Assembly (NCBI RefSeq): GCF_900460245.1
Contig: NZ_UHIP01000001.1
Span: forward strand, 434,001-498,000
Direction of reading: 5' to 3'
Length of the DNA: 64,000 bases
Origin: Vibrio fluvialis
GTDB taxonomy: Bacteria > Pseudomonadota > Gammaproteobacteria > Enterobacterales > Vibrionaceae
Below, in pieces: positions 1-64,000 of the stretch. The position numbers and the translations under genes are program-made. The notes under the pieces were generated by a model, which did not search any database, was not told the DNA's origin, and was given only the letters and a program-made list of their open reading frames with translations. How positions within the stretch are numbered: the first letter of the stretch is position 1; each line of letters starts with the position of its first letter.

Positions 1-214
1 ATCCTTGTTTATGGTGTAACCGCCTAGCCAACGGGCCCAGCCTTTTGTGTTGCAGCAACCATTGCTGAAATCTCGGTGACGATACGCCAAAGCAGTACAG
101 AGCCAGCAGCAAAAAGGGCACGGTGGGCAGAAGCGGTACGGTGGCGCCGATGGCACCCAGAATCACACAGGTGATACCGACACACTGATAACCTTTGCGT
201 TTTATTCGGTTCAT
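1..214 (-). CDS. DUF454 (YbaN-like) inner-membrane protein, 3' part missing
   Basis: The reading frame runs off the left edge, so only about 71 N-terminal residues are present. After a basic start (MNRIKRKGYQ) comes a hydrophobic stretch with the family pattern GAIGATVPLLPTVPF-LLLALYCF, followed by SSPRFQQWLL, the signature of the small DUF454/YbaN membrane proteins. Their biochemical role is unknown. An in-frame ATG nine codons upstream (position 241) is an alternative start. I prefer 214 because an AGGA lies 12 bases before it, although that spacing is long. It is divergent from the MgtE-like gene. Family assignment is good; function is not known. Confidence 0.7.
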   Translation of the reverse strand, partial: MNRIKRKGYQCVGITCVILGAIGATVPLLPTVPFLLLALYCFGVSSPRFQQWLLQHKRLGPLARRLHHKQG

Positions 215-330
215 CAATAACGTGAATCCTATGATTTTCATCGCGTTATAAACAGTATCGAAGCGATTTAACCAGATGTCGAGGTGCTGAGAAAATTTAC
301 GCTGATTTGACTGTTTTTTAGGTTTTGGTT

Positions 331-339
331 TGCTACAAT
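331..339 (+). promoter_or_regulatory. Extended -10 promoter for the MgtE-like transcription unit
   Basis: TGCTACAAT is an extended -10 element (TGn followed by TACAAT). The nearest good -35 word, TTGACT at 307-312, is 21 bases away, too far for normal spacing, so the extended -10 probably carries the promoter. It would start RNA near 346, about 35 bases before the small leader ORF. Confidence 0.5.
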
Positions 340-380
340 CCCCGCGCTGCTTTAAATGCCGCGTAATTTCGGAGACTAAC

Positions 381-425
381 ATGAACAATACCGACCATCC
401 CCCTAGTATGAAGGGAGAAAAATAA
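381..425 (+). CDS. Candidate regulatory leader peptide (14 aa) upstream of MgtE-like gene
   Basis: A short ORF, MNNTDHPPSMKGEK, has a clean ribosome-binding site (GGAG at 371-374, six bases before the ATG). It lies between the predicted promoter and the transporter gene, which starts 183 bases after its stop. An acidic residue followed by two prolines near the N terminus is the kind of sequence that destabilises ribosomes at low Mg2+, as shown for the E. coli MgtL leader. Its codons 3-5 form one arm of a predicted stem (see 387-469). That it is translated is likely from the binding site; that it senses Mg2+ is my inference. Confidence 0.5.
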   Translation: MNNTDHPPSMKGEK

Positions 426-469
426 CCCGCTGTTGGTATTGGCTTGTTCGCCCTGCCTGCGCGGTAGGG
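387..469 (+). promoter_or_regulatory. Leader stem-loops overlapping the leader peptide (candidate attenuator)
   Basis: AATACCGAC (387-395, inside the leader ORF) can pair with GTTGGTATT (432-440), nine pairs with one G-U. Further on CCCTGCC (451-457) pairs with GGTAGGG (463-469) around a five-base loop, followed by a weak U-rich run (474-479). The CCCTA inside the proline codons (400-404) could instead pair with TAGGG at 465-469, which would break the second hairpin. Competing structures of this kind are typical of peptide-controlled attenuation. Pairings were found by eye, not folded by program. Confidence 0.4.
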
Positions 470-608
470 AACCTTTTCTCAAATTCCTCTCTATTTTTCT
501 CCATTCCTCTAGTTGATAAGCCTTGGTATGTCACACGTAATGACGTGTGAAACGCTGTTGATGCCTGCTTATCGATGGTCGTTACCTATGCCAATCGGGA
601 GATTCGCC

Positions 609-1454
609 ATGACGGTAATGAACAACTACTACATTGAAAACAATGCCTATTTTTCTCAAGAGGAAATCGGCGCTGCGCGTAACGCATTTTTGCAATACGA
701 TGAACAAACGCAAGTACATTTGCTGACGGTTATGCCGATTGATGAAGCGGTGGCGATTTTGCACCACTGTTCGGTTGGCTATGTCCAGCATTTGCTGAAC
801 TTGCTGGATAAAGAAGATCACGATAAACGTGCTCGTCACTATGCCCACCGCTTGGGTTTCATTCACTCAGAGGTGGAGACGTCGCACAGCTATCTGAAGA
901 CCAGTGTGATGGAGCATGTGAAACATCGTATCGGATGGATCATTTCGCTGGCTTTGCTGGGTATTGTGTCAGGCCTGATCATTTCGCACTATGAAGACAC
1001 GTTGAGTCAGTTAGTATTGCTGGCGGTGTATATGCCTGTGATCGCGGCTGCGGGCGGTAACACTGGCAGTCAGGCAGCTACATTGGTGATCAGTGCTCTT
1101 GCGACGGGCGAGCTTAAAAAGCGGCAGTGGATGAGTGTGCTGTGGAAAGAGAGCCGGGTGGCATTGTGTATCGCATTGGCCATTTCGCTGGTCATGATTG
1201 GCCGCATTCTGCTGTTCAGCGATCCGAATGCGGCTGGGGGATTCAGTTTGAATAGCATTGCGCTGGCGATCGCCATTGCGCTGTTTATTCAAGTGACGAT
1301 CTCAACCACACTGGGCGGCATTCTGCCGATCATCGCCCGGGCTTGTAAGCTGGATCCGGCGGTGTTGGTCAGCCCGGTATTGGCATCGATCGTCGATATC
1401 TCAGGGATGTGGATCTACTTTACTGTCGTGAATCATGTGCTTGGCTTAGGCTGA
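609..1454 (+). CDS. Short MgtE-family Mg2+/divalent cation transporter without CBS domains
   Basis: The 281-residue protein has an MgtE_N-like helical part (about residues 20-95) followed directly by the MgtE membrane domain (about 105-281). The membrane part has the family words P-V-I-A-A-A-GGNTGSQAATL (143-159) and LDPAVL...ASIVDISG (248-266). Its conserved Asp-264 corresponds to the pore Mg2+ ligand of MgtE. The paired CBS domains that gate classical MgtE in response to cell Mg2+ are absent, so the protein is far shorter than the usual ~450 residues. I chose ATG 609 because GGGAG sits seven bases upstream; a longer frame from 513 has no ribosome-binding site and would run through the leader. 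It overlaps the convergent dacB gene by 35 bases. Transport of Mg2+ is inferred from family; Co2+ or another divalent ion is possible. Confidence 0.8.
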   Translation: MTVMNNYYIENNAYFSQEEIGAARNAFLQYDEQTQVHLLTVMPIDEAVAILHHCSVGYVQHLLNLLDKEDHDKRARHYAHRLGFIHSEVETSHSYLKTSVMEHVKHRIGWIISLALLGIVSGLIISHYEDTLSQLVLLAVYMPVIAAAGGNTGSQAATLVISALATGELKKRQWMSVLWKESRVALCIALAISLVMIGRILLFSDPNAAGGFSLNSIALAIAIALFIQVTISTTLGGILPIIARACKLDPAVLVSPVLASIVDISGMWIYFTVVNHVLGLG

Positions 1455-2862
1455 GAACCTGATGATAAAATCCGGACTCAAACTGAGTAATGGGGGCTTC
1501 GACCGGAAGCTCAGTTTGGGACTCTGGCGGGAAATAGTCGGTGACATACTGAATAAACAGTGTCTCCGGCTTGCCCTGTTTGTCCAGTCCGAAACCAACC
1601 ATGTTGTGTGTACCGTACAGCGAACCACTCTTACCTTTGATCTTGCCTTTCACTTCATCGCTGCGCATGCTGCGGCGATATTTGAGTGTGCCACTCTCAC
1701 CAGCAACAGGAAGCAAATCGATAAGCCCTAATTCCTGATCGTGTTGCCAGACGTAGATGAGGATCTGGCGCATGCTGTCGAGACGAATTCGGTTGTTGCG
1801 TGATAAGCCGGATCCGTCGGTGAGCTGTGCGTCAGCCAGTGAAATGCCTGTACGCGCAAAAATGATCTGTTTGATCGCTTCGGTACCGTTGGTAAAGCTG
1901 CCTGGTTGAAGGAAAAAATGGTGTCCTAGCGTTTTGGTCAGCGTGTCAGCAATCAGATTGTCAGAATCTTTAAGCATGGTATCCAATAGCTGAGTCAGGC
2001 TTTCGGATTGGTGAGTGGCAATCACTTGAGCGGTTTTTCCGGGCAGAGCGCCAATTCTTACTTCACCTTTTAAAGTGATGCCCAATTGATTGAGCAATTT
2101 ATACACCAGACGCTGAGCATACAAATCTGTATTCTGCACGGCGAATTTCAGCGGTAGAGGCTTTGTTCGACTGGGCAGGCAGCCTGCGAGACGATAATGG
2201 TTTTCCGGTGATGTGGTGAGCTCTAAATCGCAATGCTGGCTTTGTTGTTCGGTATCGCTCACGCTGCGGGCTTCGGAAATCACATGTACCGGGTAATGCT
2301 CAGGAACGAATACGCGGGTTCGGCCATCATCCTGAGTATAAATGGATGCCTGAATGCAGTTTCCATCAAGATTAATCGTGCTGACCGGAGCACTGTAACA
2401 TACGCCCATGACGTCCCAGGGCCAACCGACCGCGCGCTCGTATCCGGTAAAGCGGCGATTATCAAGCCATAAGTCGCCCGTGATGGTCGATCCTTGCTGT
2501 TGTTTGAGTGCTCTGAGCAGTGTTTTCACATCGTCGGTTTTGAGCGTGGGATCTCCACTGAACACCAGCGCTGCGTTATTTCCGGAAACGGCTAATGTCG
2601 TTTCAAAGCGAAAATCCGGCCCTAACTCTAACTGGCTCGCTAATGCGGTGATCACTTTTAATGTGCTGGCTGGCGGAAAATACTCTCCGGTTTGCAGACG
2701 TTCACTCGGCTCTGCGTTATTGAGCGACTGGATAAGCAGCCCAGTGCGAGCGCCGTTCGGTAAAGATTGCGTGTTTAGCTGCGCCGAACCCGCTACGGAA
2801 AAGAAAACACAGTACAGGGAGAAGGAAACGACACAGAATTGTCGGGGTTGAAATAAAGACAT
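1420..2862 (-). CDS. dacB: Penicillin-binding protein 4, D-alanyl-D-alanine carboxypeptidase/endopeptidase
   Basis: This periplasmic serine peptidase trims the D-Ala-D-Ala ends and D-Ala-mDAP crosslinks of peptidoglycan. The 480-residue protein starts with a signal peptide (about residues 1-27, ending near AGSAQ). It has the three active-site motifs of the S13 family: S-T-L-K (SxxK) shortly after, S-D-N (SxN) in the middle, and K-S-G (KTG-type) in the C-terminal third, before LYGTHNMVGF. Length fits the family (E. coli 477). The 3' end overlaps the 3' end of the convergent transporter gene. ompU lies upstream on the same strand, separated by a terminator, so dacB should have its own promoter in the ~50 bases after that terminator. 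Confidence 0.93.
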   Translation of the reverse strand: MSLFQPRQFCVVSFSLYCVFFSVAGSAQLNTQSLPNGARTGLLIQSLNNAEPSERLQTGEYFPPASTLKVITALASQLELGPDFRFETTLAVSGNNAALVFSGDPTLKTDDVKTLLRALKQQQGSTITGDLWLDNRRFTGYERAVGWPWDVMGVCYSAPVSTINLDGNCIQASIYTQDDGRTRVFVPEHYPVHVISEARSVSDTEQQSQHCDLELTTSPENHYRLAGCLPSRTKPLPLKFAVQNTDLYAQRLVYKLLNQLGITLKGEVRIGALPGKTAQVIATHQSESLTQLLDTMLKDSDNLIADTLTKTLGHHFFLQPGSFTNGTEAIKQIIFARTGISLADAQLTDGSGLSRNNRIRLDSMRQILIYVWQHDQELGLIDLLPVAGESGTLKYRRSMRSDEVKGKIKGKSGSLYGTHNMVGFGLDKQGKPETLFIQYVTDYFPPESQTELPVEAPITQFESGFYHQVLSLSQAHDSRQ

Positions 2863-2910
2863 AACGCCTGATCACTGGGGAAATGGTGACAGAGAGTATA
2901 GCGAGATAGA

Positions 2911-2938
2911 AAAACGCCTGCTAGTAAGCAGGCGTTTT
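2911..2938 (-). terminator. Rho-independent terminator of ompU
   Basis: AAAACGCCTGCT (2911-2922) and its complement (2927-2938) form a 12-bp stem with a four-base loop, and the minus strand ends in a T run. It lies just after the ompU stop codon. Confidence 0.85.
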
Positions 2939-2961
2939 GCGATTGACAGATGAATGTCAAA

Positions 2962-3966
2962 TTAGAAGTCGTAACGCAGACCCAGTGCGATTTCGTCTTC
3001 AGCGTCAACTTTAGTTGCAGTGCCTTTACCAGTTGAAGTACCGATAGTATCGCCTTTGTCAATCAGGTTGAAGTTGTACGATACGTAAGCACGGAAGTTA
3101 GGCTTGAAGTAGTAAGTCGCGTCTACTGCCAGGTTGTCAGCAGAAGTTTCACTTTCAGTTTCAGCGTTGTTGTAAGTAGTAGTGAATACAGTTTGGTTCA
3201 GAGTGTAAGCTGCTGCTAGCTCGTAACCAGTGTAGTCGTACTTGTTGCGGTTTGAATCTTGTTTCTCACCGTCAGTAAACAGACCTGCGAAGTAGAAATC
3301 AGAAACGGTGTAAGACGCTGCTAGCATGTATTCGTTAGCTTTGTCTTGGTCAGCGTAGCCAGCACCTAGTTTCACGCCAGTGTCGCCGATTGCGTAGATA
3401 GCAGACAGAGAGTAACCATCTTGTTTGTTATCAGAGAAAGTTGAACCGTCATCGCTACGGTCTGCAAAACGGTAAGTTGCACGTAGAGCTAGGTCAGAGA
3501 ACTGGCCTTTGTATGCAATCATGTTGTCCGCACGGTCAGCAACAGTCAGTTTGTCTGCTGCAGAGTTACCGTGGTAAGCCATGATATCGGTAAAGTCAGT
3601 GATTACACCCAGTGAGCCTTCAGTTTTACCGTAAGATACTTCACCGAAGTTGCCGCCGATTCCAGCGTATGCGTAACGACTAGTCAGGTTATCGCTATCG
3701 CTGTCGATATCGCCGCCATCGTTAGTAGTCAGTTCAGCTTCGTAGAAACCAAGACCGTACAGGCTGTCGTTGATTTGAGTTTTGCCCAGAACGTTGATAC
3801 GCACACGAGTTTTGTCGTCTGCTTTGCCATCTTTCAGAGACAGACGTGCTTCAGCACGGCCGCCTAGCGCCAGAGAAGTACCATCTTGGTTGTATAGTTC
3901 ACCAGCGTTTACGCCAGTAGCCACTGCTGCAGCTGAGACCGCAAGAGCAATCAGAGTCTTTTTCAT
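2962..3966 (-). CDS. ompU: Outer-membrane porin OmpU
   Basis: A trimeric 16-strand porin for small hydrophilic solutes; in V. cholerae OmpU also matters for bile resistance. The 334-residue precursor has a 21-residue signal peptide (MKKTLIALAV... cut after VNA). The mature part has GGRAEARLSLKDGKA, GVITDFTDIMAYHGN, YKPNF-type strands, and the terminal Phe (LGLRYDF) needed for Bam-mediated insertion. These words match Vibrio OmpU closely. I chose the ATG at 3966, which begins the signal peptide, rather than an in-frame start 15 codons upstream. In V. cholerae the gene is activated by ToxR; the long AT-rich upstream region fits such control, but I cannot prove it here. Confidence 0.9.
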   Translation of the reverse strand: MKKTLIALAVSAAAVATGVNAGELYNQDGTSLALGGRAEARLSLKDGKADDKTRVRINVLGKTQINDSLYGLGFYEAELTTNDGGDIDSDSDNLTSRYAYAGIGGNFGEVSYGKTEGSLGVITDFTDIMAYHGNSAADKLTVADRADNMIAYKGQFSDLALRATYRFADRSDDGSTFSDNKQDGYSLSAIYAIGDTGVKLGAGYADQDKANEYMLAASYTVSDFYFAGLFTDGEKQDSNRNKYDYTGYELAAAYTLNQTVFTTTYNNAETESETSADNLAVDATYYFKPNFRAYVSYNFNLIDKGDTIGTSTGKGTATKVDAEDEIALGLRYDF

Positions 3967-4509
3967 CTTATTAAGTCCTAGTTTACTGTCCATAAGTAAT
4001 AATTCAGCCACGTTGTTTTATCTAACGTGCGGCGAATATTTAAATGTGTCTAGTTGAATACCTCTTACATATTAGTATTCACACAGAACATTCAAAGCGT
4101 TCGTGGCTCAATTTGTACCCTCAAAGTTCCTCAATCAGTTAGTAAAATGATATAAATCCAGCTTATGAACAGTGTTTTATTGCCAATAAAAAAATATCAA
4201 GTTGTTGTTTTTAAATGTTTTTGTTTGGTTTTGTGAAAGGTTTTAAATGGTAAAGAAAGTTGAATTCTTTATCTTTTTTTACGTGTTTTAGCGGAAATTC
4301 TAAACAAATGAATTGTGCAGCAGATCACGCAGAATCTTACAGGTTGGGCTTAATCTCAATTTCTGGTCGCAAAACTTGAATTTGGATGATTTCATCGGCA
4401 TGTTTGTTTACACTAATCTGCAAATGATTCATCGAGTACTACCTAATCCTTTTTTAGGGGTTGGGTAGTTTTGTATTGTCCAAAGATAGCTTTGGCATAG
4501 AGGTATAAA
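3967..4509. other. 543-bp AT-rich divergent control region between ompU and greA
   Basis: No gene is visible. On the ompU side the word TTTTAAATG (plus strand) occurs twice, at 4209-4217 and 4241-4249. The copies are exactly 32 bases (three helical turns) apart and about 245-285 bases before the ompU start. They sit in AT-rich DNA of the sort ToxR binds. TTGAAT/TAATAT-like promoter words are present but not convincing. On the greA side, TTTACACTAAT (4407-4417) may be a -10 region for the transcript that carries the greA leader terminator. Confidence 0.5.
4439..4473 (+). terminator. Terminator-like hairpin inside the greA leader
   Basis: CTACCTAATCCTT (4439-4451) pairs along its whole length with AAGG-type arm 4456-4468, giving about 13 pairs (three G-U) and a four-base loop, followed at once by TTTTG. 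It lies 37 bases before the greA start codon and downstream of the likely promoter. Most transcripts could therefore stop before the gene. In E. coli the greA leader likewise ends in a terminator and yields the GraL small RNAs. Confidence 0.7.
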
Positions 4510-4983
4510 ATGGAAAAAGTTCCGATGACACTTCGCGGCGAAAAGATGCTGCGTGAAGAACTGGATAGACTACTTAAGCTTCGTCCGAAGATTTCAGAAG
4601 CGATTGCGGAAGCGCGCGAATTGGGCGATCTAAAAGAAAACGCAGAGTATCATGCCGCTCGTGAAGAGCAGGGCATCTGTGAAGCGCAAATTCGCGATAT
4701 CGAATTCAAGCTGTCAGTGGCTCAAGTTATTGACGTCACCAAACTGGAAAACACTGGCAAAATCATCTTTGGTTCAACCGTGACTCTGATTGACGTTGAT
4801 ACTGATGAAGAGAAAACGTACCAAATCGTGGGCGAAGATGAAGCAGACATCAAATCTGGCCGCATCTCTGTAAGTTCGCCAATTGCACGTGGGCTGATTG
4901 GTAAGATGGAAGGCGATGAAGTGACTATCTCGACACCCGGTGGTGAAAAGGTGTTTGAGATCGACCGCGTCGACTATCTATAA
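4510..4983 (+). CDS. greA: Transcription elongation factor GreA
   Basis: GreA enters the secondary channel of RNA polymerase and stimulates cleavage of backtracked RNA. The 157-residue protein has the N-terminal antiparallel coiled coil (about 1-75) with the acidic tip [14 protein letters not shown], whose Asp and Glu hold the catalytic Mg2+, and a C-terminal FKBP-like domain (about 80-157). Length equals that of the family. GAGG six bases before the ATG supports the start. It is a single gene, ended by a bidirectional terminator facing yhbY. Its leader holds a terminator hairpin (4439-4473), suggesting control of readthrough. Confidence 0.97.
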
Positions 4984-5011
4984 AACACGCGAAACGCAGA
5001 CACTAATAATC

Positions 5012-5038
5012 AAAAAGGTCGCATCATGCGACCTTTTT
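5012..5038. terminator. Bidirectional terminator between greA and yhbY
   Basis: AAAAAGGTCGCA (5012-5023) and TGCGACCTTTTT (5027-5038) form a 12-bp stem with a three-base loop. A- and T-runs on both sides let it serve both convergent genes. Confidence 0.9.
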
Positions 5039-5058
5039 GTAATCTTAAGTAACCGAAA

Positions 5059-5355
5059 TTACTTGCGTGGCAGTTCGATTTTACGTTGTTCAGACGGACG
5101 GAAAAGAACCAATACTTTGCCGATTACCTGAACTTTCTCTGCTCCGGTCTCACGAACAATTGCATCTACAATCAGATGTTTAGTTTCGCGATCCTCTGAT
5201 ACCACTTTCACTTTAATCAGTTCGTGGTGGTCAAGCGCAATTTCGATTTCCGCCAAAACAGCTTCAGTAAGTCCGTTGCCACCCATCAGCACAACCGGTT
5301 TTAAATTGTGTGCCAGGGCTTTTAGATGCTGCTTTTGTTTGTTGCTTAGGTTCAT
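5059..5355 (-). CDS. yhbY: Ribosome assembly RNA-binding protein YhbY (CRM domain)
   Basis: A small basic protein associated with precursor 50S subunits. The 98 residues form a single CRM domain with the signature GGNGLTEAVLAEIEIAL around residues 26-42 (GxxG RNA-binding loop). Length matches E. coli YhbY (97). The ATG at 5355 gives MNLSNKQKQHL; an upstream in-frame ATG would add 18 unconserved residues. It is divergent from rlmE, another 50S assembly factor, with 119 bases between the two starts. Confidence 0.92.
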   Translation of the reverse strand: MNLSNKQKQHLKALAHNLKPVVLMGGNGLTEAVLAEIEIALDHHELIKVKVVSEDRETKHLIVDAIVRETGAEKVQVIGKVLVLFRPSEQRKIELPRK

Positions 5356-5474
5356 TACGCGCCCAATTTTCTTTACTATTAGGGTTGAAAAAACACATTT
5401 TAACGCCATCTATCTTGGAAGACTATATTTTCTACCATACTTTCTCAGATAGAGGCTGCTAAGTTAGGAATCGA

Positions 5475-6104
5475 ATGAGTAAACAGAAGCATTCGGCGAG
5501 CTCCGGCCGCTGGTTGAAAGAACATTTTGACGACAAATACGTAAACGAAGCTAAAAAGAAAGGTTATCGTTCACGTGCTATCTTCAAAATAGAAGAGATT
5601 CAAAGTAAAGATAAATTATTGCAGCCAGGCATGACAGTCGTCGACTTAGGCGCCGCGCCAGGGGGCTGGTCGCAATATGCAGTTGGAATCGTTGGTGACG
5701 AGGGGAAAGTGATTGCTTGCGATATTTTGCCGATGGATTCCATTGCTGGTGTTTCATTCCTGCAGGGCGACTTCCGTGAGGAAGCGGTATTGGATGCGCT
5801 GCTGGAACGGATCCAACCGGATATGGTTGACGTAGTAATGTCTGATATGGCGCCAAATATGGCGGGTAACCTGTCCGTGGACCAACCACGAGCTATGTAT
5901 CTGGTGGAATTAGCTTTAGATATGTGTCGACAAGTTCTTTCACCTAATGGTAGTTTTGTGGTCAAAGTGTTCCAGGGCGAAGGGTTTGACCAGTATGTCA
6001 AGGATGTCCGAGACATGTTCAAAGCGGTTAAAATCCGTAAACCCGATTCTTCAAGGGCGCGTTCCCGCGAAGTCTACATCGTCGCCACCGGTTACAAAGG
6101 TTAA
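5475..6104 (+). CDS. rlmE: 23S rRNA (U2552 2'-O) methyltransferase RlmE (FtsJ)
   Basis: RlmE methylates the ribose of U2552 in the A loop of the 50S subunit, using S-adenosylmethionine, late in assembly. The 209-residue protein has the SAM-binding motif [14 protein letters not shown] (about 56-69), the acidic motif [10 protein letters not shown] (about 123-132) holding the catalytic Asp, and [10 protein letters not shown] with the catalytic Lys. With the early Lys and late Glu these form the K-D-K-E tetrad. Length is identical to E. coli RlmE. ftsH follows 99 bases downstream, the conserved rlmE-ftsH pair. Confidence 0.96.
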
Positions 6105-6113
6105 CTATTTTGC

Positions 6114-6160
6114 CCATAGTGGGAAAAGTTAACACTATGGCTACAGCCTACAAACTGTAG
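6114..6160 (+). promoter_or_regulatory. Two hairpins in the rlmE-ftsH spacer
   Basis: CCATAGTG (6114-6121) pairs with CACTATGG (6133-6140), and CTACAG (6141-6146) with CTGTAG (6155-6160). Neither is followed by a T run, so they are unlikely to be terminators. They could mark RNA processing or control readthrough into ftsH. Confidence 0.45.
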
Positions 6161-6203
6161 TACCCTACCTTTAATTACAACTAGTTATCGCGAGGCTTAC
6201 ACC

Positions 6204-8174
6204 TTGAGTGACATGGCAAAAAATTTAATTCTGTGGCTTGTGATTGCGGTCGTACTGATGTCTGTGTTCCAGAGCTTTGGCCCTGGTGACAGTAACGGCA
6301 GAACCATCGATTACACCACATTTGTACAGGAAGTTGGCCAAGGCCAGATTCAGGAAGCTCAATTCAATAACAGTGAAATTTCTTTCACCCGTCGTGGTGG
6401 AAGTACTCGCTACGTCACTTACATGCCAGTGTATGACCAGAAGTTGCTGGATGACCTGATTAATCAGAACGTCAAAGTTCAAGGCACACCTCCGGAAGAG
6501 CAAAGTTTACTGGGCACCATCTTTATCTCTTGGTTCCCGATGATTCTGCTTATCGGTGTATGGATTTTCTTCATGCGTCAAATGCAGGGCGGCGGCGGCA
6601 AAGGCGCAATGTCCTTTGGTAAGAGCAAAGCTCGCATGATGAGCGAAGAGCAGATCAAAACCACGTTTGGTGATGTCGCTGGTTGTGACGAAGCCAAAGA
6701 AGACGTGAAAGAACTAGTGGATTATCTGCGTGATCCGAGCCGCTTCCAGAAACTGGGCGGTAAGATTCCGACGGGTGTTCTGATGGTGGGTCCTCCAGGT
6801 ACTGGTAAAACCTTGCTGGCTAAAGCGATTGCCGGTGAAGCGAAAGTCCCATTCTTCACAATCTCCGGTTCTGATTTCGTTGAAATGTTTGTTGGTGTCG
6901 GTGCCTCTCGTGTGCGTGACATGTTCGAGCAAGCGAAAAAAGCCGCACCATGTATCATCTTTATTGACGAGATCGATGCTGTAGGTCGCCAACGTGGTGC
7001 GGGTGTCGGTGGTGGTCACGATGAACGTGAACAAACCCTGAATCAGATGCTGGTTGAAATGGATGGTTTTGAAGGTAACGAAGGTATTATCGTTATCGCT
7101 GCAACCAACCGTCCGGACGTACTTGACCCTGCACTGCTGCGTCCTGGCCGTTTCGACCGTCAGGTTGTTGTTGGGCTACCCGATGTTCGTGGTCGTGAAC
7201 AAATTCTGAAAGTACACATGCGTAAAGTACCGCTGGCTGGCGATGTGGAACCTTCGCTGATTGCTCGTGGTACGCCAGGTTTCTCGGGGGCTGATCTTGC
7301 GAACCTTGTGAACGAAGCGGCTCTGTTTGCTGCTCGTGGTAACAAACGCAACGTTTCGATGGTTGAGTTTGAACTGGCCAAAGACAAAATCATGATGGGT
7401 GCTGAGCGCCGTTCAATGGTGATGTCTGAAGAGACTAAAGAATCGACGGCTTACCATGAAGCGGGTCACGCTATTGTTGGTCGCTTGGTTCCTGAGCACG
7501 ACCCTGTTTATAAAGTGTCGATCATTCCACGTGGTCGCGCTCTTGGTGTGACTATGTATCTGCCAGAGCAAGACCGAGTGAGTATGTCTAAACAGCATCT
7601 CGAGTCGATGATTTCCAGCCTGTATGGTGGTCGTTTGGCGGAAGAACTGATTTACGGCGTTGAAAAAGTGTCTACGGGTGCGTCTAACGACATTGAACGT
7701 GCGACAGATATTGCGCGTAAGATGGTGACGCAATGGGGCTTCTCGGAAAAACTGGGCCCTATGCTGTATGCGGAAGAAGAAGGCGAAGTATTCTTAGGCC
7801 GCAGTGTAACGCAGACTAAGCACATGTCAGATGACACCGCGAAACTGATAGACGATGAAGTTCGTAAGATCATCGATCGCAACTACGAGCGTGCACGCAA
7901 AATTCTGATCGACAATATGGATATCATGCATTCAATGAAAGATGCACTGATGAAGTATGAGACGATTGATGCGGGTCAGATCGATGATCTGATGGCTCGC
8001 AAAGAAGATATTCGTGAACCTGCGGGTTGGGGAGACCGTGCGAATGCGACGCCTCAGGATAAAGTAGAGCCAGAAGTGAAAGCCGAAGAGCCGGCTGCTA
8101 CTGCTGCTCCGTCTGATGAGCAAACCACAGACCAAGAGTCAGCACAACCAGCTGACAAGAAAGACGCAGAGTAA
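6204..8174 (+). CDS. ftsH: ATP-dependent zinc metalloprotease FtsH
   Basis: A hexameric inner-membrane AAA+ protease that degrades short-lived proteins such as LpxC and sigma-32 and clears damaged membrane proteins. The 656 residues hold TM1 (about 6-24), a periplasmic domain, TM2 (about 103-125), the AAA domain with Walker A GPPGTGKT (196-203) and Walker B FIDEIDA (253-259), and the peptidase domain with HEAGH (418-422). The Ala/Glu/Pro-rich tail after about residue 610 is unconserved. The start is TTG at 6204: GAGG lies eight bases before it but 17 before the next ATG (6213). Confidence 0.97.
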
Positions 8175-8189
8175 TCCTTCTCTTATATT

Positions 8190-8214
8190 AAAACCCCGAC
8201 TTGTTCGGGGTTTT
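8190..8214 (+). terminator. Rho-independent terminator after ftsH
   Basis: AAAACCCCGA (8190-8199) and TCGGGGTTTT (8205-8214) form a 10-bp stem with a five-base loop and T run. folP starts only 32 bases later, so some readthrough may feed folP-glmM. Confidence 0.85.
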
Positions 8215-8246
8215 CTGTTTCAGGCCAAATCTATTTTCAGGGACTT

Positions 8247-9086
8247 ATGAAAATACAAACTGCAACTAAAACTCTCGAACTTGATCGCCCACATGTAATG
8301 GGTATTCTCAACACCACGCCGGATTCTTTCTCTGACGGTGGCAGCTACACCACGCTGGACAAAGCGCTGGAAAGAGCGCAAAAGATGATCGCAGCCGGTG
8401 TCAGTATCATCGATATTGGTGGCGAATCGACGAGGCCAGGCGCGCCGGAAGTTAGTTTAGAAGAAGAACTTGAGCGAGTTATCCCAATTGTAAAAGCCAT
8501 TCGTGAGCGCAATCAGGATGTGTGGATTTCAGTGGATACGAGTAAAGCAGAAGTGATGCGTCAGTCTGTGGCTGCGGGCGCTGATTTGATCAATGATATT
8601 CGTTCATTGACCGAGCCGGGTGCGCTTGAAGTCGCCGCGACCGCGAAAGTTCCTGTATGCATCATGCACATGAAAGGCCAGCCGAAGACCATGCAGCAAA
8701 ATCCGCAATATGGCGATCTAATGGCTGAAGTCGAAGCGTTTCTTCTGGAGCGTATGGCTGCATGTGAGGCAGCAGGTATTGCTCGTGAGAATATTATCCT
8801 CGATCCTGGATTTGGCTTTGGTAAATCCATCGAACACAATTATCATCTGCTGGCGAACTTGGAACAGTTCCATCGTTTTGGCTTGCCTGTCTTGGCTGGT
8901 ATGTCACGCAAATCTATGATTTTTAAATTGTTAGATAAAAAACCCGCGGATTGTATGGTCGCCAGTGTGACTTGTGCATCGATTGCTGCGATGAAAGGTG
9001 CGCAGATTATTCGTGTGCATGATGTCGAAGAGACACTGGAAGCGATGACTATCATCGAAACGATGAACAAAAACAGCATATTATAA
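8247..9086 (+). CDS. folP: Dihydropteroate synthase
   Basis: FolP joins p-aminobenzoate to 6-hydroxymethyl-7,8-dihydropterin diphosphate in folate synthesis; sulfonamides compete at this site. The 279-residue TIM barrel begins with the family signature MGILNTTPDSFSDGG (18-32) and has DIGGESTRPGA (about 56-66), a DPGFGFGKS loop, and a C-terminal SVTCASIAAMKGAQIIRVHDVEE. CAGGGA lies four bases before the ATG. It is 16 bases upstream of glmM, the usual folP-glmM pair. Confidence 0.96.
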   Translation: MKIQTATKTLELDRPHVMGILNTTPDSFSDGGSYTTLDKALERAQKMIAAGVSIIDIGGESTRPGAPEVSLEEELERVIPIVKAIRERNQDVWISVDTSKAEVMRQSVAAGADLINDIRSLTEPGALEVAATAKVPVCIMHMKGQPKTMQQNPQYGDLMAEVEAFLLERMAACEAAGIARENIILDPGFGFGKSIEHNYHLLANLEQFHRFGLPVLAGMSRKSMIFKLLDKKPADCMVASVTCASIAAMKGAQIIRVHDVEETLEAMTIIETMNKNSIL

Positions 9087-9102
9087 AAACTAAGGAATCA
9101 TC

Positions 9103-10443
9103 ATGTCTGATCAAAGACGTTATTTTGGTACTGACGGTGTACGTGGCAAAGTTGGCCAATATCCAATTACACCGGATTTCGTATTAAAGCTTGGCTGGGC
9201 GGCTGGACGAGTGCTGGCTAAGCAAGGCACTAAGAAAGTCATCATAGGTAAAGATACCCGTATTTCTGGCTACATGTTGGAGTCTGCGCTTGAGGCAGGC
9301 TTGGCAGCCGCTGGCTTGAAAGCCATTTTTACAGGACCAATGCCGACACCGGCGGTGGCGTATCTGACTCAAACTTTCCGCGCAGAAGCGGGAATTGTGA
9401 TTTCTGCATCACATAACCCGTACTACGATAACGGCATTAAGTTCTTCTCATCCGAAGGCACCAAACTGCCAGATGATATCGAGTTGGCGATTGAAGCAGA
9501 GTTGGACAAACAGATTGAGTGCGTTGAATCGGCGGAGCTGGGTAAAGCCTCGCGTCTGGTCGATGCTGCTGGTCGCTATATCGAATTTTGTAAGAGCACA
9601 TTTCCCTCCAAGCTGAGCCTGGCTGGATTAAAAATTGTGGTCGACTGTGCGCACGGCGCCACCTACCACATTGCACCGAATGTATTTAAAGAGCTGGGTG
9701 CCGATGTCATCGCAATGGGTGTTGAGCCTGATGGTCTGAACATCAACGATAAAGTGGGCGCGACGGATGTGCGTGCGCTGCAACAACGGGTTGTTGATGA
9801 ACAAGCTGACCTTGGCCTTGCCTTTGACGGTGATGGTGACCGCATTATCATGGTTGATGAACTGGGTAATAAAGTCGATGGCGATCAGATTGCCTACATT
9901 ATTGCTCGCGATGCGCTACGCCGTGGCGAGCTGAAAGGCGGCGTTGTCGGTACGTTGATGACCAATCTTGGTATGGAAAATGGTCTGAAACAGCTGGGTA
10001 TTCCATTCATTCGGGCTGCGGTCGGTGACCGTTATGTCATGGAAAAACTGCAGGAAAAAGGTTGGCTGATTGGTGCTGAAAACTCAGGCCATGTTATTTT
10101 GCTGGATAAAGTCACTACAGGTGATGCCATTGTGGCGGCGCTGCAGGTGTTAGCCTCTGTGGTGGGGAGCGAAATGACGTTGAGTGAGCTGGCCAAAGGC
10201 ATGACCCTTTATCCGCAAGTGCTGGAAAATGTACGTTTCAGTGGCGACAACAATCCTCTGGAAGCGGAAGCGGTGATTGCATCAGTTAAAGAAGTGGAAG
10301 CTGAGTTGGGTGATAAAGGACGTGTTCTGCTGCGTAAATCAGGCACAGAGCCTTTGATTCGCGTGATGGTTGAAGGTGAAGATGCTGCGCTGGTGCAAAC
10401 ATCTGCGTTGAAAATTGCTGAAGCGGTAAAAGTGAACTGCTAA
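9103..10443 (+). CDS. glmM: Phosphoglucosamine mutase
   Basis: GlmM converts glucosamine-6-phosphate to glucosamine-1-phosphate on the way to UDP-GlcNAc, feeding peptidoglycan and LPS. The 446-residue enzyme has the active-site serine loop [12 protein letters not shown] (Ser-103, phosphorylated in the family), the Mg2+ loop [10 protein letters not shown] (about 242-251), the sugar-binding ENSGH and the phosphate-binding [12 protein letters not shown] near the C terminus. AAGGA precedes the ATG. A long-loop terminator follows. Confidence 0.97.
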
Positions 10444-10456
10444 ACTCAGGTCGCTA

Positions 10457-10510
10457 CTTGCCCGATACGCTAGGTTATTGAAAAATGGTCGGCAAATCGG
10501 GCAAGTTTTT
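10457..10510 (+). terminator. Long-loop terminator after glmM
   Basis: CTTGCCCGAT (10457-10466) pairs perfectly with ATCGGGCAAG (10496-10505) across a 29-base loop and is followed by five T (10506-10510). Confidence 0.7.
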
Positions 10511-10578
10511 GATTACGCTTTCTTTGAACCTTTTTTGACCGTTTGATTCATAAACTCGACTTTTTTCGAAAATTCCGC

Positions 10579-10607
10579 TTGTCAGTCAAACTTGCATTCG
10601 TTAGTAT
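10579..10607 (+). promoter_or_regulatory. Sigma-70 promoter for secG
   Basis: TTGTCA (10579-10584) and TAGTAT (10602-10607) are separated by 17 bases, the ideal spacing. It lies about 93 bases upstream of the secG start and would make a secG-tRNA-Leu transcript. Confidence 0.65.
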
Positions 10608-10699
10608 TGCCTCCGCCTTCGAAGAGGAGGTCGCTAGCCTTGTTCAAGTCGAATGATTGAACGGCGCTGGCTCAACAATTTGGAACATAGGTGGAAGTA

Positions 10700-11038
10700 A
10701 TGTTTACAGTTCTACTTGTGATTTACCTGTTGGCAGCGGTTGGTATCATTGGCCTGGTGTTGATTCAACAAGGTAAAGGCGCAGATATGGGAGCCTCTTT
10801 CGGTGCTGGTGCTTCAAACACAGTGTTTGGCGCGAGCGGCTCAGGTAACTTCCTAACCCGAATGACTGCAATTTTTGCAACCGTATTTTTTATCATCAGC
10901 TTGGTGCTAGGCAATATGTCTACGCATAAGACTGAATCACAATGGGTTGACCCATCGCAAGGTCAGGTGATTCAACAGAAAGCTGCTGAGACAGTGAGTG
11001 AAGCTCCAGCTAAATCAAGCGACGAAATTCCTCACTAA
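10700..11038 (+). CDS. secG: Protein translocase subunit SecG
   Basis: SecG is the small non-essential subunit of the SecYEG channel. The 112 residues have two membrane segments (about 2-22 and 51-72) around the conserved cytoplasmic loop LIQQGKGADMGASFGAGAS and GSGNFLTRMTA, then a soluble tail. I chose the ATG at 10700, five bases after AGGTGG. An in-frame GTG three codons earlier overlaps that binding site and is unlikely. An ACTTATCG/CGATAAGT hairpin (11038-11057) directly after the stop separates it from tRNA-Leu and may guide processing. Confidence 0.94.
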   Translation: MFTVLLVIYLLAAVGIIGLVLIQQGKGADMGASFGAGASNTVFGASGSGNFLTRMTAIFATVFFIISLVLGNMSTHKTESQWVDPSQGQVIQQKAAETVSEAPAKSSDEIPH

Positions 11039-11065
11039 CTTATCGAAAGCGATAAGTCAGGTTAT

Positions 11066-11149
11066 GCCGAGATGGTGAAATTGGTAGACACACTAGCATG
11101 AGGTGCTAGCGCCCTAGGTGTGAGGGTTCGAGTCCCTCTCTCGGCACCA
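11066..11149 (+). tRNA. leuU: tRNA-Leu (anticodon GAG)
   Basis: The 84-base gene begins GCCGAGA, ends TCTCGGC plus encoded ACCA, and folds as a class II tRNA with a long variable arm. The anticodon stem CTAGC/GCTAG encloses loop ATGAGGT with GAG in the anticodon position. The T arm GAGGG TTCGAGT CCCTC is canonical. The secG-tRNA-Leu(GAG) order is the same as in E. coli. Confidence 0.96.
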
Positions 11150-11160
11150 TATTTACAAAC

Positions 11161-11188
11161 TTGTAAATCACCTTGTAGAGCGTATAAT
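11161..11188 (+). promoter_or_regulatory. Promoter of the initiator tRNA / rimP-nusA-infB operon
   Basis: TTGTAA (11161-11166), 16 bases, then a perfect TATAAT (11183-11188). Transcription would begin just before the tRNA. The flanking words ACTTGTAA (11159-11166) and TTACAAGT (11191-11198) form an inverted repeat around the promoter. Confidence 0.75.
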
Positions 11189-11203
11189 TGCTTACAAGTC
11201 GGA

Positions 11204-11280
<77 letters not shown>

Positions 11281-11370
11281 TCTAACCTCTAGGGTTACGG
11301 ATGCAAGTTTGGCAGTGTTAACCTCACTGCAGTTGAGAAGAAATTCTCAATTTATCAGGGTCCAGCAACA

Positions 11371-11400
11371 AAAAACCCCGACTTTCGGGGTTTTTTGTTA
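11371..11400 (+). terminator. Strong terminator between metY and rimP
   Basis: AAAAACCCCGA (11371-11381) and TCGGGGTTTTT (11385-11395) form an 11-bp stem with a three-base loop and a T run. It separates the tRNA from rimP, so operon expression needs readthrough. Confidence 0.88.
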
Positions 11401-11401
11401 T

Positions 11402-11468
11402 CTGAATTTTTCATCCGAAAATTCAGGTGCTTGCTTGGAATTTAAATTGGGCTCTATGCCCTTTTTTT
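11402..11468 (+). promoter_or_regulatory. Second hairpin and weak terminator just upstream of rimP
   Basis: CTGAATTTT (11402-11410) and AAAATTCAG (11418-11426) form a perfect 9-bp stem. A short stem GGGC/GCCC (11449-11452/11458-11461) followed by seven T (11462-11468) comes next, ending 18 bases before rimP. Together with 11371-11400 these make a tandem attenuator-like array. Confidence 0.5.
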
Positions 11469-11486
11469 GTTTCTGGAGTGGTTTAA

Positions 11487-11942
11487 ATGACTGGTTTAGA
11501 AAGACAACTTACTGAAATGCTTGACGCTCCAGTTGCTGCATCAGGTTATGAGTTAGTTGGATTAGAATTTGTCCGTGCAGGACAGCACTCAACGCTACGT
11601 ATCTATATCGATCACGAAAACGGAATTACCGTGGATGACTGTGCAGAAGTAAGTCATCAAGTGAGTGCAGTGTTGGATGTTGAAGATCCAATTACAGTGG
11701 CTTACAACCTTGAAGTTTCTTCACCTGGTTTAGAAAGACCACTTTTTAAAGCTGCACACTATGAACAATTTAAAGGTCACGAGGTCAGCATCGTGTTGAA
11801 AATGGCTGTGGGTAACCGCCGCAAGTGGAAAGGTGAAATCCTTGGCGCCGACGGTGAAACCATCAATGTCATGGTTGAAGGGCAGGAAGAACATTTCGCT
11901 CTCAGCAACATTTCAAAAGCTAACCTGATCCCTAAATTTTAA
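11487..11942 (+). CDS. rimP: Ribosome maturation factor RimP
   Basis: RimP binds the 30S subunit and is needed for its assembly around S12. The 151-residue protein has the N-terminal RimP domain (about 1-82) with [24 protein letters not shown] and [12 protein letters not shown], then the SH3-like C domain (about 84-151). Length matches E. coli (150). GGAG precedes the ATG. It is the first protein gene of the rimP-nusA-infB-rbfA-truB unit, 18 bases before nusA. Confidence 0.96.
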
Positions 11943-11960
11943 GTCTTAGAGGCTATAACA

Positions 11961-13448
11961 ATGAGTAAAGAAATTTTAGCGGTTGTTGAGGCGGTTTCTA
12001 ACGAGAAAGCGGTACCTCGTGAGCGTATTTTTGAAGCGCTGGAAACTGCGCTGGCTACATCAACAAAGAAGAAATATGAAATCGAAATCGATGTTCGTGT
12101 TGCTATTGACCGTAAAACCGGTGAGTTCGATACGTTCCGTCGCTGGCTGGTTGTTGATGAAGTAGAAAACCCAACTAAAGAAATCTCTTTAGAAGCGGCG
12201 GTTTACGATGATGAATCAGTCAAACTGGGCGACTACATCGAAGATGAAATCGAATCAGTAACGTTTGACCGTATCACGACTCAAACGGCGAAGCAGGTTA
12301 TCGTACAGAAAGTGCGTGAAGCTGAACGTGCACAAATCGTTGAACAGTTCATCGACAATGAAGGCGAACTGATCACAGGTGTGGTGAAGAAAGTAAACCG
12401 TGACACTGTGATTCTGGATCTGGGTAACAACGCAGAAGCGGTCATCCTACGTGAAGACCAACTGCCACGTGAAAACTTCCGCCCAGGCGACCGCGTACGT
12501 GGTCTGCTGTACAAAGTGGCGCCAGAAGCGCGTGGTTTCCAACTGTTCGTTACTCGTTCTAAGCCAGAAATGCTGGCAGAACTGTTCCGTGTTGAAGTGC
12601 CAGAAATCGGTGAAGAGCTGATTGAACTGAAAGGCGCTGCGCGCGATCCGGGTTCTCGTGCGAAGATCGCTGTGAAAACCAACGACAAACGTATTGACCC
12701 TGTGGGTGCGTGTGTTGGTATGCGTGGCGCGCGCGTTCAGGCTGTTTCAGGCGAGCTGGGCGGCGAGCGTATCGATATCGTGCTTTGGGATGATAACCCA
12801 GCGCAATTCGTGATTAATGCAATGGCTCCAGCGGATGTAGCGTCGATCATCGTTGATGAAGATGCACACGCCATGGACATCGCTGTTGAAGCAGACAATC
12901 TGGCACAGGCAATCGGCCGTAACGGTCAGAACGTACGCCTGGCATCTCAACTGACTGGTTGGGAACTGAACGTTATGACAGTGGCAGATCTGCAGAAGAA
13001 ACACCAAGAAGAGTCAATGGCTTCTATCGAAAACTTCATGAAGTACCTGGATATCGAACAGGACTTTGCGGAGCTTTTGGTTGAAGAAGGTTTCTCGACT
13101 CTGGAAGAAATCGCTTACGTTCCAGTGAATGAGCTACTGGAAGTAGACGGCCTGGATGAAGATCTGGTTGAAGAACTACGTAACCGTGCCAAAGATGCGC
13201 TGACTACCATCGCATTGGCACAAGAAGAATCGTTTGACGGCCTGGAGCCTGCAGAAGATCTGCTGGCACTGGAAGGCCTAGAGCGCGAAATGGCGTTCAA
13301 ACTGGCTGCGAAAGGTGTTGCGACACTGGAAGATCTGGCAGACCAGGGTATCGACGATCTTGAAGGTATTGAAGGCCTAACCGAAGAGCGTGCGGGCGAA
13401 TTAATTATGGCGGCTCGCAACATTTGTTGGTTCGGCGAAGACGCATAA
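11961..13448 (+). CDS. nusA: Transcription termination/antitermination protein NusA
   Basis: NusA binds RNA polymerase and controls pausing, termination and antitermination. The 495-residue protein has the N-terminal polymerase-binding domain (about 1-130), S1 domain (about 135-200), KH domains (about 230-345, with [10 protein letters not shown] and [17 protein letters not shown]), and two acidic repeats AR1/AR2 (about 360-495), typical of gammaproteobacteria. AGAGG precedes the ATG. NusA controls its own operon in E. coli, and the terminators upstream of rimP (11371-11468) are possible targets. Confidence 0.97.
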
Positions 13449-13472
13449 TTTTCAGCAAGGGGAGGAAGCGGC

Positions 13473-16178
13473 ATGACACAACTTACAGTTAAAGCACTGA
13501 GTGAAGAAATTGGTACTCCAGTTGACCGCTTATTAGAGCAACTTGCTGATGCTGGTATGAAAAAATCAGGTTCAGACAGCGTAACCGAGGACGAGAAGCA
13601 GAAGCTTCTCTCCCATCTGCGCAAAGAACATGGCGAAGCATCAACGGCTGAGCCAACTCGTTTAACACTCCAGCGTAAGACCCGCAGTACACTGAGCGTA
13701 AATGCCGGTGGCGGTAAAAGTAAGAATGTTCAGGTTGAAGTGCGCAAAAAACGTACGTATGTTAAGCGCAGTACAATCGAAGATGAAGCGACACGTGAAG
13801 CTGAAGAAGCAGCAAACCGTGAAGCGGAAGAACAAGCGAAACGCGAAGCTGAAGAAGCACTGAAACGTGAAGCTGCTGATGCAGCGAAACGTGAAGCGGA
13901 AGAAAAAGCAAAACGTGACGCGGAAGAGAAAGCTAAACGCGACGCTGACGATAAAGTGAAGCGTGAAGCTCAAGAAGCAAAACGTGAGCGTTCTGCAGAA
14001 GATAAATCGAAGCAAGAAGCAGCGCGAAAAGAGGCCGATGAGCTAAAACGTCGCCAGGAAGAAGAAGCGAAACGTAAGGCGGAAGAGGAAAGTCGCCGTC
14101 AGCTTGAAAAAGCGCGTGAATTGGCCGAATTAAACAAAGAGCGTTGGTCTGCTGAAGAAGAGAAAAAGGGTGATATGCAAGAAGATACAGATTACCACGT
14201 AACGACTTCACGCTACGCTCGTGAAGCCGAAGATGAAGCAGACCGTCGTGAAGAAGGTTCAAGCCGTCGTTCTACCAAAGCGAACAAGAGAAAAATGTCT
14301 TCTCGCGATGATAAACAAGAACGTGATTCTTCTCGTACTCGTGGTGGTAAAGCCGGTCGTAAAGGTCGTATCAGCAAGCCTACGTCAATGCAACATGGTT
14401 TCGACAAGAGTGCTGTCGTTGCAAAATCTGATGTAGTGATCGGCGAGACTATCGTCGTGTCTGAACTGGCTCAGAAGATGTCAGTGAAAGCGACTGAAGT
14501 CATCAAAGTGATGATGAAACTGGGTGCCATGGCAACCATCAACCAAGTGATTGATCAGGAAACTGCTCAACTGGTTGCGGAAGAAATGGGCCACAAAGTT
14601 ATCATTCGTAAAGAAAACGAGCTGGAAGAAGCCGTTCTGTCTGACCGTGATGACGAATTTGAGTCTGTGCCACGTGCTCCGGTAGTAACCATCATGGGCC
14701 ACGTTGACCACGGTAAAACGTCAACACTGGACTACATTCGTCGTACGCACGTTGCGTCAGGCGAAGCGGGTGGTATTACTCAGCACATCGGTGCTTACCA
14801 CGTTGAAACACCAAACGGTATGATTACCTTCCTGGATACTCCTGGACACGCGGCATTTACTGCAATGCGTGCTCGTGGTGCTCAGGCAACGGATATCGTT
14901 GTTCTTGTGGTTGCAGCGGACGATGGCGTAATGCCACAGACAGTTGAAGCGATTCAGCACGCGAAAGCGGCTGGCGTACCTTTGATTGTTGCGGTAAACA
15001 AGATCGATAAAGAAGCGGCAAACCCAGACAACGTGAAAAACGAACTGGCTGCCTACGATGTTATGCCTGAGGAGTGGGGCGGTGAGAACATGTTCGTTCA
15101 CATCTCTGCAAAACAGGGTACCAACATCGATGCACTGCTAGAAGCGATTCTGCTGCAAGCTGAAGTTCTGGAACTGCACGCAGTGAAAGACGGTATGGCT
15201 TCTGGTGTGGTTATCGAATCACGTCTGGATAAAGGTCGTGGTCCGGTTGCAACGGTTCTGGTTCAGTCCGGTACTTTGCACAAAGGCGACATCGTACTGT
15301 GTGGTCAAGAATATGGCCGTGTACGTGCAATGCGTGACGAACTGGGTAACGAAGTAGAAGAAGCAGGTCCTTCTATCCCTGTAGAAATCCTGGGTCTGTC
15401 AGGCGTTCCTGCTGCAGGTGACGAAGCAACTGTTGTTCGTGACGAGCGTAAAGCACGTGAAGTAGCGAACTACCGTCAAGGTAAATTCCGCGAAGTGAAG
15501 CTGGCTCGTCAGCAAAAATCGAAACTGGAAAACATGTTCTCGAACATGGCTGCTGGTGACGTTGCTGAACTGAACATCGTTCTGAAAGCGGACGTACAAG
15601 GTTCGGTTGAAGCGATCGCTGACTCACTACTGAAACTGTCTACTGAAGAAGTGAAAGTGAACATCGTGGGTTCTGGCGTCGGTGGTATTACTGAGACAGA
15701 TGCCGTACTGGCAGCTGCATCAAATGCTATCGTAGTCGGCTTTAACGTTCGTGCAGATGCGTCTGCTCGTCGTACTCTTGACGCAGAAAACATCGACCTT
15801 CGCTACTACTCGATCATTTACCAATTGATCGACGAAGTGAAACAAGCGATGAGCGGTATGCTGGCTCCAGAATTCAAGCAGGAAATCATTGGTCTTGCTG
15901 AAGTTCGTGACGTGTTCAAGTCACCGAAACTGGGTGCAATCGCAGGTTGTATGGTGACTGAAGGTACCATTAAACGTCATAGCCCAATTCGCGTACTGCG
16001 TGATAACGTTGTTATCTACGAAGGCGAACTGGAATCTCTGCGTCGCTTTAAAGACGACGTAGCAGAAGTTAAGAATGGTTACGAGTGTGGTATCGGCGTT
16101 AAGAACTACAACGACGTTCGCGTAGGCGACCAGATCGAAGTGTTCGAAACCGTTGAGATTCAACGCACCATCGACTAA
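13473..16178 (+). CDS. infB: Translation initiation factor IF-2
   Basis: IF-2 is the GTPase that places fMet-tRNA on the 30S subunit and promotes subunit joining. The 901-residue protein begins with an IF2_N domain (about 1-50), then a long charged coil rich in KREAEE repeats (about 100-240), a second IF2_N domain (about 320-370), and the G domain with GHVDHGKT (409-416), DTPGH and NKID, followed by domains II, III and IV. GGGGAGG lies eight bases before the ATG. The N-terminal repeats are the least conserved part and are longest in enterobacteria and vibrios. Confidence 0.97.
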
Positions 16179-16224
16179 CCAACTAAAATTGCATTATCGG
16201 CAAGTTTAGGTTGTTGAATACACC

Positions 16225-16253
16225 ATGGGGGGCTGGGTAAACCATCCCCCCAT
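16225..16253 (+). promoter_or_regulatory. GC-rich hairpin between infB and rbfA
   Basis: ATGGGGGG (16225-16232) and CCCCCCAT (16246-16253) form an 8-bp stem, with TGG/CCA able to pair inside the loop. A pyrimidine-rich run follows without a proper T tract, so it may be a processing or partial termination site. Confidence 0.5.
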
Positions 16254-16277
16254 TCTTTCTATCAGTGAGAAAAGAAT

Positions 16278-16673
16278 ATGCCAAAAGAATTTAGCCGTAC
16301 TCAACGTGTGGCACAGCAATTACAAAAAGAATTAGCGATGATTCTACAACGCGAAGTGCGCGATTCCCGTCTGGGTATGGTGACCATTTCTGACGTTGAA
16401 GTGTCTCGCGATCTGGCTTACGCCAAAGTTTTCGTCACTTTCCTGTGCGTAGGTGAGCAAACACCTGAATCGTGCCTGAATGCGCTGCGTGAGCACGAAG
16501 TGCACATCCGTATGATGCTGGGTAAACGCATTCGTCTGCGTCTGACGCCGGAAATTCGCTTCCACTACGACAACACCCTGGTGGAAGGTATGCGCATGTC
16601 AAACCTGGTGACCGAAGTGGTGAGTCAGGACAAGCGCAAGCAAAAAGATGCGGGTCGTGAGGACGAAGAGTAA
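16278..16673 (+). CDS. rbfA: 30S ribosome-binding factor RbfA
   Basis: RbfA helps mature the 5' end of 16S rRNA and is important in the cold. The 131-residue KH-fold protein has the family pattern [18 protein letters not shown] (6-23), [20 protein letters not shown] and [16 protein letters not shown]. Its stop codon overlaps the truB start (TAATG), so the two are translationally coupled. Confidence 0.96.
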
Positions 16674-17620
16674 TGGCGCGTCGTCGTAAAGGCCGTGCGA
16701 TCAACGGTGTTCTGTTACTGGATAAGTCAACGGGCATTTCGTCGAACGACATTTTACAGAAAGTGAAACGCCTGTTTTTCGCCGAGAAAGCCGGACACAC
16801 AGGTGCTCTGGATCCTCTGGCAACTGGTATGCTGCCGATTTGTCTCGGTGAAGCGACCAAGTTCTCCCAGTTCCTGCTCGACTCCGACAAACGCTACCGC
16901 GTGATTGCCAAGTTAGGTGAGCGCACCGACACCTCAGACTCTGACGGTGAAGTGGTGGAAACACGCCCGGTGCATGTCGAGCGCGAAACATTGCTGGCCA
17001 AGATTGAATCATTCCGTGGCGAAACCGATCAGGTGCCATCGATGTTTTCTGCGCTGAAATATCAAGGACGTCCGTTGTACGAATACGCACGCCAAGGTAT
17101 TGAAGTGCCGCGTGAAGCGCGCAAGATTACAGTGTACGACATTGTCCTGCATCGCTTTGAAGGCGATGAAGTGGAGATGGAAGTGCATTGCTCAAAAGGC
17201 ACATACATTCGTACTATCGTTGACGATTTAGGCGAAATGCTGGGCTGTGGTGCTCACGTCACGATGCTGCGCCGCACTGGTGTGGCAAAGTACCCGTACG
17301 AAAATATGGTCACGCTGGAGCAACTCAACGAAATGGTTGAGCAAGCACAACGCGAAGATCGCTCACCTTACGAGATTTTAGATGCGTTGCTGCTACCAAT
17401 GGATACCGCAGTGCAGGATTTGCCAGAGGTGAATCTGGTACCTGAACTGGTGCACATGGTACAACACGGTCAAGCGGTGCAAGTCTTTGGCGCGCCAAGT
17501 GATTGCTTCGTCCGTTTGACTGGCGGAGAGGAGAAACTCTTCCTGGGCGTGGGTGAAATGAACGACGATGGCAAAATTGCGCCGAAACGTCTGGTGGTTT
17601 ACCCGAAAGACGCCGAGTAA
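16673..17620 (+). CDS. truB: tRNA pseudouridine(55) synthase TruB
   Basis: TruB makes pseudouridine-55 in the T loop of elongator tRNAs. The 315-residue protein has the catalytic motif [16 protein letters not shown] with Asp-47, the [20 protein letters not shown] segment and the [13 protein letters not shown] motif, then a C-terminal PUA-like domain. Start and rbfA stop overlap by one base. The last gene of the nusA-infB block. Confidence 0.96.
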
Positions 17621-17635
17621 CCGTCTTTTTTGATC

Positions 17636-17664
17636 TTGTGCGAAGGGGAATAATTCCCTATAAT
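17636..17664 (+). promoter_or_regulatory. Promoter of rpsO
   Basis: TTGTGC (17636-17641) and a perfect TATAAT (17659-17664) are 17 bases apart. The spacer contains the inverted repeat GGGAA-TAA-TTCCC (17646-17658). The start of rpsO lies 73 bases downstream. Confidence 0.75.
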
Positions 17665-17736
17665 TCGCGCTCCTCGTGTCGGCTGAATCAGAGATTGGCT
17701 GGCACAAATATAAACTTAACTCTTTAGGAGAGAATT

Positions 17737-18006
17737 ATGTCTCTGAATGCAGAAACTAAAGCAGCAATCGTTGCTGAATACGCACGTGGCGAAGGCGACA
17801 CTGGTTCACCAGAAGTACAAGTAGCTCTACTGACTGCTTCTATCAACCACCTACAAGGTCACTTCAAAGCGCACAAAGGCGATCACCACAGCCGTCGTGG
17901 TCTGCTACGCATGGTTTCTAGCCGTCGTAAACTTCTTGATTACCTGAAAGGTAAAGACCTGTCTCGTTACCAAGACCTAATCAAACGTCTAGGCCTACGT
18001 CGCTAA
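17737..18006 (+). CDS. rpsO: 30S ribosomal protein S15
   Basis: S15 binds the 16S rRNA central domain and forms bridge B4. The 89-residue protein has the family sequence [44 protein letters not shown] and the [13 protein letters not shown] end. Length is exactly that of E. coli S15. AGGAG lies before the ATG. In E. coli S15 represses its own translation; the 73-base leader could support this but I did not fold it. A terminator follows and pnp is next, the conserved rpsO-pnp order. Confidence 0.98.
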
Positions 18007-18033
18007 TCAGTGGCTGCATAGTACAGTTTGTTT

Positions 18034-18059
18034 AAAAAGGGGCTATATGCCCCTTTTTT
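18034..18059 (+). terminator. Rho-independent terminator after rpsO
   Basis: AAAAAGGGGC (18034-18043) and GCCCCTTTTT (18049-18058) form a 10-bp stem with loop TATAT and a T run. Confidence 0.9.
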
Positions 18060-18110
18060 GTTATCTAAATTTGGCACATCTTTCGCAATGTAGTTTATAC
18101 TACCCGCCGT

Positions 18111-18128
18111 CTGACTTGATGAAGTCAG
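18111..18128 (+). promoter_or_regulatory. Perfect hairpin in the pnp leader
   Basis: CTGACTT (18111-18117), loop GATG, AAGTCAG (18122-18128). It lies 163 bases before the pnp start and just after a weak promoter (TTGGCA 18071-18076, TATACT 18096-18101, 19-base spacing). In E. coli a pnp leader hairpin is cut by RNase III for autocontrol; this could be the equivalent. Confidence 0.45.
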
Positions 18129-18290
18129 CATTATCTAAACTCAAGGCATTACAGTCACCGTAAGTCGGCCAACAGGTCGCGGCTATTAAAAGCAGATTGG
18201 GCAATCAGTCAGTTTTTACTAGTCGCGATTGGTGATGTTTTGAGTCTTCAATCGATTCATCCAGGTATGCCCTGGAAAAGGAAAAACTCA

Positions 18291-20426
18291 ATGTTTGAAA
18301 AACCAGTAGTAAAAACATTCCAGTACGGTAACCACACCGTGACACTGGAAACTGGCGTTATGGCTCGTCAGGCAACGGCAGCTGTAATGGTAACCATGGA
18401 CGATACAGCAGTATTCGTGAGCGTGGTTGGTAAGAAAGAAGCCGTTGAAGGCCAAGATTTCTTCCCTCTGACAGTAAACTACCAAGAGCGTACCTACGCT
18501 GCAGGTAAAATCCCTGGCGGCTTCTTTAAGCGTGAAGGCCGTCCTTCTGAAGGCGAAACGCTGACTGCACGTCTGATCGACCGTCCAATCCGCCCGCTGT
18601 TCCCAGATGCATTTAAAAACGAAGTTCAAGTGATTGCGACCGTTGTGTCTGTTAACCCAGACGTGCAACCTGACATCGTGACCATGATTGGTACTTCTGC
18701 TGCGCTAGCGATCTCTGGTATTCCGTTCAATGGTCCTATCGGTGCTGCGCGTGTTGGTCACATCAACGGTCAATTGGTTCTGAACCCAAGCAACGCTGAG
18801 CTTGCAACATCGAAGCTTGACCTTGTGGTTGCTGGTACTGAATCTGCCGTTCTGATGGTTGAATCTGAAGCAGAAGTTCTGTCTGAGGAAGAGATGCTGT
18901 CTGCGGTTGTATTTGGTCACGATCAACAACAAACCGTGATCAAAGCGATCAACGAATTCGCAGCAGAAGTTGCGACTCCTGCATGGGATTGGGAAGCGCC
19001 AGCAGAAAACACTGAGCTGAAAGCGAAGATTGCTGAGCTGGCTGAAAGCCAATTGGTTGAAGCGTACCAAATCACTGAGAAAATGGCGCGTTATGACCGC
19101 ATCCACGAAATCAGTGCTGAAGTCAGCGCGAAGCTGCTGGCTGAAGACGAAGAACTGAATCCAAAAGAAATCCACACTATCTTCCATGACCTGGAAAAAA
19201 CTGTGGTACGTCGCAGCATCATCGCTGGCAACCCACGTATCGATGGCCGTGAAAAAGACATGGTTCGTGCACTGGACGTACGTACTGGCGTTCTGCCACG
19301 TACTCACGGTAGTGCTCTGTTTACTCGTGGTGAAACTCAGGCTCTGGTTACGGCGACTCTGGGTACTCAACGTGACGCGCAAATCATCGACGAACTGACT
19401 GGCGAGAAGAAAGATCACTTCCTGCTGCACTACAACTTCCCTCCATACTGTGTGGGCGAGACGGGTTTTGTGGGTTCTCCTAAGCGTCGTGAAATTGGTC
19501 ACGGTCGTCTGGCAAAACGCGGTATTGCTGCGGTTATGCCTTCTATCGATGAATTCCCATATACAGTGCGTGTAGTATCTGAAATCACTGAATCAAACGG
19601 CTCGTCTTCAATGGCGTCTGTATGTGGCTCTTCACTGGCTCTGATGGACGCGGGTGTGCCAATCAAAGCATCGGTTGCGGGTATCGCAATGGGTCTGGTG
19701 AAAGAAGAAGATGACTTCGTCGTTCTGTCTGACATTCTGGGTGACGAAGACCACCTGGGCGACATGGACTTTAAAGTAGCGGGTACTTCAAACGGTGTGA
19801 CTGCACTGCAGATGGACATCAAGATTGAAGGTATTACGAAAGAGATCATGCAGATCGCTCTGAACCAGGCGAAAGGTGCACGTCTGCACATTCTGTCTGT
19901 AATGGATCAAGCTATCTCTGGTGCTCGTGACGATATCTCTCAATTCGCTCCACGTATCCACACCATGAAGATCAGCGCAGACAAGATCAAAGACGTGATC
20001 GGTAAAGGTGGCGCAGTGATTCGTCAGCTGACTGAAGAAACAGGCACCACCATTGAAATCGAAGATGACGGCACGATCAAGATCGCGGCAACTTCAGGTG
20101 AGCAAGCGCAAGATGCGATTCGTCGTATCGAGCAGATCACTGCAGAAGTTGAAGTGGGTAAGATCTACACGGGTAAAGTGGCACGTCTGGCTGACTTCGG
20201 CGCATTCGTAACGGTACTGCCTGGTAAAGATGGTCTGGTACACATTTCTCAAATCGCTGACAAGCGTATCGAGAAAGTGTCTGACGTACTGTCTGAAGGC
20301 CAAGAAGTACAAGTTAAAGTTCTGGAAATCGACCGTCAAGGCCGTGTACGTCTGAGCATGAAAGAAGCGGTTGAAAAACCAGCTGAAGAAGCGATGGCTG
20401 CACAGGATGCACCAGAAGCTGAATAA
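18291..20426 (+). CDS. pnp: Polyribonucleotide nucleotidyltransferase (PNPase)
   Basis: PNPase degrades RNA 3' to 5' by phosphorolysis and is part of the RNA degradosome. The 711-residue protein has two RNase PH-like domains (about 1-215 and 310-545, with [31 protein letters not shown] and [13 protein letters not shown]), an all-helical linker, a KH domain (about 550-615, [16 protein letters not shown]) and an S1 domain (about 620-690). I start at ATG 18291 ([13 protein letters not shown]), eight bases after AAGGA, because it matches the family N terminus; a longer frame from 18240 is not supported. Confidence 0.97.
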
Positions 20427-20486
20427 GCGTCACTGTCTGGGTTAAAGCGCGATCTGTTTTCGCTTTTTAACGCCAAAGCATGTTAT

Positions 20487-20514
20487 AAAGGGAGCGTCAT
20501 TCGCTCCCTTTTTT
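20487..20514 (+). terminator. Rho-independent terminator after pnp
   Basis: AAAGGGAGCG (20487-20496) and CGCTCCCTTT (20502-20511), five-base loop, with a T run to 20514. nlpI begins 29 bases later, so readthrough is possible. Confidence 0.88.
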
Positions 20515-20542
20515 AATGCGGGATAAACAGGAGTATCGATTT

Positions 20543-21451
20543 GTGAAATGGTTTCGAACCGCAACGGTCAGCGTAGCGCTGATGATTCTGGCAGGTTGTG
20601 CCACTAAGTCTTCGACGCAAAATACCCAATGGGTATATCCACCGATGGCGATTCCATTGCAAGCCAGTGTTCAGCAGGAAGTACAGATTGCCCGCTTAAC
20701 TCAACTGTTGCAACGTACGGATTTGAGCGACGAAGTACGCGCGAAAATGTTATTCGAACGCGGCAATTACTACGACAGTGTCGGCCTCAGAGATTTGGCT
20801 CGTCTGGATTTTACTCAGTCACTTTCTCTCAATCCGGCGCAACCGGATATCTTCAATCTGCTCGGCGTGTATTACACCGAAGCAGGCGAGTTTGATGCAG
20901 CCTATGAATCGTTTGATTCCACGCTGGAACTCGATCCGGAAAACTTCTATGCCGCCCGTAACCGCGCAATTGCCCTTTACTACGGAGAGCGTCCGGAGCT
21001 GGCTCTGGAAGAAATTACCAAACATTTTCAGCAGGATCCGAGCGACCCGTTTCGCGCGCTCTGGCTGTATATTATTCAAAGCGAGCAGTATCCTGAACAA
21101 GCTCGTCAGGATTTGATGGCACGCTATCAACAACATGATGAGCAATGGGGCTGGGTATTGGTAGCTCTGATGCTGAATGAAGTCTCTGAGGAGCAGGCTT
21201 TCAAAGCTGTGCTGGGCGGTACTCGTGATAACAGCGCACTGGCACAGCACCTGACCGAAGCGTATTTCTATCTTGGCAAACGCTATCAGATGCAAGGTGA
21301 CTATGCTCACGCAGTCTCACTCTATAAGCTGGCGATTTCCTTCAACGTGTATGAGTACGTCGAGCATCGCTACTCGTTCATTGAACTTGGCCGCATCTAC
21401 CAACACTTGCGCGATGTTCAATTGGCCAAGGCAAAGTCTGAAGCTGAATAA
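20543..21451 (+). CDS. nlpI: Lipoprotein NlpI, TPR adaptor of peptidoglycan hydrolases
   Basis: NlpI is an outer-membrane lipoprotein whose TPR repeats bind murein endopeptidases and the protease Prc. The 302-residue protein has a signal peptide ending in the lipobox LAGC, so the mature protein begins at Cys-19. TPR units are visible with the motifs FNLLGVYYTEAGEFDAAYESFDSTLELDP and RNRAIALYYG, and the family end region AYFYLGKRYQMQGDYAHAVSLYKLAI. The start is GTG 20543: AGGAG lies nine bases before it and it begins the signal peptide (MKWFRTA). The position after pnp is the same as in E. coli. Confidence 0.93.
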   Translation: MKWFRTATVSVALMILAGCATKSSTQNTQWVYPPMAIPLQASVQQEVQIARLTQLLQRTDLSDEVRAKMLFERGNYYDSVGLRDLARLDFTQSLSLNPAQPDIFNLLGVYYTEAGEFDAAYESFDSTLELDPENFYAARNRAIALYYGERPELALEEITKHFQQDPSDPFRALWLYIIQSEQYPEQARQDLMARYQQHDEQWGWVLVALMLNEVSEEQAFKAVLGGTRDNSALAQHLTEAYFYLGKRYQMQGDYAHAVSLYKLAISFNVYEYVEHRYSFIELGRIYQHLRDVQLAKAKSEAE

Positions 21452-21486
21452 GTTGTCATCTTAATGTGACATTCCATCACTAAGAT

Positions 21487-21515
21487 AAAAAGGCTGCTGA
21501 TAAGGCGGCTTTTTT
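21487..21515 (+). terminator. Rho-independent terminator after nlpI
   Basis: AAAAAGGCTGC (21487-21497) and GCGGCTTTTTT (21505-21515) pair with two G-U pairs around a seven-base loop, ending in six T. Confidence 0.75.
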
Positions 21516-21547
21516 ATTGCCTGTTGTTTTAAGTTTAGGCAAAATAG

Positions 21548-21560
21548 TTAGCCTATCTAA
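21548..21560 (+). promoter_or_regulatory. Operator-like word upstream of the marR gene
   Basis: TTAGCCTATCTAA is a 13-base imperfect inverted repeat, 16 bases before the regulator start codon. Read on the other strand it is TTAGATAGGCTAA, identical in 12 of 13 positions to the word in front of the MATE gene (22004-22016). Confidence 0.6.
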
Positions 21561-21576
21561 CCAAGTGGCAAGATTC

Positions 21577-21987
21577 ATGAGTTTAGGCATTCAACTGGAA
21601 AAACTGGAACGTTTCACGGCAAAAGTGTGGCGAAAGTACAGTAAAGAAGACCCAATCGCGCAGCTCAGTTTTAATGAGTATGACTACTTAAAAGTGATTC
21701 AGGGAGCGCAGGAAGCGATTCGGCTGACAGATCTTGCCGCGGAACTGGAAGTGACTAAACCTTCTGCTTCTAATATGGTCAAGCGCTTAGAACGAAAAGG
21801 CTTAGTTAGAAGGACTCGTTGCAGCGAAGATGCCCGCTCACATCGTTTTGAGCTGACCGAGCTGGCGGAAGAGCACCTTGAATCAGAAGCTAAGGTGTAT
21901 CAAATTCTGGCCAACCGGGTGTCACAACATCTCAGTGATGAGGAGTCGGCAGTTCTTGGTATGTTATTGAGTAAAGCATTGCGTTAA
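21577..21987 (+). CDS. MarR-family transcriptional regulator of the adjacent MATE pump
   Basis: The 136-residue protein is a winged-helix MarR-type dimeric regulator. The DNA-binding part shows LTDLAAELEVTKPSASNMVKRLERKGLVRRTRC followed by the wing SEDARSHRFELTELA, and dimerisation helices lie at both ends. I use the ATG at 21577 (MSLGIQLEKLERFTAKVW); an in-frame start 20 codons earlier would read through the operator-like word. The MATE gene starts 51 bases downstream on the same strand, and both genes carry the same operator word, so the likely role is to repress itself and the pump until a ligand binds. The ligand is unknown. Confidence 0.85.
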   Translation: MSLGIQLEKLERFTAKVWRKYSKEDPIAQLSFNEYDYLKVIQGAQEAIRLTDLAAELEVTKPSASNMVKRLERKGLVRRTRCSEDARSHRFELTELAEEHLESEAKVYQILANRVSQHLSDEESAVLGMLLSKALR

Positions 21988-22003
21988 TTTTTTATATTTT
22001 TAG

Positions 22004-22016
22004 TTAGCTAGGCTAA
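22004..22016 (+). promoter_or_regulatory. Operator-like word upstream of the MATE gene
   Basis: TTAGCTAGGCTAA is a perfect 5-3-5 inverted repeat (TTAGC-TAG-GCTAA), 22 bases before the MATE start codon. It is almost the same as the word at 21548-21560. It overlaps the AT-rich region where the promoter must lie. Confidence 0.65.
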
Positions 22017-22038
22017 TTATATTAATGAGTGGTTGAAT

Positions 22039-23373
22039 ATGAATACGTCTATCTATCGTCAGTTTCTGCGTTACGCGATTCCGACCGTTGCAGCCATGTT
22101 GGTGAACGGCCTTTATCAGGTCGTGGATGGCATCTTTATCGGCCACTATGTGGGCGCGGAAGGTTTAGCTGGAATCAACGTGGCTTGGCCAGTGATTGGT
22201 ACGATTCTGGGGATGGGAATGCTGGTCGGGGTGGGCACCGGAGCATTGGCCTCGATTAAACAAGGCGAAAAAGATCTCCACAGTGCCAAACGCATTCTTG
22301 CGACGGGGTTGCTGACGCTGGTGATGTTGGCGCCGATCGTTGCTACGATATTGTGGTTCTTCGCTGATGACTTTTTGCGTTGGCAAGGCGCTCAAGGGCG
22401 CACGTTTGAATTGGGCATGCAGTATCTGCAAATCCTGATCATCGGTTGTGTCTTCACTCTGGGGTCGATTGCAATGCCATTTTTGCTGCGCAATGACGAC
22501 AGTCCGAATTTAGCCACATTGCTGATGGTGGTGGGCGCGCTGTGCAATATCGTGCTCGATTACGTGCTGATTGCCTGGTTGCAATGGGAGTTAACCGGAG
22601 CGGCGATTGCGACCGCGATTTCGCAGCTGATCGTCACCGGTCTTGGTTTTAGCTACTTCTTCTCAAAGCGTGCCAAACTGCGTCTGACGCGCGCTTGTCT
22701 TACCATGGAGTGGCGCTATCTGCCGAAGATCTTTGCCATTGGAGTTTCCAGCTTTTTTATGTATGCCTACGGTTCAACCATGGTGGCGCTGCACAACAGC
22801 CTGATCATTCAGTACGGCAATGCCGTCATGGTCGGCGCGTATGCCATTTTGGGGTATATCGTCACCGTGTACTATCTCACCGTGGAAGGTATTGCTAACG
22901 GGATGCAGCCGCTGGCGAGCTTTAACCATGGCGCGCGTCAGTACGACAACATTCGCCGCTTGCTGAAAGTCGCCATGAGTATTGCAGTGCTGGGCGGGGT
23001 GGTGTTTGTGCTGATGATAAATCTGTTCCCCGAACAGGTTATCGGCATTTTTAACTCAAACGATCCCCGTTTGATGGAAGGCGCGGTGTTTGCGCTCAAA
23101 CTGCATATGTTCGCCCTGTTTCTGGATGGCTTTTTGGTGGTCAGTGCCGCTTACTATCAGGCAACCAATCATGGCGGCAAGGCGATGTTTGTCACCGTGG
23201 GCAACATGATGGTTCAGTTACCGTTTCTGTATATTTTGCCGAAGCTGTACGGCATTACCGGAGTGTGGATTGCGTTTCCGCTGTCGAATATCGCGCTCAG
23301 CTGCGTGGTCGGTGTGATGCTGTGGCGTGATGTCTCACGCTTAGGAAAAACGTCTGTACCTGCTTATGCTTAG
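22039..23373 (+). CDS. MATE-family multidrug efflux protein
   Basis: A 444-residue inner-membrane antiporter with about 12 membrane segments in two MATE halves. The N-terminal signature P-T-V-A-A-M-L-V-N-G-L-Y-Q-V-V-D-G-I-F-I-GHYVGAEGLAGI and the inner repeat around EGIANGMQPLASFNHGARQ (about 283-301) are typical of the DinF/MepA-like branch, which expels cationic drugs using Na+ or H+. I start at ATG 22039 rather than the TTG two codons upstream. Substrate cannot be told from sequence. It lies directly after the MarR gene, which probably controls it. Confidence 0.9.
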   Translation: MNTSIYRQFLRYAIPTVAAMLVNGLYQVVDGIFIGHYVGAEGLAGINVAWPVIGTILGMGMLVGVGTGALASIKQGEKDLHSAKRILATGLLTLVMLAPIVATILWFFADDFLRWQGAQGRTFELGMQYLQILIIGCVFTLGSIAMPFLLRNDDSPNLATLLMVVGALCNIVLDYVLIAWLQWELTGAAIATAISQLIVTGLGFSYFFSKRAKLRLTRACLTMEWRYLPKIFAIGVSSFFMYAYGSTMVALHNSLIIQYGNAVMVGAYAILGYIVTVYYLTVEGIANGMQPLASFNHGARQYDNIRRLLKVAMSIAVLGGVVFVLMINLFPEQVIGIFNSNDPRLMEGAVFALKLHMFALFLDGFLVVSAAYYQATNHGGKAMFVTVGNMMVQLPFLYILPKLYGITGVWIAFPLSNIALSCVVGVMLWRDVSRLGKTSVPAYA

Positions 23374-23395
23374 TGAATTGACGTGCAAAGAAACC

Positions 23396-23424
23396 AAAAG
23401 GCTGAAGTAGAACTTCAGCCTTTT
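23396..23424. terminator. Bidirectional terminator between MATE gene and ubiV
   Basis: AAAAGGCTGAAGT (23396-23408) and ACTTCAGCCTTTT (23412-23424) form a 13-bp stem with a three-base loop between the convergent genes. Confidence 0.92.
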
Positions 23425-23427
23425 TAG

Positions 23428-24306
23428 TCAGATATTTTTAATTTCTAAACCCGCCAGTTGATGCCAGTAGCCGTTGCATTGGTGATGCTCAAGCGGTTGG
23501 GGCTTCTGGCCCTGTTCATTGGCTTTAAAACGCTCGAGATGGCCGAAGGTTTCCACCCCCAATGGACTGAGCCGCACCACATCCACCAGACTGCTCATCG
23601 CAGGCAGATCGTTGATGAGGTTATAGCAGTACCCCGATTGAGTCTGAATACCGTTGAGATTGAATACCGATTGACCTTCCTGACTGTGAACCTGAATGCC
23701 GGTGGGATATTTAATACAGCAGGTTTCACACTCATCTTTGGCTCGGTTCTCGGCGCGCGCGGTAAAGCAACGCGCAGAGTAGGCCAGAGGCAGGTAACCG
23801 TGACTGAACACTTCGGTTTCAAACTTTCCACGGATGCCCAGCTGTTCACACTGTTCGAGAACGTTCGCCAGCCAGTCGCGAGAGAGTTCCACAGGCATAC
23901 ACCAGCGCGTCATCCCTTGTTTGAGAAACAGTTTCAGCGCATGGGCGTTGTAAGTATTGATCGCTGGGCCGACTACAAACGGAATGCCTTTTTCACTGGC
24001 CATTTGAATCGCGGCCATGTCATTGGCTTCCACGGCGAAATCGCCGTTATCAATGTACTTCTTCATCACATTGATTTCGCTTGGTGCTTCGAGCAGAGCC
24101 ATGGTTGAGAGCACGATCTGCTTACCGGTTGCACTCAGCGCTTTGGCGATCTCCAGCCAGTGTTGCGGTTTCATTTCGCGACGCTTCGAACAGACGGTTT
24201 CTCCCAGATAAATGATGTCCGCATCGCTGACACAAGCTTGTTGATAAAATTGCTCAACGTCCTGTTTAGGCCAGAAGTAGAGCAGGGGACCAAGGGCGTA
24301 TTTCAT
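23428..24306 (-). CDS. ubiV: UbiV, O2-independent ubiquinone biosynthesis (U32 family)
   Basis: UbiV works with UbiU and UbiT in oxygen-independent hydroxylation during ubiquinone synthesis; UbiU and UbiV each carry a 4Fe-4S cluster. The 292-residue protein begins MKYALGPLLYFWPK and has YLGETVCSKRR, QGMTRWCMPVELSRDWL and the cysteine-rich segment AYSARCFTARAENRAKDE followed by CETCCIKYPTG. These cysteines match the E. coli cluster ligands. The longer frame upstream of 24306 overlaps ubiU and is rejected. ubiU lies 17 bases upstream on the same strand. Confidence 0.93.
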   Translation of the reverse strand: MKYALGPLLYFWPKQDVEQFYQQACVSDADIIYLGETVCSKRREMKPQHWLEIAKALSATGKQIVLSTMALLEAPSEINVMKKYIDNGDFAVEANDMAAIQMASEKGIPFVVGPAINTYNAHALKLFLKQGMTRWCMPVELSRDWLANVLEQCEQLGIRGKFETEVFSHGYLPLAYSARCFTARAENRAKDECETCCIKYPTGIQVHSQEGQSVFNLNGIQTQSGYCYNLINDLPAMSSLVDVVRLSPLGVETFGHLERFKANEQGQKPQPLEHHQCNGYWHQLAGLEIKNI

Positions 24307-24323
24307 TGCATTCTCCACTTCGA

Positions 24324-25337
24324 TTATTGCCACTGGCGATGATAGGCGCCCAGTGTGGTCTGCGTGCCTTCCGAAACATTGGCCAGCGCAGCGTTCCACG
24401 CGGCTTCTACCTGATAAGCTCCCGGGTTAGCCAGATAGCGGTCGATGGCGGCACGCCAGGTTCGGGTCACTTGTTCGACATAAGCCGGACTGCGCTGACG
24501 TCCTTCGATTTTCACTGACGCGACATTTGCAGCAAACAGCTCTGGCAATAGTGAAAGAGTATTGAGACTGGTGGGTTCTTCCAGTGCATGATAGCGCTTT
24601 TGTTCGCCATCGAGTTCGGCCACAAAGCGGCCTTTGCACAGCGTAGGGTAGCCCGCATTCTCTCCGGCTGAATATTTGTCGATCAGGATTTCATTCAGGC
24701 GCGATTCAAGACCGGACGCGGTTTCCTGCCAGCGCACGTATTTGGCTGGTGAGCACGCACCGACGGTATTCGGTGATTCGCCGGTCATGTACGACGACAG
24801 ATAGCAGCGACCTTCCGACATAATGCACAGGCTGCCAAAGGCAAACACCTCCAATTCAACATCTTGCGGAATGTTGCGTGATAGCTGTTTGACCTGGTGA
24901 ATCGACAGTACGCGGGGCAGAACAACACGCTTCACGTTGAAATTCTGCTTGTAGAACTCTACCGCTTTGACGTTGGTGGCTGAGGCCTGCACGGAGAGGT
25001 GCAGTTCCATGTCGGGGTAACGCTGGGCAGCGTAATCAAGAATGGCCACATCGGCGACGATCAGGGCATCAACACCCAAATCTGCAGCCTGATCCACCGC
25101 GTTTGTCCAGCGTTCAAAACCGTTCGGGTGCGCAAAGGTATTCAGCGCAACGTGGATTTTTTTACCTTGGTCATGCACGTACTGAACCGCTTTATCCAGC
25201 TTTTTACCGCTGAAGTTAAGGCCGGCGAAGTGACGCGCGTTGGTGTCATCTTTAAAACCGATGTAGACCGCGTCGGCGCCACAATCAATGGCCGTTTTGA
25301 GAGCAGGCAAGTTACCTGCGGGACAGAGAAGTTCCAT
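24324..25337 (-). CDS. ubiU: UbiU, O2-independent ubiquinone biosynthesis (U32 family)
   Basis: The partner of UbiV in anaerobic ubiquinone hydroxylation. The 337-residue protein starts MELLCPAGNLPALKTAIDCG, the U32 signature, and has the segment FAFGSLCIMSEGRCYLSSY plus later cysteines (VGACSPAKY, YPTLCKGRF) that form the four cluster ligands. Length fits E. coli UbiU (331). In E. coli ubiUV is activated by FNR from a region shared with ubiT. Here a GGDEF-EAL gene separates them, and upstream of ubiU I see only half-matches to the FNR box. Confidence 0.93.
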   Translation of the reverse strand: MELLCPAGNLPALKTAIDCGADAVYIGFKDDTNARHFAGLNFSGKKLDKAVQYVHDQGKKIHVALNTFAHPNGFERWTNAVDQAADLGVDALIVADVAILDYAAQRYPDMELHLSVQASATNVKAVEFYKQNFNVKRVVLPRVLSIHQVKQLSRNIPQDVELEVFAFGSLCIMSEGRCYLSSYMTGESPNTVGACSPAKYVRWQETASGLESRLNEILIDKYSAGENAGYPTLCKGRFVAELDGEQKRYHALEEPTSLNTLSLLPELFAANVASVKIEGRQRSPAYVEQVTRTWRAAIDRYLANPGAYQVEAAWNAALANVSEGTQTTLGAYHRQWQ

Positions 25338-25444
25338 TGCTCGGGTACTGTTTTCTAAGGAAAAGTGCCCGCATTTTATGAAGAATTATGAATACCGGAT
25401 TTGATGTAAGGCAGGTTTCACTCAATAAAGGCGAAATTACTCAC

Positions 25445-27502
25445 TTAGAGTGATTTACGGTGGCGTCGATGCTGCGAAAACAGCTCTTCCACTTCGTGCT
25501 TTGGTTGAGGCCGATAGAAATGGAAACCCTGAATGGAATGGCAGTTCAGGTTGGAAAGTAGTGTCGCTTGCTGTTGGGTTTCAACCCCTTCTGCCACTAC
25601 GGTCAGATTGAGTGATTTACCCAAATTGATGATGTTTTCAATCACCGTGACCTGCTTGGGCAGTGTGTCGATGTCGGTGATAAATGCGCGGTCTATTTTC
25701 AGCTCATCAATCGGGAATCGGGCCAGATAAGCGAGCGATGAATAGCCTGTACCGAAGTCGTCAATTGACAGCGAGAACCCCAGTTTTTTGATGGCATTGA
25801 GCATTTGCAGCGTATGATCACTGTCGCTCATCATTGCGCTCTCAGTCAGCTCAAAGGTGATGCAGTTTGGATCCAAAGCGGTGGTACGCAACAGCTTCTC
25901 AAGGTAATCAATCAGTTGTGGGTTGCCAAACTGCTCGGGCGAAATATTGATCGCCACACGGCCTGGCAGAATACCTTGCTGTTTCCAGCGTTTGACGGTC
26001 GCAAACACATCGCGCATCACCACGCGGCCAAGATGTTCAATCAAGCCTGCTTTTTCCGCCACCGGAATGAAGGCCCCCGGGCTGATATAGCCTTCAACCG
26101 GGTGTTTCCAGCGCACCAGAGCTTCGGCGCCGTTGATACTGAAATCACGCGCGTTCACTTTCGGTTGGTACCACACTTCGAGGCCATTTTGCTGCAGTGC
26201 CTTTTGCAGTTCAATTTCCAGCCACAAGCGCATGCGCGCTTCTTTATTCATTTGATCATTGAACTTGATCAGACGGTTACGTCCGCGGTCTTTGGCTTCG
26301 TACATCGCGGTGTCGGCGTTTTGCAGCAACACGCGTGCATCATTGCCGTCGCCCGGGTAGCGGACGCTGCCAATAGAACAGGCGAGACGTTTACTGAAGT
26401 GGTGCAGATCGAACGGTTGGTTGATGAGCGAAATAATGCGCTCCGCCAGCATTTCCGCCGAACGGTTATGTTCGGGCTCTGGCAGGATCAAACCGAATTC
26501 ATCGCCGCCGAGGTGGCCCAACACCGCTTGTGGCGGCAGCAGACGTTTAAGGCGTGAAGAGACTTCTTTAATGACTTTGTCGCCGATGTGATGCCCCAGC
26601 GAGTCATTGATATTCTTGAAGTTATCAATGTCGAGGTAGAGCATTACCAGCGGAGTATCGTTCTGAATCAGTTGTTCCAGACGTTTGGTAAAGCCCAAAC
26701 GGTTATACAAACCGGTTAAGGTATCGATATGCATATCCGTTTGGGTCGTCGCGGACAGCTGCTTAGTCGCCTGCGACGCATCCTGAATCAGGATCAGTTG
26801 AGAATTGCTGCCCAGAACACGAGTAGTGCCAGCGTTCAGCTGAACTTTACGCTCAAAGCCGCAGCGCGGACCTGTGAGGCAAACCAGAGGGGCTTCAGAC
26901 AACAGCAGCCCGATTGGCGTAGTAAATACGGCTTTGGTTTTCTCATCAATAAACAGGCGTGACAGCTCTTCACCGAGAAGATCGGACGTGTCATCAAAAC
27001 CGAGCAAACGAGCGGATGATGGGTTGGCAGAAATGATGCAGTCGTCTTCCACCAACAGTAAGCCATCCGGCAGCAGAGTAGTCAGGGTCGAGAACTTGTT
27101 CTCCGACTCTTCCAGCGAGCGGATTAGGATCTGTTTTTCGGAGGTGTCTATGGCGTGAAACACCACATATTCAACTTGATTGTCGTTGAGTATCGGGGAC
27201 AGCGAAAAGTGCAGGCTGGTCTCTAGATCGAGTTCATGCAGCGTCACTTCCGCTTCGAGAGTTTCTCCGTTAAACGCACGAGAGTAATACGGTTGGAGAT
27301 GCTGGTAGAAGTGTTCACCCAAAACCTGAGTGTCGTTCATACCAATCAAGTCGTCAGCAGGAAGGCCGGCGATATCGCAATAGCGCTCATTGACCAGAAC
27401 ATACTGATGTTGGTCATTAAGCAGTGCAAAAAAGAACGGACTATTCGACGTAATTTTTGCAAACCAGTGCTGTATATTTTGCGAGGGCATGTGCGAAAGC
27501 AT
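25445..27502 (-). CDS. rocS: PAS-GGDEF-EAL c-di-GMP enzyme, RocS-like by position
   Basis: The 685-residue soluble protein has two PAS-like sensor regions (about 8-130 and 140-245), a GGDEF domain (about 265-425) with intact GGDEF and DTLTGLYNR, and an EAL domain (about 440-680) with EALVRW, NISPEQ, DDFGTGYSSL and AEGVET, all intact. No RxxD inhibitory site precedes GGDEF. A complete EAL suggests phosphodiesterase activity, with GGDEF perhaps only a GTP-binding regulator; this is inference. V. cholerae has a GGDEF-EAL gene, rocS, at what I recall to be this place, hence the symbol. I start at ATG 27502; a TTG one codon earlier is possible. It splits ubiU from ubiT. Confidence 0.82.
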   Translation of the reverse strand: MLSHMPSQNIQHWFAKITSNSPFFFALLNDQHQYVLVNERYCDIAGLPADDLIGMNDTQVLGEHFYQHLQPYYSRAFNGETLEAEVTLHELDLETSLHFSLSPILNDNQVEYVVFHAIDTSEKQILIRSLEESENKFSTLTTLLPDGLLLVEDDCIISANPSSARLLGFDDTSDLLGEELSRLFIDEKTKAVFTTPIGLLLSEAPLVCLTGPRCGFERKVQLNAGTTRVLGSNSQLILIQDASQATKQLSATTQTDMHIDTLTGLYNRLGFTKRLEQLIQNDTPLVMLYLDIDNFKNINDSLGHHIGDKVIKEVSSRLKRLLPPQAVLGHLGGDEFGLILPEPEHNRSAEMLAERIISLINQPFDLHHFSKRLACSIGSVRYPGDGNDARVLLQNADTAMYEAKDRGRNRLIKFNDQMNKEARMRLWLEIELQKALQQNGLEVWYQPKVNARDFSINGAEALVRWKHPVEGYISPGAFIPVAEKAGLIEHLGRVVMRDVFATVKRWKQQGILPGRVAINISPEQFGNPQLIDYLEKLLRTTALDPNCITFELTESAMMSDSDHTLQMLNAIKKLGFSLSIDDFGTGYSSLAYLARFPIDELKIDRAFITDIDTLPKQVTVIENIINLGKSLNLTVVAEGVETQQQATLLSNLNCHSIQGFHFYRPQPKHEVEELFSQHRRHRKSL

Positions 27503-27698
27503 CAAGATACTACCAACCGTCCAGAGCGCGTACTATTCATTGAACTTGTTACTCTTACAAGAGATATTAACTATAACTTTGATTCCCGCTACTGAAAAGG
27601 TGCATCAGGGTACGGGTTTTTTGATGCATAACAGGAATCGGCGCAAATACATCCATTATGATGAGACACACTTAAATTAAAGGTAACGGATAACGCGC

Positions 27699-28226
27699 GT
27701 GATTAACAAGATTCGTACTCAACTAGTTCAAAATGCCGCATCAATTTTGAGATCTCCAATCCACTTATTGCCCAAATCTGTGCAAAAAAAAGCCTTGCTG
27801 GATGGGCTCAAACTCGCCTTTCATGAAGCGCTAGACGATGGAGACTTCGAATTTCTTGAAGATAAATGGCTGAAAGTCGAAATTCGTGACCTGAATTTAC
27901 GCTGGTTTATCAGTTATGAGAATGACAATCTTATCGTGGCTGATAATGTGAAGCACGAAGATGTGAGTTTTAGTGGCGATCTGAATGACCTGATTCTGAT
28001 TGCCGGACGCAAAGAAGATCCGGATACCTTATTTTTCCAGCGCCGCCTGTCGATTGAAGGTGACACAGAACTGGGACTGGAAGTGAAAAATTTGATGGAC
28101 AGTGTGGATTTGGAACAATTACCCAAAGCATTGCAAATTTTACTTCACCAACTCGCCGATTTTGTGCATAAAGGCATGCAAACGCCAAATACACACAATG
28201 AGGTAGTGAATGCTTATTCGAACTGA
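27699..28226 (+). CDS. ubiT: UbiT, SCP2-domain accessory factor for anaerobic ubiquinone synthesis
   Basis: UbiT binds lipid (SCP2 fold) and is required with UbiU and UbiV for oxygen-independent ubiquinone synthesis. The 175-residue protein has HEALDDGDFEFLEDKWLKVE, the core VSFSGDLNDLILIAGRKEDP and DTLFFQRRLSIEGDTELG, then a helical tail. It matches E. coli UbiT (174). The start is GTG 27699. The upstream DNA has TGCATCA/TGATGCA (27601-27607/27622-27628) and a poor FNR-like word, TTGATGCATAACAG (27621-27634), of which only the first half fits. It overlaps yhbS by 17 bases. Confidence 0.93.
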   Translation: MINKIRTQLVQNAASILRSPIHLLPKSVQKKALLDGLKLAFHEALDDGDFEFLEDKWLKVEIRDLNLRWFISYENDNLIVADNVKHEDVSFSGDLNDLILIAGRKEDPDTLFFQRRLSIEGDTELGLEVKNLMDSVDLEQLPKALQILLHQLADFVHKGMQTPNTHNEVVNAYSN

Positions 28227-28716
28227 GGCTCCTGCGGACATTCTGGCCGTCGACCGCTTACTGAAAGAGGTCTTTGACACCGAGGCTGAAGCCAATCTGG
28301 TCATGGCATTACGCGAAAACGGCCATCGGACTTTGTCATTGGTCGCGTGTGATGATGAGGGCGAAGTGGTTGGACATGCCATGTTTAGCCCGGTGCATCT
28401 CAACGGTGAAGATCTTAACTGGCAGGGGCTTGCTCCGCTCGCCGTGAAGGCTGAATACCGTAAGCAGGGCCTGGGTGCAGAATTGGTGTACGAAGGTCTG
28501 GCTTCACTGGGTGAACTGGGGTACCCGGCGTGTGTTGTTCTGGGGGATCCGGCCTACTATTCCCGTTTTGGTTTTACGGCTGCCGATGAGCAGGGTTTTC
28601 GCTGTCAGTGGGATGTACCAGCTGGTGCGTTCCAGATTGTCGCGTTGTGGGACGATGAACTGAAAGGGCGCAGTGGCGAAATTCAGTACTGCCCAGAGTT
28701 TTCCGACTTGGCATAA
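28210..28716 (+). CDS. yhbS: GNAT-family N-acetyltransferase YhbS
   Basis: A 168-residue GNAT protein. The acetyl-CoA binding segment is LAPLAVKAEYRKQGLGAELV (about 76-95, R/Q-x-x-G-x-G/A pattern), followed by VVLGDPAYYSRFGF, characteristic of the YhbS branch. The substrate is not established. It starts inside the end of ubiT, so the two are translationally coupled as in E. coli. A terminator follows. Confidence 0.88.
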   Translation: MLIRTEAPADILAVDRLLKEVFDTEAEANLVMALRENGHRTLSLVACDDEGEVVGHAMFSPVHLNGEDLNWQGLAPLAVKAEYRKQGLGAELVYEGLASLGELGYPACVVLGDPAYYSRFGFTAADEQGFRCQWDVPAGAFQIVALWDDELKGRSGEIQYCPEFSDLA

Positions 28717-28747
28717 ACGGCGCACCATTTTCCAAAGCAACGATGTG

Positions 28748-28775
28748 AAGGAGCCTGTGGGCTCCTTTGTTTTTT
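28748..28775 (+). terminator. Terminator after yhbS
   Basis: AAGGAGCC (28748-28755) and GGCTCCTT (28760-28767) with loop TGTG, followed by TGTTTTTT. Confidence 0.85.
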
Positions 28776-28856
28776 CGCTTTTTCGCGCTGTGCTTCTTGA
28801 GTGGATTCGCGGAAGTTTGTTAGCATGACGCGCATTGAAATTACGAGCAACTCAAC

Positions 28857-29264
28857 ATGTCTGATCACCAACAGCAATACTTACACGCCATGGGCATTCA
28901 GAGCTGGGAACTGGTACATCCGGAACGTCTGCAGGGCTATCAGCCGACGCTAGCACCACTGGACGAAGGTTGCCGCTTGCTGTTGGTCTGCGCCAGCCAC
29001 CCAACGGCAGCAGAAGCGATACTGTTTGAGCGTGTGTTGAAGAGTTTCCATTTACCGTTGAGTGCAGCACGACATGTCTACCCGCATCAACTGTCTCAGC
29101 TTGAACTGGCTGGCCTGGAGTGGATATGGTTTGCCGGCTGTGACGTGGCTGCTGACACTTCTGCGAATCGTCTGATCTCACCAGCGCTGGCTGAGATTGA
29201 CGGTCATACCCAACATCGCCGTGATTTATGGCAGCAAATTTGCTCATACGGAGCACAATCTTAA
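28857..29264 (+). CDS. holD: DNA polymerase III psi subunit HolD
   Basis: Psi links the clamp loader to chi and SSB in the replicase. The 135-residue protein has the weakly conserved family pattern: YLHAMGIQSWELVHPERL at the N terminus and the LLLVCASHP segment, with an alpha/beta fold. Assignment rests on this pattern, on size (E. coli 137) and on the following rimI gene, whose start overlaps the stop, exactly the holD-rimI arrangement of E. coli. Confidence 0.88.
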   Translation: MSDHQQQYLHAMGIQSWELVHPERLQGYQPTLAPLDEGCRLLLVCASHPTAAEAILFERVLKSFHLPLSAARHVYPHQLSQLELAGLEWIWFAGCDVAADTSANRLISPALAEIDGHTQHRRDLWQQICSYGAQS

Positions 29265-29710
29265 TGACGATTCAGTTTATGCCAATGGCACCGCAGCATA
29301 CCCAAGCGGTGTATCAGATTGAGCAACGTGCCCATACCCATCCTTGGTCAGCAAACATGATTGGTGATTTATCCAGTCGGGGGGCCTGTCATTACGTTAT
29401 GTTGGTGGATGAGACGCTGGTGGGCTATTTCTACGCGCAGAATATTGTCGGTGAAGTGACACTGCTCAATATCGCCGTTGAACCGCAGCAGCAGGGCAAA
29501 GGCTATGGTCGCCAATTGGCCGAGTATTTTCTGGAGATCTGTGAGCAAGCGGGCGCGGAGAGTGCCTGGTTGGAGGTGCGCGAAAGCAATCAACGCGCCT
29601 ATGCTCTCTATTCGGAGCTTGGATTTAACGATATTGACCGCCGGGTGAACTACTACCCTACGGCCAATGGGCACGAAGATGCGATCATCATGAGCTATCT
29701 GTTTCTGTGA
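29264..29710 (+). CDS. rimI: Ribosomal protein S18-alanine N-acetyltransferase RimI
   Basis: RimI acetylates the N-terminal alanine of S18. The 148-residue GNAT protein has IEQRAHTHPWS near the N terminus, the acetyl-CoA segment NIAVEPQQQGKGYGRQLAEY (about 76-95), the general-acid region WLEVRESNQRAYALYSELGF, and the RimI-specific end RVNYYPTANGHEDAIIMS. I use ATG 29264, overlapping the holD stop by one base. Its stop codon TGA directly abuts the stop of the convergent GGDEF-EAL gene (TGATCA). Confidence 0.94.
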   Translation: MTIQFMPMAPQHTQAVYQIEQRAHTHPWSANMIGDLSSRGACHYVMLVDETLVGYFYAQNIVGEVTLLNIAVEPQQQGKGYGRQLAEYFLEICEQAGAESAWLEVRESNQRAYALYSELGFNDIDRRVNYYPTANGHEDAIIMSYLFL

Positions 29711-31768
29711 TCATTTAAGGCCAAACTGGCGGGCTGCTACTGGTTCCAGCAGCTCATGATAGCGGTTGTGAGTGAAACGCTGAGCCATCTCTTTCGCGTT
29801 GAGCGGCTTGTCAAACAGATAACCTTGGAACTGCTCGCATCCCAGCGCTTTCAGCGCATTGAGTTCAAAAGTATCTTCTACTCCTTCGGCAATCACTTCC
29901 AGCCCCAGTCGGCGGGCAATCATGATGATGGTATCGACAATCGCCTGATCGCTGTCATCAAGATGCAACTGTGTCACGAATGAACGGTCGATCTTCAAGA
30001 CATCGACCGCCAGATGTTTCAGGTAGCGCAGCGAGGAGTAGCCGGTACCGAAATCATCGATGGAAATGTTGAGCTGAAACTCTTTCAGGCGCGCCATTTT
30101 TTCAATCGCACTCTCTACATTTTCCAGCAGCAGGTTTTCGGTGATCTCCAGTTCGATGTGTTCACCAGTGATGCCAGCCTGATGCAATGTCTCGTGGATG
30201 TGATCGACAAACGAATCCTGAGCAAATTGCAGCGGACTGATGTTAATCGCCAAGCGTTGAAACTCGTCAGGCAGCACGCCGTCTTTCTTCCACTGCGCGT
30301 ACTGATAGCACGCCTGTTCAATAATCCAATTGCCGATTTGCAGTATCTGCCCGGTCTCTTCTGCAATCGACATGAACGCGCCCGGAGGCAGTACCCCTTT
30401 CTGTGGATGATTCCAGCGAATCAGTGCTTCCACGCCGATGATCTGATGATTGAGGTTCACCTGTGGCTGATAGTAGAGCTCAAACTGATTGCGGCTCAGC
30501 GCTTCATGCAAGCCTTTTTCTGTTTCGAGGAATGATTCCACCTGAGCCTGCATTTCCGGCTCATAAAACACGTATTTGTTGCGACCGCAGACTTTGGCCC
30601 GGTAGAGCGCGGTATCGGCCTGACGCAGAATATCGATGTTGGTGGTGCCCAGTGACGGGAACATCGAGATGCCGATACTGACGGAGCAGTAGAGCTGGTG
30701 ATCATCAATCGAATACGGGTTGGAAATCAGCGCCAGCAACTGCTTGGCGACGTTCTCCACCCGGTCATTGGGCAGAGTGGGGATCAAGACCACAAACTCA
30801 TCACCGCCGATACGCGCGGCAATATAGTCGTGTTTAGCCCACGCTTGCAGACGGGTGGCGATCGCTTTGATCAGCTTGTCGCCAATGGTGTGGCCGAGCG
30901 AATCATTGATGGTTTTAAACCGGTCCAGATCGAGGTAAAACAGCACACCACTCTGCTGCGTTTGCTCAGCTTGATCGAGGGATTTACTCAACATCTGTAG
31001 CAACAGGCTGCGGTTGGCCAACCCTGTGAGACTGTCGTAATAGGCGAGCTGGTTGAGTTTGGCTTCGGCCAGTTCCCGTTCATGCCACAGGGTTTGAAAC
31101 GAAGAAGCAAGTTCGCTCAGCTCGCTCTCCTGATTCAGTGGCGGCGGCGAAATGTTGTGTGGCGTATCCGGTAGTGAGCGCACCCAGTTGATCAGTGTGG
31201 TAATAGGCAGCGACAACTTACGGTAGAAGAACACCAGCAGAATCGACGTCAGCAAAATGTTGCGCAGCAGATCGAACAACAACACCCGTGTCGTCTTGGC
31301 AATGAAATCTTTGGCGATCGAGCTGCCGTCGATGGAAAACGTTAATGTCCCTACCACTACGTTGGAATTGGGTTGATGCAGGTCAGCCTGAAATGTTGGT
31401 ACATCGGGAGTGAGATAGCGCGACAGTAACTGAATAAACACGCCCTGCGGTTTGACCTCCTGTTCCATGCGCGCCAGATCGTCACCAAAATCATCGACGA
31501 TCGCCACGCGGTAAATACCGGGGTCGGTCATCAGGCTGGTGGCTACTTGCTCTGCCAGTAAATGATTGAGATGGTACGCGGCTTGGCTGGCATTCGCATA
31601 GCTTTGCATCAGGCGAAAATGGTAGTGTTCCTCAATTCGCCCGCGCTCCTGATGCAGGTCGACCAGCGTATGATAGAAGCTGAAGCACAACCCCAATAGT
31701 ACGGAGACCAGAAAGACGGTCTTGGCTTGGCGAAACGCTAATGAATGTATCTGCTTGAATCTGGTCAT
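29711..31768 (-). CDS. Membrane-bound GGDEF-EAL c-di-GMP signalling protein
   Basis: The 685-residue protein has an N-terminal membrane segment (about 15-35), a periplasmic sensor region (about 36-162), a second membrane segment (about 165-183), a HAMP-like linker (about 185-235), a GGDEF domain (about 240-400) with GGDEF intact but no RxxD site, and an EAL domain (about 415-670) with EALIRW, NISPLQ, DDFGTGYSSL and AEGVED. Both catalytic motifs are complete, so either enzymatic direction is possible; phosphodiesterase is my guess. The periplasmic signal is unknown. It begins 208 bases from prfC, divergently, and ends exactly at the rimI stop. Confidence 0.88.
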   Translation of the reverse strand: MTRFKQIHSLAFRQAKTVFLVSVLLGLCFSFYHTLVDLHQERGRIEEHYHFRLMQSYANASQAAYHLNHLLAEQVATSLMTDPGIYRVAIVDDFGDDLARMEQEVKPQGVFIQLLSRYLTPDVPTFQADLHQPNSNVVVGTLTFSIDGSSIAKDFIAKTTRVLLFDLLRNILLTSILLVFFYRKLSLPITTLINWVRSLPDTPHNISPPPLNQESELSELASSFQTLWHERELAEAKLNQLAYYDSLTGLANRSLLLQMLSKSLDQAEQTQQSGVLFYLDLDRFKTINDSLGHTIGDKLIKAIATRLQAWAKHDYIAARIGGDEFVVLIPTLPNDRVENVAKQLLALISNPYSIDDHQLYCSVSIGISMFPSLGTTNIDILRQADTALYRAKVCGRNKYVFYEPEMQAQVESFLETEKGLHEALSRNQFELYYQPQVNLNHQIIGVEALIRWNHPQKGVLPPGAFMSIAEETGQILQIGNWIIEQACYQYAQWKKDGVLPDEFQRLAINISPLQFAQDSFVDHIHETLHQAGITGEHIELEITENLLLENVESAIEKMARLKEFQLNISIDDFGTGYSSLRYLKHLAVDVLKIDRSFVTQLHLDDSDQAIVDTIIMIARRLGLEVIAEGVEDTFELNALKALGCEQFQGYLFDKPLNAKEMAQRFTHNRYHELLEPVAARQFGLK

Positions 31769-31976
31769 AGAGGTTGAGCATTCCCTGTTCTTCCTTATCA
31801 GTTATAGTCCATAATTGCAGAGAAATTAATGGCAAAGTAAAAACTCAGCTTTTATTCCATTCGTGTCTTAAAGTTGCTCCCAAGGCCAAGATCAGCGAGA
31901 ATACCGCGCAAATTTGAACCGAAAGGCTAGGGCGCGGCTTTAGTCCCCGTTTTAGCATCAAGAGAAGATCCGTTTC

Positions 31977-33566
31977 ATGTCTACTACACCTTTTGTGGGC
32001 GAAGTATCCAAGCGTCGTACTTTCGCCATCATCTCGCACCCGGATGCGGGTAAAACAACCATCACTGAAAAAGTGTTGCTATTCGGACGCGCGATTCAAA
32101 CGGCCGGTTCGGTCAAAGGCCGTGGTTCAGCACAGCACGCGAAATCAGACTGGATGGAGATGGAAAAAGAACGGGGCATCTCGGTCACCACCTCTGTGAT
32201 GCAGTTCCCTTACCGCGATGCGCTGGTTAACCTGCTTGATACCCCGGGACACGAAGACTTCTCCGAAGATACTTACCGCACCCTGACGGCGGTAGACTCG
32301 TGTCTGATGGTGATCGACGCGGCAAAAGGTGTTGAGGATCGTACCCGCAAACTGATGGAAGTCACCCGTCTGCGTGATACGCCGATCGTGACGTTCATGA
32401 ACAAACTCGACCGTGAAATCCGCGATCCGATGGAATTGCTCGATGAAGTGGAAAACGAGTTAAGCATCGCGTGTGCGCCTGTGAGCTGGCCGATTGGTTG
32501 TGGTAAAGAGTTCAAAGGCGTATATCACATTCATCGTGATGAAACCGTGCTGTATGCGACCGGCCAAGGCCACACCATTCAGGAAGAGCGCATTATCAAA
32601 GGCTTGGATAACCCAGAGCTTGATGCTCAAGTGGGTGAAGATCTGGCGATGCAACTGCGTGAAGAGCTGGAACTGGTGCTGGGTGCCTCACACGAGTTTG
32701 ACCGCGAACTGTTCCTGAAAGGTGAACTGACGCCGGTATTCTTTGGTACGGCATTGGGTAACTTCGGTGTTGATCACATGCTGGACGGCCTGACAGAGTG
32801 GGCTCCGGCGCCACTGCCACGTGAAGCAAACGAGCGTAAAGTCGAAGCGACCGAAGAAAAATTCAGTGGTTTCGTGTTTAAGATTCAGGCCAACATGGAC
32901 CCGAAACACCGCGACCGTATCGCGTTCATGCGTATCGTATCCGGCACTTACAAGCAGGGTATGAAGATGAACCATGTACGTCTGGGCAAACAGGTGAGCA
33001 TTTCTGATGCAGTCACCTTCATGGCAGGCGACCGTTCACGCGCAGAAGAAGCGTTTGCGGGCGATATCATCGGCCTGCACAACCACGGTACGATTCAGAT
33101 TGGTGACACCTTTACCCAGGGGGAATCACTGAAGTTCTCGGGCATTCCTAACTTTGCACCAGAGCTGTTCCGTCGTATTCGCCTTAAAGACCCATTGAAG
33201 CAGAAACAGCTGCTGAAAGGTCTGGTTCAGTTGTCGGAAGAAGGTGCGGTGCAGGTGTTCCGTCCGCTGCAAAACAACGATCTGATCGTAGGCGCGGTGG
33301 GTGTGCTGCAGTTTGATGTGGTCGTGGCGCGTCTGAAATCAGAATACAACGTGGAAGCGATCTACGAAGGCGTGAACGTAGCGACGGCTCGCTGGGTAGA
33401 ATGCAGCGATGTGAAGAAATTCGAAGAGTTCAAACGTAAGAACCAGAGTAACCTGGCGCTGGACGGTGGTGATAACCTGGCGTACATCGCGCCAACCATG
33501 GTGAACCTCAACTTGGCTCAGGAACGTTCTCCGGAAGTGACATTCCGCGCGACCCGCGAACACTAA
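31977..33566 (+). CDS. prfC: Peptide chain release factor RF3
   Basis: RF3 is the GTPase that removes RF1/RF2 from the ribosome after peptide release. The 529-residue protein has the G domain motifs SHPDAGKTT (about 20-28), the switch region [26 protein letters not shown] and NKLDRE, then the EF-G-like domains II and III. Length equals that of E. coli RF3 (529). A strong terminator follows. It stands alone, divergent from the membrane GGDEF-EAL gene. Confidence 0.97.
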
Positions 33567-33615
33567 GAGTGTTGACCGCGTCAGCCTGTAGGGGGGCGCG
33601 GTATTCGACGGTTAT

Positions 33616-33646
33616 AAAAAAGCCGATGCTGTGCATCGGCTTTTTT
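33616..33646. terminator. Bidirectional terminator between prfC and srmB
   Basis: A 14-bp stem, AAAAAAGCCGATGC (33616-33629) and GCATCGGCTTTTTT (33633-33646), with a three-base loop, between convergent genes. Confidence 0.93.
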
Positions 33647-33664
33647 CGATCTTAAGAGTCAGAA

Positions 33665-34912
33665 TTATTTTTTCTTCTTCTTTGCGCTGCTTTTTTTGCT
33701 GACAGGCTTTTTCGTGGCCGTCTTTTTCTTGCTGTCGTCTTTTTTCTTTTTCTTAAACACGGGTTTTTTGTGTTTAGGACGCATGCCATCGACATAGCGC
33801 TCTTTGATGTCTTCTTTCAGGTAGCGCGCTACACGGTCCATCATTGGTTGGTCGTGGGCTTCTACCAGAGATATCGCGATGCCTTTCTTGCCCGCACGAG
33901 CAGTACGACCGATACGGTGCAGGTACACATCCGCGCTGCGTGGCAGATCGAAGTTGATCACGTGGCTCACATCCGGTACGTCGATACCACGTGCAGCAAC
34001 GTCGGTCGCCAGCAGAATGTTAACGCTGCCGTCACGGAAGCGGCTGATGGCGTTGTTACGACGATCCTGTGGCATTTCACCCTGAATCCACGAACAGGCA
34101 ATTTGCGCGCTTTCCAGCACCGCACGGACTTCCGCCAGACGCTCACGTGTTTTGAAGAAGACGATCGCACGCTCTGATTGCTGCGTCAGAATCGCTTTCA
34201 GCAGATCCAGTTTGTGGTTCATGTCGTCGGCACGGTGATACCACTGAGAAATCTTTTTGCGCTCACGACGTGGCGGCTCAGCGTTGACTTCGGCTGGCTC
34301 TTTGAGCAGATCCGCGGTGAAACCTTCGACGCCACGACCTTCCAATGTTGCTGAGAACAGCAGCGTCTGTTTACGCCAGCGACACTCTGCTGACAGACGA
34401 TCGACCACCGGGCCAAAACCCATGTCCAGCATGCGGTCCGCTTCGTCCAGGATCAGCCATTCAATCGCACGGCAGTCAAAACGTTCCGCTTCGATGTATT
34501 CCAGCAGACGACCCGGCGTTGCGACCACGATATCTTGCGTGGTTGCCAGAATGTCAGCGTGTTCCTGATACTGCACACCACCGGTGATGGTGAAAATGTT
34601 CAGCTTGGTGTACTTCGCCAGTTCACGTGCCTGCTCTGCAATCTGCATCGCCAGCTCACGAGTCGGAGTCAGCACCAGAATACGGGCCGGGCCCGCTTTC
34701 TTGCGTGGGAAATCCTGCAGGAATTGCAGCGCTGGGATCACGAACGCGGCGGTTTTACCGGTACCGGTCGGAGCGGATGCCAATACATCTCTGCCGTCCA
34801 GGGCTTGGGGAATCGCTTCGGCTTGAACTTGAGTCGGGCGTTCGAAGCCCATTTCCTCGATAGCTTCAAGAAGATTTGGGTCCAGTTCTAGGTCAGCAAA
34901 GGTTTTGATCAC
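33665..34912 (-). CDS. srmB: DEAD-box RNA helicase SrmB
   Basis: SrmB acts early in 50S assembly. The 415-residue protein has the Q motif (FERPTQVQ, about 24-31), Walker A APTGTGKT (about 47-54), PTRELAMQ, TPGRLLEYI, DEADRMLDMGF, SATLEG, then the second RecA domain with ATDVAARGIDVPDV and HRIGRTARAG. The tail after about residue 380 is almost pure Lys/Ser/Thr (K-rich), expected to bind rRNA. The ERKKISQWYHRADD segment is shared with E. coli SrmB, and the divergent-type neighbour trmN6 (YfiC) is its usual companion, here on the same strand upstream. Confidence 0.93.
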   Translation of the reverse strand: MIKTFADLELDPNLLEAIEEMGFERPTQVQAEAIPQALDGRDVLASAPTGTGKTAAFVIPALQFLQDFPRKKAGPARILVLTPTRELAMQIAEQARELAKYTKLNIFTITGGVQYQEHADILATTQDIVVATPGRLLEYIEAERFDCRAIEWLILDEADRMLDMGFGPVVDRLSAECRWRKQTLLFSATLEGRGVEGFTADLLKEPAEVNAEPPRRERKKISQWYHRADDMNHKLDLLKAILTQQSERAIVFFKTRERLAEVRAVLESAQIACSWIQGEMPQDRRNNAISRFRDGSVNILLATDVAARGIDVPDVSHVINFDLPRSADVYLHRIGRTARAGKKGIAISLVEAHDQPMMDRVARYLKEDIKERYVDGMRPKHKKPVFKKKKKDDSKKKTATKKPVSKKSSAKKKKK

Positions 34913-35003
34913 TGTTATTTACTCCGCGAGCGCTGGGCTGATCAGTCTAAATTAAAGGGCGCACATTATAGATGGATCATCGACCAGATCACATCTTTAA
35001 TTT

Positions 35004-35723
35004 CTACATCTTCAGATAAAAAGCTCGAGTTAAGGTGATAAAGTCGGCACTGTAGTCTGCGCCATCCTGAATAATGAGCGTGCTGAGTTGCGTTTGGCAT
35101 GGCTCTCTTTGTAGCTCAAACAATAAGCGGTGTACAGGTTTGCGCGCTGAAGGTTGCACGTCGCAGCGCCGTGCCAGATGCCAGCCTTGTTGTGTGGCCA
35201 GCGTAATCAATTGTTCGCCCTCCACGATGGGCAGAATCAGGCTGGCTTTGCCTTCTGGCGCAAGCAGACGCGCCATCGCACCGAGCAAATCGCTGTGGTT
35301 TAACGTATCAGTGTGGCGCGCGGTTGCCCGCTGCGCATGCTGAGATTGAAGGCCGTCATTAAAATACGGTGGGTTACAGATGATGGCATCAAACGCGGCA
35401 TTGCTCTGAGTGGCGAGAATGTCTTGGTGAGAAACATGAATGCGTGCCGACCACGGTGACTGTTGCGCATTGCAACTGGCGGCCGCAAACGCATGCGGGT
35501 CGATATCGACGGCTTCAATTTGCGCGTTTGGAAAACGCTGGGCACACATCAGAGCAAGCAATCCGGTCCCCGTGCCGATGTCGAGAATACGTTGTGGCGG
35601 CTTTGAAAATGCCCACGCACCGAGCATGACACCGTCAGTACTGACCGGCATACCACTTTGCCCACCCTCAATGGCAAATTGCTTAAATTTGAAGCCTTTA
35701 GTCTTTAACGTGCTACTTTTCAT
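35004..35723 (-). CDS. trmN6: tRNA1(Val) (adenine(37)-N6)-methyltransferase
   Basis: TrmN6 (YfiC) makes m6A37 in tRNA-Val. The 239-residue class I methyltransferase has the SAM-binding motif ILDIGTGTGLLALMCAQR (about 47-64), the acidic loop EAVDID, and the catalytic motif IV ICNPPYF, typical of exocyclic amine methylation. The N-terminal K-FKQFAIEGGQSGMPVSTDGVMLGAW segment is specific to the YfiC family. I start at ATG 35723; a TTG seven codons upstream extends the frame but neither has a clear ribosome-binding site. Confidence 0.92.
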   Translation of the reverse strand: MKSSTLKTKGFKFKQFAIEGGQSGMPVSTDGVMLGAWAFSKPPQRILDIGTGTGLLALMCAQRFPNAQIEAVDIDPHAFAAASCNAQQSPWSARIHVSHQDILATQSNAAFDAIICNPPYFNDGLQSQHAQRATARHTDTLNHSDLLGAMARLLAPEGKASLILPIVEGEQLITLATQQGWHLARRCDVQPSARKPVHRLLFELQREPCQTQLSTLIIQDGADYSADFITLTRAFYLKM

Positions 35724-36030
35724 GAAAATATCGATTTCATCCAATCATTAAGTAATTATGTCTGTTGTTATTTTATTGTGTGGTTTTTTGTGCTGACTGT
35801 TGTGGTTTTGTAGGTGCTAATGATCGAAATATCGTTCTGTCTATTTTTTAACAATCGGTGGATTTCACTGCTTTTTGGCGAAGATTATAAATTAATGTAG
35901 TGTTTTTGGCTTTGCTATTGCGAAAAGCCAATGGTTTCGTCATTATTCGCCCCCTAATTTAAGGTTGGGAGCTTAAGATTCCCCGCCTAATGCATACACA
36001 ACATTCATGACATTTTAATAAGGGTTATCT
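35724..36030 (+). promoter_or_regulatory. 307-bp AT-rich intergenic region and brnQ leader
   Basis: No gene is visible. A possible brnQ promoter is TTCACT (35864-35869), 16 bases, TATAAA (35886-35891). Downstream, TTGGCTTT (35906-35913) pairs with AAAGCCAA (35924-35931) around a ten-base loop, giving a leader hairpin without a T run. An eight-codon ATG frame at 35931 lacks a ribosome-binding site and has no run of Leu, Ile or Val codons, so it gives no support for classical attenuation. Confidence 0.4.
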
Positions 36031-37344
36031 GTGAAGCAGACGTTAAAACTAACAGATATTGCCGCTTTAGGCTTTATGCTTTTCGCGTTCTTTTTGGGCG
36101 CAGGGAACATCATTTTTCCTCCTTTGGCCGGCCAGATGGCGGGCGAAAACCTGATGCCAGCGATGGGCGGTTTCCTGCTCACGGCCGTGGGCCTTCCTCT
36201 GGTTTCGATCATCGCGGTGGCGATTGCTGGTGGTAGCTGGCAACACCTGACGAAAGATCTTCCGGCTAAAGTAGCCACTCTGATTGCGGTGCTGATTTTT
36301 ATCATTATCGGTCCAGCTTTTGCGGCTCCGCGTACAGGTCTGGTGGCATATGAAATGGCGGTCAGCCCGCTGTTTGCTGAAACTTCGCAAATGCATCTGA
36401 CTGCGTTCTCAGTACTGTTTTTTGTTGTCGCGATGTTTTTTTCCTGGTCACAAGGTCGTCTGATCGATCTGATCGGTAAACTGTTGACGCCAGCGTTGTT
36501 CATCGGCCTGATCGTTCTGGCGGTGGGCGTGTTTATGGATCCGCAAGGCGAGTGGATGCCAGCGTCTGGTCCATACGCGACTCAACCGTTCACCAAAGGT
36601 TTCCTGGAAGGCTACAACACCATGGATACTCTGGCGGCACTGATGTTCGGTATGCTGATTGTTGACGCGCTGCGCAGCAAAGGTATCACTGAAGCGCGTG
36701 CCACGACCAAGTATCTCATCAGCTCAGCGTTCATTGCTGCATTTGGTTTGGCATCGGTTTACGTGTCTCTGTTCTATCTCGGCGCAACCAGCTCGGCGAT
36801 TGCAGGCGGTGCAGACAACGGCGGCTTCATTCTGAGCCAATACGTGCAGGCGCTGTTTGGCCCATACGGCCAGGTGGTTCTGTCGACTATCGTTCTGCTG
36901 GCGTGTCTGACTACCGCAATTGGCCTGATCTCGGCGTGTTCAGATTACTTCAGTTCGCTGACTAAAGTGCCTTACCGCGCCTGGGTTGTCATCAACGGTG
37001 TGGCGTGTGCAATTGTGGCTAACGTAGGTCTGGCACAACTGATCGCACTGTCTATTCCGGTTCTGGTTGCCCTTTACCCAGTGGCGATTGCTCTGGTTCT
37101 GCTGGCGTTCGTGCGTCATAAACTGCCAAACCCGAAAGCGGCATTTCGCGTCGTCACGCTGGTGGCGTTCCTGTTCGCACTGATCGATGCGGCGAAAGTC
37201 GTCGGCATTGATGTTTCAGCATTTGAAGTTCTGCCACTGTTTGATGTTGGCATGGGCTGGGTGCTGCCAACCTTCGCGGCACTGGTGTGTATGTTTTTCG
37301 TTGCCGGTTCTGTGCGCGAAGAGCTGCAACAGAAAACAGCCTAA
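36031..37344 (+). CDS. brnQ: Branched-chain amino acid transporter BrnQ (LIVCS family)
   Basis: BrnQ is a Na+-coupled carrier for Leu, Ile and Val. The 437-residue protein has about 12 membrane segments and the family N-terminal motif GFMLFAFFLGAGNIIFPP (about 12-29), plus FITGP-type variant ILIFIIIGPAFAAPRTGLVAYE and the DYFSSL loop. The start codon is GTG, six bases after AAGGG. Monocistronic: terminator follows and prfB begins 174 bases later. Confidence 0.93.
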   Translation: MKQTLKLTDIAALGFMLFAFFLGAGNIIFPPLAGQMAGENLMPAMGGFLLTAVGLPLVSIIAVAIAGGSWQHLTKDLPAKVATLIAVLIFIIIGPAFAAPRTGLVAYEMAVSPLFAETSQMHLTAFSVLFFVVAMFFSWSQGRLIDLIGKLLTPALFIGLIVLAVGVFMDPQGEWMPASGPYATQPFTKGFLEGYNTMDTLAALMFGMLIVDALRSKGITEARATTKYLISSAFIAAFGLASVYVSLFYLGATSSAIAGGADNGGFILSQYVQALFGPYGQVVLSTIVLLACLTTAIGLISACSDYFSSLTKVPYRAWVVINGVACAIVANVGLAQLIALSIPVLVALYPVAIALVLLAFVRHKLPNPKAAFRVVTLVAFLFALIDAAKVVGIDVSAFEVLPLFDVGMGWVLPTFAALVCMFFVAGSVREELQQKTA

Positions 37345-37360
37345 TTGTTAGATTGAAAGC

Positions 37361-37391
37361 AAAGGCGGATGCGGTGTCATCCGCCTTTTTT
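37361..37391 (+). terminator. Rho-independent terminator after brnQ
   Basis: AAAGGCGGAT (37361-37370) and ATCCGCCTTT (37379-37388), eight-base loop, followed by T run. Confidence 0.88.
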
Positions 37392-37518
37392 ATTTGCGGC
37401 GATTTTCCGTCTGAGCAGATAAAAACCCTGCGCAGAGAGGCGAATTTTTCCTGTATCTTCGTCACATTTTTCAGTAGAATTCTGCGGTTAAATTCTATTC
37501 ATAAAGTCAAAATCAAAC

Positions 37519-38617
37519 ATGTTTGAAATCAATCCAATTAAAAACCGCATTCAGGATGTGTCAGAGCGCACAAACGTCCTGAGGGGGTATCTTTGACTAT
37601 GACGCCAAGAAAGAGCGTCTAGAAGAAGTCAACGCAGAACTTGAACAACCGGATGTCTGGAACGAACCTGAGCGTGCACAAGCGCTGGGTAAAGAACGTT
37701 CAGCTCTGGAAGCGGTTGTTGAAACCATTAACCAGCTGGATCAAGGTGTCGATGATGTAGAAGGTTTACTGGAACTGGCGATTGAAGCCGAAGACCAGGA
37801 AACATTCGACGAAATCGGCCCTGAACTGGACGAGCTGGAAACTAAGCTGGAACAGCTGGAATTCCGCCGCATGTTCGCCGGCGACCACGACTCCTCTGAC
37901 TGCTACCTGGACCTGCAAGCGGGTTCTGGCGGTACGGAAGCGCAGGACTGGACATCCATGATGCTGCGTATGTACCTGCGTTGGGCAGATGCCAAGGGCT
38001 TCAAAACTGAAGTGATCGAGGTATCGGAAGGTGACGTGGCTGGCCTGAAATCGGCGACCGTTCGCATCGTCGGCGATTACGCTTACGGTTGGCTGCGTAC
38101 AGAAACCGGTGTTCACCGCTTAGTTCGTAAATCACCATTTGACTCAGGCGGTCGCCGTCACACGTCATTTGCGTCTGCGTTTGTTTACCCAGAGATTGAT
38201 GAAAACATCGCGATCGACATTAACCCGGCGGATCTGCGTATCGACGTGTACCGCGCTTCGGGGGCGGGTGGTCAGCACGTTAACACCACGGAATCTGCGG
38301 TACGTATTACCCACCTTCCAACCAACACCGTTGTACAGTGTCAGAACGACCGTTCTCAGCACAAGAACAAAGATCAGGCGATGAAACAGCTTCGTGCGAA
38401 ACTGTTTGAGCTTGAACTGCAAAAGCAGAACGCTGAGAAACAGGCTAACGAAGACGCGAAATCGGACATCGGCTGGGGTAGCCAAATCCGTTCATACGTG
38501 TTAGATGATTCTCGAATCAAAGATTTACGTACCGGCGTTGAAAACCGTAATACACAAGCGGTTCTTGACGGTGACTTAGACAAATTTATCGAAGCTAGCC
38601 TGAAATCAGGTCTTTAA
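37519..38617 (+). CDS. prfB: Peptide chain release factor RF2, with programmed +1 frameshift
   Basis: RF2 ends translation at UGA and UAA. The gene is in two frames: 25 codons from ATG 37519 to CTT, then an in-frame TGA (37594-37596); a +1 shift at CTT-TGA-C continues through 340 codons to the stop at 38617, giving 365 residues, the same as E. coli. The long frame has the codon-recognition SPF motif (KSPFDSGG), the catalytic GGQ in [15 protein letters not shown] (about residue 250) and the RNRT-like [10 protein letters not shown]. Low RF2 allows the shift, so RF2 controls its own amount. lysS follows 32 bases later, the usual prfB-lysS pair. Confidence 0.97.
37582..37597 (+). promoter_or_regulatory. 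prfB +1 recoding site
   Basis: AGGGGGTATCTTTGAC: the internal Shine-Dalgarno-like AGGGGG (37582-37587) three bases before CTT (37591-37593), the UGA stop and the following C that weakens it. All elements of the classic RF2 frameshift are present. Confidence 0.96.
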
Positions 38618-38649
38618 GCTTTTTACCGACAAAACAGGGTACATGCAAA

Positions 38650-40182
38650 ATGACTGATGCTGTTCAAAACGAAACGAATCAAGAACAAATCGCGCAAGAA
38701 GAAAACAAACTGATTGCAGAGCGTCGCAGCAAGTTAGAGCACATTCGTAAGAGTTGTAAGGCGAACGGTCACCCAAATGACTTCCGTCGTGACAGCCTAG
38801 CGGGTGATCTGCAAGCTGAGTTCGGTGAAAAGAGCAAAGAAGAACTGGAAGCGCTGAATCATGTTGTTGCCATCGCAGGCCGTGTAATGGCAAAACGTGG
38901 TCCATTCCTGGTTATTCAAGAGACTTCAGGCCGCATTCAGGCTTACGCATCTAAAGATGTGCAAAAAGCGCTTAAAGAGCAGTATCAAGGCCTGGATATC
39001 GGTGACATCATCGGTGTGAAAGGCGCGCTGCACAAATCCGGCAAAGGTGACCTGTACGTGAACATGGATGAGTACGAGCTGCTGACCAAAGCACTGCGTC
39101 CTCTGCCAGAAAAATTCCACGGTCTGACCGACCAGGAAATGCGTTACCGTCAGCGTTATGTTGATCTGATCGTGAACGAAGATTCACGTAACACTTTCAT
39201 CATTCGTTCTAAGCTGGTGAGTGCAATCCGTAGCTTCATGACTTCTAAGGGTTACCTGGAAGTGGAAACGCCAATGATGCACGTGATCCCGGGTGGTGCT
39301 TCTGCACGTCCATTCGTGACTCACCACAATGCTCTGGATATCGATATGTACCTGCGTATCGCGCCAGAACTGTACCTGAAGCGTCTGGTTGTCGGTGGTT
39401 TTGACCGTGTGTTTGAAATCAACCGTAACTTCCGTAACGAAGGTCTGTCTCCTCGTCACAACCCAGAATTCACCATGATGGAATTCTACCAAGCGTACTC
39501 TGATTACGAAGATCTGATGGATCTGACTGAAGAGATGCTGAGCACGGTTGCGATGAACGTGCTGGGTTCAACTTCAATGCCTTACGGCGATGAAATGGTT
39601 GAGTTTGGCGGCAAGTACGCACGTATGAGCATGCTGGAAGCGATCAAACACTACAATCCGAACCACGCTGAAATCCAAGCTCTGGATTACGATAAAGTGC
39701 AGGATCGTGAGCACATGGTGGCGATTGCGAAATCTGTTCATGTTGAAGTGGAACCGTTCTGGACTTGTGGCCAGCTGCTGGAAGAGATCTTCGGCGAAAC
39801 GGCTGAACCTAAACTGATTCAGCCAACTTTCATCACTGGCTACCCAGCGGACATTTCTCCACTGGCACGTCGTAACGATGATTTCCCATTCATCACTGAC
39901 CGTTTCGAGTTCTTCATTGGCGGTCGTGAAGTTGCAAATGGCTTCTCTGAGCTGAACGACGCGGAAGACCAAGATGCGCGCTTCAAGGCTCAGGTAGATG
40001 CAAAAGATGCGGGCGATGACGAAGCGATGTTCTACGATGCAGACTACATTACTGCACTGGAACACGGTCTGCCACCAACCGCAGGCCAAGGTATCGGTAT
40101 CGACCGTCTGGCGATGCTGTTCACCAACTCTCACACCATTCGTGATGTGATCTTGTTCCCAGCGATGCGTCCTCAACTATAA
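38650..40182 (+). CDS. lysS: Lysyl-tRNA synthetase (class II)
   Basis: Charges tRNA-Lys. The 510-residue dimeric enzyme has an N-terminal OB-fold anticodon-binding domain (about 65-150, with [16 protein letters not shown]) and a class II catalytic core: motif 1 around [21 protein letters not shown], motif 2 [26 protein letters not shown], motif 3 [17 protein letters not shown]. Downstream partner of prfB. A terminator follows. Confidence 0.97.
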
Positions 40183-40200
40183 TTGCTGATAGTGAGTTCA

Positions 40201-40227
40201 AAAGCCGCCATTTATGGCGGCTTTTTT
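40201..40227 (+). terminator. Rho-independent terminator after lysS
   Basis: AAAGCCGCCA (40201-40210) and TGGCGGCTTT (40215-40224), loop TTTA, with seven T. Confidence 0.92.
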
Positions 40228-40450
40228 TATTTAAGCAGTAATAACTTCCATATATGAGGGGTTATCCCCACTGTTTATTTGCCAAGGGATGTGGCTTAAT
40301 CCTGAGCGGTAGTAGAAAGTTTTCTAATTCCTTTCTAGTCTTACATTTGAGACAGATTCTAACCACAAGTCTCGTTAATGTAACGTCAGTGGTGAAGGTG
40401 CCAAATAAGTAGCACTGCAAAATAATTTTATAACAATAAGGATTCAGTTG

Positions 40451-41785
40451 ATGGGCACTCAATTCCGTATGGACTCCGTGCCAGGCTCGTTAATCGTCGT
40501 TGGTGGTACCTACGAGCCGTGGCTTTCGGTATTAGAACAAGTGGGGTGGCGATGTACTCAGTGTGCGGACTTGCGCAAAGCGGATCTGCTGTTTGCTGAA
40601 ACAGGGCCATGTATTGGTATTGTCGATTTAAGCCATGATGAATTTAGCCTCAATGGCATTGCGAATCTGGTGAGCAGCCATAAGCAAGTTCGCTGGCTGG
40701 CGTTTATTCGCGAATCTCAGCTCAGTTCCGATACGATTTGCCAGTTCATTGTGAACTTCTGTATCGACTTCTTTACCGCGCCGATCCCGGACACTCAACT
40801 ACTCAGCACAATTGGCCACCAGCTTGGCATGTTAAAGCTTGAGAAAAAAGTCTGGCCGCATTATGGCTCCAACGGAGACATGGGGCTGATTGGTGACTCG
40901 ATCCCGATGAAGCGTTTGCGTGACCAAATTAAACGTATCGGGCCGACGGACGTCAGCATTCTGATTTACGGTGAAAATGGTTCTGGTAAAGAAACCGTAG
41001 CGAAGGCCATTCATAAAACCTCTTCTCGTTCGCAAAAGCCGTTTGTTTCGGTTAACTGCCGAGCCATGTCAGAAAAGCGGATTGAATGTGAGCTGTTTGG
41101 TATTGGTTGTGATGATGATTCTGTCGCGCCGTTGCTGCTGCAAGCTGATGGCGGAACGCTGCTGCTCAATGACATTCTGACGCTGCCTAAAAGCCAACAG
41201 CTGAACCTCCTACGTTTTCTGCAGGAAGGTACGGTAGATACGTCAAATGGCAGTAAAGCTGTTGATGTTCGAGTGCTGGCCGCGAATTCATCGGACATTG
41301 AGAAAGCGCTAATCGACGGCGATTTCAATGAAGAGCTTTATCACTACATTAACGTGCTGCGCATCAATGTGCCGAGTCTGAAAGAGCGCGCGGCGGATGT
41401 TGCGGTACTGGCGAAGCATTTTTTGCGGGAATACTCCAAAGAGTACAACGCACAAGCTCGCAGCTTTTCGGAAGACGCAATGCGCGCGCTGACTCGTTAC
41501 CACTGGCCAGGTAACGTTCGTGAGTTGATGAACCAACTTAAACGGGTTGTGTTGATGTCCGATACTATCATGCTGGAAGAGGCACATCTGGATTTGCCAA
41601 AGCGCGGCGATGGCAAACGCAGCCTGAAAAGCATTCGCGAACGTTCGGAGCGTGATGCATTGCTGCTGGTATTGGAGTCACATTCAGGACAAGTCTCGAC
41701 AGCGGCGAAAGAGCTGGGGGTATCCCGCGCGACTATGTACCGTTTGCTCAACAAGCATAACTTGATTACCGACGGCACGTTCTGA
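40451..41785 (+). CDS. vpsR: VpsR, c-di-GMP-responsive activator of biofilm polysaccharide genes
   Basis: In V. cholerae VpsR activates vps and other biofilm genes with c-di-GMP. The 444-residue protein has a receiver-like domain (about 10-125, with Asp-59 in GIVDLSHDEF), an NtrC-type AAA+ domain with Walker A GENGSGKE (174-181) and a Fis-type helix-turn-helix (VSTAAKELGVSRATMYRLL, about 418-436). Where sigma-54 activators carry GAFTGA, this protein has ELFGIGCDDDSVAPLLLQA, so that motif is missing, in keeping with VpsR acting on sigma-70 polymerase. The N-terminal half is nearly the V. cholerae sequence. I start at ATG 40451, eight bases after AAGGA; a TTG one codon earlier is less likely. 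Confidence 0.94.
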   Translation: MGTQFRMDSVPGSLIVVGGTYEPWLSVLEQVGWRCTQCADLRKADLLFAETGPCIGIVDLSHDEFSLNGIANLVSSHKQVRWLAFIRESQLSSDTICQFIVNFCIDFFTAPIPDTQLLSTIGHQLGMLKLEKKVWPHYGSNGDMGLIGDSIPMKRLRDQIKRIGPTDVSILIYGENGSGKETVAKAIHKTSSRSQKPFVSVNCRAMSEKRIECELFGIGCDDDSVAPLLLQADGGTLLLNDILTLPKSQQLNLLRFLQEGTVDTSNGSKAVDVRVLAANSSDIEKALIDGDFNEELYHYINVLRINVPSLKERAADVAVLAKHFLREYSKEYNAQARSFSEDAMRALTRYHWPGNVRELMNQLKRVVLMSDTIMLEEAHLDLPKRGDGKRSLKSIRERSERDALLLVLESHSGQVSTAAKELGVSRATMYRLLNKHNLITDGTF

Positions 41786-41793
41786 TGCTTAGC

Positions 41794-41815
41794 CAAGCCA
41801 CCTACGGGTGGCTTG
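41794..41815 (+). terminator. Hairpin terminator after vpsR
   Basis: CAAGCCACC (41794-41802) and GGTGGCTTG (41807-41815) close a TACG tetraloop, a very stable C(UACG)G form. The following TTCATTT is a poor T run, so termination may be partial. Confidence 0.7.
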
Positions 41816-42068
41816 TTCATTTCAGCACACAATATCGGGTTGGCATGGCATGAACACAAACAAATATGTTGCATATTTGGTTATTACTCCGATGAATACA
41901 TTATATCTTTCTGTTATTACGCAAAATGCTGGCGATATTGGTTGTTTTTTCGCTAAGTGTTAATTAAAGGTTGAAGATAATACTCAGTTGCATAGAATTT
42001 AACCGTGAGTCTAGCTCACTGAAAACACACTTCTTTTTGGATTAATGATTTTTGCTTGGAGGCGCATT

Positions 42069-42188
42069 ATGAAACATTTCGTATCGATTCATACCCTTTG
42101 CGCTTCTATTAACGGTTCATCTACCGCGACCGCAGCACCCATGTCTGCCGATCGTCGTTGCGATGATAACAAGAGCAAAGATATCTAA
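42069..42188 (+). CDS. Unrecognised 39-residue small protein upstream of the DUF1127-like gene
   Basis: The ORF begins six bases after a perfect GGAGG (42058-42062). The product starts MKHFVSIHTLCASINGSS and continues with TATAAPMSADRRCDDNKSKD, with two cysteines and a polar tail. It has no strong membrane segment, and I recognise no family. The next gene (42305) starts 116 bases later on the same strand. The 283 bases before it hold no other gene, only an inverted repeat GTGAG/CTCAC (42005-42009/42015-42019). Translation is likely from the binding site alone; function is unknown. Confidence 0.5.
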   Translation: MKHFVSIHTLCASINGSSTATAAPMSADRRCDDNKSKDI

Positions 42189-42267
42189 TTAATCCGTAAC
42201 CTCTGACAGGCTGCGGAAAATGGCAGCTAGCAGGGGTAATCCCAATCAATTCAGCGAAGTAGCGCCA

Positions 42268-42302
42268 TTTTTCCAGTCTTAATTTTCTAAACTGGAGAAA
42301 AA
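42268..42302 (+). promoter_or_regulatory. Hairpin that can mask the ribosome-binding site of the DUF1127-like gene
   Basis: TTTTTCCAGT (42268-42277) can pair with ACTGGA (42291-42296) and, after a small bulge, with AAAAA (42298-42302). The 3' arm contains the GGAG (42294-42297) that serves the ATG at 42305. Translation would need the hairpin to open. Confidence 0.4.
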
Positions 42303-42304
42303 TC

Positions 42305-42556
42305 ATGCGTCATTCTGTTTATCTACAACTAGCCACTCTATTGGTACGTGCTGATCTGCGTCGTGAAGAACGTGAATGGAAACGAAAAGTACGTCGTAGT
42401 GCATTTGATATTCCATGGCACAACGAACATTTACTGAAAGATATCGGCTTGCAAGTGGACGGTCGTCCAATGGGCAGCAGCGTACCTGATGCGATCAAAG
42501 CGGACCGCCGTGTGCGTCATATCCGTCGTGTCTTAAGTGCGCGAATACCGACGTAA
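42305..42556 (+). CDS. Small basic DUF1127-like protein
   Basis: The 83-residue protein is very rich in Arg/Lys (ADLRREEREWKRKVRRS, RRVRHIRRVLSARIPT) and has HNEHLLKDIGLQ, the LLxDIGL signature of DUF1127. Small DUF1127 proteins in other bacteria are linked to RNA binding and to phosphate or stress responses, but none of this is shown for this protein. It has GGAG seven bases upstream within a hairpin. A strong GC-rich stem follows the stop. Confidence 0.6.
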   Translation: MRHSVYLQLATLLVRADLRREEREWKRKVRRSAFDIPWHNEHLLKDIGLQVDGRPMGSSVPDAIKADRRVRHIRRVLSARIPT

Positions 42557-42558
42557 AC

Positions 42559-42590
42559 AAGCGGGGCTGGCTGCTGCGCCAGCCCCGCTT
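42559..42590. terminator. GC-rich 13-bp stem between the DUF1127-like gene and tas
   Basis: AAGCGGGGCTGGC (42559-42571) and GCCAGCCCCGCTT (42578-42590) with a six-base loop. T runs are poor on both strands (TTGTTT on minus), so it may be a weak bidirectional terminator or an mRNA-stabilising stem. Confidence 0.65.
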
Positions 42591-42595
42591 AAACC

Positions 42596-43630
42596 CTAAG
42601 GGCAGGGATTGGAGTAGAGTGTGCCAATTTCCTGAATCTTAAGCAGTAACTCTTCACTCAACTCAAGTTCCAGACTATCAATGTTGGATTTCAGCTGTTG
42701 CAGGTTGGTGGCGCCGATGATGTTGGAAGCCACGAACGGACGCTGATTAACAAACGCCAACGCCATCTGGGCTGGATCGAGGCCAAACTCTCTGGCCAGA
42801 TTGACGTACGCTTCCGTCGCCTTCAAGCCTTGTGGCGTGAAGTAGCGTTGAAAACGTTCGAACAAGCTGCAACGCGCACCCGTCGGGCGGGCGCCATTGA
42901 GGTATTTGCCGCTGAGCACGCCAAATGCCATTGGTGAATAAGCCAGCAGTTTGACACCCTCATAGTGGCTGATTTCAGACAAGCCCACCTCAAAGCTGCG
43001 ATTGAGCAGGTTGTAGGGGTTCTGAATCGAGACCATACGCGGCAAGTCGTGTTTTTCAGCCAGACGCAGATACGTCATCAGCCCCCACGGTGTTTCGTTG
43101 GACACACCGATGTAACGCACTTTGCCCATGCGGACTAAATCACTGAGCGCTTCCAGAGTTTCAATCAGAGTGACTTCTTCCTGCTGATCCGGATAAGGGT
43201 AATTGAGCTGACCAAAGGTATTGGTCTGGCGTTGTGGCCAGTGCAGTTGATAAAGGTCGATGTAGTCGGTTTTCAGGCGGCTGAGGCTGTCGTCGATCGC
43301 TTGATGAATATGACGATGATCGAGCGCCATATTTTCTCTGATATAGGGAACGTTGCGTGGCCCCGCGACTTTGGTCGCCAGAACGACTTTTTCACGCTTA
43401 CCGGATTTTTCCAACCAGTTCCCGATGAACTCTTCGGTTTTACCCTGAGTTTCGGCTTTTGGGGGTACCGGATACATCTCTGCCGTGTCGATGAAATTAA
43501 TGCCACGCTCCAGCGCATAGTCTAACTGGCTGAAGGCCTCAGCCTGCGTATTCTGCTCGCCAAACGTCATGGTACCAAGACACAGTTTACTGATTTCAAG
43601 GCTCGAGTGAGGCAGTTTGGTATATTGCAT
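42596..43630 (-). CDS. tas: NADP(H)-dependent aldo/keto reductase, Tas-like
   Basis: The 344-residue TIM-barrel protein matches E. coli Tas over its full length: MQYTKLPHSSLEISKLCLGT, LGTMTFGEQN, the catalytic Asp/Tyr region INFIDTAEMYPVPP, LYQLHWPQR with the catalytic His, and IGVSNETPWG. Substrate is uncertain; Tas was found as a suppressor of tyrosine auxotrophy in E. coli. I start at ATG 43630, just after AAGGAA. No operon partners. Confidence 0.88.
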   Translation of the reverse strand: MQYTKLPHSSLEISKLCLGTMTFGEQNTQAEAFSQLDYALERGINFIDTAEMYPVPPKAETQGKTEEFIGNWLEKSGKREKVVLATKVAGPRNVPYIRENMALDHRHIHQAIDDSLSRLKTDYIDLYQLHWPQRQTNTFGQLNYPYPDQQEEVTLIETLEALSDLVRMGKVRYIGVSNETPWGLMTYLRLAEKHDLPRMVSIQNPYNLLNRSFEVGLSEISHYEGVKLLAYSPMAFGVLSGKYLNGARPTGARCSLFERFQRYFTPQGLKATEAYVNLAREFGLDPAQMALAFVNQRPFVASNIIGATNLQQLKSNIDSLELELSEELLLKIQEIGTLYSNPCP

Positions 43631-43821
43631 AGCACTTCCTTGTTTGTGTTCGGAACACACCACTTATAGCTTATTGAAACTAAAGCGGCTTTTGATATGA
43701 ATTTCACTATAAGCGAAGAAATGGTCGGAAAGGAAATGAAATTTGTGTCATTCGGTAGCGATGGAACAAGGGCTGGAGCTATTGAAATGCTCGACTACAC
43801 TGAGTAACAGGAGGTGAAGCG

Positions 43822-44127
43822 ATGCATAAACGACAACTCAACAAGTGGATGAACGCGGCACACAAACCGGGCTTTGTTCCGCCTAAAGCCTACGTCATTG
43901 GGTGTGCTGATGCGACTCATTATACGCTGGGCGTTGAGGTGAAACACCATATCGAGCCGCTGCTCGACAGAGGTCAGCCTCTGCATTTTTCGTCATTGAA
44001 TGCCGCCAAAGCTCAGCTGTCGCGTTTGGGGCTGACTCAGGCTTATTTGCGTATGAGTTGCTCATATGAGGAGTGTGGTTTCGCCGGGAGTCAGAAGTTC
44101 AGCGATATTCCGTTACCGCTGCGTTAG
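43822..44127 (+). CDS. Conserved-looking hypothetical protein (101 aa)
   Basis: A strong ribosome-binding site (AGGAGGT, seven bases before the ATG) and normal codon use show that this is a gene. The product begins MHKRQLNKWMNAAHKPGFV and has ATHYTLGVEVKHHIEPLL, LHFSSLNAAKAQLSRLGL and ends with MSCSYEECGF. It has no signal peptide or membrane segment and looks like a small soluble alpha/beta protein. I do not recognise a family with confidence. It is convergent with mutH. Confidence 0.75.
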   Translation: MHKRQLNKWMNAAHKPGFVPPKAYVIGCADATHYTLGVEVKHHIEPLLDRGQPLHFSSLNAAKAQLSRLGLTQAYLRMSCSYEECGFAGSQKFSDIPLPLR

Positions 44128-44144
44128 TCATCAATCGATGCGGT

Positions 44145-44810
44145 TCAGGCGTAGTAGGTCTCGAGAATGCGGGCAGTAAACTGGGTGCGTAAGTAAAAAC
44201 CGCGCGGCAAGGTTTGGATTGGCCGGCCATTTGCGCCATAGGCTTCGGTTTTCACCCGACCGTTGGCAGCTTTGGGGCGCAGTTGCAGCACCTCTCCGTG
44301 GCGCGCACTGATTTCGGATACTTTACCCAGCACGATAAATTCCATCAACTCTTCCCAGTCCGCTTTGAGCTGTGCTTCTTCTTCCGCAGACGGGCTCCAG
44401 ATTAAAGGGGAGCCCACTCGGCGCTCAGCCAGCGGGATTTCCCGCTCGCCTTCAACCGGTATCCAAAGCACGCGCGACAGTTTGTTGCGCACATGGCTTT
44501 GCTCCCAAGTCAGGCCGTGCACTCCGGTCAGTGGCGCAACACAGACGAAGGTGGTTTCCAGCGGCTTCCCGCTATAGCTGATCGGGATGCTTTTAAGTTC
44601 AATCCCCAGTTGCTCAAAGTCCTGCTGAGGTTTGCTCCCGGCACAGGCACCTAAATGCCATTCCAGTAATTGACCAACCCAGCCCTTATCTTTGCGTAGA
44701 TCGGGCGGCACTGTCATTTCGGCTTCACTGGCCAGATCCGCAAAGTTCGCTCCCGCAATGAGTTGCGCGCGCTCTAGCAGTTCTTGTTCGCTCTGGGGTT
44801 CTGGTTTCAT
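44145..44810 (-). CDS. mutH: DNA mismatch repair endonuclease MutH
   Basis: MutH nicks the unmethylated strand at hemimethylated GATC sites when activated by MutS and MutL. The 221-residue protein has the type II restriction-like active site Asp-64, Glu-71, Lys-73 ([11 protein letters not shown]), equivalent to D70/E77/K79 of E. coli, and the DNA-contacting [18 protein letters not shown] region near the C terminus. Length fits (E. coli 229). Its presence implies Dam methylation in this organism. It is divergent from rppH across a 619-bp region full of DnaA boxes. Confidence 0.96.
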
Positions 44811-45429
44811 AAAAAGTGCCGTTAGAAAAAAGGCGATTGTAGCAAATTTTCGGCGGGTGAGGATCGTGGAGAAAGAATGATCAATGTGAGTAAAAGATCT
44901 ACTATTAACGAGTTATCCACAGTTGAGTCACTAAAGTAAACGAAATTAATGTGATATGTATGCATAAACAGGGGTTTTTGTACGATTCGCTGGGAGGCTA
45001 GTGTGCTGGAAAAGCGCATTTTCTCCAATGTGTGTGGATAACAGCGTGATTGGTGGATCTTTGAGCGCTTTAAGTGGGCGAATGATCTTTCATCATTTTT
45101 CAATCAAGCTTATTCGCTGATTTATGTTTTAAATTATGATTTTTAACAATAAATTTGTTTTTTTTTCTGCTGGTGATAGCAATGCGATGTGACTAGTATG
45201 ACGGATTTTTTGCACAGTTCACGAGCTTCTGCACATGGTTATTCACAGAAAACGTGAATAAATGTGGTCTATGTCGCACTCTTCTGTTGATAACTTAAGT
45301 TTTGAGCAAAACTTATTCAATTTGAATGTTATCCGCAATAAATATCGTGTGAATCACATTAGTAAGTTTGCTCCCGTTGGGGATATGTGGAAAAATCAAA
45401 GCAATTAAGATTTTACTAGAGGTTTGCCA
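44811..45429. promoter_or_regulatory. DnaA-box cluster between mutH and rppH (DARS2-like region)
   Basis: No gene is visible in these 619 bases. Matches to the DnaA box TTATNCACA are at 44913-44921 (plus, TTATCCACA), 45033-45041 (minus, TTATCCACA) and 45239-45247 (plus, TTATTCACA). One-mismatch copies are at 45253-45261 (minus), 45285-45293 (minus, TTATCAACA) and 45329-45337 (plus, TTATCCGCA). Three boxes lie within 45239-45293, two of them head to head. There are five GATC sites in 44862-45087 and an AT-rich stretch at 45119-45170. E. coli DARS2, which regenerates ATP-DnaA, lies next to mutH. Function here is inferred. Confidence 0.7.
45239..45261. repeat. Head-to-head DnaA boxes, core of the mutH-rppH cluster
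   Basis: TTATTCAC (45239-45246) and GTGAATAA (45254-45261) are a perfect inverted repeat with seven bases between. Each arm is a DnaA-box core (TTATTCACA and TTATTCACG). A third box, TGTTGATAA, follows at 45285-45293. Confidence 0.65.
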
Positions 45430-45948
45430 GTGATAGATGGCGATGGTTACCGACTCAATGTGGGTATTGTGATTTGTAACAACCATGGTCAGGTATTCTG
45501 GGCGAAACGATACGGGCAACACTCATGGCAATTCCCGCAAGGTGGAATTGATGAGGGTGAATCTCCTGAGCAGGCGATGTTTCGGGAGCTTTACGAAGAG
45601 GTTGGCTTAACGAAGAAGGACGTCAAAATCATTGCGACCAGTCGGCATTGGCTAAGATACAAGTTGCCAAAACGTTTGGTGCGATGGGATTCGCAGCCTG
45701 TCTGTATTGGACAAAAACAGAAATGGTTCTTACTGCGTCTGGAATGTGATGAATCAAAAATCAACATGCAGCGTGGTAATGCCCCTGAATTTGATGGTTG
45801 GCGCTGGGTGAGTTACTGGTATCCGGTGAGACAAGTGGTCTCTTTCAAACGTGACGTTTATCGTCGGGCGATGAAAGAATTTGCGTCATTGGCGATGCCG
45901 TTTAAAGAACGTAAAGTAAAAGGTAAGCGCAAAAATCGAAGAGGATAG
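45430..45948 (+). CDS. rppH: RNA pyrophosphohydrolase RppH
   Basis: RppH removes pyrophosphate from mRNA 5' ends and so triggers RNase E decay. The 172-residue Nudix protein has the full Nudix box [20 protein letters not shown] plus VGL (about 38-60) and the RppH-specific [19 protein letters not shown] and [18 protein letters not shown] choose GTG 45430 ([10 protein letters not shown]), seven bases after GAGG and matching the family N terminus, rather than the TTG two codons upstream. The tail is basic ([11 protein letters not shown]). ptsP follows after two bases. Confidence 0.95.
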
Positions 45949-45950
45949 AG

Positions 45951-48197
45951 ATGCTCTCTCAGCTAAGGGATATAGTTGAACAGGTTTCAAAAGTTGAAGA
46001 TGTCTATCAGGCGTTGGATATTTTTGTAAAACAGACATGCAGTGCGATGAATACTGAATGTTGTACTGTCTATTTAGCAAACGAAGAGATGCATCGCCTG
46101 GAATTGATGGCTACTCAAGGTCTGAAATTCAAAGGCGACAAAATTCTGATCGATTTCGATGAAGGTCTGGTTGGTTTGGTGAAGCGTTCTGCCGAACCCA
46201 TCAACCTGGCTGAAGCGTCTAAACACCCCAATTTTAAATATTTCAAAGAGCTGGGCGAAGAGGTGTATAACTCTTTTCTCGGCACTCCGATTATCTACCG
46301 CAAACAAGTGTTAGGTGTGCTGGTTGTTCAGCAGAAATCACCGCGCCTGTTCAGTGAGATGGAAGTCTCTTTCCTGGTCACGCTGGCAGCGCAGCTGGCG
46401 GTGATCGTTGCACATGCGCAAACACAAGGTCACTGGCTGCTGACGAAAAAGCAGCAAGCCATCAGCGGTATTCCTGCTTCTTCTGGTGTCGCGATTGGCG
46501 AACTCTGGTGGGATGACTCACAACCTCAACTTGCGGATGTTTATCCGGCGTCGACGCTGGATATCGAGCGTGAGCACGAGTGGCTGACGCGCGCCATTGA
46601 AAATGCTCTGAGTGATTTTCGCAAGATGCGTAAGAAGCTCGACAGCGAAATCAACAAAGAAGCGCTGGCGATCTTCGATCTGTTTACCCACCTGTTGAAC
46701 GATCCGATGCTGCGTAAAGATCTTAAAGCGCAGATTCAAAAAGGCGATCGCGCCGACTGGGCACTGCGTCAGGTGGTCGAAACCTATTCCAACCGTTTTG
46801 CCCGCATGTCCGATGCTTATTTGCGTGAGCGTGCTCAGGATGTGCGTGAGCTTGGTCAGCGTCTGCTGTTTTTCCTCTACAACACTGAGCATGAGCAGCA
46901 ACAGCTGGACAAGCCTATTATTCTGGTCGTGCGTGAACTCACGGCGTCCATTCTGGCGGCTTTACCTAAAGATAAACTGCTGGCTGTCGTCTCGCTCGAA
47001 GGGGCGGCCAACTCGCACGCTGCCATTTTGTCGCGCGCGCTTGGCATTCCCGCCATCATGGGCGTGTCAGTTAACCTCAAACAGATCAACGGTAAAAAGG
47101 GCATTGTCGATGGTTACAGCGGCAAGCTGTTTATCTCGCCAGCCAAGCAGATCCTCTCTGAATATCGCGCGTTAGCCAGCGAAGAACGAGAGCTGTCGAA
47201 AATGGTTAACGAAGCCATTTCGGAACCGGCGTTTACACAAGATGGTAAACGCATCGAATTGCTGCTCAATGCGGGCTTGAGTGCTGATACCAATATTGCT
47301 ATCAACCAGGGCGTGGATGGCGTAGGGCTGTACCGGACTGAAATTTCATTCTTGTTGCAGCACCGTTTCCCGTCGGAAGAGGAGCAAATTCAGCAATATC
47401 GCACGGTGTTGGGAGCCTACCCGAGCAAGCGGGTGGTGATGCGTACGCTGGACATCGGCGGCGATAAACCTCTGCCATATCTGCCGATAGAAGAGGACAA
47501 TCCGTTCCTCGGTTGGCGCGGGATTCGCTTTACTCTCGATCACCCAGATATCTTTTTGATCCAATTACGGGCGATGATGCGTGCCAGCAGCGGATACAAC
47601 AATCTCAGCATTCTGCTGCCGATGATTTCAGGCACCAAAGAGCTCGATGATGCGCTGAAACTGATTCACCAAGCGTATGAGGAAACCCTCAAACTGGATG
47701 ATAAGGTGGTGATGCCGGAAATCGGCATCATGGTGGAAGTGCCATCAATGTTGTATCTGTTGCCACTGATTGCCGACAAAATTGACTTTGTTTCCGTTGG
47801 CACTAACGACTTAACTCAGTATCTGCTCGCCGTTGACCGGAACAATTCCCGTGTGGCTGATGTCTATGAATCGATGCACCCGGCGGTGGTCATGGCATTG
47901 AAGCAGATTCAACAAACCTGCGAGCAGTACCAGATTCCCGTCTGTGTGTGCGGTGAGTTAGCGGGTGATCCGATTGGCTCTTTGCTGTTGATTGGGTTAG
48001 GGTACACCACCTTAAGTATGAACACGTCGAACGTCGCGCGGGTGAAGTACTTAGTGCGTCACTCTGATTTAAACGATTTGCGCGTACTTGCTGACAAAGC
48101 GCTGATGCAACCGTACGGTCATGATATCTATAATATGATGCTCACACACTTCGAAGACAAAGGCTTCGCCGGCTTTGTGAGAGCGGGAAAAAAATAG
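45951..48197 (+). CDS. ptsP: Phosphoenolpyruvate-protein phosphotransferase EI-Ntr
   Basis: EI-Ntr is the first enzyme of the nitrogen PTS, passing phosphate from PEP to NPr. The 748-residue protein has an N-terminal GAF domain (about 1-160), then the EI phosphohistidine domain with GAANSHAAILSRALGIPAIMG (His about 356) and the PEP-binding barrel with LYRTEISFL, RTLDIGGDKPLPYL and SVGTNDLTQYLLAVDRNN and the catalytic Cys in CVCGELAGDP. It is two bases behind rppH, as in E. coli, and nine bases ahead of the TSUP gene. Confidence 0.95.
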   Translation: MLSQLRDIVEQVSKVEDVYQALDIFVKQTCSAMNTECCTVYLANEEMHRLELMATQGLKFKGDKILIDFDEGLVGLVKRSAEPINLAEASKHPNFKYFKELGEEVYNSFLGTPIIYRKQVLGVLVVQQKSPRLFSEMEVSFLVTLAAQLAVIVAHAQTQGHWLLTKKQQAISGIPASSGVAIGELWWDDSQPQLADVYPASTLDIEREHEWLTRAIENALSDFRKMRKKLDSEINKEALAIFDLFTHLLNDPMLRKDLKAQIQKGDRADWALRQVVETYSNRFARMSDAYLRERAQDVRELGQRLLFFLYNTEHEQQQLDKPIILVVRELTASILAALPKDKLLAVVSLEGAANSHAAILSRALGIPAIMGVSVNLKQINGKKGIVDGYSGKLFISPAKQILSEYRALASEERELSKMVNEAISEPAFTQDGKRIELLLNAGLSADTNIAINQGVDGVGLYRTEISFLLQHRFPSEEEQIQQYRTVLGAYPSKRVVMRTLDIGGDKPLPYLPIEEDNPFLGWRGIRFTLDHPDIFLIQLRAMMRASSGYNNLSILLPMISGTKELDDALKLIHQAYEETLKLDDKVVMPEIGIMVEVPSMLYLLPLIADKIDFVSVGTNDLTQYLLAVDRNNSRVADVYESMHPAVVMALKQIQQTCEQYQIPVCVCGELAGDPIGSLLLIGLGYTTLSMNTSNVARVKYLVRHSDLNDLRVLADKALMQPYGHDIYNMMLTHFEDKGFAGFVRAGKK

Positions 48198-48206
48198 GAA
48201 CAGAAT

Positions 48207-49001
48207 GTGAGTATCGAATTAATGGCCCTGTTGTTGGTGTTAGGGTCGGTAGTCGGTGTGCTGGCAGGTTTGCTGGGCATCGGCGGTGGTTTGGTCGTCG
48301 TACCGGCATTACTGTTTCTGCTGCCTCAGGCAGGTATTTCCCCTGATATTGTGATGCAACTTGCGCTGGCAACGTCGCTGGCGACGATTATCGTCACGTC
48401 GGGCTCATCGGCACTCAATCATCTCAAACTCGGCAACGTGGATATGTTTGTCGTCAAATGGCTGCTGCCTGGTGTATTGGTTGGCGGTTTTCTCGGTTCG
48501 GTGATTGCAGAGTGGATCCCCAATCAGTACCTGCCGAAGGTGTTTGGCGTGATTGTACTGGTGCTGGCGCTGCAAATGTTTCGCTCCATTCGTGCCACGC
48601 ACACCAAGCCGATGCCCGGAGCGGTGATGACCACTGTGTACGGCGGCGGTATCGGTGTGGTGTCGAGTCTGGCGGGTATTGGTGGCGGCTCGCTGTCGGT
48701 GCCCTTCCTCAATCATCATGGTGTGGAAATGCGTAAGGCTGTGGGTTCGTCGTCGGTATGCGGTTTTATGATTGCTATCTCCGGCATGCTGGGCTTTGTT
48801 CTGCACGGTTACCATGCTGAAGGCCTGCCGCAGTACAGTGTGGGTTATGTGTATTTACCTGCGCTGGTGGCAATTGCTTCCACCTCCATGCTAACCACTC
48901 GTATCGGTGCCAAGCTGGCAACTCAGTTGCCAACTAAGGTGCTTAAACGTTTCTTCGCGGTATTCCTTATGTTCGTTGCCATCACCATGTTGATGCAATG
49001 A
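48207..49001 (+). CDS. TSUP/TauE-SafE-family membrane permease
   Basis: The 264-residue protein has about eight membrane segments in two repeats, each beginning with the glycine-rich family motif: [15 protein letters not shown] (about 21-35) and [15 protein letters not shown] (about 155-169). The family carries sulfur compounds or organic anions; substrate here is unknown. The start is GTG 48207, six bases after AGGAA; the overlapping ATG at 48205 is in another frame. It lies in the rppH-ptsP-TSUP-lgt-thyA run, between ptsP and lgt. Confidence 0.88.
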
Positions 49002-49032
49002 TCTGATTTTAAAAGAGAAGAGAACACTATTT

Positions 49033-49848
49033 ATGTCTCAGGGCTATCTTGAATTTCCAAACATTGACCCCGTTTTAGTTTCTATTGGGCCGATTTCTGT
49101 GCGCTGGTACGGCATGATGTATCTGATTGGTTTTATGTTTGCCATGTGGCTGGCGAACCGTCGTGCTGACAAACCCGGTAGCGGCTGGACTCGTGAGCAG
49201 GTTTCCGACTTGCTGTTTGCCGGCTTCCTGGGGGTGGTCATTGGTGGCCGTATCGGTTACGTGCTGTTCTATAACTTCGATCTGTTCTTAGCCGATCCTC
49301 TTTACTTGTTTAAAGTCTGGACTGGTGGCATGTCGTTCCACGGCGGTCTGCTGGGTGTGATCTCCGCTATGTTCTGGTACGCACATAAAAATCAGCGCAC
49401 CTTCTTTGGTGTGGCCGACTTTGTGGCGCCGCTGGTGCCGTTTGGTCTTGGCATGGGCCGTCTGGGCAACTTTATGAACGGTGAACTGTGGGGACGTGTC
49501 ACGGATGTGCCATGGGCGATTATTTTCCCGAATGCAGGACCGCTGCCTCGCCATCCGTCACAACTGTATGAATTTGTTTTAGAAGGGATTGTGCTATTCC
49601 TGATCCTCAATTGGTTCATTAAGAAGCCGCGTCCGCTGGGTTCGGTAGCCGGGCTATTCCTCGCCGGATATGGTACATTCCGCTTCCTGGTTGAATTTGT
49701 TCGAGAGCCGGATGCCCAATTAGGCCTGTTCGGCGGTATCATCTCAATGGGACAAATCCTTTCAACACCAATGATTATTGCTGGCGTGCTGCTGATGGTA
49801 TGGGCTTACAAACGTGGCCTGTATAAAGACAGCGTCGCCGCAAAGTAA
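49033..49848 (+). CDS. lgt: Prolipoprotein diacylglyceryl transferase Lgt
   Basis: Lgt adds diacylglycerol from phosphatidylglycerol to the lipobox cysteine, the first step of lipoprotein maturation. The 271-residue inner-membrane protein has seven membrane segments, [11 protein letters not shown], the essential MSFHGGLLG motif and the Lgt signature [17 protein letters not shown] (about 142-158) and the later essential Arg in [10 protein letters not shown]. Substrates in this window include NlpI and the lipoprotein at the right edge. thyA starts nine bases downstream, as in E. coli. Confidence 0.96.
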
Positions 49849-49857
49849 GGGTTCGAA

Positions 49858-50709
49858 GTGAAACAGTATTTAGATCTTTGCCAGCGCATTGTCGATGAAG
49901 GTGTGTGGGTGGAAAATGAGCGGACAGGCAAACGTTGCCTGACCGTGATCAATGCCGATTTAACTTATGATGTGGCCAATAACCAGTTTCCACTGGTGAC
50001 GACACGTAAGAGTTTCTGGAAAGCCGCGGTGGCTGAGCTGCTGGGCTACATTCGCGGTTATGATAATGCTGCGGATTTCCGTGCACTGGGCACCAAAACC
50101 TGGGATGCCAATGCTAACCTGAATGACGCGTGGCTCAACAACCCGCACCGTAAAGGTGAAGACGATATGGGCCGTGTATACGGAGTACAGGGGCGCGCGT
50201 GGGCTAAGCCGGATGGCGGTCATATTGACCAGTTGAAGAAAATTGTCGATGACCTGACGCGTGGCGTTGATGATCGCGGCGAAATTCTCAATTTCTACAA
50301 CCCGGGTGAGTTTCATATGGGCTGCTTGCGTCCTTGTATGTACAGCCACCACTTCTCGCTGCTTGGCGACACCCTGTATCTCAATAGTACGCAACGCTCG
50401 TGTGATGTCCCGCTGGGGTTGAACTTTAACATGGTTCAGGTCTATGTGTTCCTGGCGATTATGGCGCAGATCACGGGTAAGAAACCGGGTCAGGCGTTTC
50501 ATAAGATCGTTAACGCACACATCTATGAAGATCAACTGGCATTAATGCGTGATGTACAACTGAAACGTGAGCCACTGGCTGCGCCTCAGTTCCACATCAA
50601 CCCGAAAATCAAATCGCTACACGATTTGGAAACTTGGGTAACGTTGGATGATTTTGAAGTGACCGGTTACGAGTTCCACGATCCGATTCAATATCCGTTT
50701 TCGGTGTAG
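49858..50709 (+). CDS. thyA: Thymidylate synthase ThyA
   Basis: Converts dUMP to dTMP with methylenetetrahydrofolate. The 283-residue enzyme has the catalytic Cys-160 in [10 protein letters not shown] and downstream the phosphate-binding [18 protein letters not shown], with NAHIYEDQ and the C-terminal FSV close to the usual end. The start is GTG. It belongs to the longer Vibrio-type ThyA form (E. coli 264). Last gene of the rppH operon; terminator follows. Confidence 0.95.
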
Positions 50710-50721
50710 TGATGAGATAGT

Positions 50722-50748
50722 AAAAACGCTGGCTGTGCCGGCGTTTTT
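50722..50748 (+). terminator. Rho-independent terminator after thyA
   Basis: AAAAACGCTGGC (50722-50733) and GCCGGCGTTTTT (50737-50748) with one G-T pair and a three-base loop. Confidence 0.88.
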
Positions 50749-50764
50749 TATGGTTGCAGAAAAC

Positions 50765-50790
50765 AAAAAAGCTCCCCGAAGGGCGCTTTT
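50765..50790 (-). terminator. Terminator of nptA
   Basis: On the minus strand AAAAGCGCCC, a short loop, GGGAGCTTTT, with one mismatch and a T run beyond. It lies just after the nptA stop codon. Confidence 0.75.
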
Positions 50791-50804
50791 CTTATTCGTC
50801 CGGA

Positions 50805-51953
50805 TTAAGAGCTGAACGCCAGAATCATACCCGGAATCACGATGAATACCGACAGCAGGTAACCTGCAACCACAGCTTTGCTCTTAATTGCCCATTCTGA
50901 AATCGCTTCTGCACCTTTGAGTGGTAGTTCACGCAGGAACGGAACGCCGTAAATCAGCAGTGTCGCCAGCACGTTAAATGTCAGGTGGACCAGAGCGATT
51001 TGCAGTGCAAATACCGCGAATTCACCCGATACGGCTGTTGCTGCCAGCAGAGCGGTAATACAAGTACCGATGTTCGCGCCCAGCGTGAATGGGTAAACGT
51101 CACGTACTTTCAGTACGCCTGAGCCAACCAGCGGTACCATCAGACTGGTGGTAGTCGATGAAGACTGAACCAGAACCGTCACGATTGTACCCGACGCAAT
51201 ACCATGCAGAGGGCCACGACCAATTGCGTTCTTCAGAATGTCACGCGCACGGCCAACCATCAGGCTCTTCATGAGTTTACCCATCACGGTTATCGCAACA
51301 AAGATAGTGGCAATACCAAGTAAGATAAGAGCCACGCCACCGAATGTGTCACCAAATGTAGACAGCTGACCTTTCAGTGCGCCAATCACAGGTTTGGTGA
51401 TCGGTTTGATGAAGTCGAAGCCTTTCAGGCTCATGTCGCCCGTTGCCAACAATGGTGAAACCAACCAGTGAGAAATTTTTTCCAGAATGCCAAACATCAT
51501 TTCCAGTGGTAGGAAGATGAATACGGCCAGCAAGTTAAAGAAGTCATGAATAGTGGCGCTGGCAAAAGCACGCTTGAATTCCTCTTTACAGCGCATGTGA
51601 CCCAGGCTGACCAGAGTGTTGGTAACGGTAGTACCGATGTTGGCACCCATAACCATAGGAATTGCGGTTTCAACTGGCAGGCCGCCAGCCACCAAACCAA
51701 CAATAATAGAGGTGACCGTACTGGATGACTGAATCAGCGCCGTGGCAACCAAACCGATCATCAAGCCCGCAACCGGGTGTGAAGCAAATTCAAACAGGAC
51801 TTTTGCTTGATCGCCCGTTGCCCATTTAAATCCGCTGCCCACCATCGCTACCGCAAGCAGTAGCAAATACAGCATGAAAGCCAAGTTTGCCCAGCGCAGC
51901 CAACGCGTAGTCGCTGAGATTGGCGCGGCAGTGGTAGTCGCTTGGTTTATCAT
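50805..51953 (-). CDS. nptA: Na+/phosphate cotransporter NptA
   Basis: A sodium-driven phosphate carrier of the SLC34/NptII type, shown to move phosphate in V. cholerae. The 382-residue protein has two inverted halves, each with the QSSST motif: ALIQSSSTVTSIIVG and VLVQSSSTTTSLMVP, and GANIGTTVTNT/LGANIGTCITA after each. I start at ATG 51953 (MINQATTTA), six bases after GGAG; this gives the length I recall for V. cholerae NptA. Upstream lies a good Pho box (52027-52044), so PhoB-type induction by low phosphate is expected. Divergent from nhaR. Confidence 0.93.
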   Translation of the reverse strand: MINQATTTAAPISATTRWLRWANLAFMLYLLLLAVAMVGSGFKWATGDQAKVLFEFASHPVAGLMIGLVATALIQSSSTVTSIIVGLVAGGLPVETAIPMVMGANIGTTVTNTLVSLGHMRCKEEFKRAFASATIHDFFNLLAVFIFLPLEMMFGILEKISHWLVSPLLATGDMSLKGFDFIKPITKPVIGALKGQLSTFGDTFGGVALILLGIATIFVAITVMGKLMKSLMVGRARDILKNAIGRGPLHGIASGTIVTVLVQSSSTTTSLMVPLVGSGVLKVRDVYPFTLGANIGTCITALLAATAVSGEFAVFALQIALVHLTFNVLATLLIYGVPFLRELPLKGAEAISEWAIKSKAVVAGYLLSVFIVIPGMILAFSS

Positions 51954-52349
51954 TGTTTTCTCCATTGACCTTTTTATTACGTCTTCGGTCTGTTGTTGAA
52001 TCTGTGCGCGATAGTAGAGGTTAAATATTTCAGTAATATGACAATGCTGAAACAAAACGAGAGAATTGTTAATTAGGCTGTTTTATGGGCAGGTTTTATT
52101 TTGATGTTTGATTTTAAGTTTTTGTTTTGTATCATTTTATTATCAGTTTTGTCTGTTGGGTAAGAACGGGTTTAAACTCTGTTTTACAGACGAATCGTGA
52201 GCAGAGTGTGTCAGAATTGTCATATTGGAAAATCAGTAATTCGGAAAAATAAGGCATTTATTCATGTATCGTTCGTATATTTCGATGTAATTGCGACATG
52301 TCGGTTCATTTGCTATAACCAAGACTCTGTTCATCACGAGTGGCTTTCG
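51954..52349. other. 396-bp divergent control region between nptA and nhaR
   Basis: AT-rich DNA without a visible gene. The nptA side holds a Pho box and -10 (52011-52044). On the nhaR side a second Pho-like word, TTGTCATATTGG (52217-52228), lacks the second half. An in-frame extension of nhaR back to 52197 has no family support. Confidence 0.5.
52011..52044 (-). promoter_or_regulatory. Pho box and -10 of nptA
   Basis: Read toward nptA: TTGTCATATTACTGAAAT (52044 to 52027) fits the 18-base Pho box (CTGTCATAAAACTGTCAT type) in nearly all key positions. Ten bases later comes TACTAT (52016 to 52011) as -10, the layout of PhoB-activated promoters, which replace the -35 by the Pho box. Confidence 0.7.
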
Positions 52350-53240
52350 ATGTCTCATCTCAATTACAACCACCTTTATTACTTCTGGATGGTGTGCAAG
52401 CAGGGTTCCGTCACTAAGGCTGCCGACGCGCTGTTTCTTACTCCTCAAACGGTGACCGGCCAAATTAAAGCGCTGGAAGATCGTATGGCAGGCAAACTGA
52501 CTAAACGCAACGGCCGCAGCATTGAACCAACCGAGCTGGGCCAATTGGTTTTCAAGTATGCGGACCGTATGTTCGGCCTCAGTTACGAAATGCTCGATAT
52601 CGTCAATTACAGTCAACGTAACAATGTGTTGTTTGATGTTGGTGTTGCAGATGCGCTGTCCAAGCGTCTGGTGAGCAAAATACTGATGACGACGGTGCCG
52701 GATGACAACAGCATTCACTTACGCTGCTTTGAGTCGACCCACGAAATGCTGCTTGAGCAGTTGTCTCAGCATAAGCTGGATATGATTTTGTCCGATTGTC
52801 CTGTCGACTCCAGCCAGAGTCCGGGCTTATTTAGTAAGAAACTGGGTGAAAGCCATATGGGCTTTTTCTCCAGTGGCCATGTTGAAAAGGGGCGTTATCC
52901 CGCAGTACTGGAAGAGCATAAGTTATTGATTCCGGGTAGCCGCACCGCCATGGGGCGCAAAGTCCGCCAGTGGTTCGACCGACAGGGCATTCAACCTAAT
53001 ATTCTCGGCGAGTTCGACGATGCTGCACTGATGAAAGCTTTCGCACGTTACCATCCGGATGTGATTTTCATGGCACCGCTGCTGTACATGAACGAAATGG
53101 AGCAGGATCTATCGCTGCAACTCATCAGTCGGATCGAAGAAATTAAAGAAGAGTATTATGTGATATTCGCAGAACGAATGATTCAACATCCTGCGGTAAA
53201 GAATGTCTGTGATGCAGATTTTAGTAATTTGTTTGAATGA
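52350..53240 (+). CDS. nhaR: LysR-family transcriptional regulator NhaR
   Basis: In E. coli NhaR senses Na+ and activates nhaA. The 296-residue protein begins [20 protein letters not shown] with the LysR helix-turn-helix (about 5-63, [19 protein letters not shown]), and shares the effector-domain words [38 protein letters not shown], and [13 protein letters not shown] with E. coli NhaR. I start at ATG 52350 to match the family. No nhaA gene is next to it, so its target must be elsewhere; the divergent Na+-coupled nptA is a possible but unproven one. Confidence 0.92.
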
Positions 53241-53369
53241 GCGTTTTATTACTGTTAATAAATAGATTACTATCACGCCAACCGATTAAAACGCATTCTG
53301 TTGTCTTGTAATGACAGGAAAACGTGATCGGCATATTTAGGCATACTCTGTGTTCGTTGCTGTCTGATC

Positions 53370-53387
53370 GTTCATCCGATCATGAAC
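53370..53387. promoter_or_regulatory. 18-bp palindrome upstream of hlyU
   Basis: GTTCAT-CCGATC-ATGAAC, a perfect 6-6-6 inverted repeat 111 bases before the hlyU start codon. It has the form of a dimeric regulator's site and could be an autoregulatory operator. Confidence 0.5.
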
Positions 53388-53416
53388 CACCATAATAATG
53401 GGCGTTGCGAGGTAAC

Positions 53417-53475
53417 TTGCCGCTGAAGGAAGGCAATCAGGCACTAACATGATGTGCGAGAGTAGCGCTTAAGCG
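53417..53475 (+). promoter_or_regulatory. Run of small stems in the hlyU leader
   Basis: TTGCC/GGCAA (53417-53421/53432-53436), GCAC/GTGC (53441-53444/53454-53457), and the palindrome CGCTTAAGCG (53466-53475), all between the 18-bp palindrome and the ribosome-binding site. Each is short; together they suggest a folded leader. Confidence 0.35.
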
Positions 53476-53497
53476 GTTATTTCAAGGGGGCTTACTC

Positions 53498-53794
53498 GTG
53501 AACCTACAAGAAATGGAAAAGAACTCCGCCCAAGCAGTGGTGTTACTAAAAGCCATGGCGAATGAGAGACGTCTGCAGATTCTTTGCTTGTTGCACAACC
53601 AGGAACTTTCCGTGGGGGAATTGTGTGGCAAGCTGGAACTGAGTCAATCAGCGTTATCGCAACACCTGGCTTGGCTAAGAAGGGATGGCTTAGTGGAGAC
53701 GCGCAAAGAAGCGCAAACCGTGTACTACACACTCAGCAGTGATGAAGTGAAATCGATGATCGAATTGCTTCACAATTTATACTGCAAGAGCTGA
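53498..53794 (+). CDS. hlyU: HlyU, ArsR-family virulence regulator
   Basis: HlyU activates haemolysin and other toxin genes in vibrios, mainly by displacing H-NS. The 98-residue winged-helix protein has ANERRLQILCLL, the recognition region LELSQSALSQHLAWLRRDGLV (split as in the family, about 45-65) and the wing TRKEAQTVYYTL. It lacks the metal-binding cysteine motif of true ArsR. The match to V. cholerae HlyU is near complete from MNLQEMEKNSA on. The start is GTG 53498, seven bases after AAGGGGG. Confidence 0.93.
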   Translation: MNLQEMEKNSAQAVVLLKAMANERRLQILCLLHNQELSVGELCGKLELSQSALSQHLAWLRRDGLVETRKEAQTVYYTLSSDEVKSMIELLHNLYCKS

Positions 53795-53896
53795 CAAGGA
53801 TGTCTGACTGAAGTTTTTATTCTGTTCACTACGCCTATAACGATAGTTACAAAGAATAAAGAGTAAGAACTTTGGTTTTCTGCAAACACAAGCAAT

Positions 53897-53924
53897 AAAA
53901 AAACCGGCGAATGCCGGTTTTTTT
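53897..53924. terminator. Bidirectional terminator between hlyU and rpsT
   Basis: AAAAAAACCGGC (53897-53908) and GCCGGTTTTTTT (53913-53924), a 12-bp stem with loop GAAT between convergent genes. Confidence 0.93.
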
Positions 53925-53948
53925 TATCACTGGGATATCAGGCTCAAA

Positions 53949-54209
53949 TTACAGAGCTTTGATAGCAGCAGCGAAACGAGACTTATGACGAGCTGCTTTA
54001 TTCTTGTGAATAAGGCCTTTAGTTGCCATACGGTCTAGGATTGGTGTAACTACTGCGAATGCAGCAGTTGCAGCTTCTTTGTCGCCTGCAGCGATTGCAG
54101 CAACAGTTTTCTTCATGTAAGTGCGCATCATAGAACGACGGCTAGCATTGTGCTGACGACGTTTCTCAGATTGGATAGCGCGCTTCTTAGCAGATTTACA
54201 GTTTGCCAA
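53949..54209 (-). CDS. rpsT: 30S ribosomal protein S20
   Basis: S20 binds the 16S rRNA 5' domain. The 86-residue protein is [20 protein letters not shown] onward, three long helices ending [16 protein letters not shown]. The start is TTG 54209, eight bases after GGGAG; the upstream in-frame ATG at 54224 would add five residues, absent from the family, and would overlap the binding site. E. coli rpsT also starts with UUG, and that weak start is part of S20 autocontrol. Divergent from murJ. Confidence 0.95.
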
Positions 54210-54467
54210 GGGTCTAACTCCCAAAAACTTTAGTTCGGTGACAATTTAAGGGCCGGAAATATCCCCTATTTGCACTTAATTGTCAAATGATTTGTGCAAA
54301 AACCCATCTAGGCCAAACAAGTTTGGAATCGGAAGGTCTTCGCGGTTAAGATGGCGGGGATTCTAACAGTATTTTTTTGCCAATGCTAATACTTATCTGA
54401 TCTCTCACTGACATTATTTCCCGGTGAAGAAAGATAATGTTGTTTTAGCGTATTTTTCGAGGTTACC

Positions 54468-56030
54468 GTGAGTAAACGCTTACTCAAGTCAGGCATGATT
54501 GTCAGTGCCATGACGTTGATTTCGCGCGTCTTGGGATTGGTGCGCGACATTGTCGTCGCCAACCTGATGGGTGCAGGCGCCAGCGCTGATGTATTCTTTT
54601 TTGCCAACCGCATTCCCAACTTCCTGCGCCGTCTGTTTGCAGAAGGGGCTTTTTCTCAAGCTTTTGTTCCGGTCCTGACGGAATATCATGCGTCAGGGGA
54701 TATCAATAAAACCCGTGAACTGATTGCCCGTGCAGCGGGCACGCTGGGGGTATTGGTCACCATCGTGACTGTATTGGGCGTGGTATTCTCTGGCGTGGTA
54801 ACTGCGCTGTTTGGTGCGGGGTGGTTTCTGGATTGGCTCAATGATGGCCCGGCGGCGCCGAAGTTTGAGCTCGCCAGTCTGCTGTTAAAAATTACCTTTC
54901 CTTATTTATGGTTCATTACCTTTGTCGCACTGTCAGGCGCGGTACTGAACACGCTGGGTAAGTTCGCGGTCTCTTCCTTTACGCCCGTCTTTCTCAACGT
55001 CATGATGATTCTGTCGGCATGGTATATCTCGCCGCTACTGGATCAGCCTGAGATTGGTTTGGCAATTGGTGTATTTTTAGGCGGCTTGGTTCAGTTTTTG
55101 TTCCAACTACCTTTTTTGATCAAAGCTGGCGTGTTAGTCAGACCAAAATGGGGCTGGAAAGATCCTGGGGTGGTGAAAATTCGCACACTGATGATTCCAG
55201 CGCTATTCGGGGTTTCGGTGAGTCAAATCAACCTGTTATTTGATTCGTTTGTGGCGAGTTTTCTGCAAACGGGTTCCATCAGTTGGCTCTATTATTCCGA
55301 CCGTTTGCTGGAATTTCCGCTCGGGCTGTTTGGTATTGCGATTGCAACCGTAATACTGCCCGCGCTGTCGCGCAAGCATGTAGATGCTCACAGCGATGGC
55401 TTTGCCCATACCATGGACTGGGGCGTACGGATGGTGATTCTGCTTGGTGTGCCTGCCATGCTTGGCTTGATGGTGTTGGCGAAACCGATGTTAATGGTGC
55501 TGTTTATGCGCGGCGAGTTTACTCCTGATGACGTGCACATGGCGTCGATGTCGCTGCTGGCGTATTCAGCGGGGTTGCTCAATTTCATGCTGATCAAAGT
55601 GTTGGCGCCGGGCTACTACTCGCGTCAGGATACGAAAACACCTGTGCGCTTTGGTATCATCGCGATGCTGAGCAATATTGTGTTTAACGCTATCTTTGGT
55701 TGGTTCTATGGTTATGTCGGTCTGGCGGCGGCAACGGCATTGTCGGCCTTTATTAATATGGCACTGCTGTATCGCGGTTTGCACAAACAAGGTGTTTACG
55801 TGATTAGCGCGCGCACGGTTGGCTATATTATCCGACTGTTGATCGCTGGCGGTGCGATGGTCGCGGCCATTTTGTGGCAGATGGAATCGATGTCGGTCTG
55901 GCTGAGTTGGGGGCTGACGCAACGGGCTCTGACGCTGACAGGGCTGATCGCACTCGGCGCGATTGTATATTTAGTCACCGCCCTGGTGCTGGGCGTCCGT
56001 TTAAAAGATTTAAAAGCGGCGACAGATTAA
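54468..56030 (+). CDS. murJ: Lipid II flippase MurJ
   Basis: MurJ flips the peptidoglycan precursor lipid II across the inner membrane. The 520-residue MOP-family protein has 14 membrane segments and the conserved charged residues of the central cavity: RVLGLVRDIVVA (about 21-32), DVFFFANRIPNFLRRLFAEGAFSQAFVPVL and, in the second half, SDRLLEFPLGLFGIAIATVILP. The start is GTG, five bases after GAGG. It leads the murJ-ribF-ileS-lspA-fkpB-ispH run. Confidence 0.95.
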   Translation: MSKRLLKSGMIVSAMTLISRVLGLVRDIVVANLMGAGASADVFFFANRIPNFLRRLFAEGAFSQAFVPVLTEYHASGDINKTRELIARAAGTLGVLVTIVTVLGVVFSGVVTALFGAGWFLDWLNDGPAAPKFELASLLLKITFPYLWFITFVALSGAVLNTLGKFAVSSFTPVFLNVMMILSAWYISPLLDQPEIGLAIGVFLGGLVQFLFQLPFLIKAGVLVRPKWGWKDPGVVKIRTLMIPALFGVSVSQINLLFDSFVASFLQTGSISWLYYSDRLLEFPLGLFGIAIATVILPALSRKHVDAHSDGFAHTMDWGVRMVILLGVPAMLGLMVLAKPMLMVLFMRGEFTPDDVHMASMSLLAYSAGLLNFMLIKVLAPGYYSRQDTKTPVRFGIIAMLSNIVFNAIFGWFYGYVGLAAATALSAFINMALLYRGLHKQGVYVISARTVGYIIRLLIAGGAMVAAILWQMESMSVWLSWGLTQRALTLTGLIALGAIVYLVTALVLGVRLKDLKAATD

Positions 56031-56101
56031 CGCTGATTAGGTTATAATCCGTCGGTTTCACACCAAGATAATTGAGAACTATAGGTTTTAAGCGTATTCC
56101 A

Positions 56102-57037
56102 ATGGAATTGATTCGCGGTATTCATAACATCAAACCACGCCATCATGGCTGTGTATTGACCATAGGTAACTTCGATGGTGTCCATTTGGGACATCAACAG
56201 GTATTAGATCAGGTCTCTGAGCGAGCGAAATCGCTGAACCTGCCTTCGGTCGTGATGACCTTTGAACCGCAACCTATGGAGCTGTTCTTAAAAGATAAGG
56301 CTCCGGCTCGGTTAACAAGATTGAGAGATAAGTTTGTCCAACTCGGCAAACTGGATATTGATCGTCTATTGTGTGTGAACTTCAACCATCACTTCGCCAA
56401 CCTTGATGCACAGGCGTTTATCCGTGACTTGTTGGTCACTCGTTTGGGTGTTAAGTTTTTGGTCGTTGGCGACGATTTCTGCTTTGGCCAGGGGCGCAAA
56501 GGTAACTTTGCTATGCTGGAACAGGCAGGACGTGAATACGGCTTTGAAGTGGTGAGTACCCAGAGCTTCTGTTTACAGAAACTGCGTGTCAGCAGTACGG
56601 CAATTCGTGAGGCCTTAGCCGCTGATGAACTGGCCGTGGCCGCAGACATGCTAGGCCGCGATTACAGTATCAGCGGGCGCGTGTCTCACGGGCGTAAACT
56701 CGGACGGACCATCGGTTTTCCGACGGCCAATATTCCGCTCAAGCGTTGTGTGTCGCCAGTTTCTGGTGTGTACGTGGTGGAAGCATATGGGTTAGGTGAG
56801 CAACCTGTCGGCGGTGTAGCCAATATTGGCCAGCGTCCGACGGTAAATGGGGTTCGCCAACAATTAGAAGTGCATTTATTCGACTTTCATGGCAATTTGT
56901 ACGGCAAACAGCTGGAAGTCGCACTTTTACATAAACTGCGCAACGAACATAAGTTTGAGTCCTTTGAAGCACTCAAACAACAAATAGAATTGGATGCTGA
57001 GGCAGCAAGGGTGTGGCTGCGTCAGCTTAAGGGTTAA
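56102..57037 (+). CDS. ribF: Bifunctional riboflavin kinase/FAD synthetase RibF
   Basis: RibF turns riboflavin into FMN and then FAD. The 311-residue protein has the nucleotidyl transferase domain first (GNFDGVHLGHQ, about 25-35; FEPQPMELF; RVSSTAIREAL) and the flavokinase domain after about residue 185 (GRTIGFPTANIPL, GVANIGQRPTV). I use ATG 56102 (MELIRGIHNIK), which matches the family; a start ten codons earlier is not supported. murJ upstream by 71 bases, ileS downstream by 63. Confidence 0.95.
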   Translation: MELIRGIHNIKPRHHGCVLTIGNFDGVHLGHQQVLDQVSERAKSLNLPSVVMTFEPQPMELFLKDKAPARLTRLRDKFVQLGKLDIDRLLCVNFNHHFANLDAQAFIRDLLVTRLGVKFLVVGDDFCFGQGRKGNFAMLEQAGREYGFEVVSTQSFCLQKLRVSSTAIREALAADELAVAADMLGRDYSISGRVSHGRKLGRTIGFPTANIPLKRCVSPVSGVYVVEAYGLGEQPVGGVANIGQRPTVNGVRQQLEVHLFDFHGNLYGKQLEVALLHKLRNEHKFESFEALKQQIELDAEAARVWLRQLKG

Positions 57038-57100
57038 CCGGATGATTCCACCGGCTAACATAATGTCTAACTTCGCCCAATATAACGGAATTAAGAATCG

Positions 57101-59947
57101 ATGAGTGAGTATAAAGATACCCTGAACTTACCTGAAACAGGGTTTCCAATGCGCGGCGATCTGGCTAAACGTGAGCCAGAAATGCTTGAACGTTGGTACA
57201 AAGAAGATCTTTACGGTGCAATCCGTGAAGCAAAAAAAGGCAAAAAATCTTTCGTATTGCACGATGGCCCTCCATATGCCAACGGTGATATTCACATTGG
57301 TCACGCACTAAACAAGATTCTTAAAGACATTATTATTAAATCCAAAACACTTTCAGGTTTTGACGCACCTTACATCCCGGGTTGGGACTGCCACGGTCTG
57401 CCAATCGAACTGATGGTAGAGAAGAAAGTGGGCAAGCCTGGTCAGAAAGTGACCGCGGCTGAATTCCGTGAAAAATGTCGCGAGTACGCAGCGGGTCAGG
57501 TTGAAGGCCAGAAAGAAGGCTTCAAGCGTCTGGGTATCTTGGGTGAGTGGGACAAACCGTACCGCACCATGGATTTCTCAACCGAAGCGAACATCATTCG
57601 CGCGCTGGGTAAAATTGCCGACAACGGCCACCTGCTGAAAGGTTTCAAACCAGTTCACTGGTGTACCGATTGTGGTAGTGCGCTGGCTGAAGCGGAAGTG
57701 GAATACAAAGATAAAGTGTCTCCGTCTATCGACGTTCGTTTCAAAACGGCCGACGAAGCGGCGCTGCTGTCTAAATTTACCCTGACCGAAGGTCACGAAG
57801 GTAAAGGTGACGTATCCATCGTTATCTGGACCACCACTCCATGGACACTGCCGGCAAACCGCGCAGTATGTCTGCGTGACGATCTGGAATACGTGCTGAT
57901 CCAAATCGAAGGTGAGCAACCGGAGCGTATCATCGTTGCGTCTGAACTGGCGAAATCTGTGATGGATCGTGCGGGTGTCGAACATTTCCATTTCCTCGGT
58001 TTTGCCAAAGGCGCGGATCTGGAACTGTCTCAGTTCAACCATCCGTTCTACAACTTCACTGTACCGGCAATTCTGGGCGATCACGTCACCACAGATTCTG
58101 GTACAGGTGTGGTTCACACGGCTCCTGGCCACGGTCAGGAAGACTTTGCAGTCGGTCAGAAATACGGTCTGGAAGTCGCCAACCCTGTGGGTTCAAACGG
58201 TGTTTATCTGCCAGATACTGAACTGTTTGCGGGTCAACATGTATTTAAAGCCAACGATGCTGTGATTGAAGTGCTGAAAGAGCACGGCGCACTGTTGCAT
58301 CACCATGCTTACGAGCACAGCTACCCACACTGCTGGCGCCATAAAACACCTATCATCTTCCGTGCGACACCACAATGGTTCGTATCGATGGATCAAGCGG
58401 GTCTGCGTGAGAACGCACTCAGCGCGATTAAAGGCGTGAAATGGATGCCGGATTGGGGTCAAAGCCGTATCGAAGGTATGGTGGAAGGCCGTCCTGAATG
58501 GTGTATCTCACGTCAGCGTACATGGGGCGTGCCAATTGCTCTGTTTGTTCACAAAGAAACCGCAGAGCTGCATCCTAAGACTTCTGAGCTGATTGAAAAA
58601 GTCGCTCAACTGGTTGAACAGAAAGGCATTCAGGCTTGGTGGGATGTAGACGCCGCTGAGCTGCTGGGCGATGACGCTGAACAGTACGAAAAAGTACTGG
58701 ATACCCTGGATGTTTGGTTTGATTCAGGTGTGACTCACTATGCGGTGGTTGATAACCGTGAAGAGTTCCATGGCGCGGAAGCGGATATGTACCTGGAAGG
58801 TTCTGACCAACACCGTGGCTGGTTCCAGTCTTCTTTGATTTCATCGATCGCGATGAAGGGCAAAGCACCTTACAAAGAAGTACTGACGCACGGTTTCGTG
58901 GTTGACGGCCAAGGCCGTAAGATGTCGAAATCGATTGGTAACGTGGTTGCGCCAAAAGACGTGACCAACAAACTGGGTGCAGACATTCTGCGTCTGTGGG
59001 TGGCATCAACTGACTACACGGGCGAAGTGGCGGTTTCAGACGAAATCCTGAAACGCAGCGCGGATTCTTACCGTCGTATTCGTAACACGGCACGTTTCTT
59101 CCTGGCGAACCTGAACGGCTTCAACCCGGCAACCGACATCATTGCGGCTGACGAGATGGTGGCACTGGATCGTTGGGCGGTTGCCCGTGCAATGGCTGCT
59201 CAACAAGAGATCGTCAAAGCGTACGCAGAGTACAACACTCACGCTGTGGTTCAGCGTCTGATGCACTTCTGTTCGGTTGAAATGGGTTCATTCTACCTGG
59301 ATGTAATCAAAGACCGTCAGTACACCGCGAAGCTGGGCGGCAACGCGCAGCGCAGCTGTCAGACTGCACTGTACTACATCGTAGAAGCGCTGGTTCGCTG
59401 GATGGCTCCAATCATGTCGTTCACTGCCGATGAAATCTGGAACGAAATGCCGACTAACCAAGCCAACGGCGAAGCTCGCGGTAAATTCGTATTTGCTGAT
59501 GAGTGGTACGAAGGTCTGTTTGGTCTGGCTGAAGGTGAAGAGCTGAACAACGAATTCTGGACTGATATTCAGAAAGTTCGTGGTGCGGTGAACAAGTTGC
59601 TGGAAAATGCGCGTAATGAGAAAACCATCGGTGGTTCTCTGCAAGCGGAAGTGACGTTGTTTGCAAGCGACGAGCTGGCAGCCAAAATCAACAAGCTGGA
59701 AGATGAACTGCGCTTTGTATTGCTGACTTCAAAAGCGAACGTGAAACCGCTGGCTGAGAAGAGCGACGCGGCTCAGGCAACCGACATCGACGGTCTGTTT
59801 GTTCAAGTGAACAAAACGGAAGCTGAGAAGTGTGATCGCTGCTGGCACTACACCCCAGACGTGGGCACCATCAAAGGCCATGAAACTATTTGTGGTCGTT
59901 GTGTGTCGAACGTTGACGGTGAAGGCGAAGTTCGCAAGTTTGCTTAA
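57101..59947 (+). CDS. ileS: Isoleucyl-tRNA synthetase
   Basis: Charges tRNA-Ile and edits Val. The 948-residue class Ia enzyme has the HIGH motif in [16 protein letters not shown], the CP1 editing domain (about 200-400, with [18 protein letters not shown] and [15 protein letters not shown]), the KMSKS loop in [10 protein letters not shown] (about residue 606), an anticodon-binding helical domain, and a C-terminal zinc finger with CDRCWHY and ICGRC. Length fits the E. coli type (938). lspA follows after nine bases. Confidence 0.97.
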
Positions 59948-59956
59948 AGGAACTGC

Positions 59957-60463
59957 ATGACACAGCAAGCATTAACGCTTAAACAATCGGGAGTTCGCTG
60001 GCTATGGCTGGCTCTCCTTGTTTTTGTCGCTGATATCGCTATCAAATTGGTGGTGATGAACAGCATGGGGTATGGCTGGGAGAATCGCATCGAGATTCTG
60101 CCGTTTTTCAATCTGCTGTACGTGCATAACTACGGCGCCGCATTTAGCTTTCTGAGTGATCAGGCAGGCTGGCAGCGCTGGTTGTTTACCGGTATCGCGT
60201 TTGCTGTGGTTGGCCTGTTGGCCTTCTGGATGCGCCGCCTACCGTCCAGCGACAAATGGAATAACATGGCTTATGCACTCATTATCGGTGGTGCGGTAGG
60301 CAATGTGTTCGACCGGGTAGTGCACGGATTTGTGGTCGATTATCTCGACTTCTACTGGGGCACTTACCACTGGCCAGCGTTTAACCTCGCTGACAGCGCC
60401 ATCTGTATTGGTGCTGCGATGATCATTTTGGATGGTTTTCGCGGTAAAAAGCAGACGGCGTAA
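59957..60463 (+). CDS. lspA: Lipoprotein signal peptidase II LspA
   Basis: LspA removes the signal peptide of diacylated prolipoproteins. The 168-residue protein has four membrane segments and the two catalytic aspartates in [18 protein letters not shown] (about 115-132) and FNLADSAI (about 140-147). AAGGA lies before the ATG. The ileS-lspA-fkpB-ispH order is that of E. coli. Confidence 0.96.
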
Positions 60464-60485
60464 GTGATTAAGCCGAAATAACCCT

Positions 60486-60519
60486 AAGCGCCGCCCGTTG
60501 ATTCGGGGGGCGCTTTTTG
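60486..60519 (+). terminator. Terminator after lspA
   Basis: AAGCGCCGCCC (60486-60496) pairs with GGG-GGCGCTT (60505-60515), loop about eight bases, followed by TTTT. fkpB and ispH lie downstream, so it may be partial. Confidence 0.75.
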
Positions 60520-60629
60520 TTATCAAGCAGTTTAGATTCAATCCACTCTGTACCAACCTCATCACCGTAAGAAATGAGGGGAACATTGACGAAGGTATGA
60601 CCTTCGATTTGCATTAAGGAAGCCAGAAC

Positions 60630-61076
60630 GTGACGACGACACATTTAAAAACTATTACTCAGAACTCAGCGGTAACGCTGCACTTTACCATCAAGCTGAA
60701 AGATGGCTCAGTGGCCGACAGCACTCACAACTTTGGTAAAGCGGCCAAACTGGTGATCGGCGATGGCAGTCTGAGCGACAACTTCGAGCAGTGCCTGCTG
60801 GGCATGCAAGAGGGCGAAAGTAAATCCATTGAACTGGCGGCGGTTGACGCGTTTGGCGCACCTAACCCAGACAACATCCATCATATGGATCGTGCCCGCT
60901 TTGTCGGTGACGCCGAAGTGGAAGTCGGCACCATTATGGGGTTCAGCGGACCGGACGGTATGGAAATTCCGGGCATCATTACCAACATCGCTGGCGATTC
61001 AGTGACGGTGGATTTCAACCACCCGTTAGCCGGACAAGATGTGATCTTCGACGTTGAAATTTTGTCTGTTGAATAA
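60630..61076 (+). CDS. fkpB: FKBP-type peptidyl-prolyl isomerase FkpB (SlpA)
   Basis: A ribosome-associated chaperone and prolyl isomerase of the SlyD/SlpA group. The 148 residues show the FKBP start LHFTIKLKDGSVADST, then the inserted IF chaperone domain (about 65-125, with FGAPNPDNIHHMDRARF) and VDFNHPLAGQDVIFDVEIL. It lacks the histidine-rich tail of SlyD. The start is GTG 60630, nine bases after AAGGA. Its place between lspA and ispH supports the name. Confidence 0.93.
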   Translation: MTTTHLKTITQNSAVTLHFTIKLKDGSVADSTHNFGKAAKLVIGDGSLSDNFEQCLLGMQEGESKSIELAAVDAFGAPNPDNIHHMDRARFVGDAEVEVGTIMGFSGPDGMEIPGIITNIAGDSVTVDFNHPLAGQDVIFDVEILSVE

Positions 61077-61109
61077 CTTGCCGTAGAATAGCCAGCCAGA
61101 AAGAGAACC

Positions 61110-62072
61110 ATGAGCAAATCCATGAAAATACTGTTAGCAAACCCGCGCGGCTTTTGTGCCGGCGTTGATCGCGCCATCAGCATCGTTGAGCGTGCACTTG
61201 AAATGTATCAGCCTCCGATTTATGTCCGTCATGAAGTGGTGCACAACCGCTTTGTGGTTGAAGGTTTGAAGCAGCGCGGTGCGATTTTCGTTGAAGAGCT
61301 GCACGAAGTGCCAGACGACAACATTGTGATTTTCTCTGCTCATGGGGTCTCGCAAGCGGTGCGCCAGGAAGCCAAAGAACGTGCATTGACGGTATTTGAT
61401 GCCACGTGCCCGTTGGTAACCAAAGTGCACATGGAAGTGGCTCGTGCCAGCCGCCGTAATATGGAAGTGGTCCTGATTGGCCACGCCGGTCACCCGGAAG
61501 TCGAAGGTACCATGGGCCAATACGCCAGTGATACGGGTGGTATGTATCTGGTTGAAAAGCCGGAAGATGTGGTTGCACTGCAAAGCAAAGTTAAAGATCC
61601 ATCGCACCTGCATTATGTGAGTCAGACGACGCTGTCGGTTGATGAAACCGCAGACGTGATTGATAAGCTGCGTGAAGTGTTCCCTGAGATTCAAGGGCCG
61701 CGCAAAGATGACATCTGCTACGCAACACAAAACCGTCAGGATGCGGTGCGTATTCTGGCTCAGGAAGTGGATGTGATGGTCGTGGTTGGCTCCAAGAACT
61801 CATCGAACTCGACCCGCCTTAAAGAACTGGCCGAGAAACTCGGAACGCCGGGTTATCTGACGGACTGTCCGGAAGACATTCATCCGGAGTGGTTCGACGG
61901 TGTAAGCAAGATAGGTGTCACCGCGGGCGCTTCTGCGCCAGAAGAACTGGTGAATCAGATTCTGAACCGCATAAAAGAGCTGGGGGCAACCTCAGTGGAT
62001 GAAGTGCTGGGACGGGAAGAAAACATGTTCTTTGAAGTACCCAAAGAGCTGCAAATAAAGCAGGTTGACTAA
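61110..62072 (+). CDS. ispH: 4-hydroxy-3-methylbut-2-enyl diphosphate reductase IspH
   Basis: The last step of the MEP pathway, giving IPP and DMAPP. The 320-residue iron-sulfur enzyme has its three cluster cysteines in [12 protein letters not shown] (about Cys-16), [15 protein letters not shown] and [12 protein letters not shown], the catalytic Glu in TQTTLS/HPEVEGT regions and [11 protein letters not shown] start at ATG 61110; the ATG four codons later ([10 protein letters not shown]) also fits the family and could be the true start. A terminator follows. Confidence 0.95.
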
Positions 62073-62132
62073 GCAAGTTTGATGATTGTATCTGCTGTAT
62101 CAGAGGGCAGATTCAATCCAACGAATCAATAA

Positions 62133-62159
62133 AAAAGGGCTCCCATCGGGAGCCCTTTT
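62133..62159. terminator. Bidirectional terminator between ispH and the CstA-family gene
   Basis: AAAAGGGCTCCC (62133-62144) and GGGAGCCCTTTT (62148-62159), 12-bp stem, three-base loop. Confidence 0.92.
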
Positions 62160-62179
62160 GCTATGCGTGTGTGGCAGGG

Positions 62180-63664
62180 TTAAGCGGTTTCGGTGACGCC
62201 CGAAGGTTTGTCTTCGTCAGCCAGTTCAGTTTCGCCTTTGCCTTTGGAAATTTTAATTACGTACAGGGTAATTGCCAGCGTTGCGACCACACCGATGATG
62301 GTGGAGATTTGCATTGGCATACCAAAGCCCAGAGAGCTGTTGTTCAGGATGAAGGCAATACATACCGTGGTCATGAACGCTGCCGGAATGGTGGTGATCC
62401 AGTGCAGTTTGTTGTGACGTAGCAGGTAAGCCGACGCAGTCCACAGCATCATTACGGCTGTTGTCTGGTTAGCAAAACCGAAGTAGCGCCAGATGATACC
62501 GAAGTCTACTTGGGTCAGGATGCCACCAATCACGAACAGAGGCATCGCCATCAGCAGACGGTTACGCAGTGTTTTCTGTTCCATGTTGAAGTATTCAGCC
62601 AGGATCAGACGGCTTGAACGGAACGCCGTGTCACCTGAAGTGATTGGCAGGATAACCACACCCAGGAACGCGATGATACCGCCAAATACGCCCAGCAGGC
62701 CAAACGATGCGCTGTAAACTACGTTACCAGGGCCGCCGTTTTTCACTGCTTCAGACAGAGAGTCCAGTGAGCCGAAGAATGACAGAGCAATCGCACACCA
62801 GATCAGAGCGATGATACCTTCACCGATCATTGCGCCGTAGAATACGAAGCGACCGTTCTTCTCATTCTCGATACAACGTGCCATCAGTGGTGACTGAGTG
62901 GCGTGGAAACCTGAGATAGCTCCACAAGCGATGGTGATGAACAGCGCAGGCCATAGTGGCATGTCGTTCGGGTTCATGTTTTGCAGCATGTCGCTGACTT
63001 CAAAACCGCCCAGAATCTGGTGCTCGCTTGACACTGCGATTGCAGTGATCAGGCCAACTGACATGAAAATCAGTAGCGCGCCGAACAGTGGGTAAAAACG
63101 ACCGATGATTTTATCCACTGGCACGATGGTAGCGATGATGTAGTAAGCAAAGATAATCACGACCATCGTCGACATGCTGACTGTCATGCTGGTTTGTTCG
63201 TTGATCAGGTTAGTGATCATGCCTGCAGGCGCCGAAACGAAAACCACACCAACCAGCAGCAGCAGAACAATGGCAAAAATGTTCATGAAGTGTTTTGCGC
63301 CATTGCCCAGGTAGCGGCCGGACAGAGAAGGAACAGAGGCGCCGCCGTTACGGATTGACAGCATGCCTGAGAAGTAGTCGTGTGTTGCGCCGGCAAAGAT
63401 ACAGCCAATCACGATCCACAGCATGGCGGCAGGTCCATACAGTGCACCCATGATCGGACCGAAAATAGGGCCGACACCAGCAATATTAAGTAGTTGAACA
63501 AGATAGACTTTTGGCGTAGACATAGGAACGTAGTCGACACCGTCGGTTTTCGTGTGGGCAGGGGTTTGGCGTTTCTCATTGATGCCAAATACTTTCTCCA
63601 CGAACGCGCCGTAGATGAAGTAACCGCCAATCAAGGCAGCGACACAGGTTAGAAACCACAACAT
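62180..63664 (-). CDS. CstA-family transporter, probable pyruvate uptake carrier (BtsU/BtsT-like)
   Basis: The 494-residue inner-membrane protein has many membrane segments and the CstA core words: GPIFGPIMGALYGPAAMLWI, GCIFAGATHDYFSGMLSIRN, GAISGFHATQSPLMARC and GDTAFRSSRLILAEY. It is shorter than E. coli CstA or BtsT (about 700-716), lacking their long C-terminal part. E. coli BtsT is a pyruvate/H+ symporter of this family, and vibrios have a BtsR-controlled pyruvate carrier. Five phased BtsR-like repeats lie upstream (63759-63848), which makes pyruvate the most likely substrate; peptide or other carboxylate uptake is not excluded. AAAGGAC precedes the ATG. Confidence 0.85.
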   Translation of the reverse strand: MLWFLTCVAALIGGYFIYGAFVEKVFGINEKRQTPAHTKTDGVDYVPMSTPKVYLVQLLNIAGVGPIFGPIMGALYGPAAMLWIVIGCIFAGATHDYFSGMLSIRNGGASVPSLSGRYLGNGAKHFMNIFAIVLLLLVGVVFVSAPAGMITNLINEQTSMTVSMSTMVVIIFAYYIIATIVPVDKIIGRFYPLFGALLIFMSVGLITAIAVSSEHQILGGFEVSDMLQNMNPNDMPLWPALFITIACGAISGFHATQSPLMARCIENEKNGRFVFYGAMIGEGIIALIWCAIALSFFGSLDSLSEAVKNGGPGNVVYSASFGLLGVFGGIIAFLGVVILPITSGDTAFRSSRLILAEYFNMEQKTLRNRLLMAMPLFVIGGILTQVDFGIIWRYFGFANQTTAVMMLWTASAYLLRHNKLHWITTIPAAFMTTVCIAFILNNSSLGFGMPMQISTIIGVVATLAITLYVIKISKGKGETELADEDKPSGVTETA

Positions 63665-63758
63665 AGCGTTTGTCCTTTGTTATTGAATTAGGTGTTAATG
63701 AATTAAGCTCAGACTGGATACTAAATTATCAATAAGCGAGCTTCATTGGGTTTCCGGG

Positions 63759-63848
63759 TCAGTGGTCGTATAGTGAATTAAGTGGTGTTTAACGCCGCTG
63801 AGTGGTTTTTAACGATTGGTTAGCGGTAAGTGACGCAGAGTCAGTGGT
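63759..63848 (-). promoter_or_regulatory. Five helically phased ACC(A/G)CT repeats upstream of the CstA-family gene
   Basis: Plus-strand 8-mers TCAGTGGT (63759), TAAGTGGT (63779), TGAGTGGT (63799), TTAGCGGT (63820) and TCAGTGGT (63841) recur at 20, 20, 21 and 21 bases, two helical turns each. On the gene's strand they read ACC(A/G)CTnA. The two central copies fully match the E. coli BtsR (YehT) site ACC(G/A)CT(C/T)A. They lie 95-184 bases upstream of the start codon, behind a weak -10 (TAGTAT on minus) with no good -35, as for an activated promoter. Confidence 0.75.
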
Positions 63849-63903
63849 TATTGCCTATTTTTAAGGGTGAACGATTCATCCGATGGCTAAGTAAAGGTAA
63901 ATA

Positions 63904-64000
63904 ATGAAAAAAATAATGATGATGTTGGTCGTGGTTGGGCTGATGGGCTGCGCGGCCAGTGACAGTGAACTGGCTAAACAGGGCGACTGGTATCAAATAG
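63904..64000 (+). CDS. Small lipoprotein, 3' part missing (possible DUF2799)
   Basis: The frame runs off the right edge after 32 codons. It begins MKKIMMMLVVVGLMGCAASD, a lipoprotein signal peptide with lipobox LMGC (Cys-16), followed by AKQGDWYQI. A GDWYxIG-like start to the mature part is seen in DUF2799 lipoproteins, but too little is present to be sure. It is divergent from the CstA-family gene, so the phased repeats at 63759-63848 could also affect it. Confidence 0.65.
   Translation, partial: MKKIMMMLVVVGLMGCAASDSELAKQGDWYQI

Follow-up and report, generated by a model that had tools for sequence, protein, structure and literature searches.

The window analysed here, a 64,000-nucleotide stretch of Vibrio fluvialis DNA, ends in two divergent genes, a cstA-family gene on the minus strand and a DUF2799 lipoprotein gene on the plus strand. 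The 239-base intergenic region between them carries an array of five repeats that, judged from sequence, are strongly supported as sites of the BtsR type. The features of the locus are the following.

62180..63664, minus strand: cstA-family gene, 494 aa (Pfam CstA, PF02554, 199 bits)
63718..63723, minus strand: predicted cstA -10, TAGTAT, with its first base 43 bases past that of site 1
63725-63730: alternative -10, GATAAT
63759..63766 (hexamer 63761-63766), minus strand: BtsR-type site 1, nearest the promoter, ACCACTGA, site 2 starting 20 bases away
63779..63786 (hexamer 63781-63786), minus strand: BtsR-type site 2, ACCACTTA, E. coli consensus matched in full, site 3 starting 20 bases away
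63799..63806 (hexamer 63801-63806), minus strand: BtsR-type site 3, ACCACTCA, E. coli consensus matched in full, site 4 starting 21 bases away
63820..63827 (hexamer 63822-63827), minus strand: BtsR-type site 4, ACCGCTAA, 21 bases from site 5
63841..63848 (hexamer 63843-63848), minus strand: BtsR-type site 5, most distal, ACCACTGA
63861..63868, minus strand: possible degenerate sixth rung, ACCCTTAA, weak but in register; left out of the count
63904..64000 (start), plus strand: divergent neighbour, DUF2799 lipoprotein gene, 113 aa, running past the window end

The motif ACCRCTNA was found in all five copies on the minus strand, which is the cstA strand, with start steps of 21, 21, 20 and 20 bases towards the gene. 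The original prediction had five hexamers here at steps of 20, 20, 21 and 21 bases, with two central copies carrying the full E. coli BtsR octamer; positions and steps were verified on the cstA strand, and ACC(G/A)CT(C/T)A (that is, ACCRCTYA) indeed fitted two of the five copies in full (sites 3 and 2). At E. coli btsT (yjiY), the BtsR sites are described as one direct repeat, with starts ~21 bases apart and 13 bases between the octamers. The steps in the window agree with this spacing and the number of copies does not, being five instead of exactly two; since K-12 btsT has three sites by the same score (see below), two copies are in any case doubtful as a defining feature of BtsR sites. The further claim that all repeats lie on one face of the helix held roughly, in that the five starts drift by ~70 degrees round the helix at 10.5 bases per turn (arithmetic). 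In the window as a whole the hexamer is over-represented (87 copies vs 54.5 expected), so its bare presence is weak evidence. When the intergenic region was shuffled 20,000 times, five hexamers at any spacing turned up once, and we can therefore conclude that the cluster is not due to chance.

Target gene and BtsSR pair

The window CstA protein was 97% identical to the CstA of Vibrio furnissii and 89% identical to V. harveyi cstA (L025), a locus in which btsS and btsR come directly after cstA. The NCBIfam model for the pyruvate/proton symporter CstA gave 91.8 bits with a cut-off of 1188, which says nothing either way. BtsSR and the motif have been reported for V. harveyi, with btsSR beside the target (PMC5552118, Table 1), and a passage of PMC10653868 names BtsU as the sole pyruvate transporter of V. 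campbellii. The window gene is of the same gene family as in this V. campbellii/harveyi BtsSR-BtsU system; it is probably a btsU-type pyruvate importer, and its promoter presumably responds to pyruvate. The two arrangements differ, since btsSR adjoins the target in V. harveyi, where L025 has about ten rungs, whereas in the window genome the pair lies on the other side of cstA, 5-6 kb away.

That pair was found by searching the DNA to the right of the window for a LytTR regulator with a BtsS-type sensor. The source genome (4.86 Mb, two contigs) has two LytTR matches in total. One of them is BtsR (238 aa, C1:503339-504055, minus strand), 5.3 kb right of the window, and btsS (up to 579 aa) adjoins it on the same strand. 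BtsS and BtsR were 56% and 54.5% identical to their E. coli counterparts, respectively, and Pfam domains above cut-off were 5TM-5TMR_LYT, GAF and His_kinase for BtsS and receiver and LytTR for BtsR. Alignment to the E. coli proteins showed that the pyruvate-binding residues R72, R99, C110 and S113 of BtsS are all kept (for their roles, see the relevant passage of PMC10653868), as are the phospho-acceptors H382 of BtsS and D54 of BtsR (for the role of D54, see that of PMC5936718). Together with the conservation of the repeats described below, this pair supports the assignment of BtsR-type sites to the region upstream of a CstA-family gene. The other LytTR match is a second response regulator (Pfam) on contig 2 (L005:5731-7543); by eye, it is adjoined by a histidine-kinase-like gene and has a carrier-like gene nearby.

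Arrays at Vibrionaceae cstA loci

We compared 81 Vibrionaceae cstA loci, namely the best 80 among the 255 stretches confirmed in a genome-contig scan plus the window's own genome, a selection in which close relatives dominate. Each region ended at the matched lipoprotein start or at 450 bases (23,064 intergenic bases in total), and a strong site was one with a motif score of at least 6, on a matrix derived from these same loci. The hexamer occurred 334 times on the gene strand and twice on the other strand (means of 100 shuffles, 19.2 and 2.5). Pairs 20 or 21 bases apart numbered 177 with 0.03 expected, and pair distances peaked at 20, 40, 60 and 80. With chain scoring in which imperfect rungs were tolerated, all 81 loci had between three and ten strong in-register sites, and the lowest locus score (31.4) exceeded the best of 2,430 simulated sequences (28.9). 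The numbers of loci with three to ten strong sites were 11, 7, 35, 6, 8, 6, 5 and 3, the ten-site loci being those of V. harveyi, V. owensii and V. jasicida. When only exact hexamers were counted, the numbers of loci with one to eight copies were 5, 7, 15, 24, 17, 5, 5 and 3. Repeats and period, for which conservation across Vibrio had been proposed as a check, are thus conserved with at least three strong sites at every locus. The idea that five copies are out of the ordinary did not survive the comparison: five is what Vibrionaceae loci have most often and is therefore ordinary for vibrios, E. coli seems to have three and not two, and what departs from the textbook is having an array at all.

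The spacing of these arrays was most regular next to the promoter. Each of the two promoter-nearest steps was 20 bases in all 77 loci in which both of its rungs were strong, and 21-base steps were restricted to positions farther out. Copy number tracked intergenic length (rho 0.71, 75 loci), so that the arrays perhaps simply fill space.

Head-to-tail copies with a single period could also be a neutral tandem repeat left by local duplication. Spacer likeness, which was 0.295 for adjacent spacers, 0.282 for non-adjacent spacers of the same array and 0.308 for random spacers from different loci, with 1 of 289 adjacent pairs at least 75% alike, makes the probability of this negligible: spacers within an array were no more alike than spacers between loci, which rules out recent tandem duplication and means that the register carries no trace of it.

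Divergence of motifs and spacers was compared in six hand-chosen clades that cover 35 of the 81 loci. Mean motif divergence was below mean spacer divergence in all six (motif/spacer 0.087/0.226 in harveyi, 0.085/0.192 in splendidus A, 0.052/0.096 in splendidus B, 0.090/0.244 in mediterranei, 0.083/0.456 in tubiashii and 0.164/0.500 in nigripulchritudo). For single rungs compared with their own spacers, motif divergence was the smaller value in 41 of 51, matched the spacer value in 3 and exceeded it in 7, the last being -160 in harveyi, -233 and -149 in splendidus A, -231, -190 and -108 in splendidus B, and -194 in mediterranei. These data bear on a reading in which only two or three proximal sites function and the distal copies amount to remnants or weak decoys. 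We regard this as unlikely, since motifs diverge less than spacers in every clade mean and in most single rungs, since a near-motif stands at 45 of the 47 skipped in-register positions (most commonly GCCACT, 18 of 47), and since the register holds over 180 bases in the longest arrays. It retains some weight from the seven rungs that diverge above their own spacer, from the published E. coli model of a pair, from the degraded copies 4 and 5 of V. furnissii (the nearest relative examined) and from the frequent shifts in copy number, whose size class changed at least 20 times on the cstA gene tree (a quick tree with 17 unsupported forks). The loci with just three strong sites (11 of 81) and those with one or two exact hexamers (12 of 81) likewise count against a role of distal rungs.

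The array had also been suggested to serve the divergent lipoprotein gene. In the 68 loci concerned, the distal strong rung was separated from the lipoprotein start by a median of 62 bases (range 21-148) and could therefore overlap the lipoprotein promoter. This role is nevertheless not borne out by the orientation of the sites, with 334 of the 336 hexamers towards cstA, nor by the fixed distance, which is to the cstA promoter. In addition, three rungs were still present in 6 of 6 Vibrionaceae loci in which no lipoprotein neighbour was detected, and none of 15 CstA-family loci outside Vibrionaceae had a lipoprotein match within ~1.5 kb on each side. Because arrays are kept when this neighbour is missing and nearly all hexamers face cstA, the lipoprotein gene is probably not a target, and an array acting mainly on it, or on both genes, is very unlikely.

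Within the cstA flank examined, btsR was found in 77 of 80 relatives' loci and in the window's own genome. The pair lay directly behind cstA on the same strand in 34 of 78 loci and several kb upstream in 44, and its position relative to cstA changed at least 7 times on the gene tree (e.g. L025, L033 and L064 vs the window's own genome). Median array length was 6.5 in the 34 loci with btsSR directly behind cstA and 5.0 in the other 44, a link that we do not claim because it comes from just two independent pairs on supported branches. The recurrent presence of btsR near cstA, and the fact that the motif is the BtsR motif and recurs at E. coli-type btsT genes, make it extremely unlikely that another regulator acts on the repeats, for example the LytTR protein of contig 2. 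What speaks for such a regulator is the presence of that second protein in the genome and, according to a passage of PMC6193735, the likeness of LytTR site layouts.

btsT-type genes outside Vibrionaceae

The exact triple was found in 99 of 197 Vibrionaceae genomes and the reversed-pattern control in 44 (hand count), so that raw triple counts are not clean and loci were examined individually. Of 30 exact-triple loci examined, 28 lay upstream of cstA, and the two exceptions (L110, L116) were short tandem repeats. Among 295 genomes of the order, the octamer triple occurred in 35 and the reversed control in 4; 25 of the 30 loci examined, and 15 of the 20 outside Vibrionaceae, lay upstream of a CstA-family gene, and the five exceptions were short tandem repeats (L126, L140, L142, L145 and, in part, L144). 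Two of the loci examined (L134, L135) had a three-rung array before a BtsT-like protein ~42% identical to E. coli BtsT, and this gene is perhaps a further BtsR target. Across the window's own genome, the pair search gave 9 hits, of which 4 came from the array, and its reversed-pattern control gave 48, so that a lone pair is uninformative. As extra targets, the five lone pairs were rejected: four lie within open frames of at least 100 codons and the fifth, by eye, overlaps the 3' end of a penicillin-binding-protein-like frame.

From each of two further locus listings (32 and 39 places), 30 loci were taken. Three strong sites were present at 9 of 10 btsT orthologues (87-97% identity; L166 has two), at one of two more distant BtsT-like loci (L186) and, in other families, at 19 of 28 genes of the window type (58.6-82.2% identity). 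They were absent from both loci at 45-47% identity and from all 18 presumed CstA-type genes (L167-L184; 51-62% identical to BtsT and called cstA-type from this identity). By these predictions, three sites are common outside Vibrionaceae and many vibrios carry more. In K-12 btsT (L086), the three strong sites were ACCACTCA, ACCGCTTA and GCCGCTCA, the third lying 20 bases above the published pair, and a weak fourth (GTCACTTA) was in register 20 bases above that; the chain score of this promoter exceeded every score from 2,000 simulated versions of its own region. The BtsR oligonucleotide given in a section of PMC4847170 contains the third site. For the site map of the model E. coli btsT promoter, a correction is therefore suggested.

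The window array and E. coli btsT share the motif ACC(G/A)CT(C/T)A, the 20-21 base step, the orientation, a CstA-family target and control by BtsSR, and differ in that the published pair contrasts with five rungs in the window and up to ten in relatives. They also differ upstream: a perfect palindrome of the CRP type (TGTGATATGAATCACA) lies at -228 of E. coli btsT, and a passage of PMC7567609 describes control of yjiY by CRP. CRP in place of BtsR was rejected for the window, whose intergenic region has no CRP-like palindrome with two mismatches or fewer. Among the 81 loci, 14 had such palindromes (16 hits, largely grouped at the same position; ~10 expected by a rough hand estimate).

Promoter geometry and chain assembly

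The best -10-like hexamer, usually TANTAT, started at +43 from the proximal-site start in 62 of the 81 loci. A conserved CTATtCG precedes the proximal site across loci and is represented in the window by a CTATACG linker before site 1. From the usual spacings, the proximal octamer would span roughly -55 to -48, with a -35 region of poor consensus ~12 bases downstream of it; in LytTR systems of another class, site pairs favour 10 bases upstream of -35, according to a passage of PMC6193735. A simple sigma-70 scan called no promoter in front of the window gene, which would fit an activator-dependent promoter and is no demonstration of one. Between array and -10, overlapping the -35 position, there is also a conserved block aAGCGaATG (AACCCAATG in the window, 63744-63752), 14-22 bases after the proximal-rung start.

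Altogether, sequence comparison largely explains the locus as a BtsR-type promoter of a btsU-type importer, and it is in the ladder of sites that it departs from the known kind. We consider it highly probable that this is a BtsSR-activated, pyruvate-responsive ladder in which the extra rungs lower the threshold. BtsS would sense external pyruvate and activate BtsR, whose LytTR domains would fill the repeats cooperatively, one protomer per rung and from the promoter outwards; the proximal rung, just upstream of the poor -35, would help to recruit RNA polymerase, and the CstA-family importer would be switched on. The extra rungs may bend the DNA stepwise, and we propose that they stabilise the proximal ones, so that less activated BtsR would be needed. 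BtsR binding at each rung, cooperativity, DNA bending, pyruvate induction and the threshold role of extra copies are steps that we infer for this promoter. In an illustrative nearest-neighbour model of the rungs with cooperativity factors of 10-200, going from two to five rungs cut the half-activation level ~1.7- to 5-fold, and steepness gained little past three rungs. The cooperative switch put forward in the original prediction is thus possible, with the qualification that, in this simple model, the effect of rungs after roughly the third is a lower threshold and not a steeper response.

The usual model of a LytTR regulator has one dimer bound at two sites. Conserved ladders with three to ten rungs, odd-numbered in 59 of the 81 loci (related species not being independent), fit strict dimer pairs poorly and would allow chain assembly to be tested clearly and cheaply. 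Since two helical turns take 21 bases and the step is 20, a long array would drift round the helix unless its DNA is slightly overwound or bent; the drift would reach ~310 degrees in some relatives, where ten copies follow one another at steps of exactly 20 bases (arithmetic). A bolder reading, which we hold tentatively and rate below an even chance, is that LytTR proteins form head-to-tail chains and not only pairs. On rungs 20 bases apart, three to ten BtsR protomers would then make up a promoter-nucleated filament, with phased bends wrapping up to ~200 bases; the pyruvate threshold would be tuned species by species through array length, and what is called a "pair" in E. coli would be a short three-rung array. 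The Vibrionaceae loci in any case provide a natural promoter series with varied copy number for studying the evolution of the pyruvate response threshold.

Elements of such a scheme are known from other regulators. Passages of PMC4847170 describe YpdB, the sister regulator, as a monomer in solution that binds its two sites sequentially and cooperatively, and report that AgrA bends DNA. The YpdB (PyrR) "AB-BA" pair at yhjX resembles the window in being LytTR direct repeats, but consists of two sites with another motif. At a Bordetella promoter, six BvgA~P dimers spaced 22 bases apart reach the -35 (PMC7250471, in part); these are head-to-head dimers on weak sites, whereas the window has LytTR direct repeats with near-consensus sites. 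None of the titles and abstract openings found in literature searches on BtsR, LytTR and arrays describes more than two BtsR sites, and an earlier description may exist in the fuller texts. In the yhjX oligonucleotide shown in PMC4847170, GTCATTCATT, ~21 bases upstream of YpdB site A, resembles site A by eye, and YpdB may have a third site there.
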